Shown here: positions 1 to 39,484 of the stretch, piece by piece
How the letters are laid out: each line of letters begins with the position of its first letter
How positions within the stretch are numbered: position 1 is the first letter of the stretch
From: Candidatus Hydrogenedentota bacterium
GTDB taxonomy: Bacteria > Hydrogenedentota > Hydrogenedentia > Hydrogenedentales > JAJRTN01
NCBI GenBank assembly: GCA_024278275.1
Contig: JAJRTN010000126.1
Span: 1 to 39,484, forward strand
DNA length: 39,484 nt
Direction of reading: 5' to 3'
Made by a program: the position numbers and the translations under genes
The notes under the pieces: model-generated
Seen by the model: the letters and a program-made list of their open reading frames with translations, nothing else
The model's database searches: none
Told to the model about the DNA's origin: nothing

Positions 1-330
1 ATGGTGGACCATGAATCCATTCGGAAGAGCTCTGGCAATGTCTTTGCCGATCTTGGTGTAGCCACCCCCCCGGAAGCGTTGGCCAAAGCGGAATTGGCCC
101 GCCGGATTGGGGCGATCATCCAAGAGAGGAAACTCACGCAGAAACGCGCCGCCGCGTTGCTCGACATCGACCAAGCCAAGGTGTCGGCCCTCTCCCGAGG
201 CCAACTGCGCGGTTTCTCCACCGACCGCCTCTTTCGCTTCCTCAACGCCCTTGGGCAGGATATAGAGATTACCGTGCGCGCCAAACCAAAATCCCGCAGC
301 AAAGCGCGCGTCCAAGTGGTAGCGTATTGA
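1..330 (+). CDS. XRE-family helix-turn-helix protein, probable antitoxin/regulator
   Basis: The 109-residue protein has a helix-turn-helix at about residues 45-75 (KLTQKRAAALLDIDQAKVSA) with the Q-x-x-A-A-x-L-L pattern of XRE/HigA-type DNA-binding domains. A basic C-terminal tail follows (KPKSRSKAR). Small single-HTH proteins of this type are usually antitoxins that bind both their own promoter and a RelE/HigB-type toxin, whose gene commonly lies just upstream. The window begins exactly at this ATG, so the upstream partner and promoter cannot be seen, and a longer reading frame upstream cannot be excluded. It lies on the opposite strand to the CRISPR genes and ends about 200 bp from the end of cas6. 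The HTH assignment is firm. The toxin-antitoxin role is inference. Confidence 0.75.
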   Translation: MVDHESIRKSSGNVFADLGVATPPEALAKAELARRIGAIIQERKLTQKRAAALLDIDQAKVSALSRGQLRGFSTDRLFRFLNALGQDIEITVRAKPKSRSKARVQVVAY

Positions 331-434
331 CGCGCGCTCTTATCTGTCGTAGTGTGCTGGAATGGCGACGGAAATCGCCGGCTCAAGGGCGATAGCTGCT
401 GTTCATGGCCGGCCGCGGGGGCGGCGGCAACAGG

Positions 435-460
435 CATTCCCACGGGGGACCGTGGGAATG
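435..460. repeat. Perfect 11-bp-arm hairpin with GGGA loop
   Basis: Arms CATTCCCACGG (435-445) and CCGTGGGAATG (450-460) pair perfectly around the loop GGGA. The hairpin lies in the 204-bp gap between the HTH gene and the 3' end of cas6, where no gene is visible. It has no T-run on either side, so it is not a classical Rho-independent terminator. It shares its loop with two hairpins at 15889-15908 and 15974-15993 although the arms differ, which suggests a family of small intergenic palindromes. Confidence 0.7.
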
Positions 461-486
461 AGACACTTTATGGGGCAGTTCCACTC

Positions 487-513
487 CTGTCCAAAACAGC
501 TTTTCCTGGACAG
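487..513 (-). terminator. Possible terminator hairpin downstream of cas6
   Basis: CTGTCCA (487-493) pairs with TGGACAG (507-513), and the interior AAA and TTTT can partly extend the stem. It lies about 20 bp beyond the cas6 stop in the direction of cas6 transcription. There is no clear T-run after the stem, so a terminator role for the adaptation/effector operon is only suggested by position. Confidence 0.35.
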
Positions 514-534
514 CAGTGACGCAAATACTTGAAA

Positions 535-1542
535 TCAGGTTTCACGGATATTCATGGAAAGGCACGATGCCGGTCCGCCTTCACTGTCCCCGCCGGGCGC
601 GTCCACACGGTACTTGCCCAGGCCAAAGGCACTGGCTTTGCCGAGATGGAGCTGTTCGCCCCAGAGAAGGTAGGGAAGCAGCTCCGGGGCGGGGCAGGTG
701 TAGGTGGCGCTTCCGGTGAAGCCGCCGAGTTGCATGCGCACCTGCTGGCGGCTGGAGTAGCGGCTCCAGTCCTGCCAGGCCACATGGGATGCCCGGGTCT
801 CGGTGGCGCGGGCGGCTTCGAGCAGGGGATGCACATCGTGGTCGGGTTCGCCGTCGCAGAAGAAGTAGCCGAGGGCCCCGAGGCGGCGCAGGAGCGCGGG
901 AAAGAGGTTGCCCAAGGCCGGCTCCTCGCAGAAGTGTCCTTTCACCTTCAGCCGCATGGGCGTCTCGAAGGTAATGCGAAGGTCCCGGTCCTCAAGCGCC
1001 TTCGCACGATCGGCCACGCCGGAGGAGTCGATGGTCGGAGCCTCCCCTTCGAGACGCTCGGAAGCATGGTCATAGACCGTGCGTTCACGCCCGTCCTCCA
1101 TGGCCGTGAGGGATAGTAGCGATGCCTTCGCGCGGTCGCGCCCGAGGCCCGCGCCGGCCATTTCCTCGAAAGCGTAGATGAACTGGGGCAGGTATTCATT
1201 GGCTTTGCCCACGATACAAAGCCCCACATCGAGGGCTTCCCCGGCTTCATACCGGGTTTTCAGGTCCGCGGGCGGCTCTATGACGAAGGGGTGCGGCGCG
1301 TAGGGGTAGCGCCGCATCATCGCGGTTCTCTCCGGCACGGGGGTTTCGAAGCATACACTGTAGGCGCAACGGTGCCGCAGCAGGCAGGCGGGACAGTTCT
1401 TTCGCGGCAGGGCGCAAGCGACCTTCTTGAAGGCGAAGCCCAGGGCGCCGCGGAAGGTCGCGCCCTTGTAGGCCGGCAGCAACATGGCTTCTTCGGTGCG
1501 GAAGTGGACGGTATAGCGCCGGGCGTAAAGTTTGTCCAGCAT
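535..1542 (-). CDS. cas6: CRISPR pre-crRNA endoribonuclease Cas6
   Basis: This 335-residue RAMP-fold endoribonuclease would cut the long array transcript within each repeat to give crRNAs carrying an 8-nt repeat-derived 5' handle. The diagnostic C-terminal glycine-rich RAMP loop is visible near residues 295-310 (LHLGKASAFGLGKYRV). The N-terminal half has a cysteine cluster at about residues 50-65 (CPACLLRHRC, then C), typical of the PF10040-type Cas6 subgroup. The gene starts 3 bp after the stop of the CARF-HEPN gene, so the two are probably co-transcribed and translationally coupled. It is the last gene of the minus-strand cas1-cas2-csm6-cas6 group, which lies downstream of the array. Length is slightly above that of classical Cas6 (about 250-300 residues), as expected for this subgroup. 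The catalytic residues cannot be assigned confidently by eye. Confidence 0.9.
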   Translation of the reverse strand: MLDKLYARRYTVHFRTEEAMLLPAYKGATFRGALGFAFKKVACALPRKNCPACLLRHRCAYSVCFETPVPERTAMMRRYPYAPHPFVIEPPADLKTRYEAGEALDVGLCIVGKANEYLPQFIYAFEEMAGAGLGRDRAKASLLSLTAMEDGRERTVYDHASERLEGEAPTIDSSGVADRAKALEDRDLRITFETPMRLKVKGHFCEEPALGNLFPALLRRLGALGYFFCDGEPDHDVHPLLEAARATETRASHVAWQDWSRYSSRQQVRMQLGGFTGSATYTCPAPELLPYLLWGEQLHLGKASAFGLGKYRVDAPGGDSEGGPASCLSMNIRET

Positions 1543-1545
1543 GGC

Positions 1546-2913
1546 CTAACGCCCCGTCCCGGCCGCCTGGCGAATGGCCTGGACGTAGGGTTGATAGATG
1601 TTCTCCCCCGCGGTCACCCCAAAGCAATCCAGGAGCGTACGCAGCGTTTCCAGCATGCCCTCCTCGTCTTTCTCCAAGGCATCCAGGATATCCTGCCTGT
1701 TCAGTCCCTGGAACCCGTGGGCGATGATGGAACGATTGCGCAGCTTGCGGGCACGGCCGAACACCGGCATCGTCTCCAGGAACAGGCGAAAACGCACCCG
1801 CCGGTCCGGGGCCAGGCCGTTCTCCTCCTGCTCCACGAGAAATTGAAGCGTCTTCTCCATGACGGGCGTGCTGGCTCTCGGGGCGAGATCGGCCTTTTGC
1901 AGGAAGCCGATCAAGCCCGGTACGGATTCCGCCCACTTCTTGAAGGCATTGTCAGACTTCACCGTGCCGTCGAAGGTGAGATCCGACACTTCGCCGAGGG
2001 CCGTTTGCAACCCCGACTCCATGAGGCGCCACACGCGCCCGAGAAAATCACAGCACTCGTTCCGTTCCCATTTCACCACCGCGTTCCAGTAGAGGTCGCG
2101 CAGGGCGGCGCTGCGGTCCCCCAGCGCGAGCAGGCCCGCTTCTTCCAGCCAGCCATCGGGCACGACAGCCTCCCCGGTACGCGCCAGCTCCGTGAGAATC
2201 CGGTGATGGGCGGCAAAGTCGAAATTGAGCCGGGCGGCGGCCGCCGCCGCGATATGCTGAGCGGTCTCAGGATGACCCCTGTTCGCCGCCACGGCGCTAA
2301 AATCATAGCGTTCCAGCAGCCGCTCCAGTCCCTCGCGGCGGTACGAATCCAACACCTGCGCCCCCACGGCCAGCGGCGTGGCCACCGTGTTCCCCTGCCC
2401 CACCACCAGGGCGCGGCACTTTTCGCGGAAGTGCCCAATGGCCGCCAGCAGGAGGGCGGTGATGCAGGCGGGCGTGCCGCCCGCGCAGAGCACGTAGACC
2501 ACGTCCGCCCGGGCAGTCTTTCGGGTGACCACCTTCCTTTGGAAAAAGCTGAGCATCGCGTCATAGCGGAAGGGTTCCTGGTCGATCATTACGACTTGCG
2601 GAGTGTTGCCCAGTTCTTCCCGGAGCATCCGCGCCAGCACCCTGGCGCACGAGACCGTGTCCCCCGCGCGGAATCGTTCATTCGCCTGGTCCGTGGCCAC
2701 CAGCAGCACCTTCGACACCTTTCGCCCCTGCTCCAGTTCAACCTGGCGCAACGCGGCGCTCAGCATGGGCATGCTCAGCCGGGCCTTGCAGGCATCGTAT
2801 TCCGCGTCGATGCGTTCCCCCTCGGCCCGAAGCCTTTTCGAGTCCAGCGGCGCGCCGTTTTCCTGGAGGTCACGTTGCCCCACATTGGCGATAAGACAGA
2901 TCGTTGTTTCCAC
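1546..2913 (-). CDS. csm6: CARF-HEPN ancillary ribonuclease, Csm6/Csx1-like
   Basis: The 455-residue protein has an N-terminal Rossmann-like CARF domain (about residues 1-190). It contains the loop-strand VLLVATDQ and a second conserved loop at LCAGGTPACITALL, matching the GGTP signature of Csm6-type CARF sensors of cyclic oligoadenylate. The C-terminal helical region ends in a HEPN nuclease motif, R394-x4-H399 (RNRSIIAHG). Such proteins are non-specific RNases activated by the cyclic oligoadenylate made by Cas10 after target-RNA binding. The start is GTG at 2913, preceded by GGAG with 7-nt spacing. It overlaps nothing upstream (139 bp to cas2) and leads directly into cas6. The exact subfamily (Csm6 or another CARF-HEPN group) is not settled, but the CARF and HEPN calls are solid. 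Confidence 0.85.
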   Translation of the reverse strand: METTICLIANVGQRDLQENGAPLDSKRLRAEGERIDAEYDACKARLSMPMLSAALRQVELEQGRKVSKVLLVATDQANERFRAGDTVSCARVLARMLREELGNTPQVVMIDQEPFRYDAMLSFFQRKVVTRKTARADVVYVLCAGGTPACITALLLAAIGHFREKCRALVVGQGNTVATPLAVGAQVLDSYRREGLERLLERYDFSAVAANRGHPETAQHIAAAAAARLNFDFAAHHRILTELARTGEAVVPDGWLEEAGLLALGDRSAALRDLYWNAVVKWERNECCDFLGRVWRLMESGLQTALGEVSDLTFDGTVKSDNAFKKWAESVPGLIGFLQKADLAPRASTPVMEKTLQFLVEQEENGLAPDRRVRFRLFLETMPVFGRARKLRNRSIIAHGFQGLNRQDILDALEKDEEGMLETLRTLLDCFGVTAGENIYQPYVQAIRQAAGTGR

Positions 2914-3052
2914 GCGCTTTCTCCAATACTTTCCGTTTCCCCAGGTTGCGGTTCAATAAACCGTAATCGTAACCCTTCACGACCCGGGAAACGGCGGCAA
3001 AGAGGGCCATTGGCACCGGGGCCGAAAAGCGGGGGACACCTTCCTCTCCCAC

Positions 3053-3379
3053 TTACAATACCATCACCTCGGGATCCATGTCGGGTTGGGCCGGGCCGCC
3101 GCCCTGCCGGTCGATGGTCCACGACGCCGCGAAGTCCGCCGCGCAAATGGGGAAGATCTGGATGAAGAGCCGCTGTTTCCGCTGTTCCTCCTTCTCCCGC
3201 TCCCCATGTTCCCGCACGATTCTTTCGAGAGTGCGCCGAAGCGCGTCCCGCTGTTCCGGGCTCAAATCCCCCAGGAAAGCGCTGAACTGCGCGCGGATCA
3301 TGCCCGCGTCCCGGCAGCTTCGTTCCGCCAGGAGCCGAAGCCGGTCGTCGCCGATGTCATAGGCCACAAGGGTCTGCAC
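3053..3379 (-). CDS. cas2: CRISPR adaptation protein Cas2
   Basis: This 108-residue ferredoxin-fold protein dimerises between two Cas1 dimers to form the spacer integrase. The N-terminal strand LVAYDIGDDRLR carries the conserved aspartate after the first beta-strand, and RAQFSAFLGDLS matches the family's R-x-Q-x-S-x-F segment. The start is GTG at 3379, preceded by a GAGGTGA Shine-Dalgarno element. It begins 9 bp after the cas1 stop, so the two are one transcriptional and translational unit. The length is normal for the family, with a slightly extended C-terminus. The 139 bp between its stop and the csm6-like start shows no gene. Confidence 0.92.
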   Translation of the reverse strand: MQTLVAYDIGDDRLRLLAERSCRDAGMIRAQFSAFLGDLSPEQRDALRRTLERIVREHGEREKEEQRKQRLFIQIFPICAADFAASWTIDRQGGGPAQPDMDPEVMVL

Positions 3380-3388
3380 GGGCTCACC

Positions 3389-4399
3389 TCACCACGCCGC
3401 CACGTAAGGCCGGTGGGCCTGCGCGTTGAGCAACACCGCGGCTATTTCCCGTGCCTCCGATTTAATAAGGTCCACGAGCTTCGTCTCCCTCCCTTCGTAT
3501 CGCATCCGCTGATTCAGTCGCTTCAACACCCGCGTCGCCAGTTTTTTTCGACTCGCCCCGTCCAGGTGGCCCTCTTCGTCAAACGCGGGAAGCCATCCCT
3601 TCGAGAAAGACGCCACCATCACGCGATCCACCGCCATCTGGCGGAACTCCTCGATAAAATCGAATACCAGCGTCGGCTTGTTGTCCCGGTAGGCGTGCAG
3701 GAAACCCGCGTAGGGATCCAGCCCCACCACCATCAGTACGCTCCAGATGCGGGAATAGAGAATACCATAACCGTAGTTCAGGCACGCGTTGAAGGGATCC
3801 TTCGCCCCCCGGCGCTTACGCTTTTCAAAGTGCGCCGCGGCGGGCAACACCGCACGGATGCCCGACCAGTAGGCCCGTGCCGCCCGCGCCTCGCGGTTCA
3901 TCAGGGAAGTGCGGAGTTCCGACAGCGATCTCCCCGGCAGGGCCAGCATCTCCTCCAGGAGCCGGTCCACTTCCACGGACGCCGCCCGAAGCTGCTCGAA
4001 GGTTTTCGGAGCGCTTTTCTTGCGTGATTTGCCGAAGTAGCGCAGGTTGGCCGCCTGGTTGCGGAGTTTCCCTTCAAGAAAGGCCTTTGCCAGCGCCACG
4101 CCGCGCCCGTCTTCAACCGCCAGCAATTGCTGGCGGCGCAATGCCGCCCGACCAAAGGATTCCGGCGGAATCACCTTCGCGTAAGGCTCGCCCCGGTAGT
4201 TCAGGAAGGTGATCACCACCCCGTGCCGTGCCGCAAGCGACAGGGCGTCCGACGATACCGTGATGCCCTTGCCCGTCACCAGGATGTTTGTCACCTCCGA
4301 CGCCGGAACCTCCACCGCCGCCTTTCCCTTACGACGAATCACCAATCGCCGGCTGCGCTTGCCCAGCGACGTGCCAAATTCCGTTAACACCAGTTCCAT
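3389..4399 (-). CDS. cas1: CRISPR integrase Cas1
   Basis: This 336-residue integrase inserts new spacers at the leader end of the array. The catalytic elements are visible: Glu in NREARAARAYW, His in LDPYAGFLH and Asp in TLVFDFIEEFR. The N-terminus MELVLTEFGTSLGKRSRRLV is typical of Cas1. I place the start at 4399 because GGGGGAG precedes that ATG by 6 nt and family similarity begins there. The same frame stays open upstream to 4537, which would add 46 residues in which KKGWISYNGFEL occurs twice. That extension is the in-frame translation of a 37-bp direct duplication at the array edge and is unlikely to be real protein. The gene lies 119 bp from the last repeat, on the strand on which the array is transcribed. 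Confidence 0.93.
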   Translation of the reverse strand: MELVLTEFGTSLGKRSRRLVIRRKGKAAVEVPASEVTNILVTGKGITVSSDALSLAARHGVVITFLNYRGEPYAKVIPPESFGRAALRRQQLLAVEDGRGVALAKAFLEGKLRNQAANLRYFGKSRKKSAPKTFEQLRAASVEVDRLLEEMLALPGRSLSELRTSLMNREARAARAYWSGIRAVLPAAAHFEKRKRRGAKDPFNACLNYGYGILYSRIWSVLMVVGLDPYAGFLHAYRDNKPTLVFDFIEEFRQMAVDRVMVASFSKGWLPAFDEEGHLDGASRKKLATRVLKRLNQRMRYEGRETKLVDLIKSEAREIAAVLLNAQAHRPYVAAW

Positions 4400-4426
4400 C
4401 GACCACTCCCCCGTGGGTGACCTCGT

Positions 4427-4535
4427 CAGTTCAAAACCATTGTAGCTTATCCAACCCTTCTTCTTGAAGAGCATGGAGAAGGGAACGGGACCCGAGAGCA
4501 GTTCAAAACCATTGTAGCTTATCCAACCCTTCTTC
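4427..4535. repeat. 37-bp perfect direct duplication flanking a 35-bp insert, beside cas1
   Basis: Bases 4427-4463 and 4499-4535 are identical over exactly 37 bp. They start CAGTTCAAAACC and end AACCCTTCTTC, and the bases on both outer sides differ. The intervening 4464-4498 is 35 bp. The CRISPR repeat here is 37 bp and the spacers are mostly 35-41 bp, so this unit has array-like dimensions but is out of register. The right copy consists of 20 bp of cas1-side flank plus the first 17 bp of the terminal degenerate repeat. The 72-bp period preserves the reading frame, which is why cas1 appears to have an N-terminal extension. Confidence 0.9.
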
Positions 4536-6142
4536 ATCAGGTCATGGGGGGCAATGTCTCTAGACGATGCGGCACTCTTTGTGCTGCGTGAGTTTCGATC
4601 CCTTCTTCATCAGGTCATGGGGGGCAATAGCACTTCAGCGCAAAATCCTTATTGTCGCTGACTCCAGTGTTTCGATCCCTTCTTCATCAGATGGCAATAA
4701 TAGAAAAATAACCGGCGATTTACGTGAATGTCGCTGACTCCAGTGTTTCGATCCCTTCTTCATCAGGTCATGGGGGGCAATCGGACTACGTGTGCATTGA
4801 AGCGTATGCGCCCGGGGCGGTTTCGATCCCTTCTTCATCAGGTCATGGGGGGTAATTGCCAGATTAACCCAAATGCCCGCCGTAGGGTATCCTTGTTTCG
4901 ATCCCTTCTTCATCAGGTCATGGGGGGTAATAGGGTACGAAGGGAGGCTGAGCATCGATGGCAACAACGTGGTTTCGATCCCTTCTTCATCAGGTCATGG
5001 GGGGTAATTAACCTAACAAACAAGGAGAAGAAAATGGACAGCAAAACGCTACTCGTTTCGATCCCTTCTTCATCAGGTCATGGGGGGTAATATTTAAAAA
5101 GTTATCCGATTTTTCGGACTGCGATTGGTTTCGATCCCTTCTTCATCAGGTCATGGGGGGTAATGCGTGCATGGGTCAGTATTTCGCGCCGTGTGACCAG
5201 TTTCGATCCCTTCTTCATCAGGTCATGGGGGGTAATAACGCCGGAGTGGGAGCTCCATACGGACGGTGTAGGTGTTTCGATCCCTTCTTCATCAGGTCAT
5301 GGGGGGTAATTGGTACATCAACACCCACCTACCTTACATCGGCCTCGCCAAGTTTCGATCCCTTCTTCATCAGGTCATGGGGGGTAATGACCTGAGAACA
5401 TGAAAGACGTGTGTGTTTGTCAGGGCGTTTCGATCCCTTCTTCATCAGGTCATGGGGGGTAATCTCCATCGCGGACGGTGGCGAACTGGATTTGTGGCGC
5501 TTGTTTCGATCCCTTCTTCATCAGGTCATGGGGGGTAATAAACTAGGAGGATCTGGGAATATGAAAAACGTGTGTGTGTTTCGATCCCTTCTTCATCAGG
5601 TCATGGGGGGTAATGCCGGCACAGAGAGGGGATCACGATGACCAGTACCTGTTTCGATCCCTTCTTCATCAGGTCATGGGGGGTAATAGTTCGAAACGTT
5701 AAACGATTTTTCAGACTGTGAGTGTGTTTCGATCCCTTCTTCATCAGGTCATGGGGGGTAATGAAAAATGGTGCCGCGAATGTGTTGATGATGATGGAGG
5801 TTTCGATCCCTTCTTCATCAGGTCATGGGGGGTAATAATTACGGAACTGGTCTATGCGGAGCGGGTCAACGACCTCGTTTCGATCCCTTCTTCATCAGGT
5901 CATGGGGGGTAATCGTGCGATAATTGTGGGGAAACGGTGCTGATTGCCGTTTCGATCCCTTCTTCATCAGGTCATGGGGGGTAATAGGGTGGTACGCGCC
6001 GACGCAGAGGGGGAGTCATGGTAACCAGTGTTTCGATCCCTTCTTCATCAGGTCATGGGGGGTAATAGACGTCGGAAAGAATGAACGCCGTCACCTGCTG
6101 AAATTGTTTCGATCCCTTCTTCATCAGGTCATGGGGGGTAAT
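4519..6142 (-). CRISPR. Type III-A CRISPR array, 22 repeats and 21 spacers, transcribed leftward
   Basis: The 37-bp repeat reads on the plus strand GTTTCGATCC...GGGGGGTAAT. On the transcribed minus strand it ends GGGATCGAAAC, resembling the ATTGAAAC-type 5' handle of type III crRNAs. Repeat starts are 4519 (degenerate), 4592, 4669 (30 bp, contracted), 4745, 4820, 4895, 4972, 5055, 5128, 5200, 5274, 5352, 5427, 5503, 5578, 5651, 5726, 5800, 5877, 5949, 6030 and 6106. Spacers are 35-46 bp. The four full or degenerate repeats nearest cas1, and the contracted one, end in CAAT. All others end in TAAT. The degeneracy at the cas1 side and the handle orientation place the leader at the right (6143 onward) and the oldest units at the left. 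The array lies between csm5 and cas1, all on the minus strand. Confidence 0.97.
4653..4766. repeat. 38-bp direct duplication straddling a spacer-repeat junction
   Basis: Bases 4653-4690 and 4729-4766 are identical over 38 bp and differ at both outer edges. Each copy is 16 bp of spacer (TGTCGCTGACTCCAGT) plus the first 22 bp of a repeat. The intervening 4691-4728 is 38 bp. This explains why the repeat at 4669 is contracted and why the next spacer (4699-4744) is 46 bp and ends like its neighbour. If one copy plus the insert is removed, a normal repeat, 40-bp spacer, repeat order is restored. Confidence 0.88.
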
Positions 6143-6314
6143 ACGGGCTTTTCAAGGACTTACGCAGGTTTTGCCGCCGTGAGGCCCCAAGTTGTTTCAT
6201 CCTAAGATCCTCCGTGGTATGGGTTTATCGATGTCATTCGCTCCTTTTCGAATCTGGGGGTGGCAGGGGGCCGGTCCAGGCGCTCAAACCGTGTTTTTTA
6301 CCCGGTGTTTTCAT
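6129..6314 (-). other. Three abutting tiny ORFs within the leader (26, 11 and 23 codons)
   Basis: On the minus strand, 6314-6234 encodes 26 residues beginning MKTPGKKHGL, with AAGGA 6 nt upstream of its ATG. Its TGA overlaps the next ATG (ATGA), which opens an 11-residue frame (6237-6202) preceded by AAGGAG. That frame stops in TAG just before an ATG at 6200 with GGAGG 8 nt upstream. The third frame runs 23 codons and stops inside the first CRISPR repeat. Such spacing resembles translational coupling, but the peptides have no recognisable similarity and chance is quite possible. Recorded as an observation, not as genes. Confidence 0.2.
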
Positions 6315-6364
6315 GGCAAGTCCTTATAGAGGCATTTGCGAAATTGAGGTTTTTGATTCGTGCC
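6143..6364 (-). promoter_or_regulatory. CRISPR leader region
   Basis: This AT-richer stretch lies immediately upstream (minus sense) of the first repeat and should hold the array promoter and the integration-guiding sequence. Read on the minus strand it ends CTGCGTAAGTCCTTGAAAAG shortly before the repeat. A TATAAG element lies at about 6325-6331, but no good -35 box is spaced from it, so the promoter is not resolved. The leader call rests on the repeat polarity and on the decayed repeats being at the opposite end. Confidence 0.65.
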
Positions 6365-6405
6365 ATCCTGTATGTTGCGGCTAGGATAGCCGCAACATAC
6401 AGGAT
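6365..6405. repeat. Perfect 19-bp-arm hairpin between csm5 and the leader
   Basis: ATCCTGTATGTTGCGGCTA (6365-6383) is the exact reverse complement of 6387-6405, around the loop GGA. It lies 99 bp beyond the csm5 stop in the direction of transcription and just outside the leader, so it could separate the csm operon from the array. It lacks a T-run on either strand. Its central core GCGGCTAGGATAGCCGC resembles the GCGGCTGGAAGCCGC hairpin at 16084-16102, which points to a dispersed palindromic element. The flanking stretch 6406-6504 shows no gene. Confidence 0.85.
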
Positions 6406-6504
6406 CATGTGTAGGTTTCACTGAAAATCTTCTTTTCACAAATGGCACTTATAACATACCCTGTTGCGTTTTTTCGAAGGTGGTGGCCGGTTGGCGTGTG
6501 TTTT

Positions 6505-7761
6505 TCAATCTTCGAAAAGCAGGTCCACCCTGAGCCATCCCATGGGCTGCCAGCCCTTCGGCCCGCGCGCCCATTTTCGGGTTTTGGGGAAGAGGTCCAC
6601 GCCGGGGGCGCCCATGCGTTTGTTGGGCCGTCCGTCCCTGCCGCGACCGAAGGCATCGCGCATGGCCTTCACGTCTTGGGGTTGCAGCATGGGCCCGATG
6701 GTCTTGGTATGCCAGCCGGTGCCGTAGCCCAGGGGCATGCAGGCGGCGTCTTTCGCGGCGAGTTCCCGAAAGAAGCGGGCGTGGGCCTCCTGCTGCTGGT
6801 CGTGGTAGAAATCGGCTTCGATGCGTGCCAGGGCCCGGCCGTTCCGGCGCAGGGCGGCCGCGAGGGCCTTGGGGTCGCGGAGGAGGGCCACGGTTTTTCC
6901 GCCGAGGGCGCGTGCGAGGTCCGTGTCGTGTTCGAGGCGCCACGTGTCGAGGTAGCAGGGCAGTTCGACGGCGGTCTCTCCGGGCATGAGGCTTTCGAGG
7001 AGGATCTTCATGCCGCGTTTCTCCTCGAAGCCCCGGCGGGTGACGTTCATGACGCGCACGGGGGTGACGGCGAAGTGTTCGGGGCCGAGGGGGGCGGAGT
7101 CGCGGAGTACGAAGGCTTTCATGCCGTCCTCGATGACCTTGCCGAAGAGTCGTTGGTTCAGGTCTATGCCGGCCCATTGTGGTGGCCGACGGCTTCGGAC
7201 GGCCTGTTGGATTTCCCGTCCCAGGTGGAGGTGTTCGGCGAGGGCACAGGCGAGGGCGGTGCGAAGGGCGCCCTTCACGGAGGAGCCGGGGAGGAAGAAT
7301 CGGTCGAAGGGATCCTTGACGAAGGCGGCCACTTCGCCGGTGCGGTCCTCGCGGGGGGCCGGGGCCTGTTGCGGCGGCGTGGGATGCCGGCGTTCCGCCT
7401 GGCGCATGAGCCTGGCCATCCTTGGGTCAATCCTGGGGCCGGTGCGCTGTCCTCGTCCACCGCCGCCTGGCCGTTGCGGTCTCCGCTGGGGGGCCTGCCG
7501 CCGTGGTGTGGCGGGCGCCTCGCCATGGAAGGGGAGGTCGTATCGGAGGAAGTCGTCGTCCAGCTTGAGGCCCGAAGCCACGGCGTCGAGGGCGAATTGG
7601 GGGTTGTCGCGGTTTGCCTCGAAAAAGGCGCGCACGTCTTTGAGCTTGAAACGGCCCTGGTCGACGGCGTAGTCGATGGGCATGTACTTTTCCCCGGAGC
7701 CGATGTGGACGGGGGTGAGTGGCGTGAGCCTGAGCACGCCTTGAACGCGATCATGGGTCAT
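6505..7761 (-). CDS. csm5: Type III-A effector subunit Csm5 (RAMP)
   Basis: This 418-residue RAMP protein caps the head end of the Csm complex and is associated with crRNA 3'-end maturation. The N-terminal strand LTPLTPVHIGSGE is the family signature, and FFLPGSSVKGALRTAL is the conserved RAMP G-S-S-x-K-G segment at about residue 155. Between them (about residues 85-140) is an Arg/Pro/Gly/Gln-rich, probably disordered insertion absent from typical Csm5. The frame is open upstream to 8151, but I start at 7761 because AAGGAGG precedes this ATG by 6 nt. It overlaps the csm4 end by 11 bp. The C-terminus (LGYGTGWHTKTIGPML) retains the conserved glycine-rich stretch. Confidence 0.92.
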   Translation of the reverse strand: MTHDRVQGVLRLTPLTPVHIGSGEKYMPIDYAVDQGRFKLKDVRAFFEANRDNPQFALDAVASGLKLDDDFLRYDLPFHGEAPATPRRQAPQRRPQRPGGGGRGQRTGPRIDPRMARLMRQAERRHPTPPQQAPAPREDRTGEVAAFVKDPFDRFFLPGSSVKGALRTALACALAEHLHLGREIQQAVRSRRPPQWAGIDLNQRLFGKVIEDGMKAFVLRDSAPLGPEHFAVTPVRVMNVTRRGFEEKRGMKILLESLMPGETAVELPCYLDTWRLEHDTDLARALGGKTVALLRDPKALAAALRRNGRALARIEADFYHDQQQEAHARFFRELAAKDAACMPLGYGTGWHTKTIGPMLQPQDVKAMRDAFGRGRDGRPNKRMGAPGVDLFPKTRKWARGPKGWQPMGWLRVDLLFED

Positions 7762-8764
7762 GGGGCGCCTCCTTGGGAAGATGACAGGGCAGGGCAAAGG
7801 CCAGGCCGGAACGCCACACGGGGTGGGCGGTGAAAGCGGCGGGCCGCGCGTCGCGCATGTCGCCGTGGCGTGGGGCCACCGCGGGGAAGGCGCTGCCCTC
7901 CACGCACATGCGAAGGCTGCGCTTGCGCTGGTCGCTGCCGCCGGGGCCGTGTATCCAGCCGCCGCGCAGGGCGCAGTCGTAGGCGGCGGGGGCGTCCAGC
8001 ACGCCCCGGTCCACCTCGTCGCGCGTGGGGAGATAGAGACTGAGGGAAAAGAAGTCCGGGGCGTCCGCCGTACCGAAGAGGGCCGTCCGGTCCGTCCATT
8101 CCTCGATGCCGAGGAGGTCGAAGCGGCCATAGCCCACGGAGCGTTCACCACCGAGGCCCTGCTCGCCCAGTTCCTGCACGAGGCGCTGGAATGACGGGAG
8201 GTGGCCTTTTTCCAGTTCGACGAAGAACCAGGCGCCGCAGCCCTTGCCGGTATTGACGCGCAGCCCCCGCCGGTCGAAGGGGGTGGTGGCGCCGCCCGCC
8301 CGGTCGATGACCACGGCGGTGGAGAACTCCTCCACCACCAGGGCGTCGGGCGGTGCGGGACGGCCTTCCAATTCCGACGCGAGCACGGCGGCCCCGCCCG
8401 GCAGCACCCGGATCTCCGCCTCGGGCACCGCCGCGCCCCGGAGCCAGGTGGCCAGGAGTTTCTCGGAGAGGAGGGAGACGGACTTCCACCGCTTCCGGCC
8501 TTTCACGTCCCCCTCGGGCTGTTGTCCCGGGCGGTGGAAAAAGGGCTTGGGGTAGAGGAAAAGATCACGCCAGAAGGGGAAGAGGGAACTGAGGCGCAGT
8601 TCGGGGGCCCGGTCGAGGAGGGGCGACCCGGTGAGGGCGGCCACGGCGACCAGGGCGCCGTGGAGGGTGTCGGAGTGGACGAGGGCCCCGGATTTTCGCG
8701 CGCGGCCGTGGGGCGCCACGTAAAAGGGGGCCAAGGGTTCCAGGCGTACACGGTAGATGCTCAT
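7751..8764 (-). CDS. csm4: Type III-A effector subunit Csm4 (RAMP)
   Basis: This 337-residue Cas5-like RAMP binds the 5' handle of the crRNA and contacts Cas10 at the base of the complex. The start YRVRLEPLAPFYV followed by SDTLHGALVAVAALTG matches the Csm4 N-terminus, and a glycine-rich RAMP motif (GLGGERSVGYGRFDL) lies at about residues 205-220. Its ATG overlaps the csm3 stop as ATGA, and its end overlaps csm5, showing a tightly coupled operon. Length is normal for the family. No damage is visible. Confidence 0.92.
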   Translation of the reverse strand: MSIYRVRLEPLAPFYVAPHGRARKSGALVHSDTLHGALVAVAALTGSPLLDRAPELRLSSLFPFWRDLFLYPKPFFHRPGQQPEGDVKGRKRWKSVSLLSEKLLATWLRGAAVPEAEIRVLPGGAAVLASELEGRPAPPDALVVEEFSTAVVIDRAGGATTPFDRRGLRVNTGKGCGAWFFVELEKGHLPSFQRLVQELGEQGLGGERSVGYGRFDLLGIEEWTDRTALFGTADAPDFFSLSLYLPTRDEVDRGVLDAPAAYDCALRGGWIHGPGGSDQRKRSLRMCVEGSAFPAVAPRHGDMRDARPAAFTAHPVWRSGLAFALPCHLPKEAPHDP

Positions 8765-9537
8765 GCCGCCGAACCCCCGGCCCGGCCGGCCAACTGCTTC
8801 CTGAGCGCCCCGACCTGTGGCGCGGCGTCGAGGTCGCGCCCGTTGAAGGAGGCGACGGTAACGGTGCAGTTGACGAAGCGGACCTGGCCGTAGCCCCGCG
8901 AGCCCTGCCCGCCGAGGTAGTCGTGCTCCAGCATTTCCATGGCTTCGGCCACGTACTTCAGCCAGTCCAGGTCGCCCTCGCGGTAGAGGTTGAAGACCAT
9001 CTCGAAATCAAAGCGCGCGCCCGCGGGCACCCGCTCCATCTGGCGCGGCGTAGCCGCCGAGGTGATGCGGTCGATGACGACCTCCGTTTTCACCTGGCTC
9101 ATGGGCATGTCGGTGTAGAGACTGCGCTCCAGGGTCTTCGCGGTCTCTTCCGCCATCATGGCGTCGCGCACCAGGAGCCGCGTGGGCAGGCTTTCGCCGC
9201 CCAGGCGGCGGATGTCTTCGGGGGTTACGCCAAAGAGGTGGCAGATGAAGCATTCTTCGTAATCCTGAAGGTCATCGCAGACGTGGATGCGGGAGTTGCC
9301 AACACGTTTGAGCTTTTTCCCGCGATATATGCGTTACAACAGGCAGCGCATTTTGCCTTTGAGGGAAGAACCGGGAACATAGGGGCGACCGTCAAGGCCG
9401 TTGCGGATGATCGTGTTGTCCGCGCCGCCGATGGCCAGGCCGATCTCGTTCCCGCCGATGTGCATTCCCGTGACCGTCTCGATTTCGCCGCTGATCTTAA
9501 TGCGGCCCAAGTGGGTGATGGTGCCTTGTTCACTCAT
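8761..9537 (-). pseudogene. csm3: Csm3 backbone RNase, open frame interrupted by one in-frame TAA
   Basis: Csm3 forms the multi-copy backbone of the Csm filament and cleaves target RNA every 6 nt. The N-terminal part (9537-9337) encodes TGMHIGGNEIGLAIGGADN. Asp40 here aligns with the catalytic Asp32 of Staphylococcus epidermidis Csm3. It continues to PGSSLKGKMRCLL and then meets TAA at 9334-9336 (codon 68). Reading on in the same frame gives RIYRGKKLKRVG and an uninterrupted Csm3 C-terminal part to 8761, including GGQGSRGYGQVRF. So there is one nonsense codon and no frameshift, and the remainder shows no decay. A GAA-to-TAA or CAA-to-TAA substitution would explain it. It may be a real lesion, a sequencing error or readthrough. 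The internal ATG at 9171 could not restore the catalytic N-terminus. The gene follows csm2 by 15 bp with an AAGGAAG Shine-Dalgarno. Confidence 0.88.
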
Positions 9538-9552
9538 GATTTCTTCCTTTTT

Positions 9553-9918
9553 CTATTTGCCGCCCGCGGCGCGGTGGTATGCGAGAATGGCCTCGAATCC
9601 CTGGCAGAAACGGCGGAAGCGCGCCCTTCGCTGCTTATCATCGTCAGACTTGTCCACGGCGTCAATGGCCGACTGGAGTTCATCGCCCAAATCGCGAAGG
9701 TTTCTGCTTCGGGCGACGGCATAGGCGATCCGTGGCTTGAGCAGCAGCAGGGAGGGCATGTCCAGGTCCCCCGCCATCTCCATTTTCTTGATGCTGCCGA
9801 AGATGCCTCTTATTTGGCTGGTGCTGACCTGTCGGCTGATTTCCCGGCCAAAGCCTTCGGCCCATTTAATGAACTCGTTGTCGATGCCGTTCCGGACGGC
9901 AACCGCGAACTGTCCCAT
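9553..9918 (-). CDS. csm2: Type III-A small subunit Csm2
   Basis: This 121-residue all-helical protein corresponds to the Cas11-type small subunit that lines the inner face of the Csm filament alongside the crRNA-target duplex. It has the expected size and position (between cas10 and csm3). The pattern IRGIFGSIKKMEMAG followed by KPRIAYAVARSRN matches the Csm2 core (IR-x-I, then L-x-P-K/R-x-A-Y-A-x-R). The ATG at 9918 lies one base beyond the cas10 stop, so the two are coupled. Charged residues such as KSDDDKQRRARF near the C-terminus suit RNA contact. Confidence 0.9.
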   Translation of the reverse strand: MGQFAVAVRNGIDNEFIKWAEGFGREISRQVSTSQIRGIFGSIKKMEMAGDLDMPSLLLLKPRIAYAVARSRNLRDLGDELQSAIDAVDKSDDDKQRRARFRRFCQGFEAILAYHRAAGGK

Positions 9919-9919
9919 G

Positions 9920-12325
9920 TCAATGATCCTCCTTCAGTAGCAGTTCGGTCCACCGCAAGGGCAGCCCGAGCCGGTCCTCTATGGCCTCGTTGGCGTCCAG
10001 GATACGCGCCTGGATTGCCGCGATATCATTTTCCGCGTCCTTGTGGCGCTTGGCGAAATCGCGCAGGCCGTAGGTGAGCATCCAGCGCCACCGTTGCCAC
10101 CGGGCCTTCTGCTTGAGATCCTCCAGCGACAGGCCGGGCCGGGTCTTCGCCACAAAAAGTTGCTCGCGCCGGTATACCTCCCACACATCGTAGAGCCGCC
10201 GCAGGAAGGCCTTCGGCAGGGGGCCTTCGGGCTTGAGCAGAGCAAGCAGGAGGCGGTGGAAGTCGCGGAAGCGGTCCATCTCCTCGAAGCCCACGGGCAC
10301 GCCGAAGAGGGTGATGGCGTTTTTTTCGCGGCCCTTGCGAACGTATTGCTTGGCGGCCTCCTCGTATTGATGGGCCAGGTCGGCCGCGTGGCGCAGGGGC
10401 AGATGGTCGTCCACCATCGCCACGCCCCCCGAAAAGGTGAAGTTCGGGTTGAGGCCGCTGAAGTCGTCGAAACGTTCCCGCAGGTCGAGGGCGAAGTCGA
10501 TGACCCGGTTCCACGCGCCCACCACGAAGAGGTCGTCGCCGCCGGCATAAAGCACGCCCACTTCGCCGTGGTACTCCGTTTCGACCACGTGGTCCAGGTA
10601 GCCCTCGAAGAAATCCTTCAACAGGGCGCTGAGGGTGGCCACGCGGCTGAGGGAGGCGCGCTCGCCGAGGCCCGTGGCGAAGAGGGCGCCCAGGTTGTCC
10701 ACGTCGGCCCGGAACACGCCCAGCTTATTCGCGCCGGTGGATTCCTTCGCCAGTTCCTCGAAGGTTTTGATCCCGCCCTCGTTGCCCAGGGCCCAACTCC
10801 GCGCCGCGAAACGGTGTCCGTAGGAAGGGGCGGTGGCGGTACGCGGAAGCTCGTGTAGTGCTTCGGGGTCGAAATCGCCCAGTTGCATGAGCGCCGTGGG
10901 CGAAAAGTCCAGGTTCCTGAGTTCCCTTTCGAGGCTCACCTCGAAACCGAGTTCCGCGAAGAAACGGTTGAGGCCGGTCGGGCGGTCTGTAGGGGCGCGC
11001 CATGCGAGCCACTTCGCGGTGGCGATGCGTTGGCCGAGGTCCACGTAGTGGTTGCACGGGTCGCAGAGTTCCCCGTCGGCGCCGTTGCCCCCCTCGACCT
11101 CCCGGCCGCACACGGGGCACTTGGCCGCCTGGCCGCCCGTGTCCTGGAAGCCGAAGACGGCGTTGTAGTCCTCGCGGGCGATGTGGGTGAGTTTGCGTTG
11201 CTTCGCCCTGGCGGCCGCTTTGGCCGCTTCGGCCCATTGGGTGGAAAAGCGCTCCGGCCTGAAATCCGCCGCGCCCACTTCGATGCCGCCCACCTGCACG
11301 GTCAGGTCCGCGCCCACGTGGCGGTGGAGCAGACGGGAGAGGCGGTGGGCGGTCTGGTCCACGTTGGCCCCGAGGGGAAGCAGGGCGTAGAAGCGGCCGC
11401 CGCCGTTATAGATGATGCATGTCTCGGGTACGCCCGCCTCGCGGCAGACCTCGGCGGCGCAGGCATCGGCGATAAGCTGCAGGGCGAAGGAGCGGCCCTT
11501 GAGGGTTTTGGCCGCTTTGCTGGACACGATGGTGTAGAGGAAGTTCTGGATGCCCGAAAGGTCGCCGCAGACGAGGGTACAGATGGGTTCCTGGAGCACC
11601 GGCAAATCGGGGTTGCGCATCGTAATCGCGGTCCGCAGCTCCGAGGCCCTCGCTTCGCTCATGTCGTCGGCGAGAAAGCAGGCCGCCAGCGCGGCCACGG
11701 TCCGGCAGTGATCGAAGAGGCTGATGTCGGGGACGTAGGCACCGACCCGCGTGGGGGTCGCGGCAGGCACGCGGGAGGTGTAGCGGCGCATGAGCGCCAG
11801 CCAGGTGCGATGGGGAAGGGGACGGCCCGGAAAGGCCGCCACGGCCGCCACGAAGTCTTTCCACAGGGCCGCGTAGTCCGCCTCGCCGCACCGGGCACCC
11901 AGCTCCGGGAAAAAATGATCAAAATCGCCGTGCATGGCCAAGGGGAAGTAGGTGTCTCGTTGTGCGCCTTCAGCCTTGTCGGGGGCTATTCGACCGAGGA
12001 GATTGAGCAGGCGCGCGGCCTGGGGCTTGTCGGTGGCCTGCGCGGCATCCTCCATGCGTTCGCCGGAAGAAAGCCAATCCGCCAGGGAGAGGAGATAGGC
12101 CTCGCGGCTGTCGGGGTGGTGGTGCATGCGCGCCCAACTCGTCGCCTCAGCGTCCTCAAGGTGGCGCTCCAGAAACTGCCCCGTCCACAGCGTATGGGCA
12201 TAGGTGTTGGCGAAGTGTTCCGCCTCATCGTGCCCTAAGGGCCGTGGCTCCCCCGTGCGCTGCCAGAACTTCCCGATATCGTGGAGCAACCCCGCCGTTG
12301 CGATGCGAGCGACTCGAGACTCCAT
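9920..12325 (-). CDS. csm1: Csm1/Cas10, large subunit with HD nuclease and cyclic-oligoadenylate synthase motifs
   Basis: This 801-residue protein is the signature subunit of type III systems. The N-terminal HD domain is visible at residues 13-20 (LLHDIGKF) and would provide ssDNase activity. A zinc-finger region follows at about residues 400-425 (CPVCG...CDPC). The second Palm domain carries the intact GGDD at residues 595-598 (YAGGDDLFVVG), which makes cyclic oligoadenylate from ATP when target RNA is bound and so should activate the CARF-HEPN protein encoded at 1546-2913. The first-palm region has GDLSGIQNFLY. The start ATG has GGAGG 7 nt upstream. It is the first gene of the csm operon. 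Length is normal and no lesion is seen. Confidence 0.96.
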   Translation of the reverse strand: MESRVARIATAGLLHDIGKFWQRTGEPRPLGHDEAEHFANTYAHTLWTGQFLERHLEDAEATSWARMHHHPDSREAYLLSLADWLSSGERMEDAAQATDKPQAARLLNLLGRIAPDKAEGAQRDTYFPLAMHGDFDHFFPELGARCGEADYAALWKDFVAAVAAFPGRPLPHRTWLALMRRYTSRVPAATPTRVGAYVPDISLFDHCRTVAALAACFLADDMSEARASELRTAITMRNPDLPVLQEPICTLVCGDLSGIQNFLYTIVSSKAAKTLKGRSFALQLIADACAAEVCREAGVPETCIIYNGGGRFYALLPLGANVDQTAHRLSRLLHRHVGADLTVQVGGIEVGAADFRPERFSTQWAEAAKAAARAKQRKLTHIAREDYNAVFGFQDTGGQAAKCPVCGREVEGGNGADGELCDPCNHYVDLGQRIATAKWLAWRAPTDRPTGLNRFFAELGFEVSLERELRNLDFSPTALMQLGDFDPEALHELPRTATAPSYGHRFAARSWALGNEGGIKTFEELAKESTGANKLGVFRADVDNLGALFATGLGERASLSRVATLSALLKDFFEGYLDHVVETEYHGEVGVLYAGGDDLFVVGAWNRVIDFALDLRERFDDFSGLNPNFTFSGGVAMVDDHLPLRHAADLAHQYEEAAKQYVRKGREKNAITLFGVPVGFEEMDRFRDFHRLLLALLKPEGPLPKAFLRRLYDVWEVYRREQLFVAKTRPGLSLEDLKQKARWQRWRWMLTYGLRDFAKRHKDAENDIAAIQARILDANEAIEDRLGLPLRWTELLLKEDH

Positions 12326-13017
12326 GCCTTGTCCTCCGTCCGCCGGGAGCGGCAGACGGAAACGCTGTCAATACCGTACCCCCGGCTTCACCCATTTTCC
12401 TCACGACCTACCACCGGATATGCATACTTTATACAGCTATCATAGAAAAAAAGGGGCGCCATGTCCAACGCTTCGGGTAGCATGTTCCAAAGAGCGAGGG
12501 GCGATTTCAGAAAACGCGAAAAAAATCTGAAAAAATCTCGGGACCGGGACTACCCCTTGCAGGGGAATGGCATTCCCCCCCTCCCCCCCCCTTCGGGGTG
12601 CTGGCGGCGTTGCCCCGTCCGCAAGGGGCTTTGTTGCCGAGGGGGTTGGTGGTCGCTGAAGGGGAAGCTCTCCCTCGGTCCTTGGGCCGCGCCGCTCCGG
12701 AACACGGGGCGCGAAGGTCATGGGGGTCCGGGGTGCCCTGCGATGCCACGGACAGCCCGCTGGGGGGGGCCAAGCCCACATCCGTCCCGTAGAGGCCATG
12801 ACGCTTCGTCCCGCAGGGACGATTGAGCCTGTTCCCGAGCCTGGCTCCTCACCCATGAAAGGCTTTCACTTGTCCATCGCGCGGGGAGCGTGCCACAGAA
12901 CCATTGGCCCGAATCCAGGTTCCTGACATGGGGCGGACGGCTCTGGTAAACTCCAGGCCGCGTGTGATGACGAGGGCTCCAGGCATGTCAACCGGTTCAC
13001 CGGGGGAGCGATGCGTG
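12326..13017. other. Divergent intergenic region with G/C tracts and small palindromes
   Basis: This is the divergent gap between csm1 and the GH172 gene and should hold the promoters of both. The AT-rich part (12418-12452) includes TATAAAG in minus sense upstream of csm1. A perfect TTGACA in minus sense at 12366-12371 is not followed by a -10 box. The stretch 12553-12600 is rich in C-runs with palindromes, including GGGGAATG/CATTCCCC at 12562-12578. TCGTCCC-GCA-GGGACGA lies at 12806-12822. The frames that stay open here are low-complexity Pro/Arg/Gly translations and are not credible genes. Confidence 0.5.
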
Positions 13018-14511
13018 ATGATTGCGGAATGGAAAATGCTGAAACGCTGCCTGGCGTGGGCGGTACTGGTGATGATGGTCCGTGGAACGGCGTCGGCGGG
13101 TCCGCCGCCCCTCTACCAGAAGGACCAGGGGCGCACATTCCAGGTGTCGAGCCACAGTCCGAAGGGCTACGATGCCTGGCCGGTGGGACCGGGGGAAACG
13201 GTGGTGCTGGCCGATGTGGAAGGGCCCGCGATTCTTCAGAACATGTGGTTCACTTGCACGGGACTGCCGCAACCGGGGAATAGGTACTTGCGCCACCTTG
13301 TCTTGCGCATGTACTGGGACGATGAGGACACGCCGAGCGTGGAAGTGCCCTTCGGCGATTTCTTCGGCAATGGTTTCTCCCGGCGCACGCCGTGGATATC
13401 GCCTTATCTCGGTGTGACGAGCGGGGGTTTCTATGCCTATTTTCCCATGCCCTTCCGGAAACACGCCCGTATCGAAGTGGAGAGTACGCTGGACCAATCG
13501 GTGAACATCTTTTTTCACTTCCTGGGGCAACACTACAGGCGGTTGCCCAAGGATGCGCTCTACTTTCACGCGCAATGGCGGCGGGAGCATCCGACCGTTC
13601 GCGGGGAGCGGTACCGCATTCTCGATGCGAAGGGCGATGGCTATTTCGCGGGGGTGGCGCTGTTCATGCAGGCCTGCCGGAAGGGCCACCGGTTGAATTT
13701 TCTCGAAGGGGATGAACATATTTTCATTGACGGCGAGGAGACGGCTTCCATTCGGGGCACGGGCGGGGAGGACTACTTTCAGGGAGGGTTTTATTTTATC
13801 GACGGGCCGTTCAACGCTCCGTACCATGGGCTGATATTGAAGGATCCGGAGAAGCTCCAGGTGGCGTGCTACCGCTTCCACATCCTGGACCGGGTGAATT
13901 TCAGCGAAAGCATCCGCGTGGAAATCGAACATGGGAACCGGCCCCAGAACGCGGCGAAGGCGGATTTCTCCAGCGTGGCTTATTGGTACCAGGACGAGCC
14001 GCACCAGCCTTTTCCCCCGCTCAATCCCGACCGCGATCCCGCCACGCTGGGGCCGGCCTTTCTGCTGCCGGGCGCGGTGGAGTGGTAAGGCGCGCCCAAG
14101 ACGCACCTGGTCTATATGTCCACTTATTCGAGCGGGTGGAGCAACAGTCTGGGGGCGGCCTTCGACGGCGATACCCGCGTGGCCACGGGCAAGCCTTTTG
14201 ACGTGCCGACGGACAGTACCTATGTCATCGGCGTGCAGTACATCGCCAGCGACCACGGTGCCATCGCGCAGGTGCGCATCGACGGGCACGACGTGGGCGC
14301 CCCCGTGGACACCTACCGCGCGGAGCCGCTGGACAACTACCTGCTGAACGCCAACACGCCGTTGGGTCATCAGATACTGGGTGAGATCGCGCTCACCGCC
14401 GGGAAACACGACGTGGAGGTCGCCGTGGTGGGCAAAAATCCCGCGGCCAGGGGCAAGGTGGTGATGGTGGACTGCGTGACGGTGAACCCCAAACCCGCGG
14501 CGGTGGAGTAA
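13018..14511 (+). pseudogene. Secreted DUF2961/GH172-family protein with in-frame TAA before its C-terminal domain
   Basis: The start at 13018 has a GGGGGAG Shine-Dalgarno and opens a signal peptide (LKRCLAWAVLVMMVRGTASA). The catalytic-type DUF2961 domain follows, with GTGGEDYFQGGFYF at about residues 247-260. Glu251 is the position conserved in GH172 fructosidases and arabinofuranosidases. TAA at 14086-14088 ends a 356-residue product. The same frame resumes at once (GAPKTHLVYMSTYSSG) and runs 140 further residues to TAA at 14509-14511, forming a beta-rich domain with VIGVQYIASDHGAIAQVRID. Without the stop the product would be a two-domain secreted glycoside hydrolase. The stop falls at the domain boundary, so the short form might still be active. 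The actual substrate cannot be told. Confidence 0.8.
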
Positions 14512-14514
14512 GCC

Positions 14515-14769
14515 ATGGCGAAACTGAAGCTGGACCTGCACGACATCTACAACCGGGGCCACAGCATCGAATCGGAACTGAACCGGGTCATACGGGAGGC
14601 CGTGGACAAACGCATCGCCACGGTGGAGATCATCCCCGGCAAGGGCAGCGGCCAGTTGAAGAAGACCGTACTGCGTTTCCTTCAGCGTCCGGACATCAAG
14701 GCGCTTTACCACCGGGTCGAGAAAGACAGCAAGAACTTCGGACGGCTGTTCGTCCATTTCCGGCATTAA
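14515..14769 (+). CDS. Stand-alone Smr-domain protein
   Basis: This 84-residue protein is almost entirely one Smr (MutS2 C-terminal-type) domain. LKLDLHDIYNRG corresponds to the conserved D-L-H segment, and IIPGKGSGQLKKTVLRFL to the H-G-x-G-x-G-x-L-K motif, with Pro in place of the usual His. Smr domains bind or nick nucleic acids, and small free-standing versions have no fixed role. It begins 3 bp after the end of the GH172 frame and converges on birA with a 4-bp overlap. The motif assignment is good, the function unknown. Confidence 0.8.
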   Translation: MAKLKLDLHDIYNRGHSIESELNRVIREAVDKRIATVEIIPGKGSGQLKKTVLRFLQRPDIKALYHRVEKDSKNFGRLFVHFRH

Positions 14770-15545
14770 CCCTGTAACACGACATCGCCCATAGTGATCA
14801 CCGCGACACGGCCATCGGCTTCGCGCAAGAGCAACTCCCCCCCATTGCCAAAGCCCTCGATAACGCCGTGCCGCTGCCGGGCACCCTCGCCCACGGTCGC
14901 CTCCCGACCCCGGCCGATAACCCGGGCTTCCCACGCATCGCACAGCCCGGCGTACCCCGCCACCCGCCAGCGGTCAATCCAGGGGGAAATCGCGGGAAGC
15001 AGTGCTTCGAGCGCGACCTTTGGTTCGGGGGCATGGCCGCGCTCCATTCGGACCGACGTAGCGGGTCGGTCGATGCGCGCCGCCTCCTTCGGCGTCATGC
15101 CCAGGTTCAGCCCCACGCCAACCACTACGGCAGGCGGCGGCCCCGCCCCGGGCAGGAACTCGGACAGGATACCGCAGATCTTCCGGCCCGCCACCACGAC
15201 GTCGTTCGGCCATTTCACCTCCGCCGGAATTCCCAGGTGGCGGAGGTAATCGGACACGCCGAGGGATACCGCCATGGGAAGAAGGGGCATCCAGCGAAAC
15301 TCCACCTCGGCACGCAAGAGGAATGAAAAGGTCAGATCGCGGTGCGCCGACGCCATCCAAGTCCGTGAATAACGGCCGCGTCCGGCCGTTTGCCGAAGGG
15401 TCGCGACGACCTGCCCGGAACACAGGCCGGGATCATCCGACACACGGTCCTTGAGGAAGGTGTTGGTGGACGGCAGCGAGTCATGCCAGTCAACGGCGCT
15501 GAAGTGCATGTAGGATTTCCCTGCGACGTACGTTGAAAACGTCAT
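14766..15545 (-). CDS. birA: Biotin--[acetyl-CoA-carboxylase] ligase, without DNA-binding domain
   Basis: This 259-residue protein activates biotin to biotinyl-AMP and attaches it to the carrier lysine of acetyl-CoA carboxylase and similar enzymes in the cytoplasm. The biotin/ATP-binding loop TAGRGRYSRTW and the adenylate-site motif AEVKWPNDVVVAGRKICGIL are both intact. VVGVGLNLG follows as expected, and a small C-terminal SH3-like domain ends the protein. There is no N-terminal winged helix, so this is a group I ligase and not a repressor. The start at 15545 is supported by GGAGGAG 8 nt upstream. An alternative ATG lies 12 codons further in. It overlaps the Smr gene end to end by 4 bp. Confidence 0.93.
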   Translation of the reverse strand: MTFSTYVAGKSYMHFSAVDWHDSLPSTNTFLKDRVSDDPGLCSGQVVATLRQTAGRGRYSRTWMASAHRDLTFSFLLRAEVEFRWMPLLPMAVSLGVSDYLRHLGIPAEVKWPNDVVVAGRKICGILSEFLPGAGPPPAVVVGVGLNLGMTPKEAARIDRPATSVRMERGHAPEPKVALEALLPAISPWIDRWRVAGYAGLCDAWEARVIGRGREATVGEGARQRHGVIEGFGNGGELLLREADGRVAVITMGDVVLQG

Positions 15546-15888
15546 TATATCGTCTCCTCCCCCATCGTCGCACTTGACCCGGAGAAGGTGCCCTTTTCGA
15601 GAGGATGATGTCCGCGAAAGCGGAACCGGGAGCGAATATGCGGTTCCACGGATGGCACAAAGAGGCTCGTCCGGATTAAGCGTACTTCAGGGTTGGCCCC
15701 ACCCTTGGCGTACCCCCCATGCGGACCGGCCTTCTTTGTCATCCCGAACGTAGGCGTCCCGCGCTTCGGTCTCCATCGATGCGGGGAGCGGGAACGAACC
15801 GTCCTGCTTCGGTACCGGTTTGTGAGGGATCTCCATGGAACCCCGTGGTTCCAGAAAAAAGCAGCCACCATTCCCGGTAATTCGGTAG

Positions 15889-15908
15889 GGTCGCGCTCCC
15901 GCGCGACC
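15889..15908. repeat. Perfect 8-bp-arm hairpin with TCCC loop
   Basis: GGTCGCGC (15889-15896) and GCGCGACC (15901-15908) pair perfectly around TCCC, which on the other strand is a GGGA loop. It belongs with the hairpins at 435-460 and 15974-15993 by loop identity. Confidence 0.65.
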
Positions 15909-15973
15909 TGTTGCGGCGAATGCCTCACGCCAAGGGGGAGCGCCCTCGCCGCGGGGAGCCACGTTCGGCCAAC

Positions 15974-15993
15974 GGACAAGCGGGAGCTTGTCC
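15974..15993. repeat. Perfect 8-bp-arm hairpin with GGGA loop
   Basis: GGACAAGC (15974-15981) and GCTTGTCC (15986-15993) pair perfectly around GGGA. The loop is that of 435-460, and the arms are unrelated. Confidence 0.65.
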
Positions 15994-16058
15994 CTACCTC
16001 CTCCGCCTGGAGCCGACGGCACCGACAGGGTCGTGCGCTCCGTGAACCGTTACGAAAA

Positions 16059-16106
16059 GTAGAAGAGGCTTCCAGCCTCTTCAAAGCGGCTGGAAGCCGC
16101 TTCTAC
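16059..16106. repeat. Double hairpin, also a larger inverted repeat
   Basis: GAAGAGGCT-TCC-AGCCTCTTC (16062-16082) and AAGCGGCT-GGA-AGCCGCTT (16084-16102) are two adjacent perfect hairpins. The outer halves 16059-16077 and 16088-16106 are also nearly complementary, so the block can fold as two small stems or one large one. This architecture is like REP/BIME-type palindromic elements. The second stem shares its core with the hairpin at 6365-6405. Confidence 0.75.
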
Positions 16107-16298
16107 GTTACCGTCATCCCCGCGAATGACGGAAGAGAGGGGCAAACACGTATTCGTGACCATTGGTACGGAACGTCACGGGTAAGGGAAAAAAGATCCG
16201 CCATTTCGCAAATGCCGCTCAACCGTATCCGTTTTTCTTCGTTGCAGAGGCACGGCTATACTGGTACATTCTTAACAGGTTTCACGGAAGGAGAAAGC

Positions 16299-17168
16299 AT
16301 GTTCAAGCTGGCTGCGTTTAGCGACGAGATTTCCCAGGACCTGGCCCATGCCTGCCGAGTATGCAGGGAATATGATGTGGAAGGTGTTGAGATCCGAAGC
16401 GTTTGGGACACGCCGGTCCAGGATCTTACACCGAAGCAGGTGGGCGAGGTGGGCCGCGTGGTGGCGGATCACGGGATGCGCGTGTGCAGCGTGGGATCGC
16501 CCTTCGGTAAATGCGACCTTGACCATCCCGCCGAAGTGGCGGATCACATGGATATCCTGCGCCGTTGCGCCGATATGGCCAACGAATGGGAATGCGCCGT
16601 GGTGCGGGGCTTCGCCTTCTGGAAGCGAATCCAAGGGGAAAAGCCCTGGGAGGCCATGATCGCGGCCTTCGCGCCGGTGCCCGCGATTCTCGAAGAGAAG
16701 GGCGTGGTGCTGGGGCTGGAAAACGAACATTCCTGCTACGTGGGCACTGCGGGCCATGCGCGGTGTTTCCTGGACAGGCTGGGGTGCCCGCGGGTGAAGG
16801 TGGTGTGGGACCCGGCGAACCATGTGCATGATCCCGATGCCGCCGATACGCCGGCCTACCCGGACGGTTACGCGTGCATCCGCGAAGACATTTGCCACGT
16901 CCACATGAAGGACGCCGGTCCCGGCGAGGACGGCCGGGTACGCTGCCAGTACATGGGCCAGGGCGTGGTGGATTGGCAGGGTCAATTCCAGGCCCTGAAG
17001 GACGATGGTTACGCGGGCCATGTATCGCTGGAGACGCATGTACGCGCCGAGGATTTTCCCGAGGCGTTGCGCGATGAATATGGTCAACACCTGACAGGCG
17101 GCAGCCGCGAAGGGGCGAGCCGGGTCTGCCTCGCCTGGGCGCGGGACGCGGTGGCCCGGTTGACTTGA
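16299..17168 (+). CDS. Sugar phosphate isomerase/epimerase-like TIM-barrel protein
   Basis: The 289-residue protein belongs to the xylose-isomerase-like/AP-endonuclease-2 TIM-barrel family. The metal-site residues lie on the expected strands: Glu in LGLENEHSCYVG, Asp in KVVWDPANHVHD, His in ICHVHMKDAG and Glu in GHVSLETH. Family members isomerise or epimerise sugars and inositol derivatives in the cytoplasm, and the true substrate cannot be read from sequence. I start at 16299 because GGAAGGAG precedes the ATG and recognisable similarity begins there (MFKLAAFSDEISQD). It has no signal peptide. The ABC transporter ATPase gene follows 45 bp later. Confidence 0.87.
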   Translation: MFKLAAFSDEISQDLAHACRVCREYDVEGVEIRSVWDTPVQDLTPKQVGEVGRVVADHGMRVCSVGSPFGKCDLDHPAEVADHMDILRRCADMANEWECAVVRGFAFWKRIQGEKPWEAMIAAFAPVPAILEEKGVVLGLENEHSCYVGTAGHARCFLDRLGCPRVKVVWDPANHVHDPDAADTPAYPDGYACIREDICHVHMKDAGPGEDGRVRCQYMGQGVVDWQGQFQALKDDGYAGHVSLETHVRAEDFPEALRDEYGQHLTGGSREGASRVCLAWARDAVARLT

Positions 17169-17213
17169 AGCCGCGCCTGCGAACGGGACCCGTCGCCCGA
17201 GAAAGGGGGCTCC

Positions 17214-17972
17214 ATGGACCTCTGCGTTGAGACAAACGCCCTGACGAAAACCTTCGGCACGAAGCGCGCCGTGGACGGGGTTGACATCCGTGTCGAACGC
17301 GGAAGTTTCCATGGTTTCCTGGGTCCCAATGGGGCAGGCAAATCGACCACTATCAAGATGCTCACCGGGCTCCTCGCGCCAACGTCCGGCACGGTCAGGC
17401 TGCTCGGTCTCGACCTGGAGTCAAACGCCCTTGAAATCAAACGGCGCATTGGCGTGTTGCCCGAGGACCTTTGTCTTTTCGAGAACCTTACCGCCCGCGA
17501 ATACCTCGTTTTCGTGGGACGAATGTACCGACTTCCCGCAGCCATTGCGCAGGCGCGTTGCGATGAACTCCTAAGCCTGCTGGGTCTGGGCGACACGGGC
17601 AAGACCTTGGCGGTCGAGTTTTCCCACGGCATGAAAAAGAAGCTGTCACTGGCGGCCGCACTGATCCACAACCCCGAGTTGGTCTTTCTGGACGAGCCCT
17701 TCGAGGGTATCGACGCCTTGGCTTCGAGAACCATCCGCGCCGTGCTCGACCGAATTGTTGAACGGGGCGGCACCATTTTCCTGACGTCCCATATTCTCGA
17801 AGTGGTGGAACGTCTCTGCACCCACGTAGGAATTATCAGCGAGGGCCGTCTCGTGCATCAGGCTCCCCTCGACCGCGGAAACGGGCCTTCCCTGGAAGCC
17901 ATGTTCATTAGTGCCGTCGGGGAACCGGAGGAGACCTCGGTGGAATTGTCCTGGCTTCGGGCGCGCATGTAG
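17214..17972 (+). CDS. ABC transporter ATP-binding protein
   Basis: This 252-residue nucleotide-binding subunit has a complete motif set: Walker A GPNGAGKST (residues 37-45), signature FSHGMKKKLSL (about 137-147), Walker B ELVFLDEPFEGID (about 158-170) and the switch histidine in LTSHILEV. The signature reads SHGMK, typical of the DrrA/CcmA/Nod-I-like exporter branch. It pairs with the permease that begins 12 bp after its stop, and the two probably form an exporter with separate ATPase and membrane genes. The substrate is unknown. Confidence 0.93.
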   Translation: MDLCVETNALTKTFGTKRAVDGVDIRVERGSFHGFLGPNGAGKSTTIKMLTGLLAPTSGTVRLLGLDLESNALEIKRRIGVLPEDLCLFENLTAREYLVFVGRMYRLPAAIAQARCDELLSLLGLGDTGKTLAVEFSHGMKKKLSLAAALIHNPELVFLDEPFEGIDALASRTIRAVLDRIVERGGTIFLTSHILEVVERLCTHVGIISEGRLVHQAPLDRGNGPSLEAMFISAVGEPEETSVELSWLRARM

Positions 17973-17984
17973 AGGAGTGTGCTC

Positions 17985-19670
17985 ATGATGCGGCAGTGTT
18001 GGGCGATCATCGCCCTCAAGTGGACGATCCTGACACACACATTCTCCAGCGGGAAACTGCTCGGTACGTTGGTGGGAGCCCTCCTGGCGCTAATGGTCTT
18101 GAGCCTTGCCGTGGCCGGTTCCACCGGTGCTTTCATGGGGGCGTGGCGTCTCCTGGGCTCGGACGACGTGGATAACTTGACTCTGTTGGCCATCTTCGAC
18201 GGCGCGGTATTCGCTTTCTTGTTTCTGCTGCTGCTGGGCCTTCTCATGGATATACAACGGGCCGATATCATCGACCTTCGGAAGATGCTCCATTTCCCCG
18301 TGTCCCTGCCCATGGTTTTCTCCATGAACTTTATCGCCTCCCTGTTTGGCCCCGCATTCCTCCTCGCCACGCCCATCAGCCTGGCCTTCATCGCGGGAAT
18401 GGTCCTCTCACGCGGTCCCAATATGCTGCTGTGCATTCCTCTGGCTCTGGCCTTCATACTCATGGTCATGGCGTGGGCGTACCATGCACGGGGCCTCTTC
18501 GCCATGCTCATGGAAAACAAGCGCCGCTGCCGCATCATCATGGGCCTGCTCCCTTTCGCTTTGTTCCTCCTGTTATACAGTCCGGCCTGGGTGGGCGCCG
18601 CCTACCGCGCCACCCTACCCTACCTCCCACCGCGGGTTCAGCAGATCGATCCCAAAGTGCTTCTCACCGCCGTGAGCGCCATGCTGCCTCCGCTTTGGTT
18701 TCCCTGTGGCGTGACCGCCATCGACCGGGGCGACCATGCCACCGCGCTGGCGGCCTTTGCCGGGTTGATTGCGCTGATGGCCGTGGGTCTGTGGCGCGGC
18801 TACCGCGCCATGCACGACTATTGTCTTGGCTGCAACCGGGTGGAGCGATCCATGGATCGGCCCACGGTCGGACTTGGCGGTAGGCCTGCATTCACGGCCG
18901 GGGGGCTTCCCTTTCTCGCTGAAGACACGGCGGCCCTTACCCGAGCCGCCTGGCTTCATTACGTGCGCCTGCCCAATCTGCGAACCGTGGTCGGCGCCAA
19001 TTTACTCATGCCAATAGCGATATGTTTTATGGTGGGTATCTCACGCAAAGGTGAAGGCTTGTCGCCCTTTCTGGTGGGGTTGGTCATACTCTCCCCGTAC
19101 ATGAGCCTGAGCGCGTTCCTGCTCAACTTCTTCGGCGCGGACTACGACGGATTCCGGTGCCACCTGCTCGCGCCCACGCCCCGCCACAAGGTGCTGCTGG
19201 CCCGGAACCTTGCTTTGGCGCCCATTGCCGGGGGAGTAAGCCTCACGCCCTTGGTCCTCCTCGGCTTCCTGGCGCCCATACCTTGGACCGACATGCTCAC
19301 GTGGCTGTTTCTCGCGCCCGTGGTATATATCTGTCTCATCTGTTTCGGAAACTACACCTCCTCCGTCATGCCCTATGCGCTCCCCCGCAGCGCACTCAAA
19401 CGCAACAAGCTTAACACCAACATGCTTCTTGCAGCCTTGGTCAACGGACTGGTGTTCATGGTGCCTGTCTGGGTCTGCGCTATCGTGATCACGGTGAATT
19501 GGGTCGGCAGAACACTTGACATGGGTCTTCTTCCTCTCGGTCCCGTGGCAGCCCTGGCGTTGCTGGCCGGTATGCTCTTTGCCTATCCCTACCTGTTGCG
19601 GTCCGCCGGTGCTCTGTTGCGGCGACGCGAGCAACGTATTCTCGAAATGCTTACCCGCGACCACGAGTAA
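17985..19670 (+). CDS. ABC exporter permease, polytopic membrane protein
   Basis: The 561-residue protein has about 11-13 hydrophobic segments. These include LLGTLVGALLALMVLSLAVA near the N-terminus, VFAFLFLLLLGLL, a cluster around residues 110-170, and four more in the C-terminal third. A hydrophilic middle section lies around residues 285-325. It resembles large permeases encoded beside single ABC ATPases. GAGGAG at 17972-17977 is 7 nt from the ATG at 17985, so I prefer this over the GTG at 17979. It forms an operon with the preceding ATPase. The transported substrate is not evident. Confidence 0.8.
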   Translation: MMRQCWAIIALKWTILTHTFSSGKLLGTLVGALLALMVLSLAVAGSTGAFMGAWRLLGSDDVDNLTLLAIFDGAVFAFLFLLLLGLLMDIQRADIIDLRKMLHFPVSLPMVFSMNFIASLFGPAFLLATPISLAFIAGMVLSRGPNMLLCIPLALAFILMVMAWAYHARGLFAMLMENKRRCRIIMGLLPFALFLLLYSPAWVGAAYRATLPYLPPRVQQIDPKVLLTAVSAMLPPLWFPCGVTAIDRGDHATALAAFAGLIALMAVGLWRGYRAMHDYCLGCNRVERSMDRPTVGLGGRPAFTAGGLPFLAEDTAALTRAAWLHYVRLPNLRTVVGANLLMPIAICFMVGISRKGEGLSPFLVGLVILSPYMSLSAFLLNFFGADYDGFRCHLLAPTPRHKVLLARNLALAPIAGGVSLTPLVLLGFLAPIPWTDMLTWLFLAPVVYICLICFGNYTSSVMPYALPRSALKRNKLNTNMLLAALVNGLVFMVPVWVCAIVITVNWVGRTLDMGLLPLGPVAALALLAGMLFAYPYLLRSAGALLRRREQRILEMLTRDHE

Positions 19671-19737
19671 GTGGCACAATCCGCTGGACCAAGGGAAAGG
19701 ACCGTGTCTACAATGGCCGTCCAGAGGAGGGAAGCCC

Positions 19738-20676
19738 ATGGCGCAAAATCACGTGATTCGAAAAACCGTTTATGCCCTTGCCGCGGTGGCGGTCGCGTTG
19801 ACGCTGGCCTATGCGTACTACTTCATCCTGCCACCCACCATGGGCGACGGGCCGGCCGGGCCGCCCGTGCCCGGAGAACCCTTTGAAACGGTGTTGTCCG
19901 AACGGCCCGTGGTGCTGCTGGGCTTGGGGGATAGCGTCACGGCGGGCTATGGCGCTTCGCCGGGAAAAGCCTATCTCAATCGTCTTTTCGCCAACCCGTC
20001 CGATGAGTTTGACGACCTTCGTGGCCTGAATCTGAAGCGATGGTTTCCGAACCTGGTGCTGGAAAACCACGCGGTCTCCGGGTCCAATTCGGAGGAATGC
20101 CTGGAGAAGCAACTTCCAGCCCTGAAGCCCTACCCGGTGGACACGTTGGGCGTGGTCTGTCTCACCACGGGGGGCAACGACCTTATTCATTTCTACGGTC
20201 GCACCCCGCCTCGTGAGGGCGCCATGTACGGGGCGACCTTGGCGGAGGCCGGGCCGTGGATCGAAAACTACGGGGAACGGTTGGAAACGATCTTGGGCGG
20301 TATTCGCCGTCTTTTCCCGGGCGGCTGCCAAATCTTTCTCGCCAATATCTACGATCCTTCCGATGGCGTAGGCGATCCGGAGGCCGCCCGGCTGCCGCCC
20401 TGGCCGGACATGCTGGCGCTCCTCACCGCATACAACGATATCATCCGGCAGACTGCGGACCAGTATGAAAAGGTATGGCTCGTGGACATGCACGGCGTGT
20501 TTTTGGGCCACGGCGTCCATGCGCGGCAATTCTGGCGTGACCATTACGATGCCGAGGATCCGCACTATTGGTACTACGAAAACCTCGAAGATCCCAACGA
20601 CCGGGGTTACGACGCGCTACGCCGTGTGTTCCTGCTGGCCATGATTCAGGCCTTCGAGGAGTACGTCGGTCCATGA
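19738..20676 (+). CDS. Membrane-anchored SGNH/GDSL-like hydrolase lacking the usual Asp-x-x-His dyad
   Basis: The 312-residue protein has an N-terminal membrane anchor or signal (VYALAAVAVALTLAYAYYFI), then an SGNH fold. Block I is VVLLGLGDSVTAGYGA (Ser nucleophile), block II has NHAVSGSNS and block III is TTGGND. At block V, where D-x-x-H-P-N is expected, the sequence reads NLEDPNDRGYDALR, so both dyad residues appear substituted. Family members are esterases or acyl/acetyl transfer enzymes acting on carbohydrates and lipids outside the cytoplasmic membrane. The start has AGAGGAGGG upstream. Its stop overlaps the next ATG (ATGA), so it is coupled to the membrane-protein gene. Confidence 0.78.
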   Translation: MAQNHVIRKTVYALAAVAVALTLAYAYYFILPPTMGDGPAGPPVPGEPFETVLSERPVVLLGLGDSVTAGYGASPGKAYLNRLFANPSDEFDDLRGLNLKRWFPNLVLENHAVSGSNSEECLEKQLPALKPYPVDTLGVVCLTTGGNDLIHFYGRTPPREGAMYGATLAEAGPWIENYGERLETILGGIRRLFPGGCQIFLANIYDPSDGVGDPEAARLPPWPDMLALLTAYNDIIRQTADQYEKVWLVDMHGVFLGHGVHARQFWRDHYDAEDPHYWYYENLEDPNDRGYDALRRVFLLAMIQAFEEYVGP

Positions 20677-22724
20677 CGTCATCACGCAAACGAGACGCTT
20701 GGCAGGCGGCGCTCATCGGGGTTATCGCGGGTTGCACGTGCATGGTCTTTTCCGTGTCGTGGGACGGCACGCCCCATTTCTTTCAGGACCTTTTCGGGCC
20801 GTCGGTGATGCTGGGCTGCGGGCGGGGCTTCGTCAATCCCGCCCCGGGGGCGGTGCCGGAACTGGACGCTTTTATCCATCCCGAAATGCACGTGAACCAC
20901 CCCCCGGTGATGGACTGCTTCGATTGTGCGCGCCTGCCCGAGGACGTTCCGGAGATCCCCCTGGGGTCCTTCCAGCGGCGGCAACGCTACCTGCTCCTGG
21001 CCGTGGGTTGGCTATGGCGGGCGCTGGGCGTGCGGTGGTCCGCCCTGACGCCGCTGTACGGCCTGCTTTTCGGTGCGAGCGCCGCCGTGCTTTTCGGCCT
21101 GTTCCGCTTGGCCGTGCCGCGATTCATTGCCTGGCCCGCCGTGTTGCTGCTGGTGTTCTCGCCCATCCAGCTCAATAACCTGGTGCGTCTTCGGGACTAC
21201 TCGAAAGCGCCCTTCATTCTAGGCGCCATCCTCCTCCTGGCGTGGCTGGTGAAGCGGCCCTTCGCGCGGGGGCGTCTGTTTGGGGTGTCCGCCCTGTGTG
21301 GCGTGGTGCTGGGCGTGGGCATGGGCTTTCGCATGGACGTACTCATCTGCGTGCCCGCCTTCGTGCTGGTGGTGTTCCTGTTTCTGGAAGGCCCCCTCAC
21401 TGCACGGCTTCGCGAGAAAGTCGCGGCGGTGGCGATTTTCCTCGCCGTCTTTTTCGTGGCGGGATTTCCCATCCTCACGGCCATGGGCACGAGCATGAAA
21501 TACCAGGACTTCATGCTGGGCCTCAACGACCTCTATGACAGCCGTCTCGGCGTGGGCGGTGTGCCTTACCAGATTAACCATCGCTACTTCGACCGCGAAC
21601 CCTTCGCCACGCTGGAGGCTTACGCCGTCCACCGCACCGGTGCGCCGGGCTTCTACGATTGGGATACGCCGGAAGTCGAGGCGGCGGGGCGGCGTTTCAC
21701 GCGCGAAGTGATCCGCACCTTCCCGGCGGATCTCATGATGCGCGCCCTGGCCGCCACCTTGCGCACGGTGGACGAACTGAACTCCAGCCCCCGCCATCCC
21801 GCGCCACGGGGTATTGACGACGCGATCCTGCGCCATTTTTATGACGCCCACGCCTGGATCGTTTTTCACGGCCTCCGCTACGCACGCTACGCGGTGGTGC
21901 TGGCCCTGCTGCTGCTCAGTGCGTTCAGTTTGCGCCACGGTCTGGCGGCGCTCTTCTTTCTGCTCTATTTCGGCGGCTACGGCGCGGTGCAATTCGCCAG
22001 CCGTCACTACTTCCACATGCAGTTCCTATCCTTCTGGGCGGTGGCGTTCTGCCTGGCCGCGGTGGCTGCAATAGTGCGCTACCCCATAACCCGAGAGCGC
22101 GCAAAGGACGCCTCGCCTCTGCTTCCCAAACACGGGGCGAAGGGAGCCATCCTGCGTGTTGCCGTGTTTTCCGTGATCGCCGTGGTAGGGATTTTCGTGC
22201 CACTCCAGGCGCTCCGCATTTACCAGACCGGGCAGGTCCGAAAGGTGCTGGAGGCCTACGAGGCCGCACCACGAACGGGACTCTCCTTCCACACAACCTC
22301 ACAGGAAAACGGATTCGTACTCGTGCAAAGCGATGAGGGTGCGAAGTGCGGCCCCCAGCCGGACGGGCCGCCCTGTTTCAACTACGACTACCTGGTGGCC
22401 GAATTCGACAGCTCGGAGGGCGCGGTGCCTTTCCTGGTGCGCTACGAAGGATCGTCGCACGATGTGGCTTTCACCTGGACAGGAACCATTCCCCGGGCGG
22501 AGGGTGGTCCCGTGCGATTGTACTTTCCCGCCTATTACGCCCGTTGGCGCAACACCGACCACGAATGGACGCGCTACAAGGGCCTGGAACTTGCCCCCGA
22601 GTTCCTCCCGCGCCTTCGGAGCCTGGATCGCGTGGACCACCCGGAGCGGTTCACCTTCCTCCTCACCGCCACCCTTGCCCCTGATTGGCGGGAAAAACCG
22701 CTGTATCAACGGCTCACGCGGTAG
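20673..22724 (+). CDS. Polytopic membrane protein, possibly GT-C-type glycosyltransferase
   Basis: The 683-residue protein has roughly 9-11 membrane segments in its first 520 residues. A long first external loop (about residues 30-110) contains acidic residues (ELDAFIHPEM, HPPVMDCFDC). A last non-membrane domain of about 160 residues is beta-rich. The overall plan (short N-terminus, helix, large loop with acidic residues, many helices, C-terminal extracytoplasmic domain) resembles GT-C lipid-linked sugar transferases, but no signature motif is secure. The start at 20673 overlaps the SGNH stop as ATGA, showing translational coupling. A role in cell-surface glycan modification with its SGNH partner is inference. 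Confidence 0.65.
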   Translation: MTSSRKRDAWQAALIGVIAGCTCMVFSVSWDGTPHFFQDLFGPSVMLGCGRGFVNPAPGAVPELDAFIHPEMHVNHPPVMDCFDCARLPEDVPEIPLGSFQRRQRYLLLAVGWLWRALGVRWSALTPLYGLLFGASAAVLFGLFRLAVPRFIAWPAVLLLVFSPIQLNNLVRLRDYSKAPFILGAILLLAWLVKRPFARGRLFGVSALCGVVLGVGMGFRMDVLICVPAFVLVVFLFLEGPLTARLREKVAAVAIFLAVFFVAGFPILTAMGTSMKYQDFMLGLNDLYDSRLGVGGVPYQINHRYFDREPFATLEAYAVHRTGAPGFYDWDTPEVEAAGRRFTREVIRTFPADLMMRALAATLRTVDELNSSPRHPAPRGIDDAILRHFYDAHAWIVFHGLRYARYAVVLALLLLSAFSLRHGLAALFFLLYFGGYGAVQFASRHYFHMQFLSFWAVAFCLAAVAAIVRYPITRERAKDASPLLPKHGAKGAILRVAVFSVIAVVGIFVPLQALRIYQTGQVRKVLEAYEAAPRTGLSFHTTSQENGFVLVQSDEGAKCGPQPDGPPCFNYDYLVAEFDSSEGAVPFLVRYEGSSHDVAFTWTGTIPRAEGGPVRLYFPAYYARWRNTDHEWTRYKGLELAPEFLPRLRSLDRVDHPERFTFLLTATLAPDWREKPLYQRLTR

Positions 22725-22856
22725 CGGGGCTGCTTCATGGACGTGTGGAAAAGCGGACGGAAAGGCTGGCCACGGAGCCCGCGGCCCCAAAATAATGTGG
22801 CATGGGGGCCCTCCCGCCGTGTATCGTTGGGGCGAGAAATCCGGGAGAAATGCAAG

Positions 22857-23771
22857 ATGAACAGGTGGCTTCTTTTCTGGATGATGATCGTTCTCGTGGC
22901 ACCGTGGGCCACGGGGCGGCCGCTTCTTTCCGAGGTCTCGACATGGGAGGAGGCCCCCAAGGCTTCGCCCGTCATCGACCGTGGCCCCGAGGGCGCTTGG
23001 GACCATTACGCCGTGGACAATCCCTTCCTGCTGGAGGTGGATGGCACGCTCTACTGCTTTTATGAAGGCCAGGACAAACCTCTCAACGAGAGCGGCCACG
23101 AGCGCATCGGTCTCGCCGTCTCTCGCGACGGTCTGCACTGGAAAAAGCACGCGGCCAATCCCATCCTCGGCGTGGGAGAAGCGGGCGCCTTCGACAGCGT
23201 GGTGGCCAAGTTACCGGTAGTCATCTCCGTGGACGGCACTTATTATCTTTTCTATTCGGGACGCGATGACAAGACGAAACAAATCGGCCTCGCCACGTCA
23301 ACCAACTTGACCACCTGGACCAAGCATCCGGGAAACCCCGTGCTGCCGAGCCGGGCGCAGCGGTGGGACCGGTTCATCAGCACCTATCCCGCGCCCCCCA
23401 TGAAGCATGACGGACGGTACTACCTGCTGTACCGGGGCATGGCTTCGCTGTACAAGAAACAGGGTGCCGGGCTTGCCGTGTCGGATGACCTGGTCCACTG
23501 GAAACGGGCCGTGGATGAACCAGTGATCACCGTGGCGAAGGAGATCGCTTCCTTTGCCGTTTCGCCCGATGGCGAGGGCTACGCCGGGATTGCCCAGGCC
23601 CCCACCAGGTGTTACTGGAGAAGCGATGACCTTCGCCACTGGATGCCGGGCATGACGCCCCGGTTCACCGGTCATCGTGTGGATACCCTGTCGAACCCGG
23701 TTTGGTTTCGAGGGGACTGGATGATCGTTTACGAACAGGAAGACCGCATCTATCGTGCCGTGGGCCGGTAG
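22857..23771 (+). CDS. Secreted glycosidase-like five-bladed beta-propeller protein
   Basis: The 304-residue protein begins with a signal peptide (RWLLFWMMIVLVAPWATG). Repeated propeller blades follow, each with the pattern Y-Y/C-L-F/L-Y-x-G and S-x-D-x-x-x-W: TLYCFYEGQ...AVSRDGLHWKKH, TYYLFYSGR...ATSTNLTTWTKH, RYYLLYRGM...AVSDDLVHWKRA. These are hallmarks of GH43/GH32/GH68-type and related GH130-like folds. DNPFLL near residue 50 is a candidate for the first acidic position. The start at 22857 is chosen because the signal peptide begins there. Upstream codons are not protein-like. The substrate is unknown. Confidence 0.8.
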   Translation: MNRWLLFWMMIVLVAPWATGRPLLSEVSTWEEAPKASPVIDRGPEGAWDHYAVDNPFLLEVDGTLYCFYEGQDKPLNESGHERIGLAVSRDGLHWKKHAANPILGVGEAGAFDSVVAKLPVVISVDGTYYLFYSGRDDKTKQIGLATSTNLTTWTKHPGNPVLPSRAQRWDRFISTYPAPPMKHDGRYYLLYRGMASLYKKQGAGLAVSDDLVHWKRAVDEPVITVAKEIASFAVSPDGEGYAGIAQAPTRCYWRSDDLRHWMPGMTPRFTGHRVDTLSNPVWFRGDWMIVYEQEDRIYRAVGR

Positions 23772-23868
23772 GATGCGCCTCCGTTTGATTCGGGTGCCTC
23801 CAGCAACTCCAGTGGCACCCGGCGAACCCTTGTGATTCATGTCTGCCGTCGGGATAAGGAAACTTGGC

Positions 23869-25158
23869 ATGACCATGATATTTGTTGCCGCGATGGCGTT
23901 CACCGCCGCCGTTCAGGCGGAAGAACCCCTGTTGGCCGGGATGGCCGTGAGCGATATCACCCCCGATCCCACGGTCTATCATGTCCCCCTGGGGGGCTAT
24001 GGCGCCCGGCAGAACGCCCCGGCAACCGGCATACACGACCGGACCCTGGCGAAGGTCCTTATCTTGCGGCAGGGGGACACCAAGTTCGCCCTGGTTACGA
24101 CGGACCTGCTGGGAATCGTCCGCTCCCTGCGCGACGAGGTGTTGGAACGCATCAAGGCCACGGGCATCACGTCGGAAAACCTCATGCTCACCGCCGCCCA
24201 TTGCCACGCCTCCACGGAAATGAACGCCATGAACCGGGTCAACGTGCTGGGCAACAAGGCCATCGGGATCTTTGATGAGTCGCTGCTTACCTTCACGGCG
24301 GACCGGATCGCCCAAGCCATCATCGAGGCGGACAAAGCGTATCAGCCCGTACGCGTGGGCACCGGATCGGTCCACTTACCCGGTTTGAACCGCAACCGGC
24401 GCGGCGATGGCGTGGTGGATGACGAGATGACCGTAACCCGCTTCGACCGGATGGACGGCACGCCCCTGGCCGTATGGGTTAACTGGACGGCCCATCCTAC
24501 GTACATGACGGAAAAGGTCATGGAGATTTCCGCGGGGTGGCCCGGTTACTTGCAGCGCGAAGTGGAGAAGGCCCTGGGCGGCGGTGTGCTGTGCCTGTAC
24601 ACCAACGGAGCCGAGGGTGACATCGCGCCGCGAGGGGGTAAAGGGGACACGCCCTTCGCCCGGGCCGAAAGCTATGGCCGCCGGCTTGCCCCCAAGGTAC
24701 TGGCCCTGTGCGAGAAGATCGAGACGAAACGGAAGGCCCCGCTGGTTTGCCAGGTGTCCACCCTCAACCTGCCCCCCCGCACCGCGCCCCCCGCCCTGCT
24801 GGACGCGGCCGGTCCTGAATACGGCCTGACCCCGGAAAACATCATGGCTGTCGTCGAGGCGTTGGCCCCCGAGTCGTCGTTCATGGGCGTGCTCCGCGTG
24901 GGGGATTTGCTCGCCGTGTCTATTCCCGGCGAGATGACCGCCGCCCTTGGGCTGGAGGTCAAGCACGCCTTGGCGAAAGCGGGCACGCCCCACCCCATCA
25001 TCGTGGGCCTGGGCAACGAGTGGATCAGCTACATCCTCGCCCCCGAAGTCTACCGGGAAGGCGGTTACGAATCCGGTGTCTCTTTTTATGGCGACCAGTT
25101 GGGGCCTGTCATGGTCACCCAGGCCATCCGCGCGGGACGGGAGGCCCTGGGACGATAG
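23869..25158 (+). CDS. Secreted neutral/alkaline ceramidase-like protein
   Basis: The 429-residue protein has a signal peptide (MTMIFVAAMAFTAAVQA), then LLAGMAVSDITPDP and LGGYGAR, the start of the neutral/alkaline non-lysosomal ceramidase N-terminal domain. The zinc-site elements TAAHCHAS and WTAHPTYM, together with TNGAEGDIAPR, match the family. True ceramidases hydrolyse N-acyl-sphingosines, but many bacterial homologues of this shorter type occur in carbohydrate-degrading lineages and their substrates are unknown. ATG 23839 opens the same frame 10 codons earlier. I prefer 23869 because AAGGA lies upstream and the signal peptide follows directly. Confidence 0.82.
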   Translation: MTMIFVAAMAFTAAVQAEEPLLAGMAVSDITPDPTVYHVPLGGYGARQNAPATGIHDRTLAKVLILRQGDTKFALVTTDLLGIVRSLRDEVLERIKATGITSENLMLTAAHCHASTEMNAMNRVNVLGNKAIGIFDESLLTFTADRIAQAIIEADKAYQPVRVGTGSVHLPGLNRNRRGDGVVDDEMTVTRFDRMDGTPLAVWVNWTAHPTYMTEKVMEISAGWPGYLQREVEKALGGGVLCLYTNGAEGDIAPRGGKGDTPFARAESYGRRLAPKVLALCEKIETKRKAPLVCQVSTLNLPPRTAPPALLDAAGPEYGLTPENIMAVVEALAPESSFMGVLRVGDLLAVSIPGEMTAALGLEVKHALAKAGTPHPIIVGLGNEWISYILAPEVYREGGYESGVSFYGDQLGPVMVTQAIRAGREALGR

Positions 25159-25581
25159 CCGTGGGTCCAACAAGCCCATCGCCCCGGCCCGCTTTTTCAC
25201 AGGAAGGACGGGAGCCAAGACGCCGGTCATCATCCCAAGGGGGAAGGAGGGCTTCCTTTCCGCCCGCTTTCATGCTCCCCGCGGGGAGTGCTAAAATGGG
25301 CTTCGTGCGTGGTGGCGGCGTGGAAAAGCACGGTCCTGCCCGGCTTCGTGGTGTCCACGAAAGGGGGGCGGGAATAAAGCGTAAGTACGTGCTGTTGAAT
25401 ATGTTGCAGGGCGTGAAGGAAAGTCTCTTGACGACGCTCGGGGCCAAACTCCCGCGCCAATGCCTGTGTCCATCCCGTCACGATGGACGGATTGATCCGG
25501 GATGACGATCTTTTTGCCACCCCTTCCAAGCGCCCGCCCGGCGTGTACCTGTTTGTGATAACAACCGCGGAGTACGATCAA
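25159..25581. other. Intergenic region before the suf operon
   Basis: No convincing gene is seen in about 420 bp. A 14-bp perfect palindrome (CTCCCCGCGGGGAG) lies at 25275-25288, and GGAAG/CTTCC can form a small stem near 25243-25254. An open frame on the minus strand (25529-25230) translates without family features. The suf promoter must lie here, but no clear box pair was found and no regulator gene precedes sufB. Confidence 0.45.
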
Positions 25582-27078
<1,497 letters not shown>

Positions 27079-27079
27079 C

Positions 27080-27841
27080 ATGCTTGAAATACGAAACTTG
27101 AAGGCCTCCGTGGACGGCAACCCCATCTTGCAGGGCATCGACCTGTCGGTACAGGCCGGCGAAGTCCACGCCATCATGGGGCCGAACGGCTCCGGCAAGA
27201 GCACCCTGGCGCAGGTACTGGCGGGCCACCAGGCCTACGAGGTGGACGGGGCAAGCCGGGTCTCCTTCCTGGGAGACGACCTCTTGGAGTTGCCCGCCGA
27301 GGAGCGGGCGCGGGCCGGTCTGTTCCTCGCCTTTCAGTATCCCGTGGAGATCGCGGGGATCACCAACGCCAGCTTTCTCCAGGCCGCGCTGAACGAGACG
27401 CGCAAGAGCCGGGGATTGGAAGAGTTGGACTCCTTCGATTTCAGGGAAGTGCTCGAAGAGAAGATGAAACTGGTTGAAATGAAGGCCGATTTCGCCGACC
27501 GTTTCGTGAATTATGGTTTTTCCGGCGGCGAAAAGAAGCGCAACGAGATTCTTCAGTTGGCCGTGCTGGAACCGCGCCTGGCCATCCTGGACGAGACTGA
27601 TTCGGGGCTGGATATCGACGCGCTGCGCATTGTCGCCAACGGGGTCAACAAACTGCGCAGCCCGAACCGGAGCTTCATCGTGGTGACCCATTACCAGCGG
27701 CTGCTCGATTACATCGTTCCCGATTACGTACACATCCTTTACAAGGGGCGTATCGTCAAGAGCGGGACCAAGGATCTGGCACTGGAGTTGGAGGAGAAGG
27801 GCTACGACTGGATCAGGGAAGAAACGGCCGCCGCCCTATGA
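27080..27841 (+). CDS. sufC: SUF system ATPase SufC
   Basis: This 253-residue ABC-type ATPase powers conformational change of SufB-SufD. Walker A is GPNGSGKST (about residues 34-42), the signature is NYGFSGGEKKRNE, and Walker B is LAILDETDSGLDIDAL, where the D-E-T-D-S-G-L-D-x-D-A-L form is specific to SufC. VVTHYQRLLDYI supplies the switch histidine. ATG 27080 lies one base after the sufB stop. GAAGGGAG, still within sufB, serves as the ribosome site. Its last codons overlap a possible sufD ATG (ATGA). Confidence 0.97.
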   Translation: MLEIRNLKASVDGNPILQGIDLSVQAGEVHAIMGPNGSGKSTLAQVLAGHQAYEVDGASRVSFLGDDLLELPAEERARAGLFLAFQYPVEIAGITNASFLQAALNETRKSRGLEELDSFDFREVLEEKMKLVEMKADFADRFVNYGFSGGEKKRNEILQLAVLEPRLAILDETDSGLDIDALRIVANGVNKLRSPNRSFIVVTHYQRLLDYIVPDYVHILYKGRIVKSGTKDLALELEEKGYDWIREETAAAL

Positions 27842-27864
27842 ACCCTTGCCAACGGGAGACCGAC

Positions 27865-29199
27865 ATGGCCAACGCCATCGCCGAGACCAATAAATCACAT
27901 TACCTTGCGTCGCTGAAGCAGCTTGGCGCCGATGGTCTGCCCGCCTGGGCCGAAGCCATCCGCCGTGAAGGGGAGGCGCGTTTCCGCGCCGCCCCCATGC
28001 CCCACCCCAAGCTCGAAGAGTGGCGGCAGACCAACGTTTCGGACATTGTAAACACCGCCTACACGTCCCTGGTTACTCCGACAACCCACAACATTACGCC
28101 GGATGCCGCGGACGGTCATTTTCTGGGCGACGGATCGTGGACCGAGCTGGTGTTCGTGGACGGGTACTACGCGCCCGGCCTGTCACGCACCCGGGCGCTT
28201 CCCGATGGCGTGCGGGTGGCCGGCCTGGGTGAAGCCATCGCCGCGGGAGACGCCGTGGCAAAGGAGCATCTGGGCACGGTGCTGGGCAAGCGGGGCGCCT
28301 TTCCCGCGCTCAATTCGGCCTTTCTTCAGGATGGCATTTTCATCCATGTTCCCGCGAATACCGTGTTGAAGACACCCGTACACGTCCTGTTCCTGACCAC
28401 GGCGCGGCCGGCGGACACGGTGTCACACATCCGCAACCTGGTGGTGTTGGGCGAGAGCGCCGAAGCAACGGTCACCATGACCTACGCGGCTTTGAGCGAC
28501 ACCACCCCCTACCTCAATAACGTGGTGGACGAGGTGGTTCTTGGTCCCAACGGGCACTTGCAATGGCATAAGATCGTTCGCGAGGGCGCGGAAGGCAAGC
28601 ACCTGGCCACGACCGAAATTATTCAGGCCCGGGACAGCCGGTTAGAATCATTCACCGCGGCCCTCACGGGCAAGGTGTCGCGCAATCAGCTTTGCGTCCG
28701 GCTGGTGGAAGAGGGCGCGTCCTGCTCCCTCACGGGGCTGTATATCAACAACGATACGCGGCTCATCGACAATGCCCTCGACATCACCCATGCGGCCCCC
28801 CACTGTTCGAGCCGGATCGCCTACAAGGGCGTGCTCGACGGCAGGAGCAAGACGGTTTTCACGGGGAAGGTAAACGTAGCCCGCGACGCCCAACAAACGG
28901 ATTCGGACCAGTTAAGTAATAACCTGCTGCTGTCGGACACCGCCACCATTGACGCCAAGCCCCAGCTTGAGATCTATGCCGACGACGTGAAATGCACCCA
29001 CGGGGCGACCGTGGGCGCGCCGCCCGAGGAAATCATCTTTTATTTCCGCAGCCGGGGCATCGGCGAGGAGGCCGCGCGGGCCATGCTGACCTTTGGCTTC
29101 GCCGAGGCGGTGGTGGCGGAGATCGAGGAAACGGCGCTGCGCGATTCCCTCACGCGGCACCTGGAGGCGGTCTTCCGGGTTGGCGGCCATTCTACATGA
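27865..29199 (+). CDS. sufD: Fe-S assembly protein SufD
   Basis: This 444-residue partner of SufB completes the SufBC2D scaffold. The family features are AFLQDGIFIHVP, VNVARDAQQTDSDQLSNNLLLSD, KPQLEIYADDVKCTHGATVG and FYFRSRGIGEEAARAML near the C-terminus. An in-frame ATG at 27838 overlaps the sufC stop. I prefer 27865, where GGGAG stands 6 nt upstream. The difference is nine residues. The gene is 83 bp from sufS. Confidence 0.95.
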   Translation: MANAIAETNKSHYLASLKQLGADGLPAWAEAIRREGEARFRAAPMPHPKLEEWRQTNVSDIVNTAYTSLVTPTTHNITPDAADGHFLGDGSWTELVFVDGYYAPGLSRTRALPDGVRVAGLGEAIAAGDAVAKEHLGTVLGKRGAFPALNSAFLQDGIFIHVPANTVLKTPVHVLFLTTARPADTVSHIRNLVVLGESAEATVTMTYAALSDTTPYLNNVVDEVVLGPNGHLQWHKIVREGAEGKHLATTEIIQARDSRLESFTAALTGKVSRNQLCVRLVEEGASCSLTGLYINNDTRLIDNALDITHAAPHCSSRIAYKGVLDGRSKTVFTGKVNVARDAQQTDSDQLSNNLLLSDTATIDAKPQLEIYADDVKCTHGATVGAPPEEIIFYFRSRGIGEEAARAMLTFGFAEAVVAEIEETALRDSLTRHLEAVFRVGGHST

Positions 29200-29282
29200 T
29201 GGGAATAGTGGTGCGCTGAAGCGCACCCTGCGGGATCGATCGTGGCATGACCGGTCCGTATGCAGTGGAAAGGAAGGAAAAT

Positions 29283-30542
29283 ATGGCGGTAGATACCTTG
29301 GAACAAGCGGAATCCAGTACGTTATCGCTCGATGTCGAGGCGGTGCGGCGGGACTTCCCCATTCTTTCCCGGACCGTCCATGGCAAGCCGATTGTCTACC
29401 TCGACAACGCCGCGACTTCCCAGACGCCCATCCCGGTTATCGACACCATCCGCCGGTATTACCTGGAGGAGAACAGCAACGTCCACCGGGGTGTCCATTT
29501 CCTGAGCCAGGTGGCCACGGAGAAATACGAAGCCGCACGGCGGCGCATCGCCACGTTCCTCAATTCGCCCGTGGGTTGCGAGGTGATCTTCACGCGAGGC
29601 ACCACGGACGGCATCAACCTGGTGGCCCAGACCTATGGCCGGCAGCACGTGGGCGCGGGCGACGAGGTGCTGGTTTCGCACCTGGAACATCATTCCAACA
29701 TCGTTCCCTGGCAAATGCTCTGCGAGGAAAAAGGTGCCAGGCTCCGGGTTATCCCCATCAACGACCGGGGCGAGATCATCATGGAGTCCCTGGACGGCCT
29801 GCTCACCGGCAAGACGAAGATCCTGGCGCTGGCCCATGTATCCAATGCGCTGGGCACGGTGAATCCCGTGAAGGAAATCATTGCCAGGGCCCATGAGCGC
29901 GACATTCCCGTGTTGCTCGACGGAGCGCAGAGCGCGCCTCATATGCCTATTGATCTCAAGGATCTCGGTGCGGATTTCTTTGCCTGTTCCGGGCACAAGA
30001 TGTACGGTCCCACGGGCATCGGCATTCTCCACGGACGGGCCAAGGTCCTCAATGCCATGCCGCCCTACCAGGGCGGCGGCGACATGATCATGTCGGTGAG
30101 TTTCGAGAAGACCACTTTCAACAGCCTGCCCTACAAGTTCGAGGCGGGCACGCCCAACATCGAGGGCGTCATTGCCCTGGGCGCGGCGGTGGACTACCTG
30201 GAGCATCTCGGCATGGACAACATCGCCGCCCATGAGCGGGACCTGGTGGCCTACGCCACGGAGGCCCTGCGGGAGGTGAAGGGACTCACCATCATCGGCA
30301 CGGCAAAGGCGAAAGCCGGTGTGATATCCTTCGTCATGGAAAGCGCCCATCCCCACGACATTGGCCAAATCCTGGATGATGAGGGCGTGGCCATTCGCGT
30401 GGGTCATCATTGCGCCCAGCCCGTCATGGCCCGCTTCGGCATCCCGGCCACGGCCCGGGCTTCTTTTGCGGCCTACAACACGCGGGACGAAATCGACGCC
30501 CTGGTACGCGCCCTGCATAAAGTAAACGAGGTGTTTGGCTGA
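29283..30542 (+). CDS. sufS: Cysteine desulfurase SufS
   Basis: This 419-residue PLP enzyme takes sulfur from L-cysteine as a persulfide and hands it to SufU. VYLDNAATSQ marks the N-terminal substrate region, HLEHHSNIVPWQ and DGAQSAPHMPID belong to the cofactor pocket, the PLP-binding lysine is in SGHKMYGPTG and the catalytic cysteine is in RVGHHCAQPVM. The R-x-G-x-H-C form with a short loop is the group II (SufS) type. ATG 29283 has AAGGAAGGA just upstream and is preferred over ATG 29247. It overlaps sufU. Confidence 0.96.
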   Translation: MAVDTLEQAESSTLSLDVEAVRRDFPILSRTVHGKPIVYLDNAATSQTPIPVIDTIRRYYLEENSNVHRGVHFLSQVATEKYEAARRRIATFLNSPVGCEVIFTRGTTDGINLVAQTYGRQHVGAGDEVLVSHLEHHSNIVPWQMLCEEKGARLRVIPINDRGEIIMESLDGLLTGKTKILALAHVSNALGTVNPVKEIIARAHERDIPVLLDGAQSAPHMPIDLKDLGADFFACSGHKMYGPTGIGILHGRAKVLNAMPPYQGGGDMIMSVSFEKTTFNSLPYKFEAGTPNIEGVIALGAAVDYLEHLGMDNIAAHERDLVAYATEALREVKGLTIIGTAKAKAGVISFVMESAHPHDIGQILDDEGVAIRVGHHCAQPVMARFGIPATARASFAAYNTRDEIDALVRALHKVNEVFG

Positions 30543-30997
30543 TGGCTGATTCCCGTTCCCTCTACGAGCAGGTGATCCTCGATCACAACAAGAAGCCCCG
30601 AAACTTCGGCAAGATTGAAAACGCGGACGCGGAAATCGAGGGCTTCAACCCCCTCTGCGGCGACCATTTCACCATCTACGTGAAAATGGAGGGCGACCGG
30701 ATCCGCGAGGTGGCCTTTGACGGGGCGGGCTGCGCCATCTCCAAGTCGTCGGCCTCCATCATGACCACCACCCTGAAGGGAAAGACTATCGAAGAGGCCA
30801 AGAAGATCTTCGAGGCCTTCCATCAGATGGTGACCTCGGCACCCGATGCAGAATTCGACGCGGATGCCTTGGGCAAGTTGCAGGTCTTCAGCGGGGTCCG
30901 CGAGTACCCGGTACGGATCAAGTGCGCCACCCTGGCCTGGCACGCCCTGGTCGCCGCCCTCGAAGGTCAGACCGAGGAGCCCGTCACCACGGAATGA
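30542..30997 (+). CDS. sufU: Zinc-dependent sulfur transfer protein SufU
   Basis: This 151-residue IscU-like protein serves as sulfur acceptor for SufS and carries Cys39 and Asp41 (NPLCGD), Cys64 (GAGCAIS) and Cys128 (RIKCATL). These match the zinc and active-site residues of Bacillus-type SufU. The spacing and the insertion before the last cysteine distinguish it from IscU. Its ATG shares a base with the sufS stop (TGATG), so it is coupled. With sufU and no sufE or sufA, the operon is of the Gram-positive-like SufBCDSU composition. Confidence 0.94.
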   Translation: MADSRSLYEQVILDHNKKPRNFGKIENADAEIEGFNPLCGDHFTIYVKMEGDRIREVAFDGAGCAISKSSASIMTTTLKGKTIEEAKKIFEAFHQMVTSAPDAEFDADALGKLQVFSGVREYPVRIKCATLAWHALVAALEGQTEEPVTTE

Positions 30998-31021
30998 CGG
31001 CGCGGCTCTTGGGTGGGAACC

Positions 31022-31120
31022 ATGGGATCTATGGGACGAATGGGACCTATGGGAACCCGGGAACCCTTCTTCATTCGACCTCACTTGTCCCATGGGTCCC
31101 CTGCGTCCCATAGGTCCCAT
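31022..31120. repeat. 9-bp tandem repeats arranged as an inverted repeat
   Basis: From 31022, four units of ATGGGA plus three variable bases follow each other. After 31087, units of GTCCC plus four bases run with the same 9-bp period in the complementary sense. ATGGGACCTATGGGA (31040-31054) is the perfect complement of 31106-31120. The block lies between the convergent ends of sufU and the S74-type gene, where it could fold into a long stem with a 51-base loop and act on both transcripts, but no T-runs support intrinsic termination. Confidence 0.85.
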
Positions 31121-31164
31121 TTTCTGAAGGCGCAGACCTCCGGAATACCCGCTGATGCCGACGG

Positions 31165-32673
31165 CTACCTCCCGGCCTTGCTCCCCAGCAGGGCCTCCAG
31201 CCGGGCAAGCCGTTCTTCCAAAGCGCGAATCTTGGCTTCCTGCGCCTGCCGCTCTTCGTTGAGTTGCTGAATGGCGGCCAGGGATACGCCGCTCATGTCC
31301 ATGGGAGCGATGTGGCGGTCGTCTTCGCCCAGGCCGAAGGCGGCATGGAAGTCCTGCGCCATGGGACCGAGATGCCGGGTGGCGGATTCGTCACCCTTGA
31401 AGTTCCACCTGGAAACAGGCAGTTCCGACACGCGGTCCAGGATATCCCGCCCGTCAACCGGCTTGATATTCTCCTTGAGATTCACGTCCGAGGTCTGGCT
31501 CAGGGCACGCACCACCACCGTGTTGGTAGCGTCCTCACAGACCAGTAAATCCGTGCCGTCGGTACTCTTCACGTGCAGCCGCGCCGTGGGAGTGGCCGTT
31601 CCCAGCCCGACCTTGCCGTCCGCGGCGATAAAGAGACTGTTGTTGGGCGCGCCCGCCGTAATGCGAAGGGGAAGGGCCGAGGCATTGGTCACGTCACGAA
31701 CGAAAAACTGCGATTCATTGCCGCCAATATCCCAGGTCCGGTCGCCAAAGGCCCCTCCCGCCTGCTCAAGGCGCAGCGTCGGCGTGTCGGTGTCGAGCGC
31801 ATGCAGGCGTTGCGCGGGAGTCGAGGTGCCAAAGCCTATGTCGCCACTGTCGCTGACATAGAGCGCGTGGTCCGGCGCGGTGCCCTCGATGCGGAAGGGA
31901 ATGCTGCCTGCGTCCTCGTCCTCGATGGCAAAGTAATCCGCGCCGCTAACCGCGATATCGTTGATGGTGATGCCCCAGTTTCGGGTAGGTTCTCCGGCGG
32001 TGGTACTGGTGTCGTTGAAACGGATACGCAGGGTGCCTTCTTTTAGAAGAATGGTTTCGTCACCAAAGGTCTCCGTGTCCGCGCAGTCGCCCCCGACGCA
32101 CAGACTGTTCCTCACGGACAGGTCCCCCGTAGTGACGGCCTTCGTATTCGTGGCAGCCGTCGGAGCAGCCAGGGAGGGCTTGGGGTGTTTCGCCTGTCCC
32201 ACCTTGGCGGCGGGCAGCAAAGGCAGGCCATCCACCACGAGGAAATACCCTGTTTGCACCAGGGGTTTTTCCGGCAGGCGGCCTTCCGACACCAGCAGGT
32301 CCACCCGCTCCTGGCGGTCGGGCAAAGCCTGAATGGCAGCCAGCATGGACTGCGTTTCGTCGTCCACCCGGGGCCGAACGCGCAATTCATACATATAGCG
32401 TCCATCAGGAACACGGGTGCCGTCTTCAAGCCACATATTGAAATAGGGTGGTGTGTCTTGCGGAAAGGCGGATTGCACCGTTCGGCCATCGGGCAGGGCC
32501 ACGGACAGGCGCAGGGACGCGAAGTCCACCTTGGGTGTCCACACGACCTCCTCGCCGAGGATTTCCATGTCGGCCACGGAGGGAACGCCGGGCTCCGCCC
32601 ACGCCGTGAAGACGCTCAACATCATCACAACGGACAACAAGGCACTTCGCATGCGATGTGCGTTTCGAATCAT
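31165..32673 (-). CDS. Secreted tail-fibre-like protein with C-terminal peptidase S74 chaperone domain
   Basis: The 502-residue protein has a signal peptide (MRSALLSVVMMLSVFTAWA). A beta-rich stalk contains repeats of the form GIGFGTSTPAQRLHA / KVGLGTATPTARLHV, and the C-terminal domain begins SDVNLKENIKPVDGRDILDRV, the hallmark of the intramolecular chaperone/S74 auto-processing domain. That domain trimerises fibres and may cleave itself at the serine. The last 35 residues form a heptad-patterned coiled coil (RALEERLARLEALL). ATG 32673 with AAGGAA is preferred to the upstream ATG. Bacterial versions occur in large surface proteins outside prophages, and no other phage genes are near. Confidence 0.85.
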   Translation of the reverse strand: MIRNAHRMRSALLSVVMMLSVFTAWAEPGVPSVADMEILGEEVVWTPKVDFASLRLSVALPDGRTVQSAFPQDTPPYFNMWLEDGTRVPDGRYMYELRVRPRVDDETQSMLAAIQALPDRQERVDLLVSEGRLPEKPLVQTGYFLVVDGLPLLPAAKVGQAKHPKPSLAAPTAATNTKAVTTGDLSVRNSLCVGGDCADTETFGDETILLKEGTLRIRFNDTSTTAGEPTRNWGITINDIAVSGADYFAIEDEDAGSIPFRIEGTAPDHALYVSDSGDIGFGTSTPAQRLHALDTDTPTLRLEQAGGAFGDRTWDIGGNESQFFVRDVTNASALPLRITAGAPNNSLFIAADGKVGLGTATPTARLHVKSTDGTDLLVCEDATNTVVVRALSQTSDVNLKENIKPVDGRDILDRVSELPVSRWNFKGDESATRHLGPMAQDFHAAFGLGEDDRHIAPMDMSGVSLAAIQQLNEERQAQEAKIRALEERLARLEALLGSKAGR

Positions 32674-32744
32674 GTGTTTTTCCTTTGTGTTCGTTGCCGC
32701 GCCGTACCGCCTGATTCCTTTATACCACACCTGCTCTTTCGGCG

Positions 32745-35700
32745 CTATTCCAGGGAACGCGCGAAGTCCAGCGGGCCTACCCGCAAACGGCGCACATCAC
32801 CGCCCCGATGCTTGATGATCACAACGTGACGGGCCTCGTTATAGTGCCACCCGGAGTCGGCCTGGTCCAAGGCTTGTGTCTCCGTGAGCGTTTTGCCGTC
32901 CACGCTGACGGTTTCCGGCCGTGTCGCGCACAGGAGCAGCGCGTGGGCGGATCGTCCCGCAGGATAGGCAAAATCGGCGCGAAGGCGCCCTCTTTCCAGG
33001 ACCACGTCCTTGATTCGGGCCGCGCTCCAGATGCGAATCTGCCGGCCAGGTTTGCCCACCAGCGCCGTGTCCAGGCCGGGCGCTTCGTTGGCGGTCTCCA
33101 GCGAGGGCAGGATAAGCTGCGGGCCGATCCAGGCGCCCATTACCACACCCTGGGTCAATTCGTAGGAATCGGGGATCGCCCCGGGCCAGGGGTTTCCCGC
33201 CTCGGGGGCCAGGGAGAGACGCTGCTGCTGAATGGCCGACAGGAGAATCCCTTCGGCGGTGTGCTTCCAGAAAAGGGCCTTGTCCGGGTCCACCGTGGCG
33301 AGCCGGTTAAGTGAACGGGCGTACATGATACCGACCCATTGCACGGGGCGGCCAAACCAGATGGTGGTATGGAAGGTGGCGCCAAAGACGCTCACCGTGG
33401 CGTAACGCATGCCCGGCCGGTCCTTCGCTTCCCAGGTATAGAGGAAAGGCAATCCCGTGTCAGCCCAATAGCGTGCCATGCCGAGGTACTTTTCCTCGCC
33501 GGTCATACGGTAAGCGAGCACGCCCGCGTCCACGCCCAGGGCCGCAGCCCGCAGGTTGGGCGCGTGGAGCGGCACCTCCCAGGTTTCCCCCCCGGCGGGC
33601 CGGTTGAAGGTCTTATCCACGTAGTCCAGCCCTTTCAGGGCCGCGTCGAGAGCACGCCGGCTGCCGCTGCGTTCCGCGAGTTCAAGCAGCGAAACAATGG
33701 CTTTCAGGCAGATGCCCGAGGCCGTGTCGCCTGCCTTCCCGAGAGAAGCGGTCTTCTCGTCGGGTGTGAAGGCCCAGGAGCCGTCGGGCCGCTGGCTGTT
33801 GATGAGATCAAGGCCGCCCCAAAGGCCGCCCAGGTTTTCGGCGACATGCCCCGTGTGGAGGGCCACGTCCAGGTCGATGCTTCCCGCCCCGTGTTTCGCA
33901 ATACGTTCCGCGATGGCTTGTCCCACTTGCCTGCGTGCCTTGTCCGCCACCGGGTCGTCGTGCCAGACGGCGTAGTTGAGCAGTTGGGCGGCAATGCGCT
34001 CATGGTACATCGCTTTGTGATGGGCTTCGCTTTTCCATCCCTTCACGGTTTCGTCCCAGGTAAACATGGAATAGTCGATGGCGTCGCGCCAGTGCTTTCC
34101 GTAGTCGCGCTCGACGTCCGGGAGGGGGATTGTCCCGAGGTATTTCCTGTGGATTTCAGGTACCACCTCGCTCACGTCCCGGTCGACGGGCAGCACAAAG
34201 AGCCGGCCTTTCAGGGTTATGGTTTCACCTGCATCTAGGCGGAACCCCATCGAAACACGGGCGTTCTCTTCGCGGTACCGGCCCACGCCCGGCGCGGCGA
34301 TGGACATAAAGTGCCCGTCGCTCAGGTGAATGCGATCCGGGGATGCAAAGATGGCCGCCGGGCGGTCTTGCCCCTTGGTCCATTCCTGCAGGGGATTCCA
34401 CAGCAGGCCGATGGCCACCCCGTCCTTCGCCACCGCCATGACCGGCGTGGTCACCTTGTTGGGATGGGGAACATAACGGTCGGCCAGGTCGCGCACCACC
34501 GATTCCGTGCCCGACGACATGTCCTTTGCGGTGAGGTACTCCAGCCCGCCGAAGAGGGCGCTGTCCTTGGCGGTACCCGCACCGTCGAAATTGACAAAGA
34601 GATCCAGCAACGAGAAGTTGGTGACGGTGATCGGTGTCACGGCGGTCACTGTCGCGGTTAGCTCAAAGCACCCGCCATCCGTCGCCGTTAAACTCGTTTC
34701 GACGCCATAGGCCGCGTTGCGCCACGCCCATTCCATTTGCTTCGGCCTTTTGCGCACGCCATTAGCGGCGGTTCGCGTGGCGCCGAACCGTGGCACATCG
34801 CCCACGATCTTGACATCGGCGATGCCGCGAATGATGCCCAGGGTCTTGCCTTGATAGGTGACTTCTGCGCAACCGGAAAAGCTGTTTCCAGCAAGAAATC
34901 GGATGGTGGCGTCGCCACTGGAGAGGGAGCGGGTACTTGTGGGACCGTCGGGAAGAAGGAAAACCACCCCGTCAGCACTTCGGGCGTCGGCATTGGCCGC
35001 GGTGAACGCCGCGCCAATGAAAGCCCGCCCAAGAGGCCAGGGGTGCGCCGGGTCGGCGGCACTCAGCAGGCGTTCCTCGCCAACATCCAGGACACCCAGC
35101 CGCACGGGAAACGCCCAGTCCCCGCAGGTGAGCGTGCCATTCAGATCCTCGATGGGAAGGCCGCCCGCGTTGCGGATGCGGCAGCGGAGTTCATTGACCT
35201 CGCCCGCGCGCCATACCGGCTCGGCCATGCCGAGTGCCTCAATGACAAGCTTCGGAGGCAGGAGTTGGAAGCGAATACCGGTCATCCGCAGTGCGCCGCC
35301 GGGGGCGATACCGAGAAGGATACGGGCCTGCCTGGCACCTTCGGGCGCCGTCAGTTGCTTGTCATGATCCTGCCATTCCGGGCCGCGCACATGGCCCGTC
35401 CAGTCGTTGGCATAGCCCAGGTGTTTTCCTTCATCATCCAGCCACTCCACGGTGACTTTATAGCGGAGAGCGCTTCCTTGGACCAACTTCACACGTGCCC
35501 GCAACCCGTAGCGCGCCCCCGCTTCCACGGCAAAGGGATCGCTCACCACGTTGTGTTCCGCTTCGGACACGGCGCGCGTGAGACACAGCCACGTACCGTC
35601 CGGCCCCTCCTCTCGCGACATCCCCCGTTCCACCCCGGTTTTGGGCAGATGCCAGCCTTCGGTGCCCTCCACGAAATTGCCGTTCGTCACCCGGTTGGCG

Positions 35701-35795
35701 TAAGGGTACTCCCCTTGCGCGGGCCGTTGCGTCAGCATCATGAGCCCTCCCGTCAGCACAACGACAACGCTCCGTCTCAAGAGCCGTGAACCCAT
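32745..35795 (-). CDS. Large secreted multidomain protein with N-terminal carbohydrate-binding-like domain
   Basis: The 1016-residue protein starts at ATG 35795 with AGGGAGG upstream and has a signal peptide (VVVVLTGGLMMLTQRPAQG). The next 150 residues (TNGNFVEGTEGWHL, then EWLDDEGKHLG) look like a galactose-binding-like carbohydrate-binding module. The middle is beta-rich, and about residues 610-900 are helical with QRPDGSWAFTPDE, DTASGICLKAIVSLLEL and YRMTGEEKYLGMARYWADTGLPFLY, the pattern of an alpha/alpha toroid as in polysaccharide lyases and six-hairpin glycosidases. A small C-terminal beta domain ends it. A role in extracellular polysaccharide breakdown is plausible but the family is not identified. 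Confidence 0.7.
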   Translation of the reverse strand: MGSRLLRRSVVVVLTGGLMMLTQRPAQGEYPYANRVTNGNFVEGTEGWHLPKTGVERGMSREEGPDGTWLCLTRAVSEAEHNVVSDPFAVEAGARYGLRARVKLVQGSALRYKVTVEWLDDEGKHLGYANDWTGHVRGPEWQDHDKQLTAPEGARQARILLGIAPGGALRMTGIRFQLLPPKLVIEALGMAEPVWRAGEVNELRCRIRNAGGLPIEDLNGTLTCGDWAFPVRLGVLDVGEERLLSAADPAHPWPLGRAFIGAAFTAANADARSADGVVFLLPDGPTSTRSLSSGDATIRFLAGNSFSGCAEVTYQGKTLGIIRGIADVKIVGDVPRFGATRTAANGVRKRPKQMEWAWRNAAYGVETSLTATDGGCFELTATVTAVTPITVTNFSLLDLFVNFDGAGTAKDSALFGGLEYLTAKDMSSGTESVVRDLADRYVPHPNKVTTPVMAVAKDGVAIGLLWNPLQEWTKGQDRPAAIFASPDRIHLSDGHFMSIAAPGVGRYREENARVSMGFRLDAGETITLKGRLFVLPVDRDVSEVVPEIHRKYLGTIPLPDVERDYGKHWRDAIDYSMFTWDETVKGWKSEAHHKAMYHERIAAQLLNYAVWHDDPVADKARRQVGQAIAERIAKHGAGSIDLDVALHTGHVAENLGGLWGGLDLINSQRPDGSWAFTPDEKTASLGKAGDTASGICLKAIVSLLELAERSGSRRALDAALKGLDYVDKTFNRPAGGETWEVPLHAPNLRAAALGVDAGVLAYRMTGEEKYLGMARYWADTGLPFLYTWEAKDRPGMRYATVSVFGATFHTTIWFGRPVQWVGIMYARSLNRLATVDPDKALFWKHTAEGILLSAIQQQRLSLAPEAGNPWPGAIPDSYELTQGVVMGAWIGPQLILPSLETANEAPGLDTALVGKPGRQIRIWSAARIKDVVLERGRLRADFAYPAGRSAHALLLCATRPETVSVDGKTLTETQALDQADSGWHYNEARHVVIIKHRGGDVRRLRVGPLDFARSLE

Positions 35796-35852
35796 CGTGT
35801 TACCTCCCTGTTGCCGGGACATTATGGGGGTGGAACGCCCTGAGAACAAGCA

Positions 35853-38078
35853 TCAGGCGTCGAGATCCATGTCGTTTACCGAGCAAACGAGGGCGACGGT
35901 GGCCCGGGGGGGCATCATGCCCTGGTAGAGGGCGTGCCAGGCCGCCTCTTCCCCCGGCGCGGGGATGCCGAAGCCCAGGAAGACCATGTCGGCATTGGCC
36001 GAGGTGGCGCGTATGGTTTCGGCCAGGGGCGCAGTGGTGACCTTCACGATAACCTCGGCATTGACACGTGCCTCGGCCAGCGCCTCGCGCAGGTCGCCGT
36101 ATGTCCCCTCATGGCCCGCTTCATCCTCAATAACACGGAAGACACGTATTATCCCTTGCTCCCATTCGGGGTTGCCGCGAAGGAGGTGGGCCAGCAGGGC
36201 CATGAGGCTCCCATTCTTCATGCCCCGCCACCACACGTCAATGCGGCGTGTTCCCGTGCGTTCCACCACCTCGCCGGAACGGACGGATACGACGGACATG
36301 TCGAGGGCACGGGCCATGCGGAAGCCACGCACGGCTTCGGTGGCTTCGGCGGCGCCCTCGGGCCAATCGACGATCAGCAGGCTCGGGCGGATCGGGCCGA
36401 CGCTGACGGATTGGAGCACACTGTCCAGGCCGTGCTCGGCATCCTGATCAATGACCACCACGGGGAAGGCCTCCATGTCGTGGTCGTGACAGAAATCGCG
36501 CAGCCGCTTCGCGGCGGTGGCCCGGAGGGACGCGTATTCCTCAAAGTTGCCTACCAGGACCTGGGCAATGAATACCAGGCCCCGGTTTGCCGAGAACCAC
36601 AGGGCGTTGCGGATGAGGGCCTCGCGGCCTTCGGATTCGCCGGCAATAACCAGGCAGGTGGGACGCCAGTTCTTGGGGTTTTCTTCCATGCGTGCCAGCC
36701 ATATCAGGCTGTTACGGATGGTTCCGTACAGGAAACCGCGCCAGGCATCCCCGTGGGTGTTTCGCAACTCCCTGCGCTTGATCCAATAGACAAAGGAGGC
36801 AAGAATGGCAAAGGCGACGGCCGCCTGAACGGGGCTGATGATAAAGGCGACCGCCACGCAGGCCAGGGTTCCCGCCAGGGCGGTGCTCCAGTGGAACCAG
36901 CGGAATTGAGGCCGGAAAGAGGGGTTTGCCCCCGCGCCTTCGATAAACGCCGCCAGGTTGAGGGTGGCGTAGGTGTAGAGAAAAAACTCGGCAATAATTC
37001 CGGCCACGATATTCAGTGCTTCGCCGCCGGGTGAACGCACGGCCCATAGCAAAACCCCCACCGACATGACGGCGACAAGCCACATGGCGCGCCGTGGTTC
37101 GTCCCGTTTCCGGCTGCCCCGCGCGAAGGGGTTGAGCACGGGGATAATCTTGTCCCGCGACAGGGCCTGCAAGACCCGGGGCGCGCCCAGAATACTGCCG
37201 AGGGCGCTGGAGAGGGTGGCGGCGAAAACGCCCGCCGTGACCAGCCACCCTGCGTTGAAAAGGGCATTTTCCTGGAGAAGAAGGTAGGGCTTTTCAACAA
37301 GGTCGGCCCGGTCGAAGGCACCGCCGCAAAGCAGAATCTGCCCCAGGTAGATAATGAAGCCCACGCCAATGGCCGCCAACGTGCCCGCGGGAATGCTGCG
37401 CCTCGGATCCCTGAGGTCGCCGGACATGTTGATGCCCGCCATGATCCCCGTAACGGCGGGAAAGTAGATGGCGAAGACGATCCAGAAGGAATAAGAACCT
37501 TCGCCATCTTCAATCAGGGTATAACCCGGTGCTAAATTTTCGACAAAGCGCTCGGGGGAAAAGTGGAGCGCCGCGCCCGCGAAAAAAGCAAACACGGAGC
37601 CGAAGAGGGTGGCCATGATCAGGTATTGCATCTTGATGGCCCAGCCGGCCCCGATGTAAGCTACCACGAAAAGGACCATCCCCGTGCCCAGGCCGATGGC
37701 GAGAAAATGATCGCTCAGCGCGGGAAAAGTCCGTACGAGGGCTTCGGTAAAACCCAAAAGGTAGAAGGGAACCGACACGGCCTGCGCGAAAAAAAGCAGC
37801 AAACCGATGGCACCGCCGAACTCATGGCCCAGTACACGGGAAATAAGGAAATAGGCCCCGCCGCCTTTCACTTTCATGTTCGTGCCAATGGCGCTGGTGG
37901 AGAGGGCCGTGAGGAGGGTAATTGAAATGGCGAGGAGAAGGATCAGTGTCGCGCCCAGAATACCCGCCTGGCCGATAACAAAATCGGCGCGCATGAACAT
38001 GATCACGCCGAGGATGGTCAAGATGCACGGCGTGAAAACGCCGCCGATGGTTCCGAATTGGTTCTTCATAGCGCCCAT
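35853..38078 (-). CDS. SLC12-like (cation-chloride cotransporter type) APC-superfamily transporter
   Basis: The 741-residue protein begins TIGGVFTPCILTILGVIMFMR, the first helix signature of the SLC12 branch of the APC superfamily. NMKVKGGGAYFLISRVLG and IMAGINMSGDLRDPRRSIPAGTL are the other conserved stretches. About 12 membrane segments occupy residues 10-450. A C-terminal cytoplasmic part of about 280 residues contains nucleotide-fold-like stretches (RPTCLVIAGESEG; RPSLLIVDWPEG; ADMVFLGFGIP), as in eukaryotic and bacterial SLC12 relatives. The ATG at 38078 or 38069 is likely. The longer frame to 38198 is unsupported. The ion or amino-acid specificity is unknown. Confidence 0.85.
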   Translation of the reverse strand: MGAMKNQFGTIGGVFTPCILTILGVIMFMRADFVIGQAGILGATLILLLAISITLLTALSTSAIGTNMKVKGGGAYFLISRVLGHEFGGAIGLLLFFAQAVSVPFYLLGFTEALVRTFPALSDHFLAIGLGTGMVLFVVAYIGAGWAIKMQYLIMATLFGSVFAFFAGAALHFSPERFVENLAPGYTLIEDGEGSYSFWIVFAIYFPAVTGIMAGINMSGDLRDPRRSIPAGTLAAIGVGFIIYLGQILLCGGAFDRADLVEKPYLLLQENALFNAGWLVTAGVFAATLSSALGSILGAPRVLQALSRDKIIPVLNPFARGSRKRDEPRRAMWLVAVMSVGVLLWAVRSPGGEALNIVAGIIAEFFLYTYATLNLAAFIEGAGANPSFRPQFRWFHWSTALAGTLACVAVAFIISPVQAAVAFAILASFVYWIKRRELRNTHGDAWRGFLYGTIRNSLIWLARMEENPKNWRPTCLVIAGESEGREALIRNALWFSANRGLVFIAQVLVGNFEEYASLRATAAKRLRDFCHDHDMEAFPVVVIDQDAEHGLDSVLQSVSVGPIRPSLLIVDWPEGAAEATEAVRGFRMARALDMSVVSVRSGEVVERTGTRRIDVWWRGMKNGSLMALLAHLLRGNPEWEQGIIRVFRVIEDEAGHEGTYGDLREALAEARVNAEVIVKVTTAPLAETIRATSANADMVFLGFGIPAPGEEAAWHALYQGMMPPRATVALVCSVNDMDLDA

Positions 38079-38264
38079 CCAGATTCCGCGCCTTTCTGGC
38101 TGAGACTGATGCCCGTGACGCAAACCCTGTGTGTTGCGGTTGCCTGGCATGCAGGCTCCTATACGCCCAAAGCGCGGAACCCTGCCGGTCGGGGGCAACG
38201 CCCGGGAAAAAAAACAAAACCCGCTTCACCCGGCGAACGTCCCCCTTGCTTCCAGGTCAAGCGT

Positions 38265-39017
38265 CTACAATTCCCCCTCAACCTCGCGGATGAAACGCAG
38301 ACTTTCCTCGACGACAAAGTCAGGGGTCAGTCCCATGTGTCCGCGATCACGGTAGTGCAGGAAGCGGTAGTGGACCTTGTTCTCCGCCAGGGCGGCAGTC
38401 ATCTGTTCCGCCTGAACGACCGGGACCGAGGGGTCATCGTCGGAATGGAAAAGAAGCATCGGTTTGCTGCTGACCGAGACATGTGCCACGGGAGAGGCCA
38501 GGCGCCGGGCCTCGTCCCAGGGCACCCCCGGTGTAATCCAGCCGCATGCCCAGTCCAGTCCAAGGAGATCATAGGCGCCGGAAACGCTGATGGCCGCACG
38601 AAAATCACACGGCTGGTCCTCCCAGCCCCCCGTCTTTCCATACGGCCCTTCACCCAGGGTCGCAGCGAGTGATACCAGGTGCCCGCCTGCGGACATACCG
38701 GTGAGAAAGATACGATTGGTATCAAGGTGATATTCATCCGCATGTGCATGCACCCAGCGAATCGCGCAAAGCGTGTCCTGGTAACAGGCCGGTGCCGGCG
38801 TACAGGTAACCAGGCGGTAATCGATGGACATGTCAAAGAAACCGTGCCCGGCCCACTGTGCCACGTCAATAGCCGGACCGAGCTGCTTCCGGCTGCTATA
38901 GTGCCAGCGCCCACCGTGAACACCAAGAATGACGGGAAAGGGAGCGGCTCCGGACGGGGTCGCGATATCAGCAAGCAATCCAGCGCCAAGAACTTCGCCA
39001 TAGATAATCGTTTGCAT
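38265..39017 (-). CDS. Alpha/beta hydrolase (esterase/lipase type)
   Basis: The 250-residue protein has the oxyanion-hole motif GVHGGRWH, the nucleophile elbow FLTGMSAGGHL, an acid in FHSDDDPSVPVVQAEQM and the catalytic histidine in RDRGHMG, so the full triad is present. This set is typical of the carboxylesterase/acetyl-xylan-esterase-like branch of alpha/beta hydrolases. There is no signal peptide with the start at 39017, which has AAGGG about 10 nt upstream. A longer frame to 39170 adds residues without family similarity. The substrate is unknown. Confidence 0.85.
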   Translation of the reverse strand: MQTIIYGEVLGAGLLADIATPSGAAPFPVILGVHGGRWHYSSRKQLGPAIDVAQWAGHGFFDMSIDYRLVTCTPAPACYQDTLCAIRWVHAHADEYHLDTNRIFLTGMSAGGHLVSLAATLGEGPYGKTGGWEDQPCDFRAAISVSGAYDLLGLDWACGWITPGVPWDEARRLASPVAHVSVSSKPMLLFHSDDDPSVPVVQAEQMTAALAENKVHYRFLHYRDRGHMGLTPDFVVEESLRFIREVEGEL

Positions 39018-39383
39018 ATTTTCGGACCCTTTATTGACTTTTCGTCCGGAATAGCCCGGCAATTCGTCCCACCCGTCTGCCGCTCCTCTCTTTCCGGGGA
39101 TATTGCACAAGATTGGCCTGAAACGGCGCCTCCAACCTGATCGCCAGTATGATGCAAGGACCGTGTTCACTATATCAAGCGTCTTGGCCTGGATTCATAT
39201 CCAACGTGGGCTTTGCCCACAACCCGCCTCAGCCGAAACCGGGAATCGCTCCGCCACCCATGCCAGACCCACCGTCATCCTCGCGGAAACGGGGCTCCAC
39301 GATGGGGAGCGGCACATGGACCTTTTCCGTGGATTCCCGCATGCGCAGAGATTTTTTCAGGTCGAATGATTTTACAGTTATTA
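39018..39383. other. Intergenic region with small palindrome
   Basis: No gene is seen in this stretch. GTGGGC-TTT-GCCCAC forms a perfect 6-bp stem at 39206-39220. The stretch 39273-39345 (beginning CCGTCATCCTCGCGGAAACG) looks like a diverged copy of the common dispersed CCGTCAT...CCCGCG-type intergenic sequence, also seen near 16109. Confidence 0.4.
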
Positions 39384-39484
39384 TTATTTGAATCGGAAAT
39401 CCAGTTCGAGTCCGTATAGCCAAGGTATTCTTGGCTCAATGCCCTCGTCGCGCAGTTTTTCGGGCAGGTTCATGTAGTGTTGAC
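39384..39484 (-). CDS. C-terminal end of a gene running off the right edge
   Basis: On the minus strand a frame enters from the window edge and reads 32 residues to TAA at 39384-39386: LPEKLRDEGIEPRIP, then WLYGLELDFRFK. It is open to the edge, amphipathic, and followed by the gene-free stretch just described. The final alternation L-E-L-D-F-R-F resembles the last strand of an outer-membrane beta-barrel, but 32 residues are too few to name a family. Confidence 0.45.
   Translation of the reverse strand, partial: QHYMNLPEKLRDEGIEPRIPWLYGLELDFRFK

Follow-up and report, generated by a model that had tools for sequence, protein, structure and literature searches.

The window, i.e., the whole stretch of 39,484 nucleotides that was analysed, carries on its minus strand a CRISPR locus of type III-A, where the order is cas10/csm1, csm2, csm4, csm5, leader, array, cas1 and cas2. 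The effector genes csm5, csm4, csm2 and cas10/csm1 occupy 6505..12325 (minus strand), with csm3 assigned by its position between csm2 and csm4, and the locus also includes a gene resembling csm6 and a weak match to cas6. The integrase genes cas1 and cas2 adjoin each other and are intact near both of the structures described below. The gene cas2 (3053..3379, minus strand) was recognized by TIGR01573 with 33.1 bits versus a cut-off of 24.5, while the product of cas1 (3389..4402, minus strand) aligns over its full length with 4n06 and retains the catalytic Glu, His and Asp positions. The leader extends approximately over 6143..6440 (minus strand), and its end, AAGTCCTTGAAAA, is common to L010, a homologous locus with the same csm5-leader-array-cas1 order. 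A short ORF (ATGAAACAACTTGGGGCC...) lies in the leader at about 6143-6201 on the minus strand, follows a GGAGG motif and stops within the first repeat; the L010 leader has an ATG after AAGGAG in another frame than this ORF. The same genome harbours a second CRISPR system (L048, contig C142) of type I-G, with a Cas4-Cas1 fusion and 34 copies of a 36-bp repeat.

The sense direction of the array runs from 6142 down to 4519, with cas1 beyond the trailer. The terminal, i.e., oldest, repeat (4519..4555, minus strand) is in register with the consensus and identical to it at 32 of 37 positions, its sense 3' end being decayed, and the remainder of the array (4592..6142, minus strand) comprises 20 full-length 37-bp repeats. 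The 20 undisputed spacers measure 35-46 bp with a mean of 38.6 bp. The three oldest full-length repeats have G at sense position 4 (ATTG) and all younger ones have A (ATTA). Three pairs of spacers are partly alike (5092-5127/5688-5725, 5615-5650/5986-6029 and 5389-5426/5540-5577) and look as if each pair came from one site in viruses related to each other; no viral contigs matching the combined patterns of these pairs were found. Some spacers in 4782-6105 resemble gene starts with a Shine-Dalgarno-like motif before ATG or GTG, six of 20 on the plus strand versus one on the minus strand, with p=0.09 for the ATG count. If these spacers are gene starts, the minus-strand crRNAs would pair with the starts of mRNAs, as transcript-targeting type III systems require.

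At the trailer end of the array, adjoining cas1, two copies of a 37-bp sequence enclose 35 bp (event 1), as the first-pass annotation had pointed out. The trailer-side copy (4427..4463) and the leader-side copy (4499..4535), both on the minus strand, match each other perfectly over exactly 37 bp and differ at the base beyond either end, and between them lies the insert at 4464..4498. The annotation was equally correct that the array repeat is 37 bp long and that the duplicated target is composed of 20 bp of flank and the first 17 bp of the decayed last repeat at 4519-4555, which the leader-side copy overlaps. Its statement that the insert has the size of a spacer holds insofar as 35 bp falls within the observed range, but at its low end. 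Similarly, its placement of the duplication at the end opposite the leader is true of today's array, but the events may date from a stage when the array was short. The rebuilt empty site consists of the terminal repeat and its flank, as in the distant L010 (Cas1 42% identical), where one terminal repeat without duplication precedes cas1. A putative inverted repeat remnant beside cas1 (AGGTCA...GGGGG) was not significant (p=0.26).

The 72-bp period had also been read as adding 24 in-frame codons upstream of cas1. Cas1 homologues begin at the residue matching Met 4402 of the window, thus these codons are non-coding, the open frame is a mechanical effect, and an N-terminal extension of Cas1 is ruled out. 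Just upstream of Met 4402, the true start, there is a Shine-Dalgarno-like GGGGGAG. Cas1 coding is unaffected by event 1.

An exact direct-repeat scan uncovered a second out-of-register case 120 bp from the first and absent from the earlier annotation (event 2). The duplicated 38 bp, TGTCGCTGACTCCAGTGTTTCGATCCCTTCTTCATCAG, occur at 4653 and 4729, and the trailer-side copy (4653..4690) and the leader-side copy (4729..4766), both on the minus strand, are exactly identical and flank a spacer-sized insert of 38 bp (4691..4728). In plus-strand order, the unit consists of 16 nt of spacer followed by the first 22 nt of a repeat, and the last 22 nt of the leader-side copy lie within the intact repeat 4745-4781. 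Deleting the 76 bp at 4653-4728 gives a canonical arrangement of repeat 4592-4628, a 40-bp spacer and repeat 4745-4781, i.e., a perfect 37-40-37. The inserts of both events are unique in the genome, where no other copy was found within 3 mismatches.

Apart from the intact CRISPR repeats, the pairs of events 1 and 2 are the longest exact direct repeats in the window, and thus they are not due to chance. The duplications of 37 and 38 bp compare with a repeat of 37 bp, and the inserts of 35 and 38 bp with spacers of 35-46 bp. A length of 38 as 37 + 1 arises by chance matching with a probability of 0.28, and a 37-bp stagger with a one-in-four chance match per side gives the lengths 37 and 38 with a joint probability of 0.16, versus 0.0008 for a tract of arbitrary length; the resulting likelihood ratio of about 200 in favour of a fixed stagger is only a guide, as the null is crude and was chosen post hoc. 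The duplicated units contain merely 17 and 22 bp of repeat, whereas canonical or in-register ectopic integration duplicates a whole-repeat unit. A cross-acting type I-G integrase of the same genome was rejected as the agent, because its 36-bp repeat fits the lengths less well.

The base rate was assessed with one detector throughout in the DNA around cas1 genes from the same order, the phylum of G095 and further phyla, altogether 119 array calls including the window and 4,457 repeat copies, with a few overlapping calls and a leaning towards type I arrays. In the 118 array calls other than that of the window, with about 4,400 repeat copies, this detector found no repeat-length out-of-register duplication; it requires exact matches of at least 18 bp, so that old diverged events would escape. 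Outside the window, the survey yielded simple repeats, units duplicated in tandem and some direct repeats of lesser length. In L049, a copy at the trailer end seemed similar at first sight but is a duplicated leader-array segment; at L049:11300-12430 (genome G080), short stretches of array, separated by leader-like sequence, recur in tandem, as if leader and array had been duplicated together. Odd gaps in L173, L179, L130 and L133 correspond to masked bases, decay or leader duplications. At L106:15000-15208, near-identical spacer-repeat units stand in tandem, with matches of 69 bp every 70 bp, which is an ordinary duplication of units in register.

The first-pass annotation had suggested looking for an end-to-end protospacer of 4464-4498. 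None was found for the insert of either event; the searches covered phages and plasmids with the 35-mer and IMG/VR with 18- and 19-mers. Two partial viral matches did not extend and are due to chance, a partial match of this kind being all that the insert of event 2 gave, and the array repeat was not found in viral contigs. The patterns of the ordinary related spacers were also unmatched, therefore the missing protospacer says little.

During canonical adaptation, the two ends of the prespacer attack the border between leader and repeat and that between repeat and spacer, and the repeat is duplicated when the gaps are filled (PMC9048733); ruler elements position the second attack in types I-E, I-B and II-A (PMC6895254). 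We propose, with a probability of roughly 0.77 and on the strength of two sharply bounded structures of matching length and of a survey that yielded nothing comparable, that both structures are full-site Cas1-Cas2 spacer integrations that occurred out of register and kept the stagger length. A prespacer of 35 or 38 bp, presumably foreign DNA, would have been joined to two staggered cuts with a spacing of about 37 bp, and the filling of the gaps would have duplicated the 37 bp between them. With the integrase complex placed 15-20 bp downstream (trailer-ward) of the repeat border, the unit would become half repeat and half neighbouring DNA; both attacks would be shifted in this direction with their spacing kept, by 20 bp in event 1 and by 15-16 bp in event 2. 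Each event would have left the repeat on the leader side whole, so that normal growth could go on. Ectopic integration by Cas1-Cas2, as the first-pass annotation had proposed for event 1, thus remains the best explanation and is strengthened by a second event of the same geometry, but its proof by a protospacer failed. Since neither a protospacer nor a close relative was found, the evidence argues strongly for displaced integration and falls short of proving it.

Event 1 may have taken place when 4519-4555 was the sole repeat, and event 2 when 4745-4781 was the first one. Both would then be leader-proximal acquisitions that slipped downstream in a young array, and both fit the earliest, G4-repeat phase of its growth. 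In this chronological reading, two of five acquisitions in the G4 phase were misplaced versus none of 17 in the A4 phase (p=0.04, noticed post hoc). We only hypothesize that the G4 repeat was the cause of the lost register. A reading in which this type III-A integrase sets its register independently of the stagger length, and in which the register may have been restored by the G-to-A change at the leader-repeat edge, appears quite unlikely. The related repeats in L009 and L010 also have TTA near the leader-repeat edge.

The main competing explanation, raised already for event 1 by the first-pass annotation, is decay and recombination of ordinary repeats that once stood at 4447-4483 and at about 4669-4698, where slippage or gene conversion between neighbouring repeats would have carried along 16-20 bp of the sequence next to them, before the second halves of the repeats decayed. 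The periods of 72 and 76 bp suit the array, terminal repeats often decay (PMC8047081), and the insert of event 2 starts with ATGGCAAT, which is like the repeat end ATGGGGGGCAAT with two deletions. The CATGG noted earlier within the insert of event 1 was confirmed, but this insert never stood out when the likeness of the inserts to the missing repeat halves was scored in six schemes against shuffles, genomic pieces and real spacers. The borders of identity are sharp, and in nearly all scorings the likeness of the inserts to the missing halves does not exceed chance: shuffle p values were 0.22-0.84 for event 1 and 0.04-0.85 for event 2, whose insert reached nominal significance in a single scheme (shuffle p=0.04, genomic pieces 0.12). 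Moreover, decay requires 37-38 perfect bp beside fully changed halves twice, with a repeat-length total by coincidence, its fit to the lengths is about 200 times poorer under the same crude post hoc null, and the array survey contained no such partial conversion. We therefore consider decay and recombination rather unlikely and weaker than integration.

Two further possibilities have even less in their favour. The genome is split into 200 contigs and short-read assembly of arrays is difficult, but an assembly artefact is very improbable given that the inserts are unique sequence and that misassembly of repeats usually collapses copies instead of adding unique pieces between exact ones. For event 2, two spacers from related viruses could have inherited 16 identical nt at the same end, with a loss of 7 nt from the intervening repeat, in which case the source of 4691-4728 would run on into TGTCGCTGACTCCAGT. 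The array does contain related pairs, e.g., 5092-5127 with 5688-5725; however, the likeness in event 2 stops abruptly after 16 exact nt right at the repeat border, a single repeat would need two deletions in an array that is otherwise uniform, and event 1 would be left unexplained, which makes this origin barely credible.

Displaced integration has partial parallels in known systems. The type II-A arrays of Streptococcus thermophilus, S. pyogenes and S. mutans were described as acquiring spacers ectopically (PMC7999890, PMC8047081); as here, these spacers enter at a distance from the leader end, and each brings a duplication of repeat length. In type II-A, however, the array gains a complete repeat-spacer unit, in register and at an internal repeat, while the type III-A target straddles the repeat and its neighbour. 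Non-canonical integration outside arrays under overexpression of Cas1-Cas2 (Nivala et al. 2018, as cited in PMC11788318) likewise used non-repeat sequence; from what is cited there, it took place elsewhere in the E. coli genome under overexpression, whereas the present events are natural and lie in or beside the cognate type III-A array. A third parallel is the ruler mechanism of S. thermophilus, where failed register at engineered repeats leads to a misplaced second-site attack that duplicates part of the spacer (PMC6895254). The fixed distance between attacks and the partial spacer duplication upon register failure are shared, but the S. thermophilus shifts were 1-3 bp at engineered repeats, in contrast to a displacement of 15-20 bp with full length kept and 17-22 bp of repeat in the target here. 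No description of natural half-repeat out-of-register integrations with a full stagger was found in a literature search confined largely to journals outside subscription.

The inserts are probably poor memory. That of event 1 sits behind a decayed repeat, while event 2 should yield a single crRNA in which 16 nt of the old spacer precede the insert. The half-repeat of 22 bp retains the last 8 nt of the repeat, the type III crRNA handle, and the old spacer may thus stay usable.

If displaced integration is true, two natural out-of-register products keep a 37-bp stagger with only 17-22 bp of repeat in the target, and the integrase complex, not the repeat borders, would fix the repeat length. For a type III-A system, the locus would then offer a concrete test of the determinants of register. 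In that case, misplaced spacers can also sit at the oldest end of an array, where ordinary array finders take them for decay.

Follow-up and report, generated by a model that had tools for sequence, protein, structure and literature searches.

The CRISPR-Cas locus

The window, the whole stretch of 39,484 nt that was analyzed, comes from a Candidatus Hydrogenedentota genome of 5.35 Mb in 200 contigs and contains a CRISPR array flanked on both sides by cas genes. Read on the minus strand, the order is cas10/csm1, csm2, csm3, csm4, csm5, the array, cas1, cas2, a gene for a Csx1/Csm6-like CARF-HEPN protein and cas6 (Table 1). The NCBIfam models TIGR02578, TIGR02582, TIGR01903 and TIGR01899 scored above cut-off at the locus and Csm2 was recognized by PADLOC; judged by these predicted proteins, Cas10/Csm1 together with Csm2-Csm5, the locus is a type III-A (Csm) CRISPR-Cas system. 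The CARF-HEPN protein may be a CARF effector of the type activated by cyclic oligoadenylates. Cas1, at 382 aa, comprises Cas1 domains only and carries no reverse transcriptase (RT) fusion. The csm3 frame is interrupted by an in-frame TAA, beyond which the remaining frame reads as a good Csm3; this stop is either a genuine nonsense mutation or an assembly error, and because of it the present function of the effector is doubtful. The same genome carries two further arrays, namely, a type I-G-like array of 33 spacers with a long Cas4/Cas1-like ORF (L010, G000:C142, 5130-7557) and a type II-like array of 4 spacers, which lies at the end of a contig next to cas1 and a 1097-aa ORF (L012, G000:C156, 10122-10426).

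Table 1. Genes, array elements and discussed spacers of the type III-A locus (positions in the window)
Feature	Position	Strand	Remarks
cas6	535..1542	-	
Csx1/Csm6-like CARF-HEPN protein	1546..2913	-	PADLOC Csx1 / CARF_HEPN match; putative effector
cas2	3053..3379	-	
cas1	3389..4537	-	no RT domain; translation probably begins further downstream than the first ATG of the ORF
Type III-A CRISPR array	4519..6142	-	37-nt repeats (crRNA sense ATTACCCCCCATGACCTGATGAAGAAGGGATCGAAAC), 21 spacers
Degenerate terminal repeat	4519..4555	-	distal end, 5 mismatches
Internally deleted repeat copy	~4669..4705	-	both flanking spacers share their final 16 nt (TGTCGCTGACTCCAGT)
Spacer 6	4932..4971	+	GGAGG 10 nt ahead of ATG; ambiguous
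Spacer 7	5009..5054	+	AAGGAGAAGAAAATG; start-site-like in plus sense
Spacer 8	5092..5127	+	FKKLSDFSDCD in plus sense; internal coding site, not a start; homologous to spacer 16
Spacer 12	5389..5426	+	ATGAAAGACGTGTGTGTTTGTCAGGGC; no clear SD; homologous to spacer 14
Spacer 14	5540..5577	+	AGGAGGATCTGGGAATATGAAAAACGTGTGTGT; motif AGGAGGATCTGGGAATATG; start-site-like; homologous to spacer 12
Spacer 15	5615..5650	+	GAGAGGGGATCACGATGACCAGT; motif GAGAGGGGATCACGATG; start-site-like; homologous to spacer 20
Spacer 16	5688-5725	+	FETLNDFSDCEC; homologous to spacer 8
Spacer 20	5986..6029	+	GAGGGGGAGTCATGGTAACCAGT; motif GAGGGGGAGTCATG; start-site-like; homologous to spacer 15
Probable leader	6143..6500	-	upstream side in crRNA sense; segments resemble the region upstream of the G057 array (L098)
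csm5	6505..8151	-	
csm4	7751..8764	-	
csm3	8761..9537	-	in-frame TAA at ~9334-9336 (-), after 67 codons
csm2	9553..9918	-	PADLOC Csm2
cas10/csm1	9920..12325	-	with HD domain

Array structure and orientation

On the plus strand the repeat unit is GTTTCGATCCCTTCTTCATCAGGTCATGGGGGGTAAT (37 nt), and the 21 spacers, 35-46 nt long, lie within 4556-6105. One repeat copy is internally deleted; together with the shared 16-nt ends of the spacers beside it (4629-4744), this suggests that recombination or slippage has occurred. Distally, 4427-4463 and 4499-4535 form an exact 37-nt direct duplication, 72 nt apart, which overlaps the cas1 ORF at its 5' end, such that the peptide KKGWISYNGFEL occurs twice; the duplication (4427-4535) runs into the degenerate last repeat and resembles either a repeat-spacer unit in decay or a local duplication.

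The original prediction took the array to be transcribed on the minus strand, and this polarity is supported by three features of the sequence. In minus-strand sense, the repeat has the terminal sequence ATCGAAAC, which has the shape of the 8-nt 5' tag of type III crRNAs, and related arrays near cas10 have the repeat ends ATTGAAAC, ATTAAGAC and ATAGAAAC. The degenerate repeat at the low-coordinate end is distal in this reading. The region upstream of 6142 aligns with that upstream of the G057 array with a score of 64, the best of 50 shuffles reaching 56. These features point to minus-strand transcription from a probable leader on the csm5 side, in which (6143-6500) a consensus scan found no sigma-70-like promoter. 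Directly before the first repeat (6143-6230, minus strand), the leader in crRNA sense includes GGAGGATCTTAGGATGAAACAACTTGGGG..., an RBS-like site, together with a short open frame that runs into the repeat.

Start-site-like spacers

Five spacers had been named as carrying a Shine-Dalgarno (SD) motif followed by ATG in plus sense, and four of them (spacers 7, 14, 15 and 20) are convincing, with an SD-like run suitably spaced ahead of the ATG. The fifth, spacer 6 at 4932-4971, is ambiguous; it may be internal coding sequence instead of a start site, because a second plus frame is open throughout (GYEGRLSIDGNNV). The further remark that other spacers translate openly carries little weight, since on either strand an open frame is present in nearly every stretch of this length (20/21 and 20/21 in this array).

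The start-site-like spacers are not independent of each other. Three spacer pairs show clear homology, namely, 12/14 (ATGAAARACGTGTGTGT), 15/20 (CAGAG-GGGG-ATG-ACCAGT) and 8/16 (GATTTTTCNGACTGYGA), with alignment scores of 34-40 compared with a 95% point of 25.5 for shuffled arrays. Two of the three pairs are start sites, so spacers 7, 12, 14, 15 and 20 represent about three sites. Pairs of distinct but homologous spacers that derive from one site shared by related genes also occur in the type III arrays L037, L038, L046, L197, L210 and L222, some at apparent starts and others within genes.

Start-site counts against chance

Spacers were scored for AGGA, GGAG or GAGG located 3-11 nt before ATG, and the null was drawn from sense-strand blocks of six annotated phages, a small and mixed set, in which spacer-length sense fragments gave an SD-ATG in 5.0-5.3% of cases in sense and 2.0% in antisense. 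In this array the rule picked 5 of the 21 spacers in mRNA sense and 1 in antisense, the frame of the latter not being kept open. Compared with the phage-sense expectation, 5/21 has a P of 0.003-0.004 and the four convincing spacers alone a P of 0.02, values that are nominal because the feature was picked after the sequence had been read. Within the array, the sense-to-antisense ratio of 5:1 gives a sign-test P of 0.11. The array has the lowest P among 46 type III arrays scored alike, which corresponds to a Bonferroni-corrected value of ~0.15, and another array, L037, is extreme to a similar degree (3/7 spacers start-site-like). The local excess of start sites is thus small, resting on about three independent sites, and is not robust to multiple testing or to the non-independence of the spacers.

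Strand bias in other type III arrays

The comparison set consisted of arrays near cas10 from related loci, the window's own order and, for two other type III carriers, the Chloroflexota and the order of Rhabdobacter. Before counting, the orientation of three of these arrays was changed manually and some dozen doubtful ones were dropped, leaving 45 further type III arrays with 651 spacers, oriented by the repeat tag; the orientation rests on repeat ends, type I systems may share some of the arrays, and the counts ignore relatedness. Among these spacers, 32 (4.9%) carried an SD-ATG in sense and 11 (1.7%) in antisense (sign P 0.001), and the sense rate shows no excess over the 5.3% expected for phage sense sequence (P 0.68). 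The pooled arrays have a bias toward mRNA sense without a preference for start sites, as would result from sampling sense sequence. The clustering at ribosome-binding sites that had been proposed from this array is therefore not established, the pooled type III rate being that of sense sampling. An SD-free start test, which uses an upstream in-frame stop and an open frame after ATG and was applied where SD motifs are weak, likewise gave no excess in Bacteroidota arrays (25/322 versus an expected 11%).

A codon model, which calls the strand of 77% of true sense fragments correctly, assigned 398 of the 651 spacers to the sense strand (P 1.5e-8); in the genome's own type I-G array, it found no bias (18/33). 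For the present array the model called 14/21 spacers sense; the strand signal here (14-15 of 21) has the same direction and is not significant, and the array alone is too small to decide. The proposal that these crRNAs are antisense to mRNA consequently holds for the pooled arrays (32:11 and 398/651), whereas this array by itself only leans the same way. That type III crRNAs are antisense to mRNA is already known (Vink 2021; Artamonova 2020), and type III spacers have been found to match the coding strand ~65% of the time (PMC8482600).

Protospacer searches

With the array as query, INPHARED phages and PLSDB plasmids yielded chance-level matches only, and pattern scans of IMG/VR were empty except for the short DFSDC pattern, whose 7 matches lie in unrelated contexts and are, by our estimate, about the chance number. 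Against 68 genomes of the order, spacer 18 matches, over 5849-5876, 26/28 nt at G006:C182:7368-7397, inside an MFS-transporter-like gene and in the same reading frame; this match is either a matter of chance or indicates a non-phage target. With no protospacer found, the strand and start position of the spacers were read from the spacer sequence alone, and we infer that the targets are phage mRNAs.

Origin of the start-site-like spacers

We favor, with a probability of roughly 0.78, the explanation that this is an ordinary RT-less type III-A locus in which transcript-pairing spacers are kept by selection and start sites are not preferred; the start-site fraction would have been raised here by small numbers and because two gene-start sites were sampled more than once in related invaders. 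Cas1-Cas2 would probably take spacers from invader DNA on either strand, and spacers whose crRNA pairs with mRNA would be kept, as only these would trigger the Cas10-Csm complex and, in turn, the cyclic-oligoadenylate-activated Csx1/Csm6 ribonuclease. The minus-strand crRNAs would then be antisense to the transcripts of past invaders, any position of an mRNA would serve, and start sites would appear at about the general rate of sense sampling. For Thermus, acquisition without an RT has been reported to draw on both strands, the strand bias arising when selection retains the spacers that target transcripts (PMC7515739). For the present locus too, we infer that the strand bias is made by selection and not by acquisition.

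The nominally high start-site count of the array (P 0.003-0.004) and the similar 3/7 of L037 speak against selection without start-site preference, the in-frame stop of csm3 and the negative protospacer searches also count against the favored reading, and these two arrays, together with the double sampling of homologous start sites, are what an acquisition bias would predict, in which the III-A Cas1-Cas2 prefers DNA near gene starts, e.g., coding-strand ssDNA or hairpins exposed by transcription. One review reports such an enrichment for the RT-free type III-A system of S. thermophilus, whose new spacers are concentrated near start codons, ~10-50 bp downstream, on the encoding strand (PMC9048733). 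However, the spacers in this array straddle the SD and the ATG instead of lying downstream, the excess comes down to some three independent sites, and the 651 spacers of the 45 other arrays show no enrichment over sense sampling; we regard an acquisition bias as unlikely. Also unlikely is the idea that type III-A arrays take up spacers again and again at the same homologous sites, in many cases gene starts, as related invaders follow one another. If this is true, such sites would be hot spots determined by transcription initiation or by their effectiveness, and no reverse transcriptase would be needed.

Functional selection for start sites, whereby crRNA-Csm bound at accessible ribosome-binding regions would recognize mRNA better or block translation, agrees with the finding that the array's start-site spacers are all in mRNA sense, the lone antisense SD-ATG lacking an open frame, but such an effect, if general, is expected in the pooled arrays and is absent there, which makes it very improbable. 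RT-mediated derivation of the spacers from RNA, favoring the 5' ends of mRNAs, was rejected as scarcely credible, because Cas1 lacks an RT domain and the neighborhood of the locus contains no RT. The genome's single RT, which could have spoken for this route, is on another contig (C119) and is presumably of the group II intron kind, by our own reading of its sequence and not by tool assignment.

Comparison with known systems

The locus shares with the RT-less type III-A systems of S. thermophilus and S. epidermidis and with Thermus type III systems the cas10-csm2-5 genes, cas6, a putative CARF-HEPN effector and RT-free cas1-cas2, and 35-46-nt spacers and a probable mRNA-sense spacer bias are also common to both. 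It differs from RT-less type III-A systems in the in-frame stop of csm3 and in the nominally high start-site fraction of this one array. With the RT-Cas1 type III systems of Marinomonas and Fusicatenibacter, which take spacers from RNA, it has in common a type III effector and spacers that would be able to pair with mRNA, whereas here no RT is fused to or located beside cas1.

The evidence mainly reproduces the known mRNA-sense bias. A start-site preference in RT-less type III systems, if true, would tell whether capture follows transcription or whether selection favors translation-initiation regions, and for such claims the counts provide a baseline of ~5% sense and 2% antisense SD-ATG per 38-nt spacer.

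Within the same order, the array of genome G057 (L098) has a related repeat (CTCTTAACCCCCTAGACCTGATGAAGAAGGGATAGAAAC), a Cas1 that is 49% identical and a partly similar upstream region. Its spacers are different, and it lies downstream of cas1, whereas the present array lies upstream; one of its five spacers is AGGAGGCAAAGAACATGAAACC in mRNA sense.

Follow-up and report, generated by a model that had tools for sequence, protein, structure and literature searches.

Full-site integration of a new spacer duplicates the target that lies between two staggered attacks. In a 2018 study by Nivala et al., of a type I-E system, non-canonical integration reportedly created new CRISPR loci in E. coli. The E. 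coli case resembles the one proposed here in that Cas1-Cas2 integration reportedly took place outside the leader-repeat junction; its sites lay outside the array, whereas those of the window (i.e., the whole stretch of DNA that was analyzed, 39,484 nucleotides) lie within a native type III-A array and at its border.

According to the consulted sections of two further reports, spacers can also enter inside arrays, a process documented as ectopic acquisition (PMC7999890, PMC8047081), and in type II-A systems (CRISPR1 and CRISPR3 of S. thermophilus; S. mutans) the new spacer likewise appears away from the leader end. In those sections the type II-A additions are spacers located at internal repeats, whereas the duplicated target of the window is shifted by half a repeat, and no off-register case was found there among the ectopic acquisitions reported. 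The sections also include the proposal that replication misalignment is a general mechanism of array rearrangement (PMC8047081). The second attack is placed by rulers internal to the repeat, and a mis-measured attack at this second site leads to partial spacer duplication in vivo (PMC6895254). In that study by Kim et al. (2019), partial spacer duplication arose, as is proposed here, via full-site integration at the wrong distance, but the error was forced by engineered indels of 1-3 nt and only the second site moved, whereas in the window both sites appear to have moved by 15-20 bp with their spacing kept.

The type III-A locus and the direction of its array

The CRISPR-Cas locus of the window is of type III-A (Csm), with Cas10/Csm1, Csm3-5, Cas6 and Cas1-Cas2 all present. 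Its components are encoded on the minus strand in the order cas6 (535-1542), a csx1/csm6-like CARF-HEPN gene (1546-2913), cas2 (3053-3379; PF09827, 1.5e-10), cas1 (3389-4399; PF01867, 4.8e-73), the array, and then csm5, csm4, csm3 and cas10/csm1, which make up the type III-A effector (6505-12325). The integrase genes cas1 and cas2 are intact and adjacent, and the E, H and D/E catalytic motif positions of Cas1 are conserved in an alignment. A 648-amino-acid open reading frame in the csm region (12997-14943), located upstream of cas10 by the direction of transcription, returned no match in Pfam or PADLOC. The same genome contains two more arrays with different repeats (L053 on contig C142 and L054 on contig C156) and further Cas1 homologues, one of them in a 697-amino-acid open frame; these integrases could in principle act on the type III-A array of the window.

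The array itself (4592-6142, minus strand) comprises 22 repeats, with a 37-bp repeat unit, and 20 spacers of 35-46 bp, while a degenerate terminal, i.e., leader-distal, repeat is located at 4519-4555 (minus strand). On the minus strand the repeat ends in ATCGAAAC, a typical form for a crRNA handle, and transcription thus runs from right to left, with the leader at 6143 and beyond. The presumed leader or promoter region (6143-6504, minus strand) is further indicated by the leftmost repeat, the handle end of which has decayed, a common condition of terminal repeats, and by the nearest relative found (L055; Cas1 49% identical, repeat closely similar), where the order is cas1-cas2-leader-array and the last repeat likewise decays at its 3' end. 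The RNA structure of the repeat was uninformative, a stable hairpin being absent. With the leader on the right, both of the units described below belong to the oldest part of the array and are remote from the site at which integration normally occurs. The presumed leader also contains, between csm5 and the array, a long near-perfect inverted repeat (6369-6408; ATCCTGTATGTTGCGGCTA...TAGCCGCAACATACAGGAT), which is possibly the terminator of the csm operon.

Two duplications out of register with the repeats

Toward the leader-distal end, at a distance of two units from the terminal repeat, the segments 4653-4690 and 4729-4766 match at every one of their 38 nt and enclose an insert of 38 bp (4691-4728), which returned a single occurrence in a search of the genome. 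Each copy consists of 16 bp of spacer (TGTCGCTGACTCCAGT) and 22 bp from the start of the repeat in + strand reading (GTTTCGATCCCTTCTTCATCAG), the former being the last 16 bp (+ strand) of the 40-bp spacer at 4629-4668 (minus strand), while the right copy runs on into the full repeat at 4745-4781. The edges of the copies are sharp, with T at 4652 against A at 4728 on the left and A at 4691 against G at 4767 on the right, and these differing bases indicate that the junctions hold no microhomology. Removal of 4653-4728 (76 bp) leaves the repeat at 4592-4628, the 40-bp spacer and the repeat at 4745-4781 in succession. The sequence-only reading had described precisely this arrangement, i.e., 38-bp copies that straddle a spacer-repeat junction around a 38-bp insert, a normal order restored by removing one copy together with the insert, and a single event accounting both for a short repeat and for a 46-bp spacer that shares 16 bp with its neighbor, and it was borne out on each of these points. 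A length of 46 bp is in itself normal for a spacer of this array, as exemplified by 5009-5054. While the sharing of 22 repeat bases is expected, a 16-bp spacer end common to two of the 20 spacers is not, with a chance estimated at approximately 1e-7 (~190 pairs x 2 ends x 4^-16).

Approximately 150 bp away, a duplication of the same form (X-S-X, two copies X around an insert S) occurs at the terminal repeat (4427-4535), in agreement with the same geometry claimed for it earlier. In this case 4427-4463 is identical to 4499-4535 (37 nt), with an insert of 35 nt between them (4464-4498), and the right copy is composed of 20 bp of trailer flank and 17 bp of the degenerate terminal repeat; removal of the event leaves an ordinary array end approximately 40 bp from the start of cas1. 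The possibility that this insert is a decayed repeat was rejected, its resemblance to the repeat not being significant (P 0.16-0.27).

Proposed off-register integration and its alternatives

The best explanation for the 4653-4766 unit is off-register ectopic integration of a spacer by Cas1-Cas2, i.e., probably a rare integrase error, to which we assign a probability of roughly 0.6. The old end of the array would have received a 38-bp prespacer, inserted there by Cas1-Cas2 in the wrong register. Followed along the minus strand, in the direction of the array, the attack on the leader side would have fallen 15 bp within a repeat, between ATTGCCCCCCATGAC and CTGATGAAG, and the second attack 38 bp further, 16 bp into the next spacer, with gap filling then duplicating those 38 bp on either side of the new piece. 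The distance from attack to attack would thus have been kept near the 37-bp length of the repeat, while the entire target slid by approximately half a repeat. The event at 4427-4535 would represent a second such error, with a shift of 20 bp, a duplication of 37 bp and an insert of 35 bp, such that the targets would be displaced downstream in array direction by 20 bp in that event and by 15 bp in the 4653-4766 unit. We infer the integrase as the maker of the unit, the order of its attacks and a foreign origin for the insert.

In favor of integration, a single step yields the exact duplication of 38 bp, the shortening of the repeat and the long spacer with its 16 shared bp. The rarity of such units in the census below, the junctions devoid of microhomology, the conserved catalytic positions of Cas1 and the published cases of mis-measured attack and of acquisition inside arrays also count for it. 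The lengths of the duplications (38 and 37 bp, against a 37-bp repeat) and of the inserts (38 and 35 bp, within the 35-46 bp range of the spacers) are those expected of Cas1-Cas2 products, and two duplications both within 1 bp of 37 have an estimated probability of ~0.005 if length is left free between 20 and 60 bp. Three other processes agree less well: canonical leader-end acquisition does not fit a duplicated segment of 16 bp of spacer plus 22 bp of repeat at the leader-distal end, in-register ectopic acquisition does not fit a right edge inside a repeat, and whole-unit recombination or replication misalignment does not fit a left edge in unique spacer sequence devoid of homology. Against integration stand the leader-distal site, far from the usual point of spacer entry, the repeat-like start of the insert, the lack of a protospacer and the lack of X-S-X units outside arrays in 377 kb. 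The sequence-only reading had suggested tracing the protospacer of 4691-4728 and aligning arrays of related strains; exact and degenerate patterns for both inserts returned no match or chance matches only in IMG/VR (the best covering 26 of 38 positions), a blastn comparison of the complete array with phage and plasmid sequences returned no match, and a search for relatives carrying the same array found none, the nearest Cas1 being the 49% identical one. Inspection of the cut sites by eye for a leader-like motif revealed nothing convincing.

The unit can equally be viewed as containing a contracted 30-bp repeat, namely 22 bp plus ATGGCAAT, with which the insert starts, and the earlier caution that this start may be the end of a damaged repeat retains its force. 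A full repeat at 4669-4698 would then have lost GTC and GGGG, with the spacer after it beginning with AATAGAAAAATAACC. As a separate step, one-sided repair or a template switch involving neighboring repeats would have placed a copy of the final 16 bp of the left spacer before the next repeat. Indeed, ATGGCAAT equals the repeat end minus GTC and GGGG and carries a local CAAT variant found in neighboring repeats, and the probability of such a match is ~0.0015 when derivatives with one or two deletions are enumerated exactly, or 0.03-0.06 when its alignment score is compared with those of random or shuffled sequence, with none of 38 real spacer ends scoring as high. Furthermore, the 76-bp period of the unit is normal, and repeat damage accumulates at old array ends. 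However, such damage would require that one repeat suffered two or more small deletions, in addition to a separate non-homologous jump that copied 16 bp of unique spacer, and it would leave unexplained both the 37-38 bp length of the two duplications and the event at 4427-4535, the insert of which is not significantly repeat-like; nor was a comparable event present in any of 97 other arrays. We therefore consider damage combined with a copying error to be rather unlikely, if still a serious contender: the coincidence in length (~0.005) and that of ATGGCAAT are estimated to roughly cancel, and it is parsimony together with the pairing of the events that leads to the probability given above for integration.

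An artefact of assembly or a chimaera of strains is decidedly improbable, even though the draft genome is fragmented (200 contigs) and probably metagenome-assembled, short-read assembly of CRISPR arrays is hard, and k-mer sizes in common use are close to an overlap of 37-38 bp: the insert occurs nowhere else in the genome, its joins to the copies would have to derive from real reads, and both copies hold 16-20 bp of unique sequence besides the repeat. The least credible account is that two independent in-register spacers, derived from overlapping or chimaeric protospacers, share 16 bp at one end by chance beside a decayed repeat. The array does contain related spacer pairs, e.g., 5389-5426 and 5540-5577, but these diverge gradually, whereas here 16 identical bp are followed by unrelated sequence, and repeat damage would be needed as well. 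Of the off-register account, which the sequence-only reading had put forward without noting the position of the leader, the geometry, the origin in one event and the match with the 4427-4535 event thus stand, and the census sets the pair apart; the mechanism itself is favored, short of proof.

Should off-register integration be correct, the original spacer would still be located behind the 3' half of the repeat with its crRNA handle, and the new piece would form only the tail of a chimaeric guide and would probably be useless for immunity. The unit would constitute a natural record of type III Cas1-Cas2 attack sites held at a fixed spacing despite a lost sequence register, thereby separating the ruler from sequence recognition, two functions so far distinguished with engineered repeats in other types; spacer order would not always be a time record, and odd units at array ends need not mean decay. 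A more far-reaching proposal, which we regard as doubtful, is that the integrase has, at the leader-distal end of its own array, a second target shifted by half a repeat, on which it acts with its 37-38 bp ruler intact and its register 15-20 bp downstream, and that array ends can grow off-register in natural populations.

Census of other arrays and spacer content

The regions around Cas1 homologues of many genomes provided 98 distinct arrays with 2,896 repeats, which were searched for exact duplications, spaced one unit apart, that cross from spacer into repeat or the reverse and terminate within the repeat, with no preferred length. Two off-register duplications were returned, both in the array of the window, and none in the 97 other arrays, a contrast that yields no clean probability since the window was picked for carrying both events. 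Two events in one 22-repeat array against none in 97 suggest that something peculiar to this array, or to its integrase, is responsible. A match in L083 from a first census was rejected, being one mismatch in a normal repeat. A scan at longer distance returned two more candidates, i.e., a 101-bp copy in L191 and a weak candidate of 37 bp in L211, with 6 bp outside the repeat. Outside arrays, 377 kb sampled from the same genome contained no further X-S-X units, and only tandem low-complexity or coding repeats were present.

Interior truncated repeats are few elsewhere (L061, L191 and L193). In L061 (11558 and 11987) and L191 (3926), which are unrelated Cas1 systems, the possible short-duplication units resemble those of the window in that an interior truncated repeat lies beside a spacer-length piece. 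Their repeats are missing precisely 10 bp at the end (in array direction), while the edge toward the leader is in place, and these units are unshifted, whereas those of the window are shifted; the loss possibly fits integration with a second attack one helical turn short. The two units of L061 have a common upstream spacer and are possibly one event that was then copied.

With regard to the spacers of the window, three pairs (5389-5426/5540-5577, 5092-5127/5688-5725 and 5615-5650/5986-6029) resemble diverged versions of one source at slightly different offsets. In addition, five of the 20 spacers (4932-4971, 5009-5054, 5540-5577, 5615-5650 and 5986-6029) combine, on the + strand, a Shine-Dalgarno-like motif with an ATG downstream of it, as opposed to none on the minus strand and a mean of 0.84 in shuffled sequence (P 0.0004). 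Since the crRNAs are produced from the minus strand, they would base-pair with mRNA at its translation starts, as if these spacers had been acquired from gene starts, always in one orientation.
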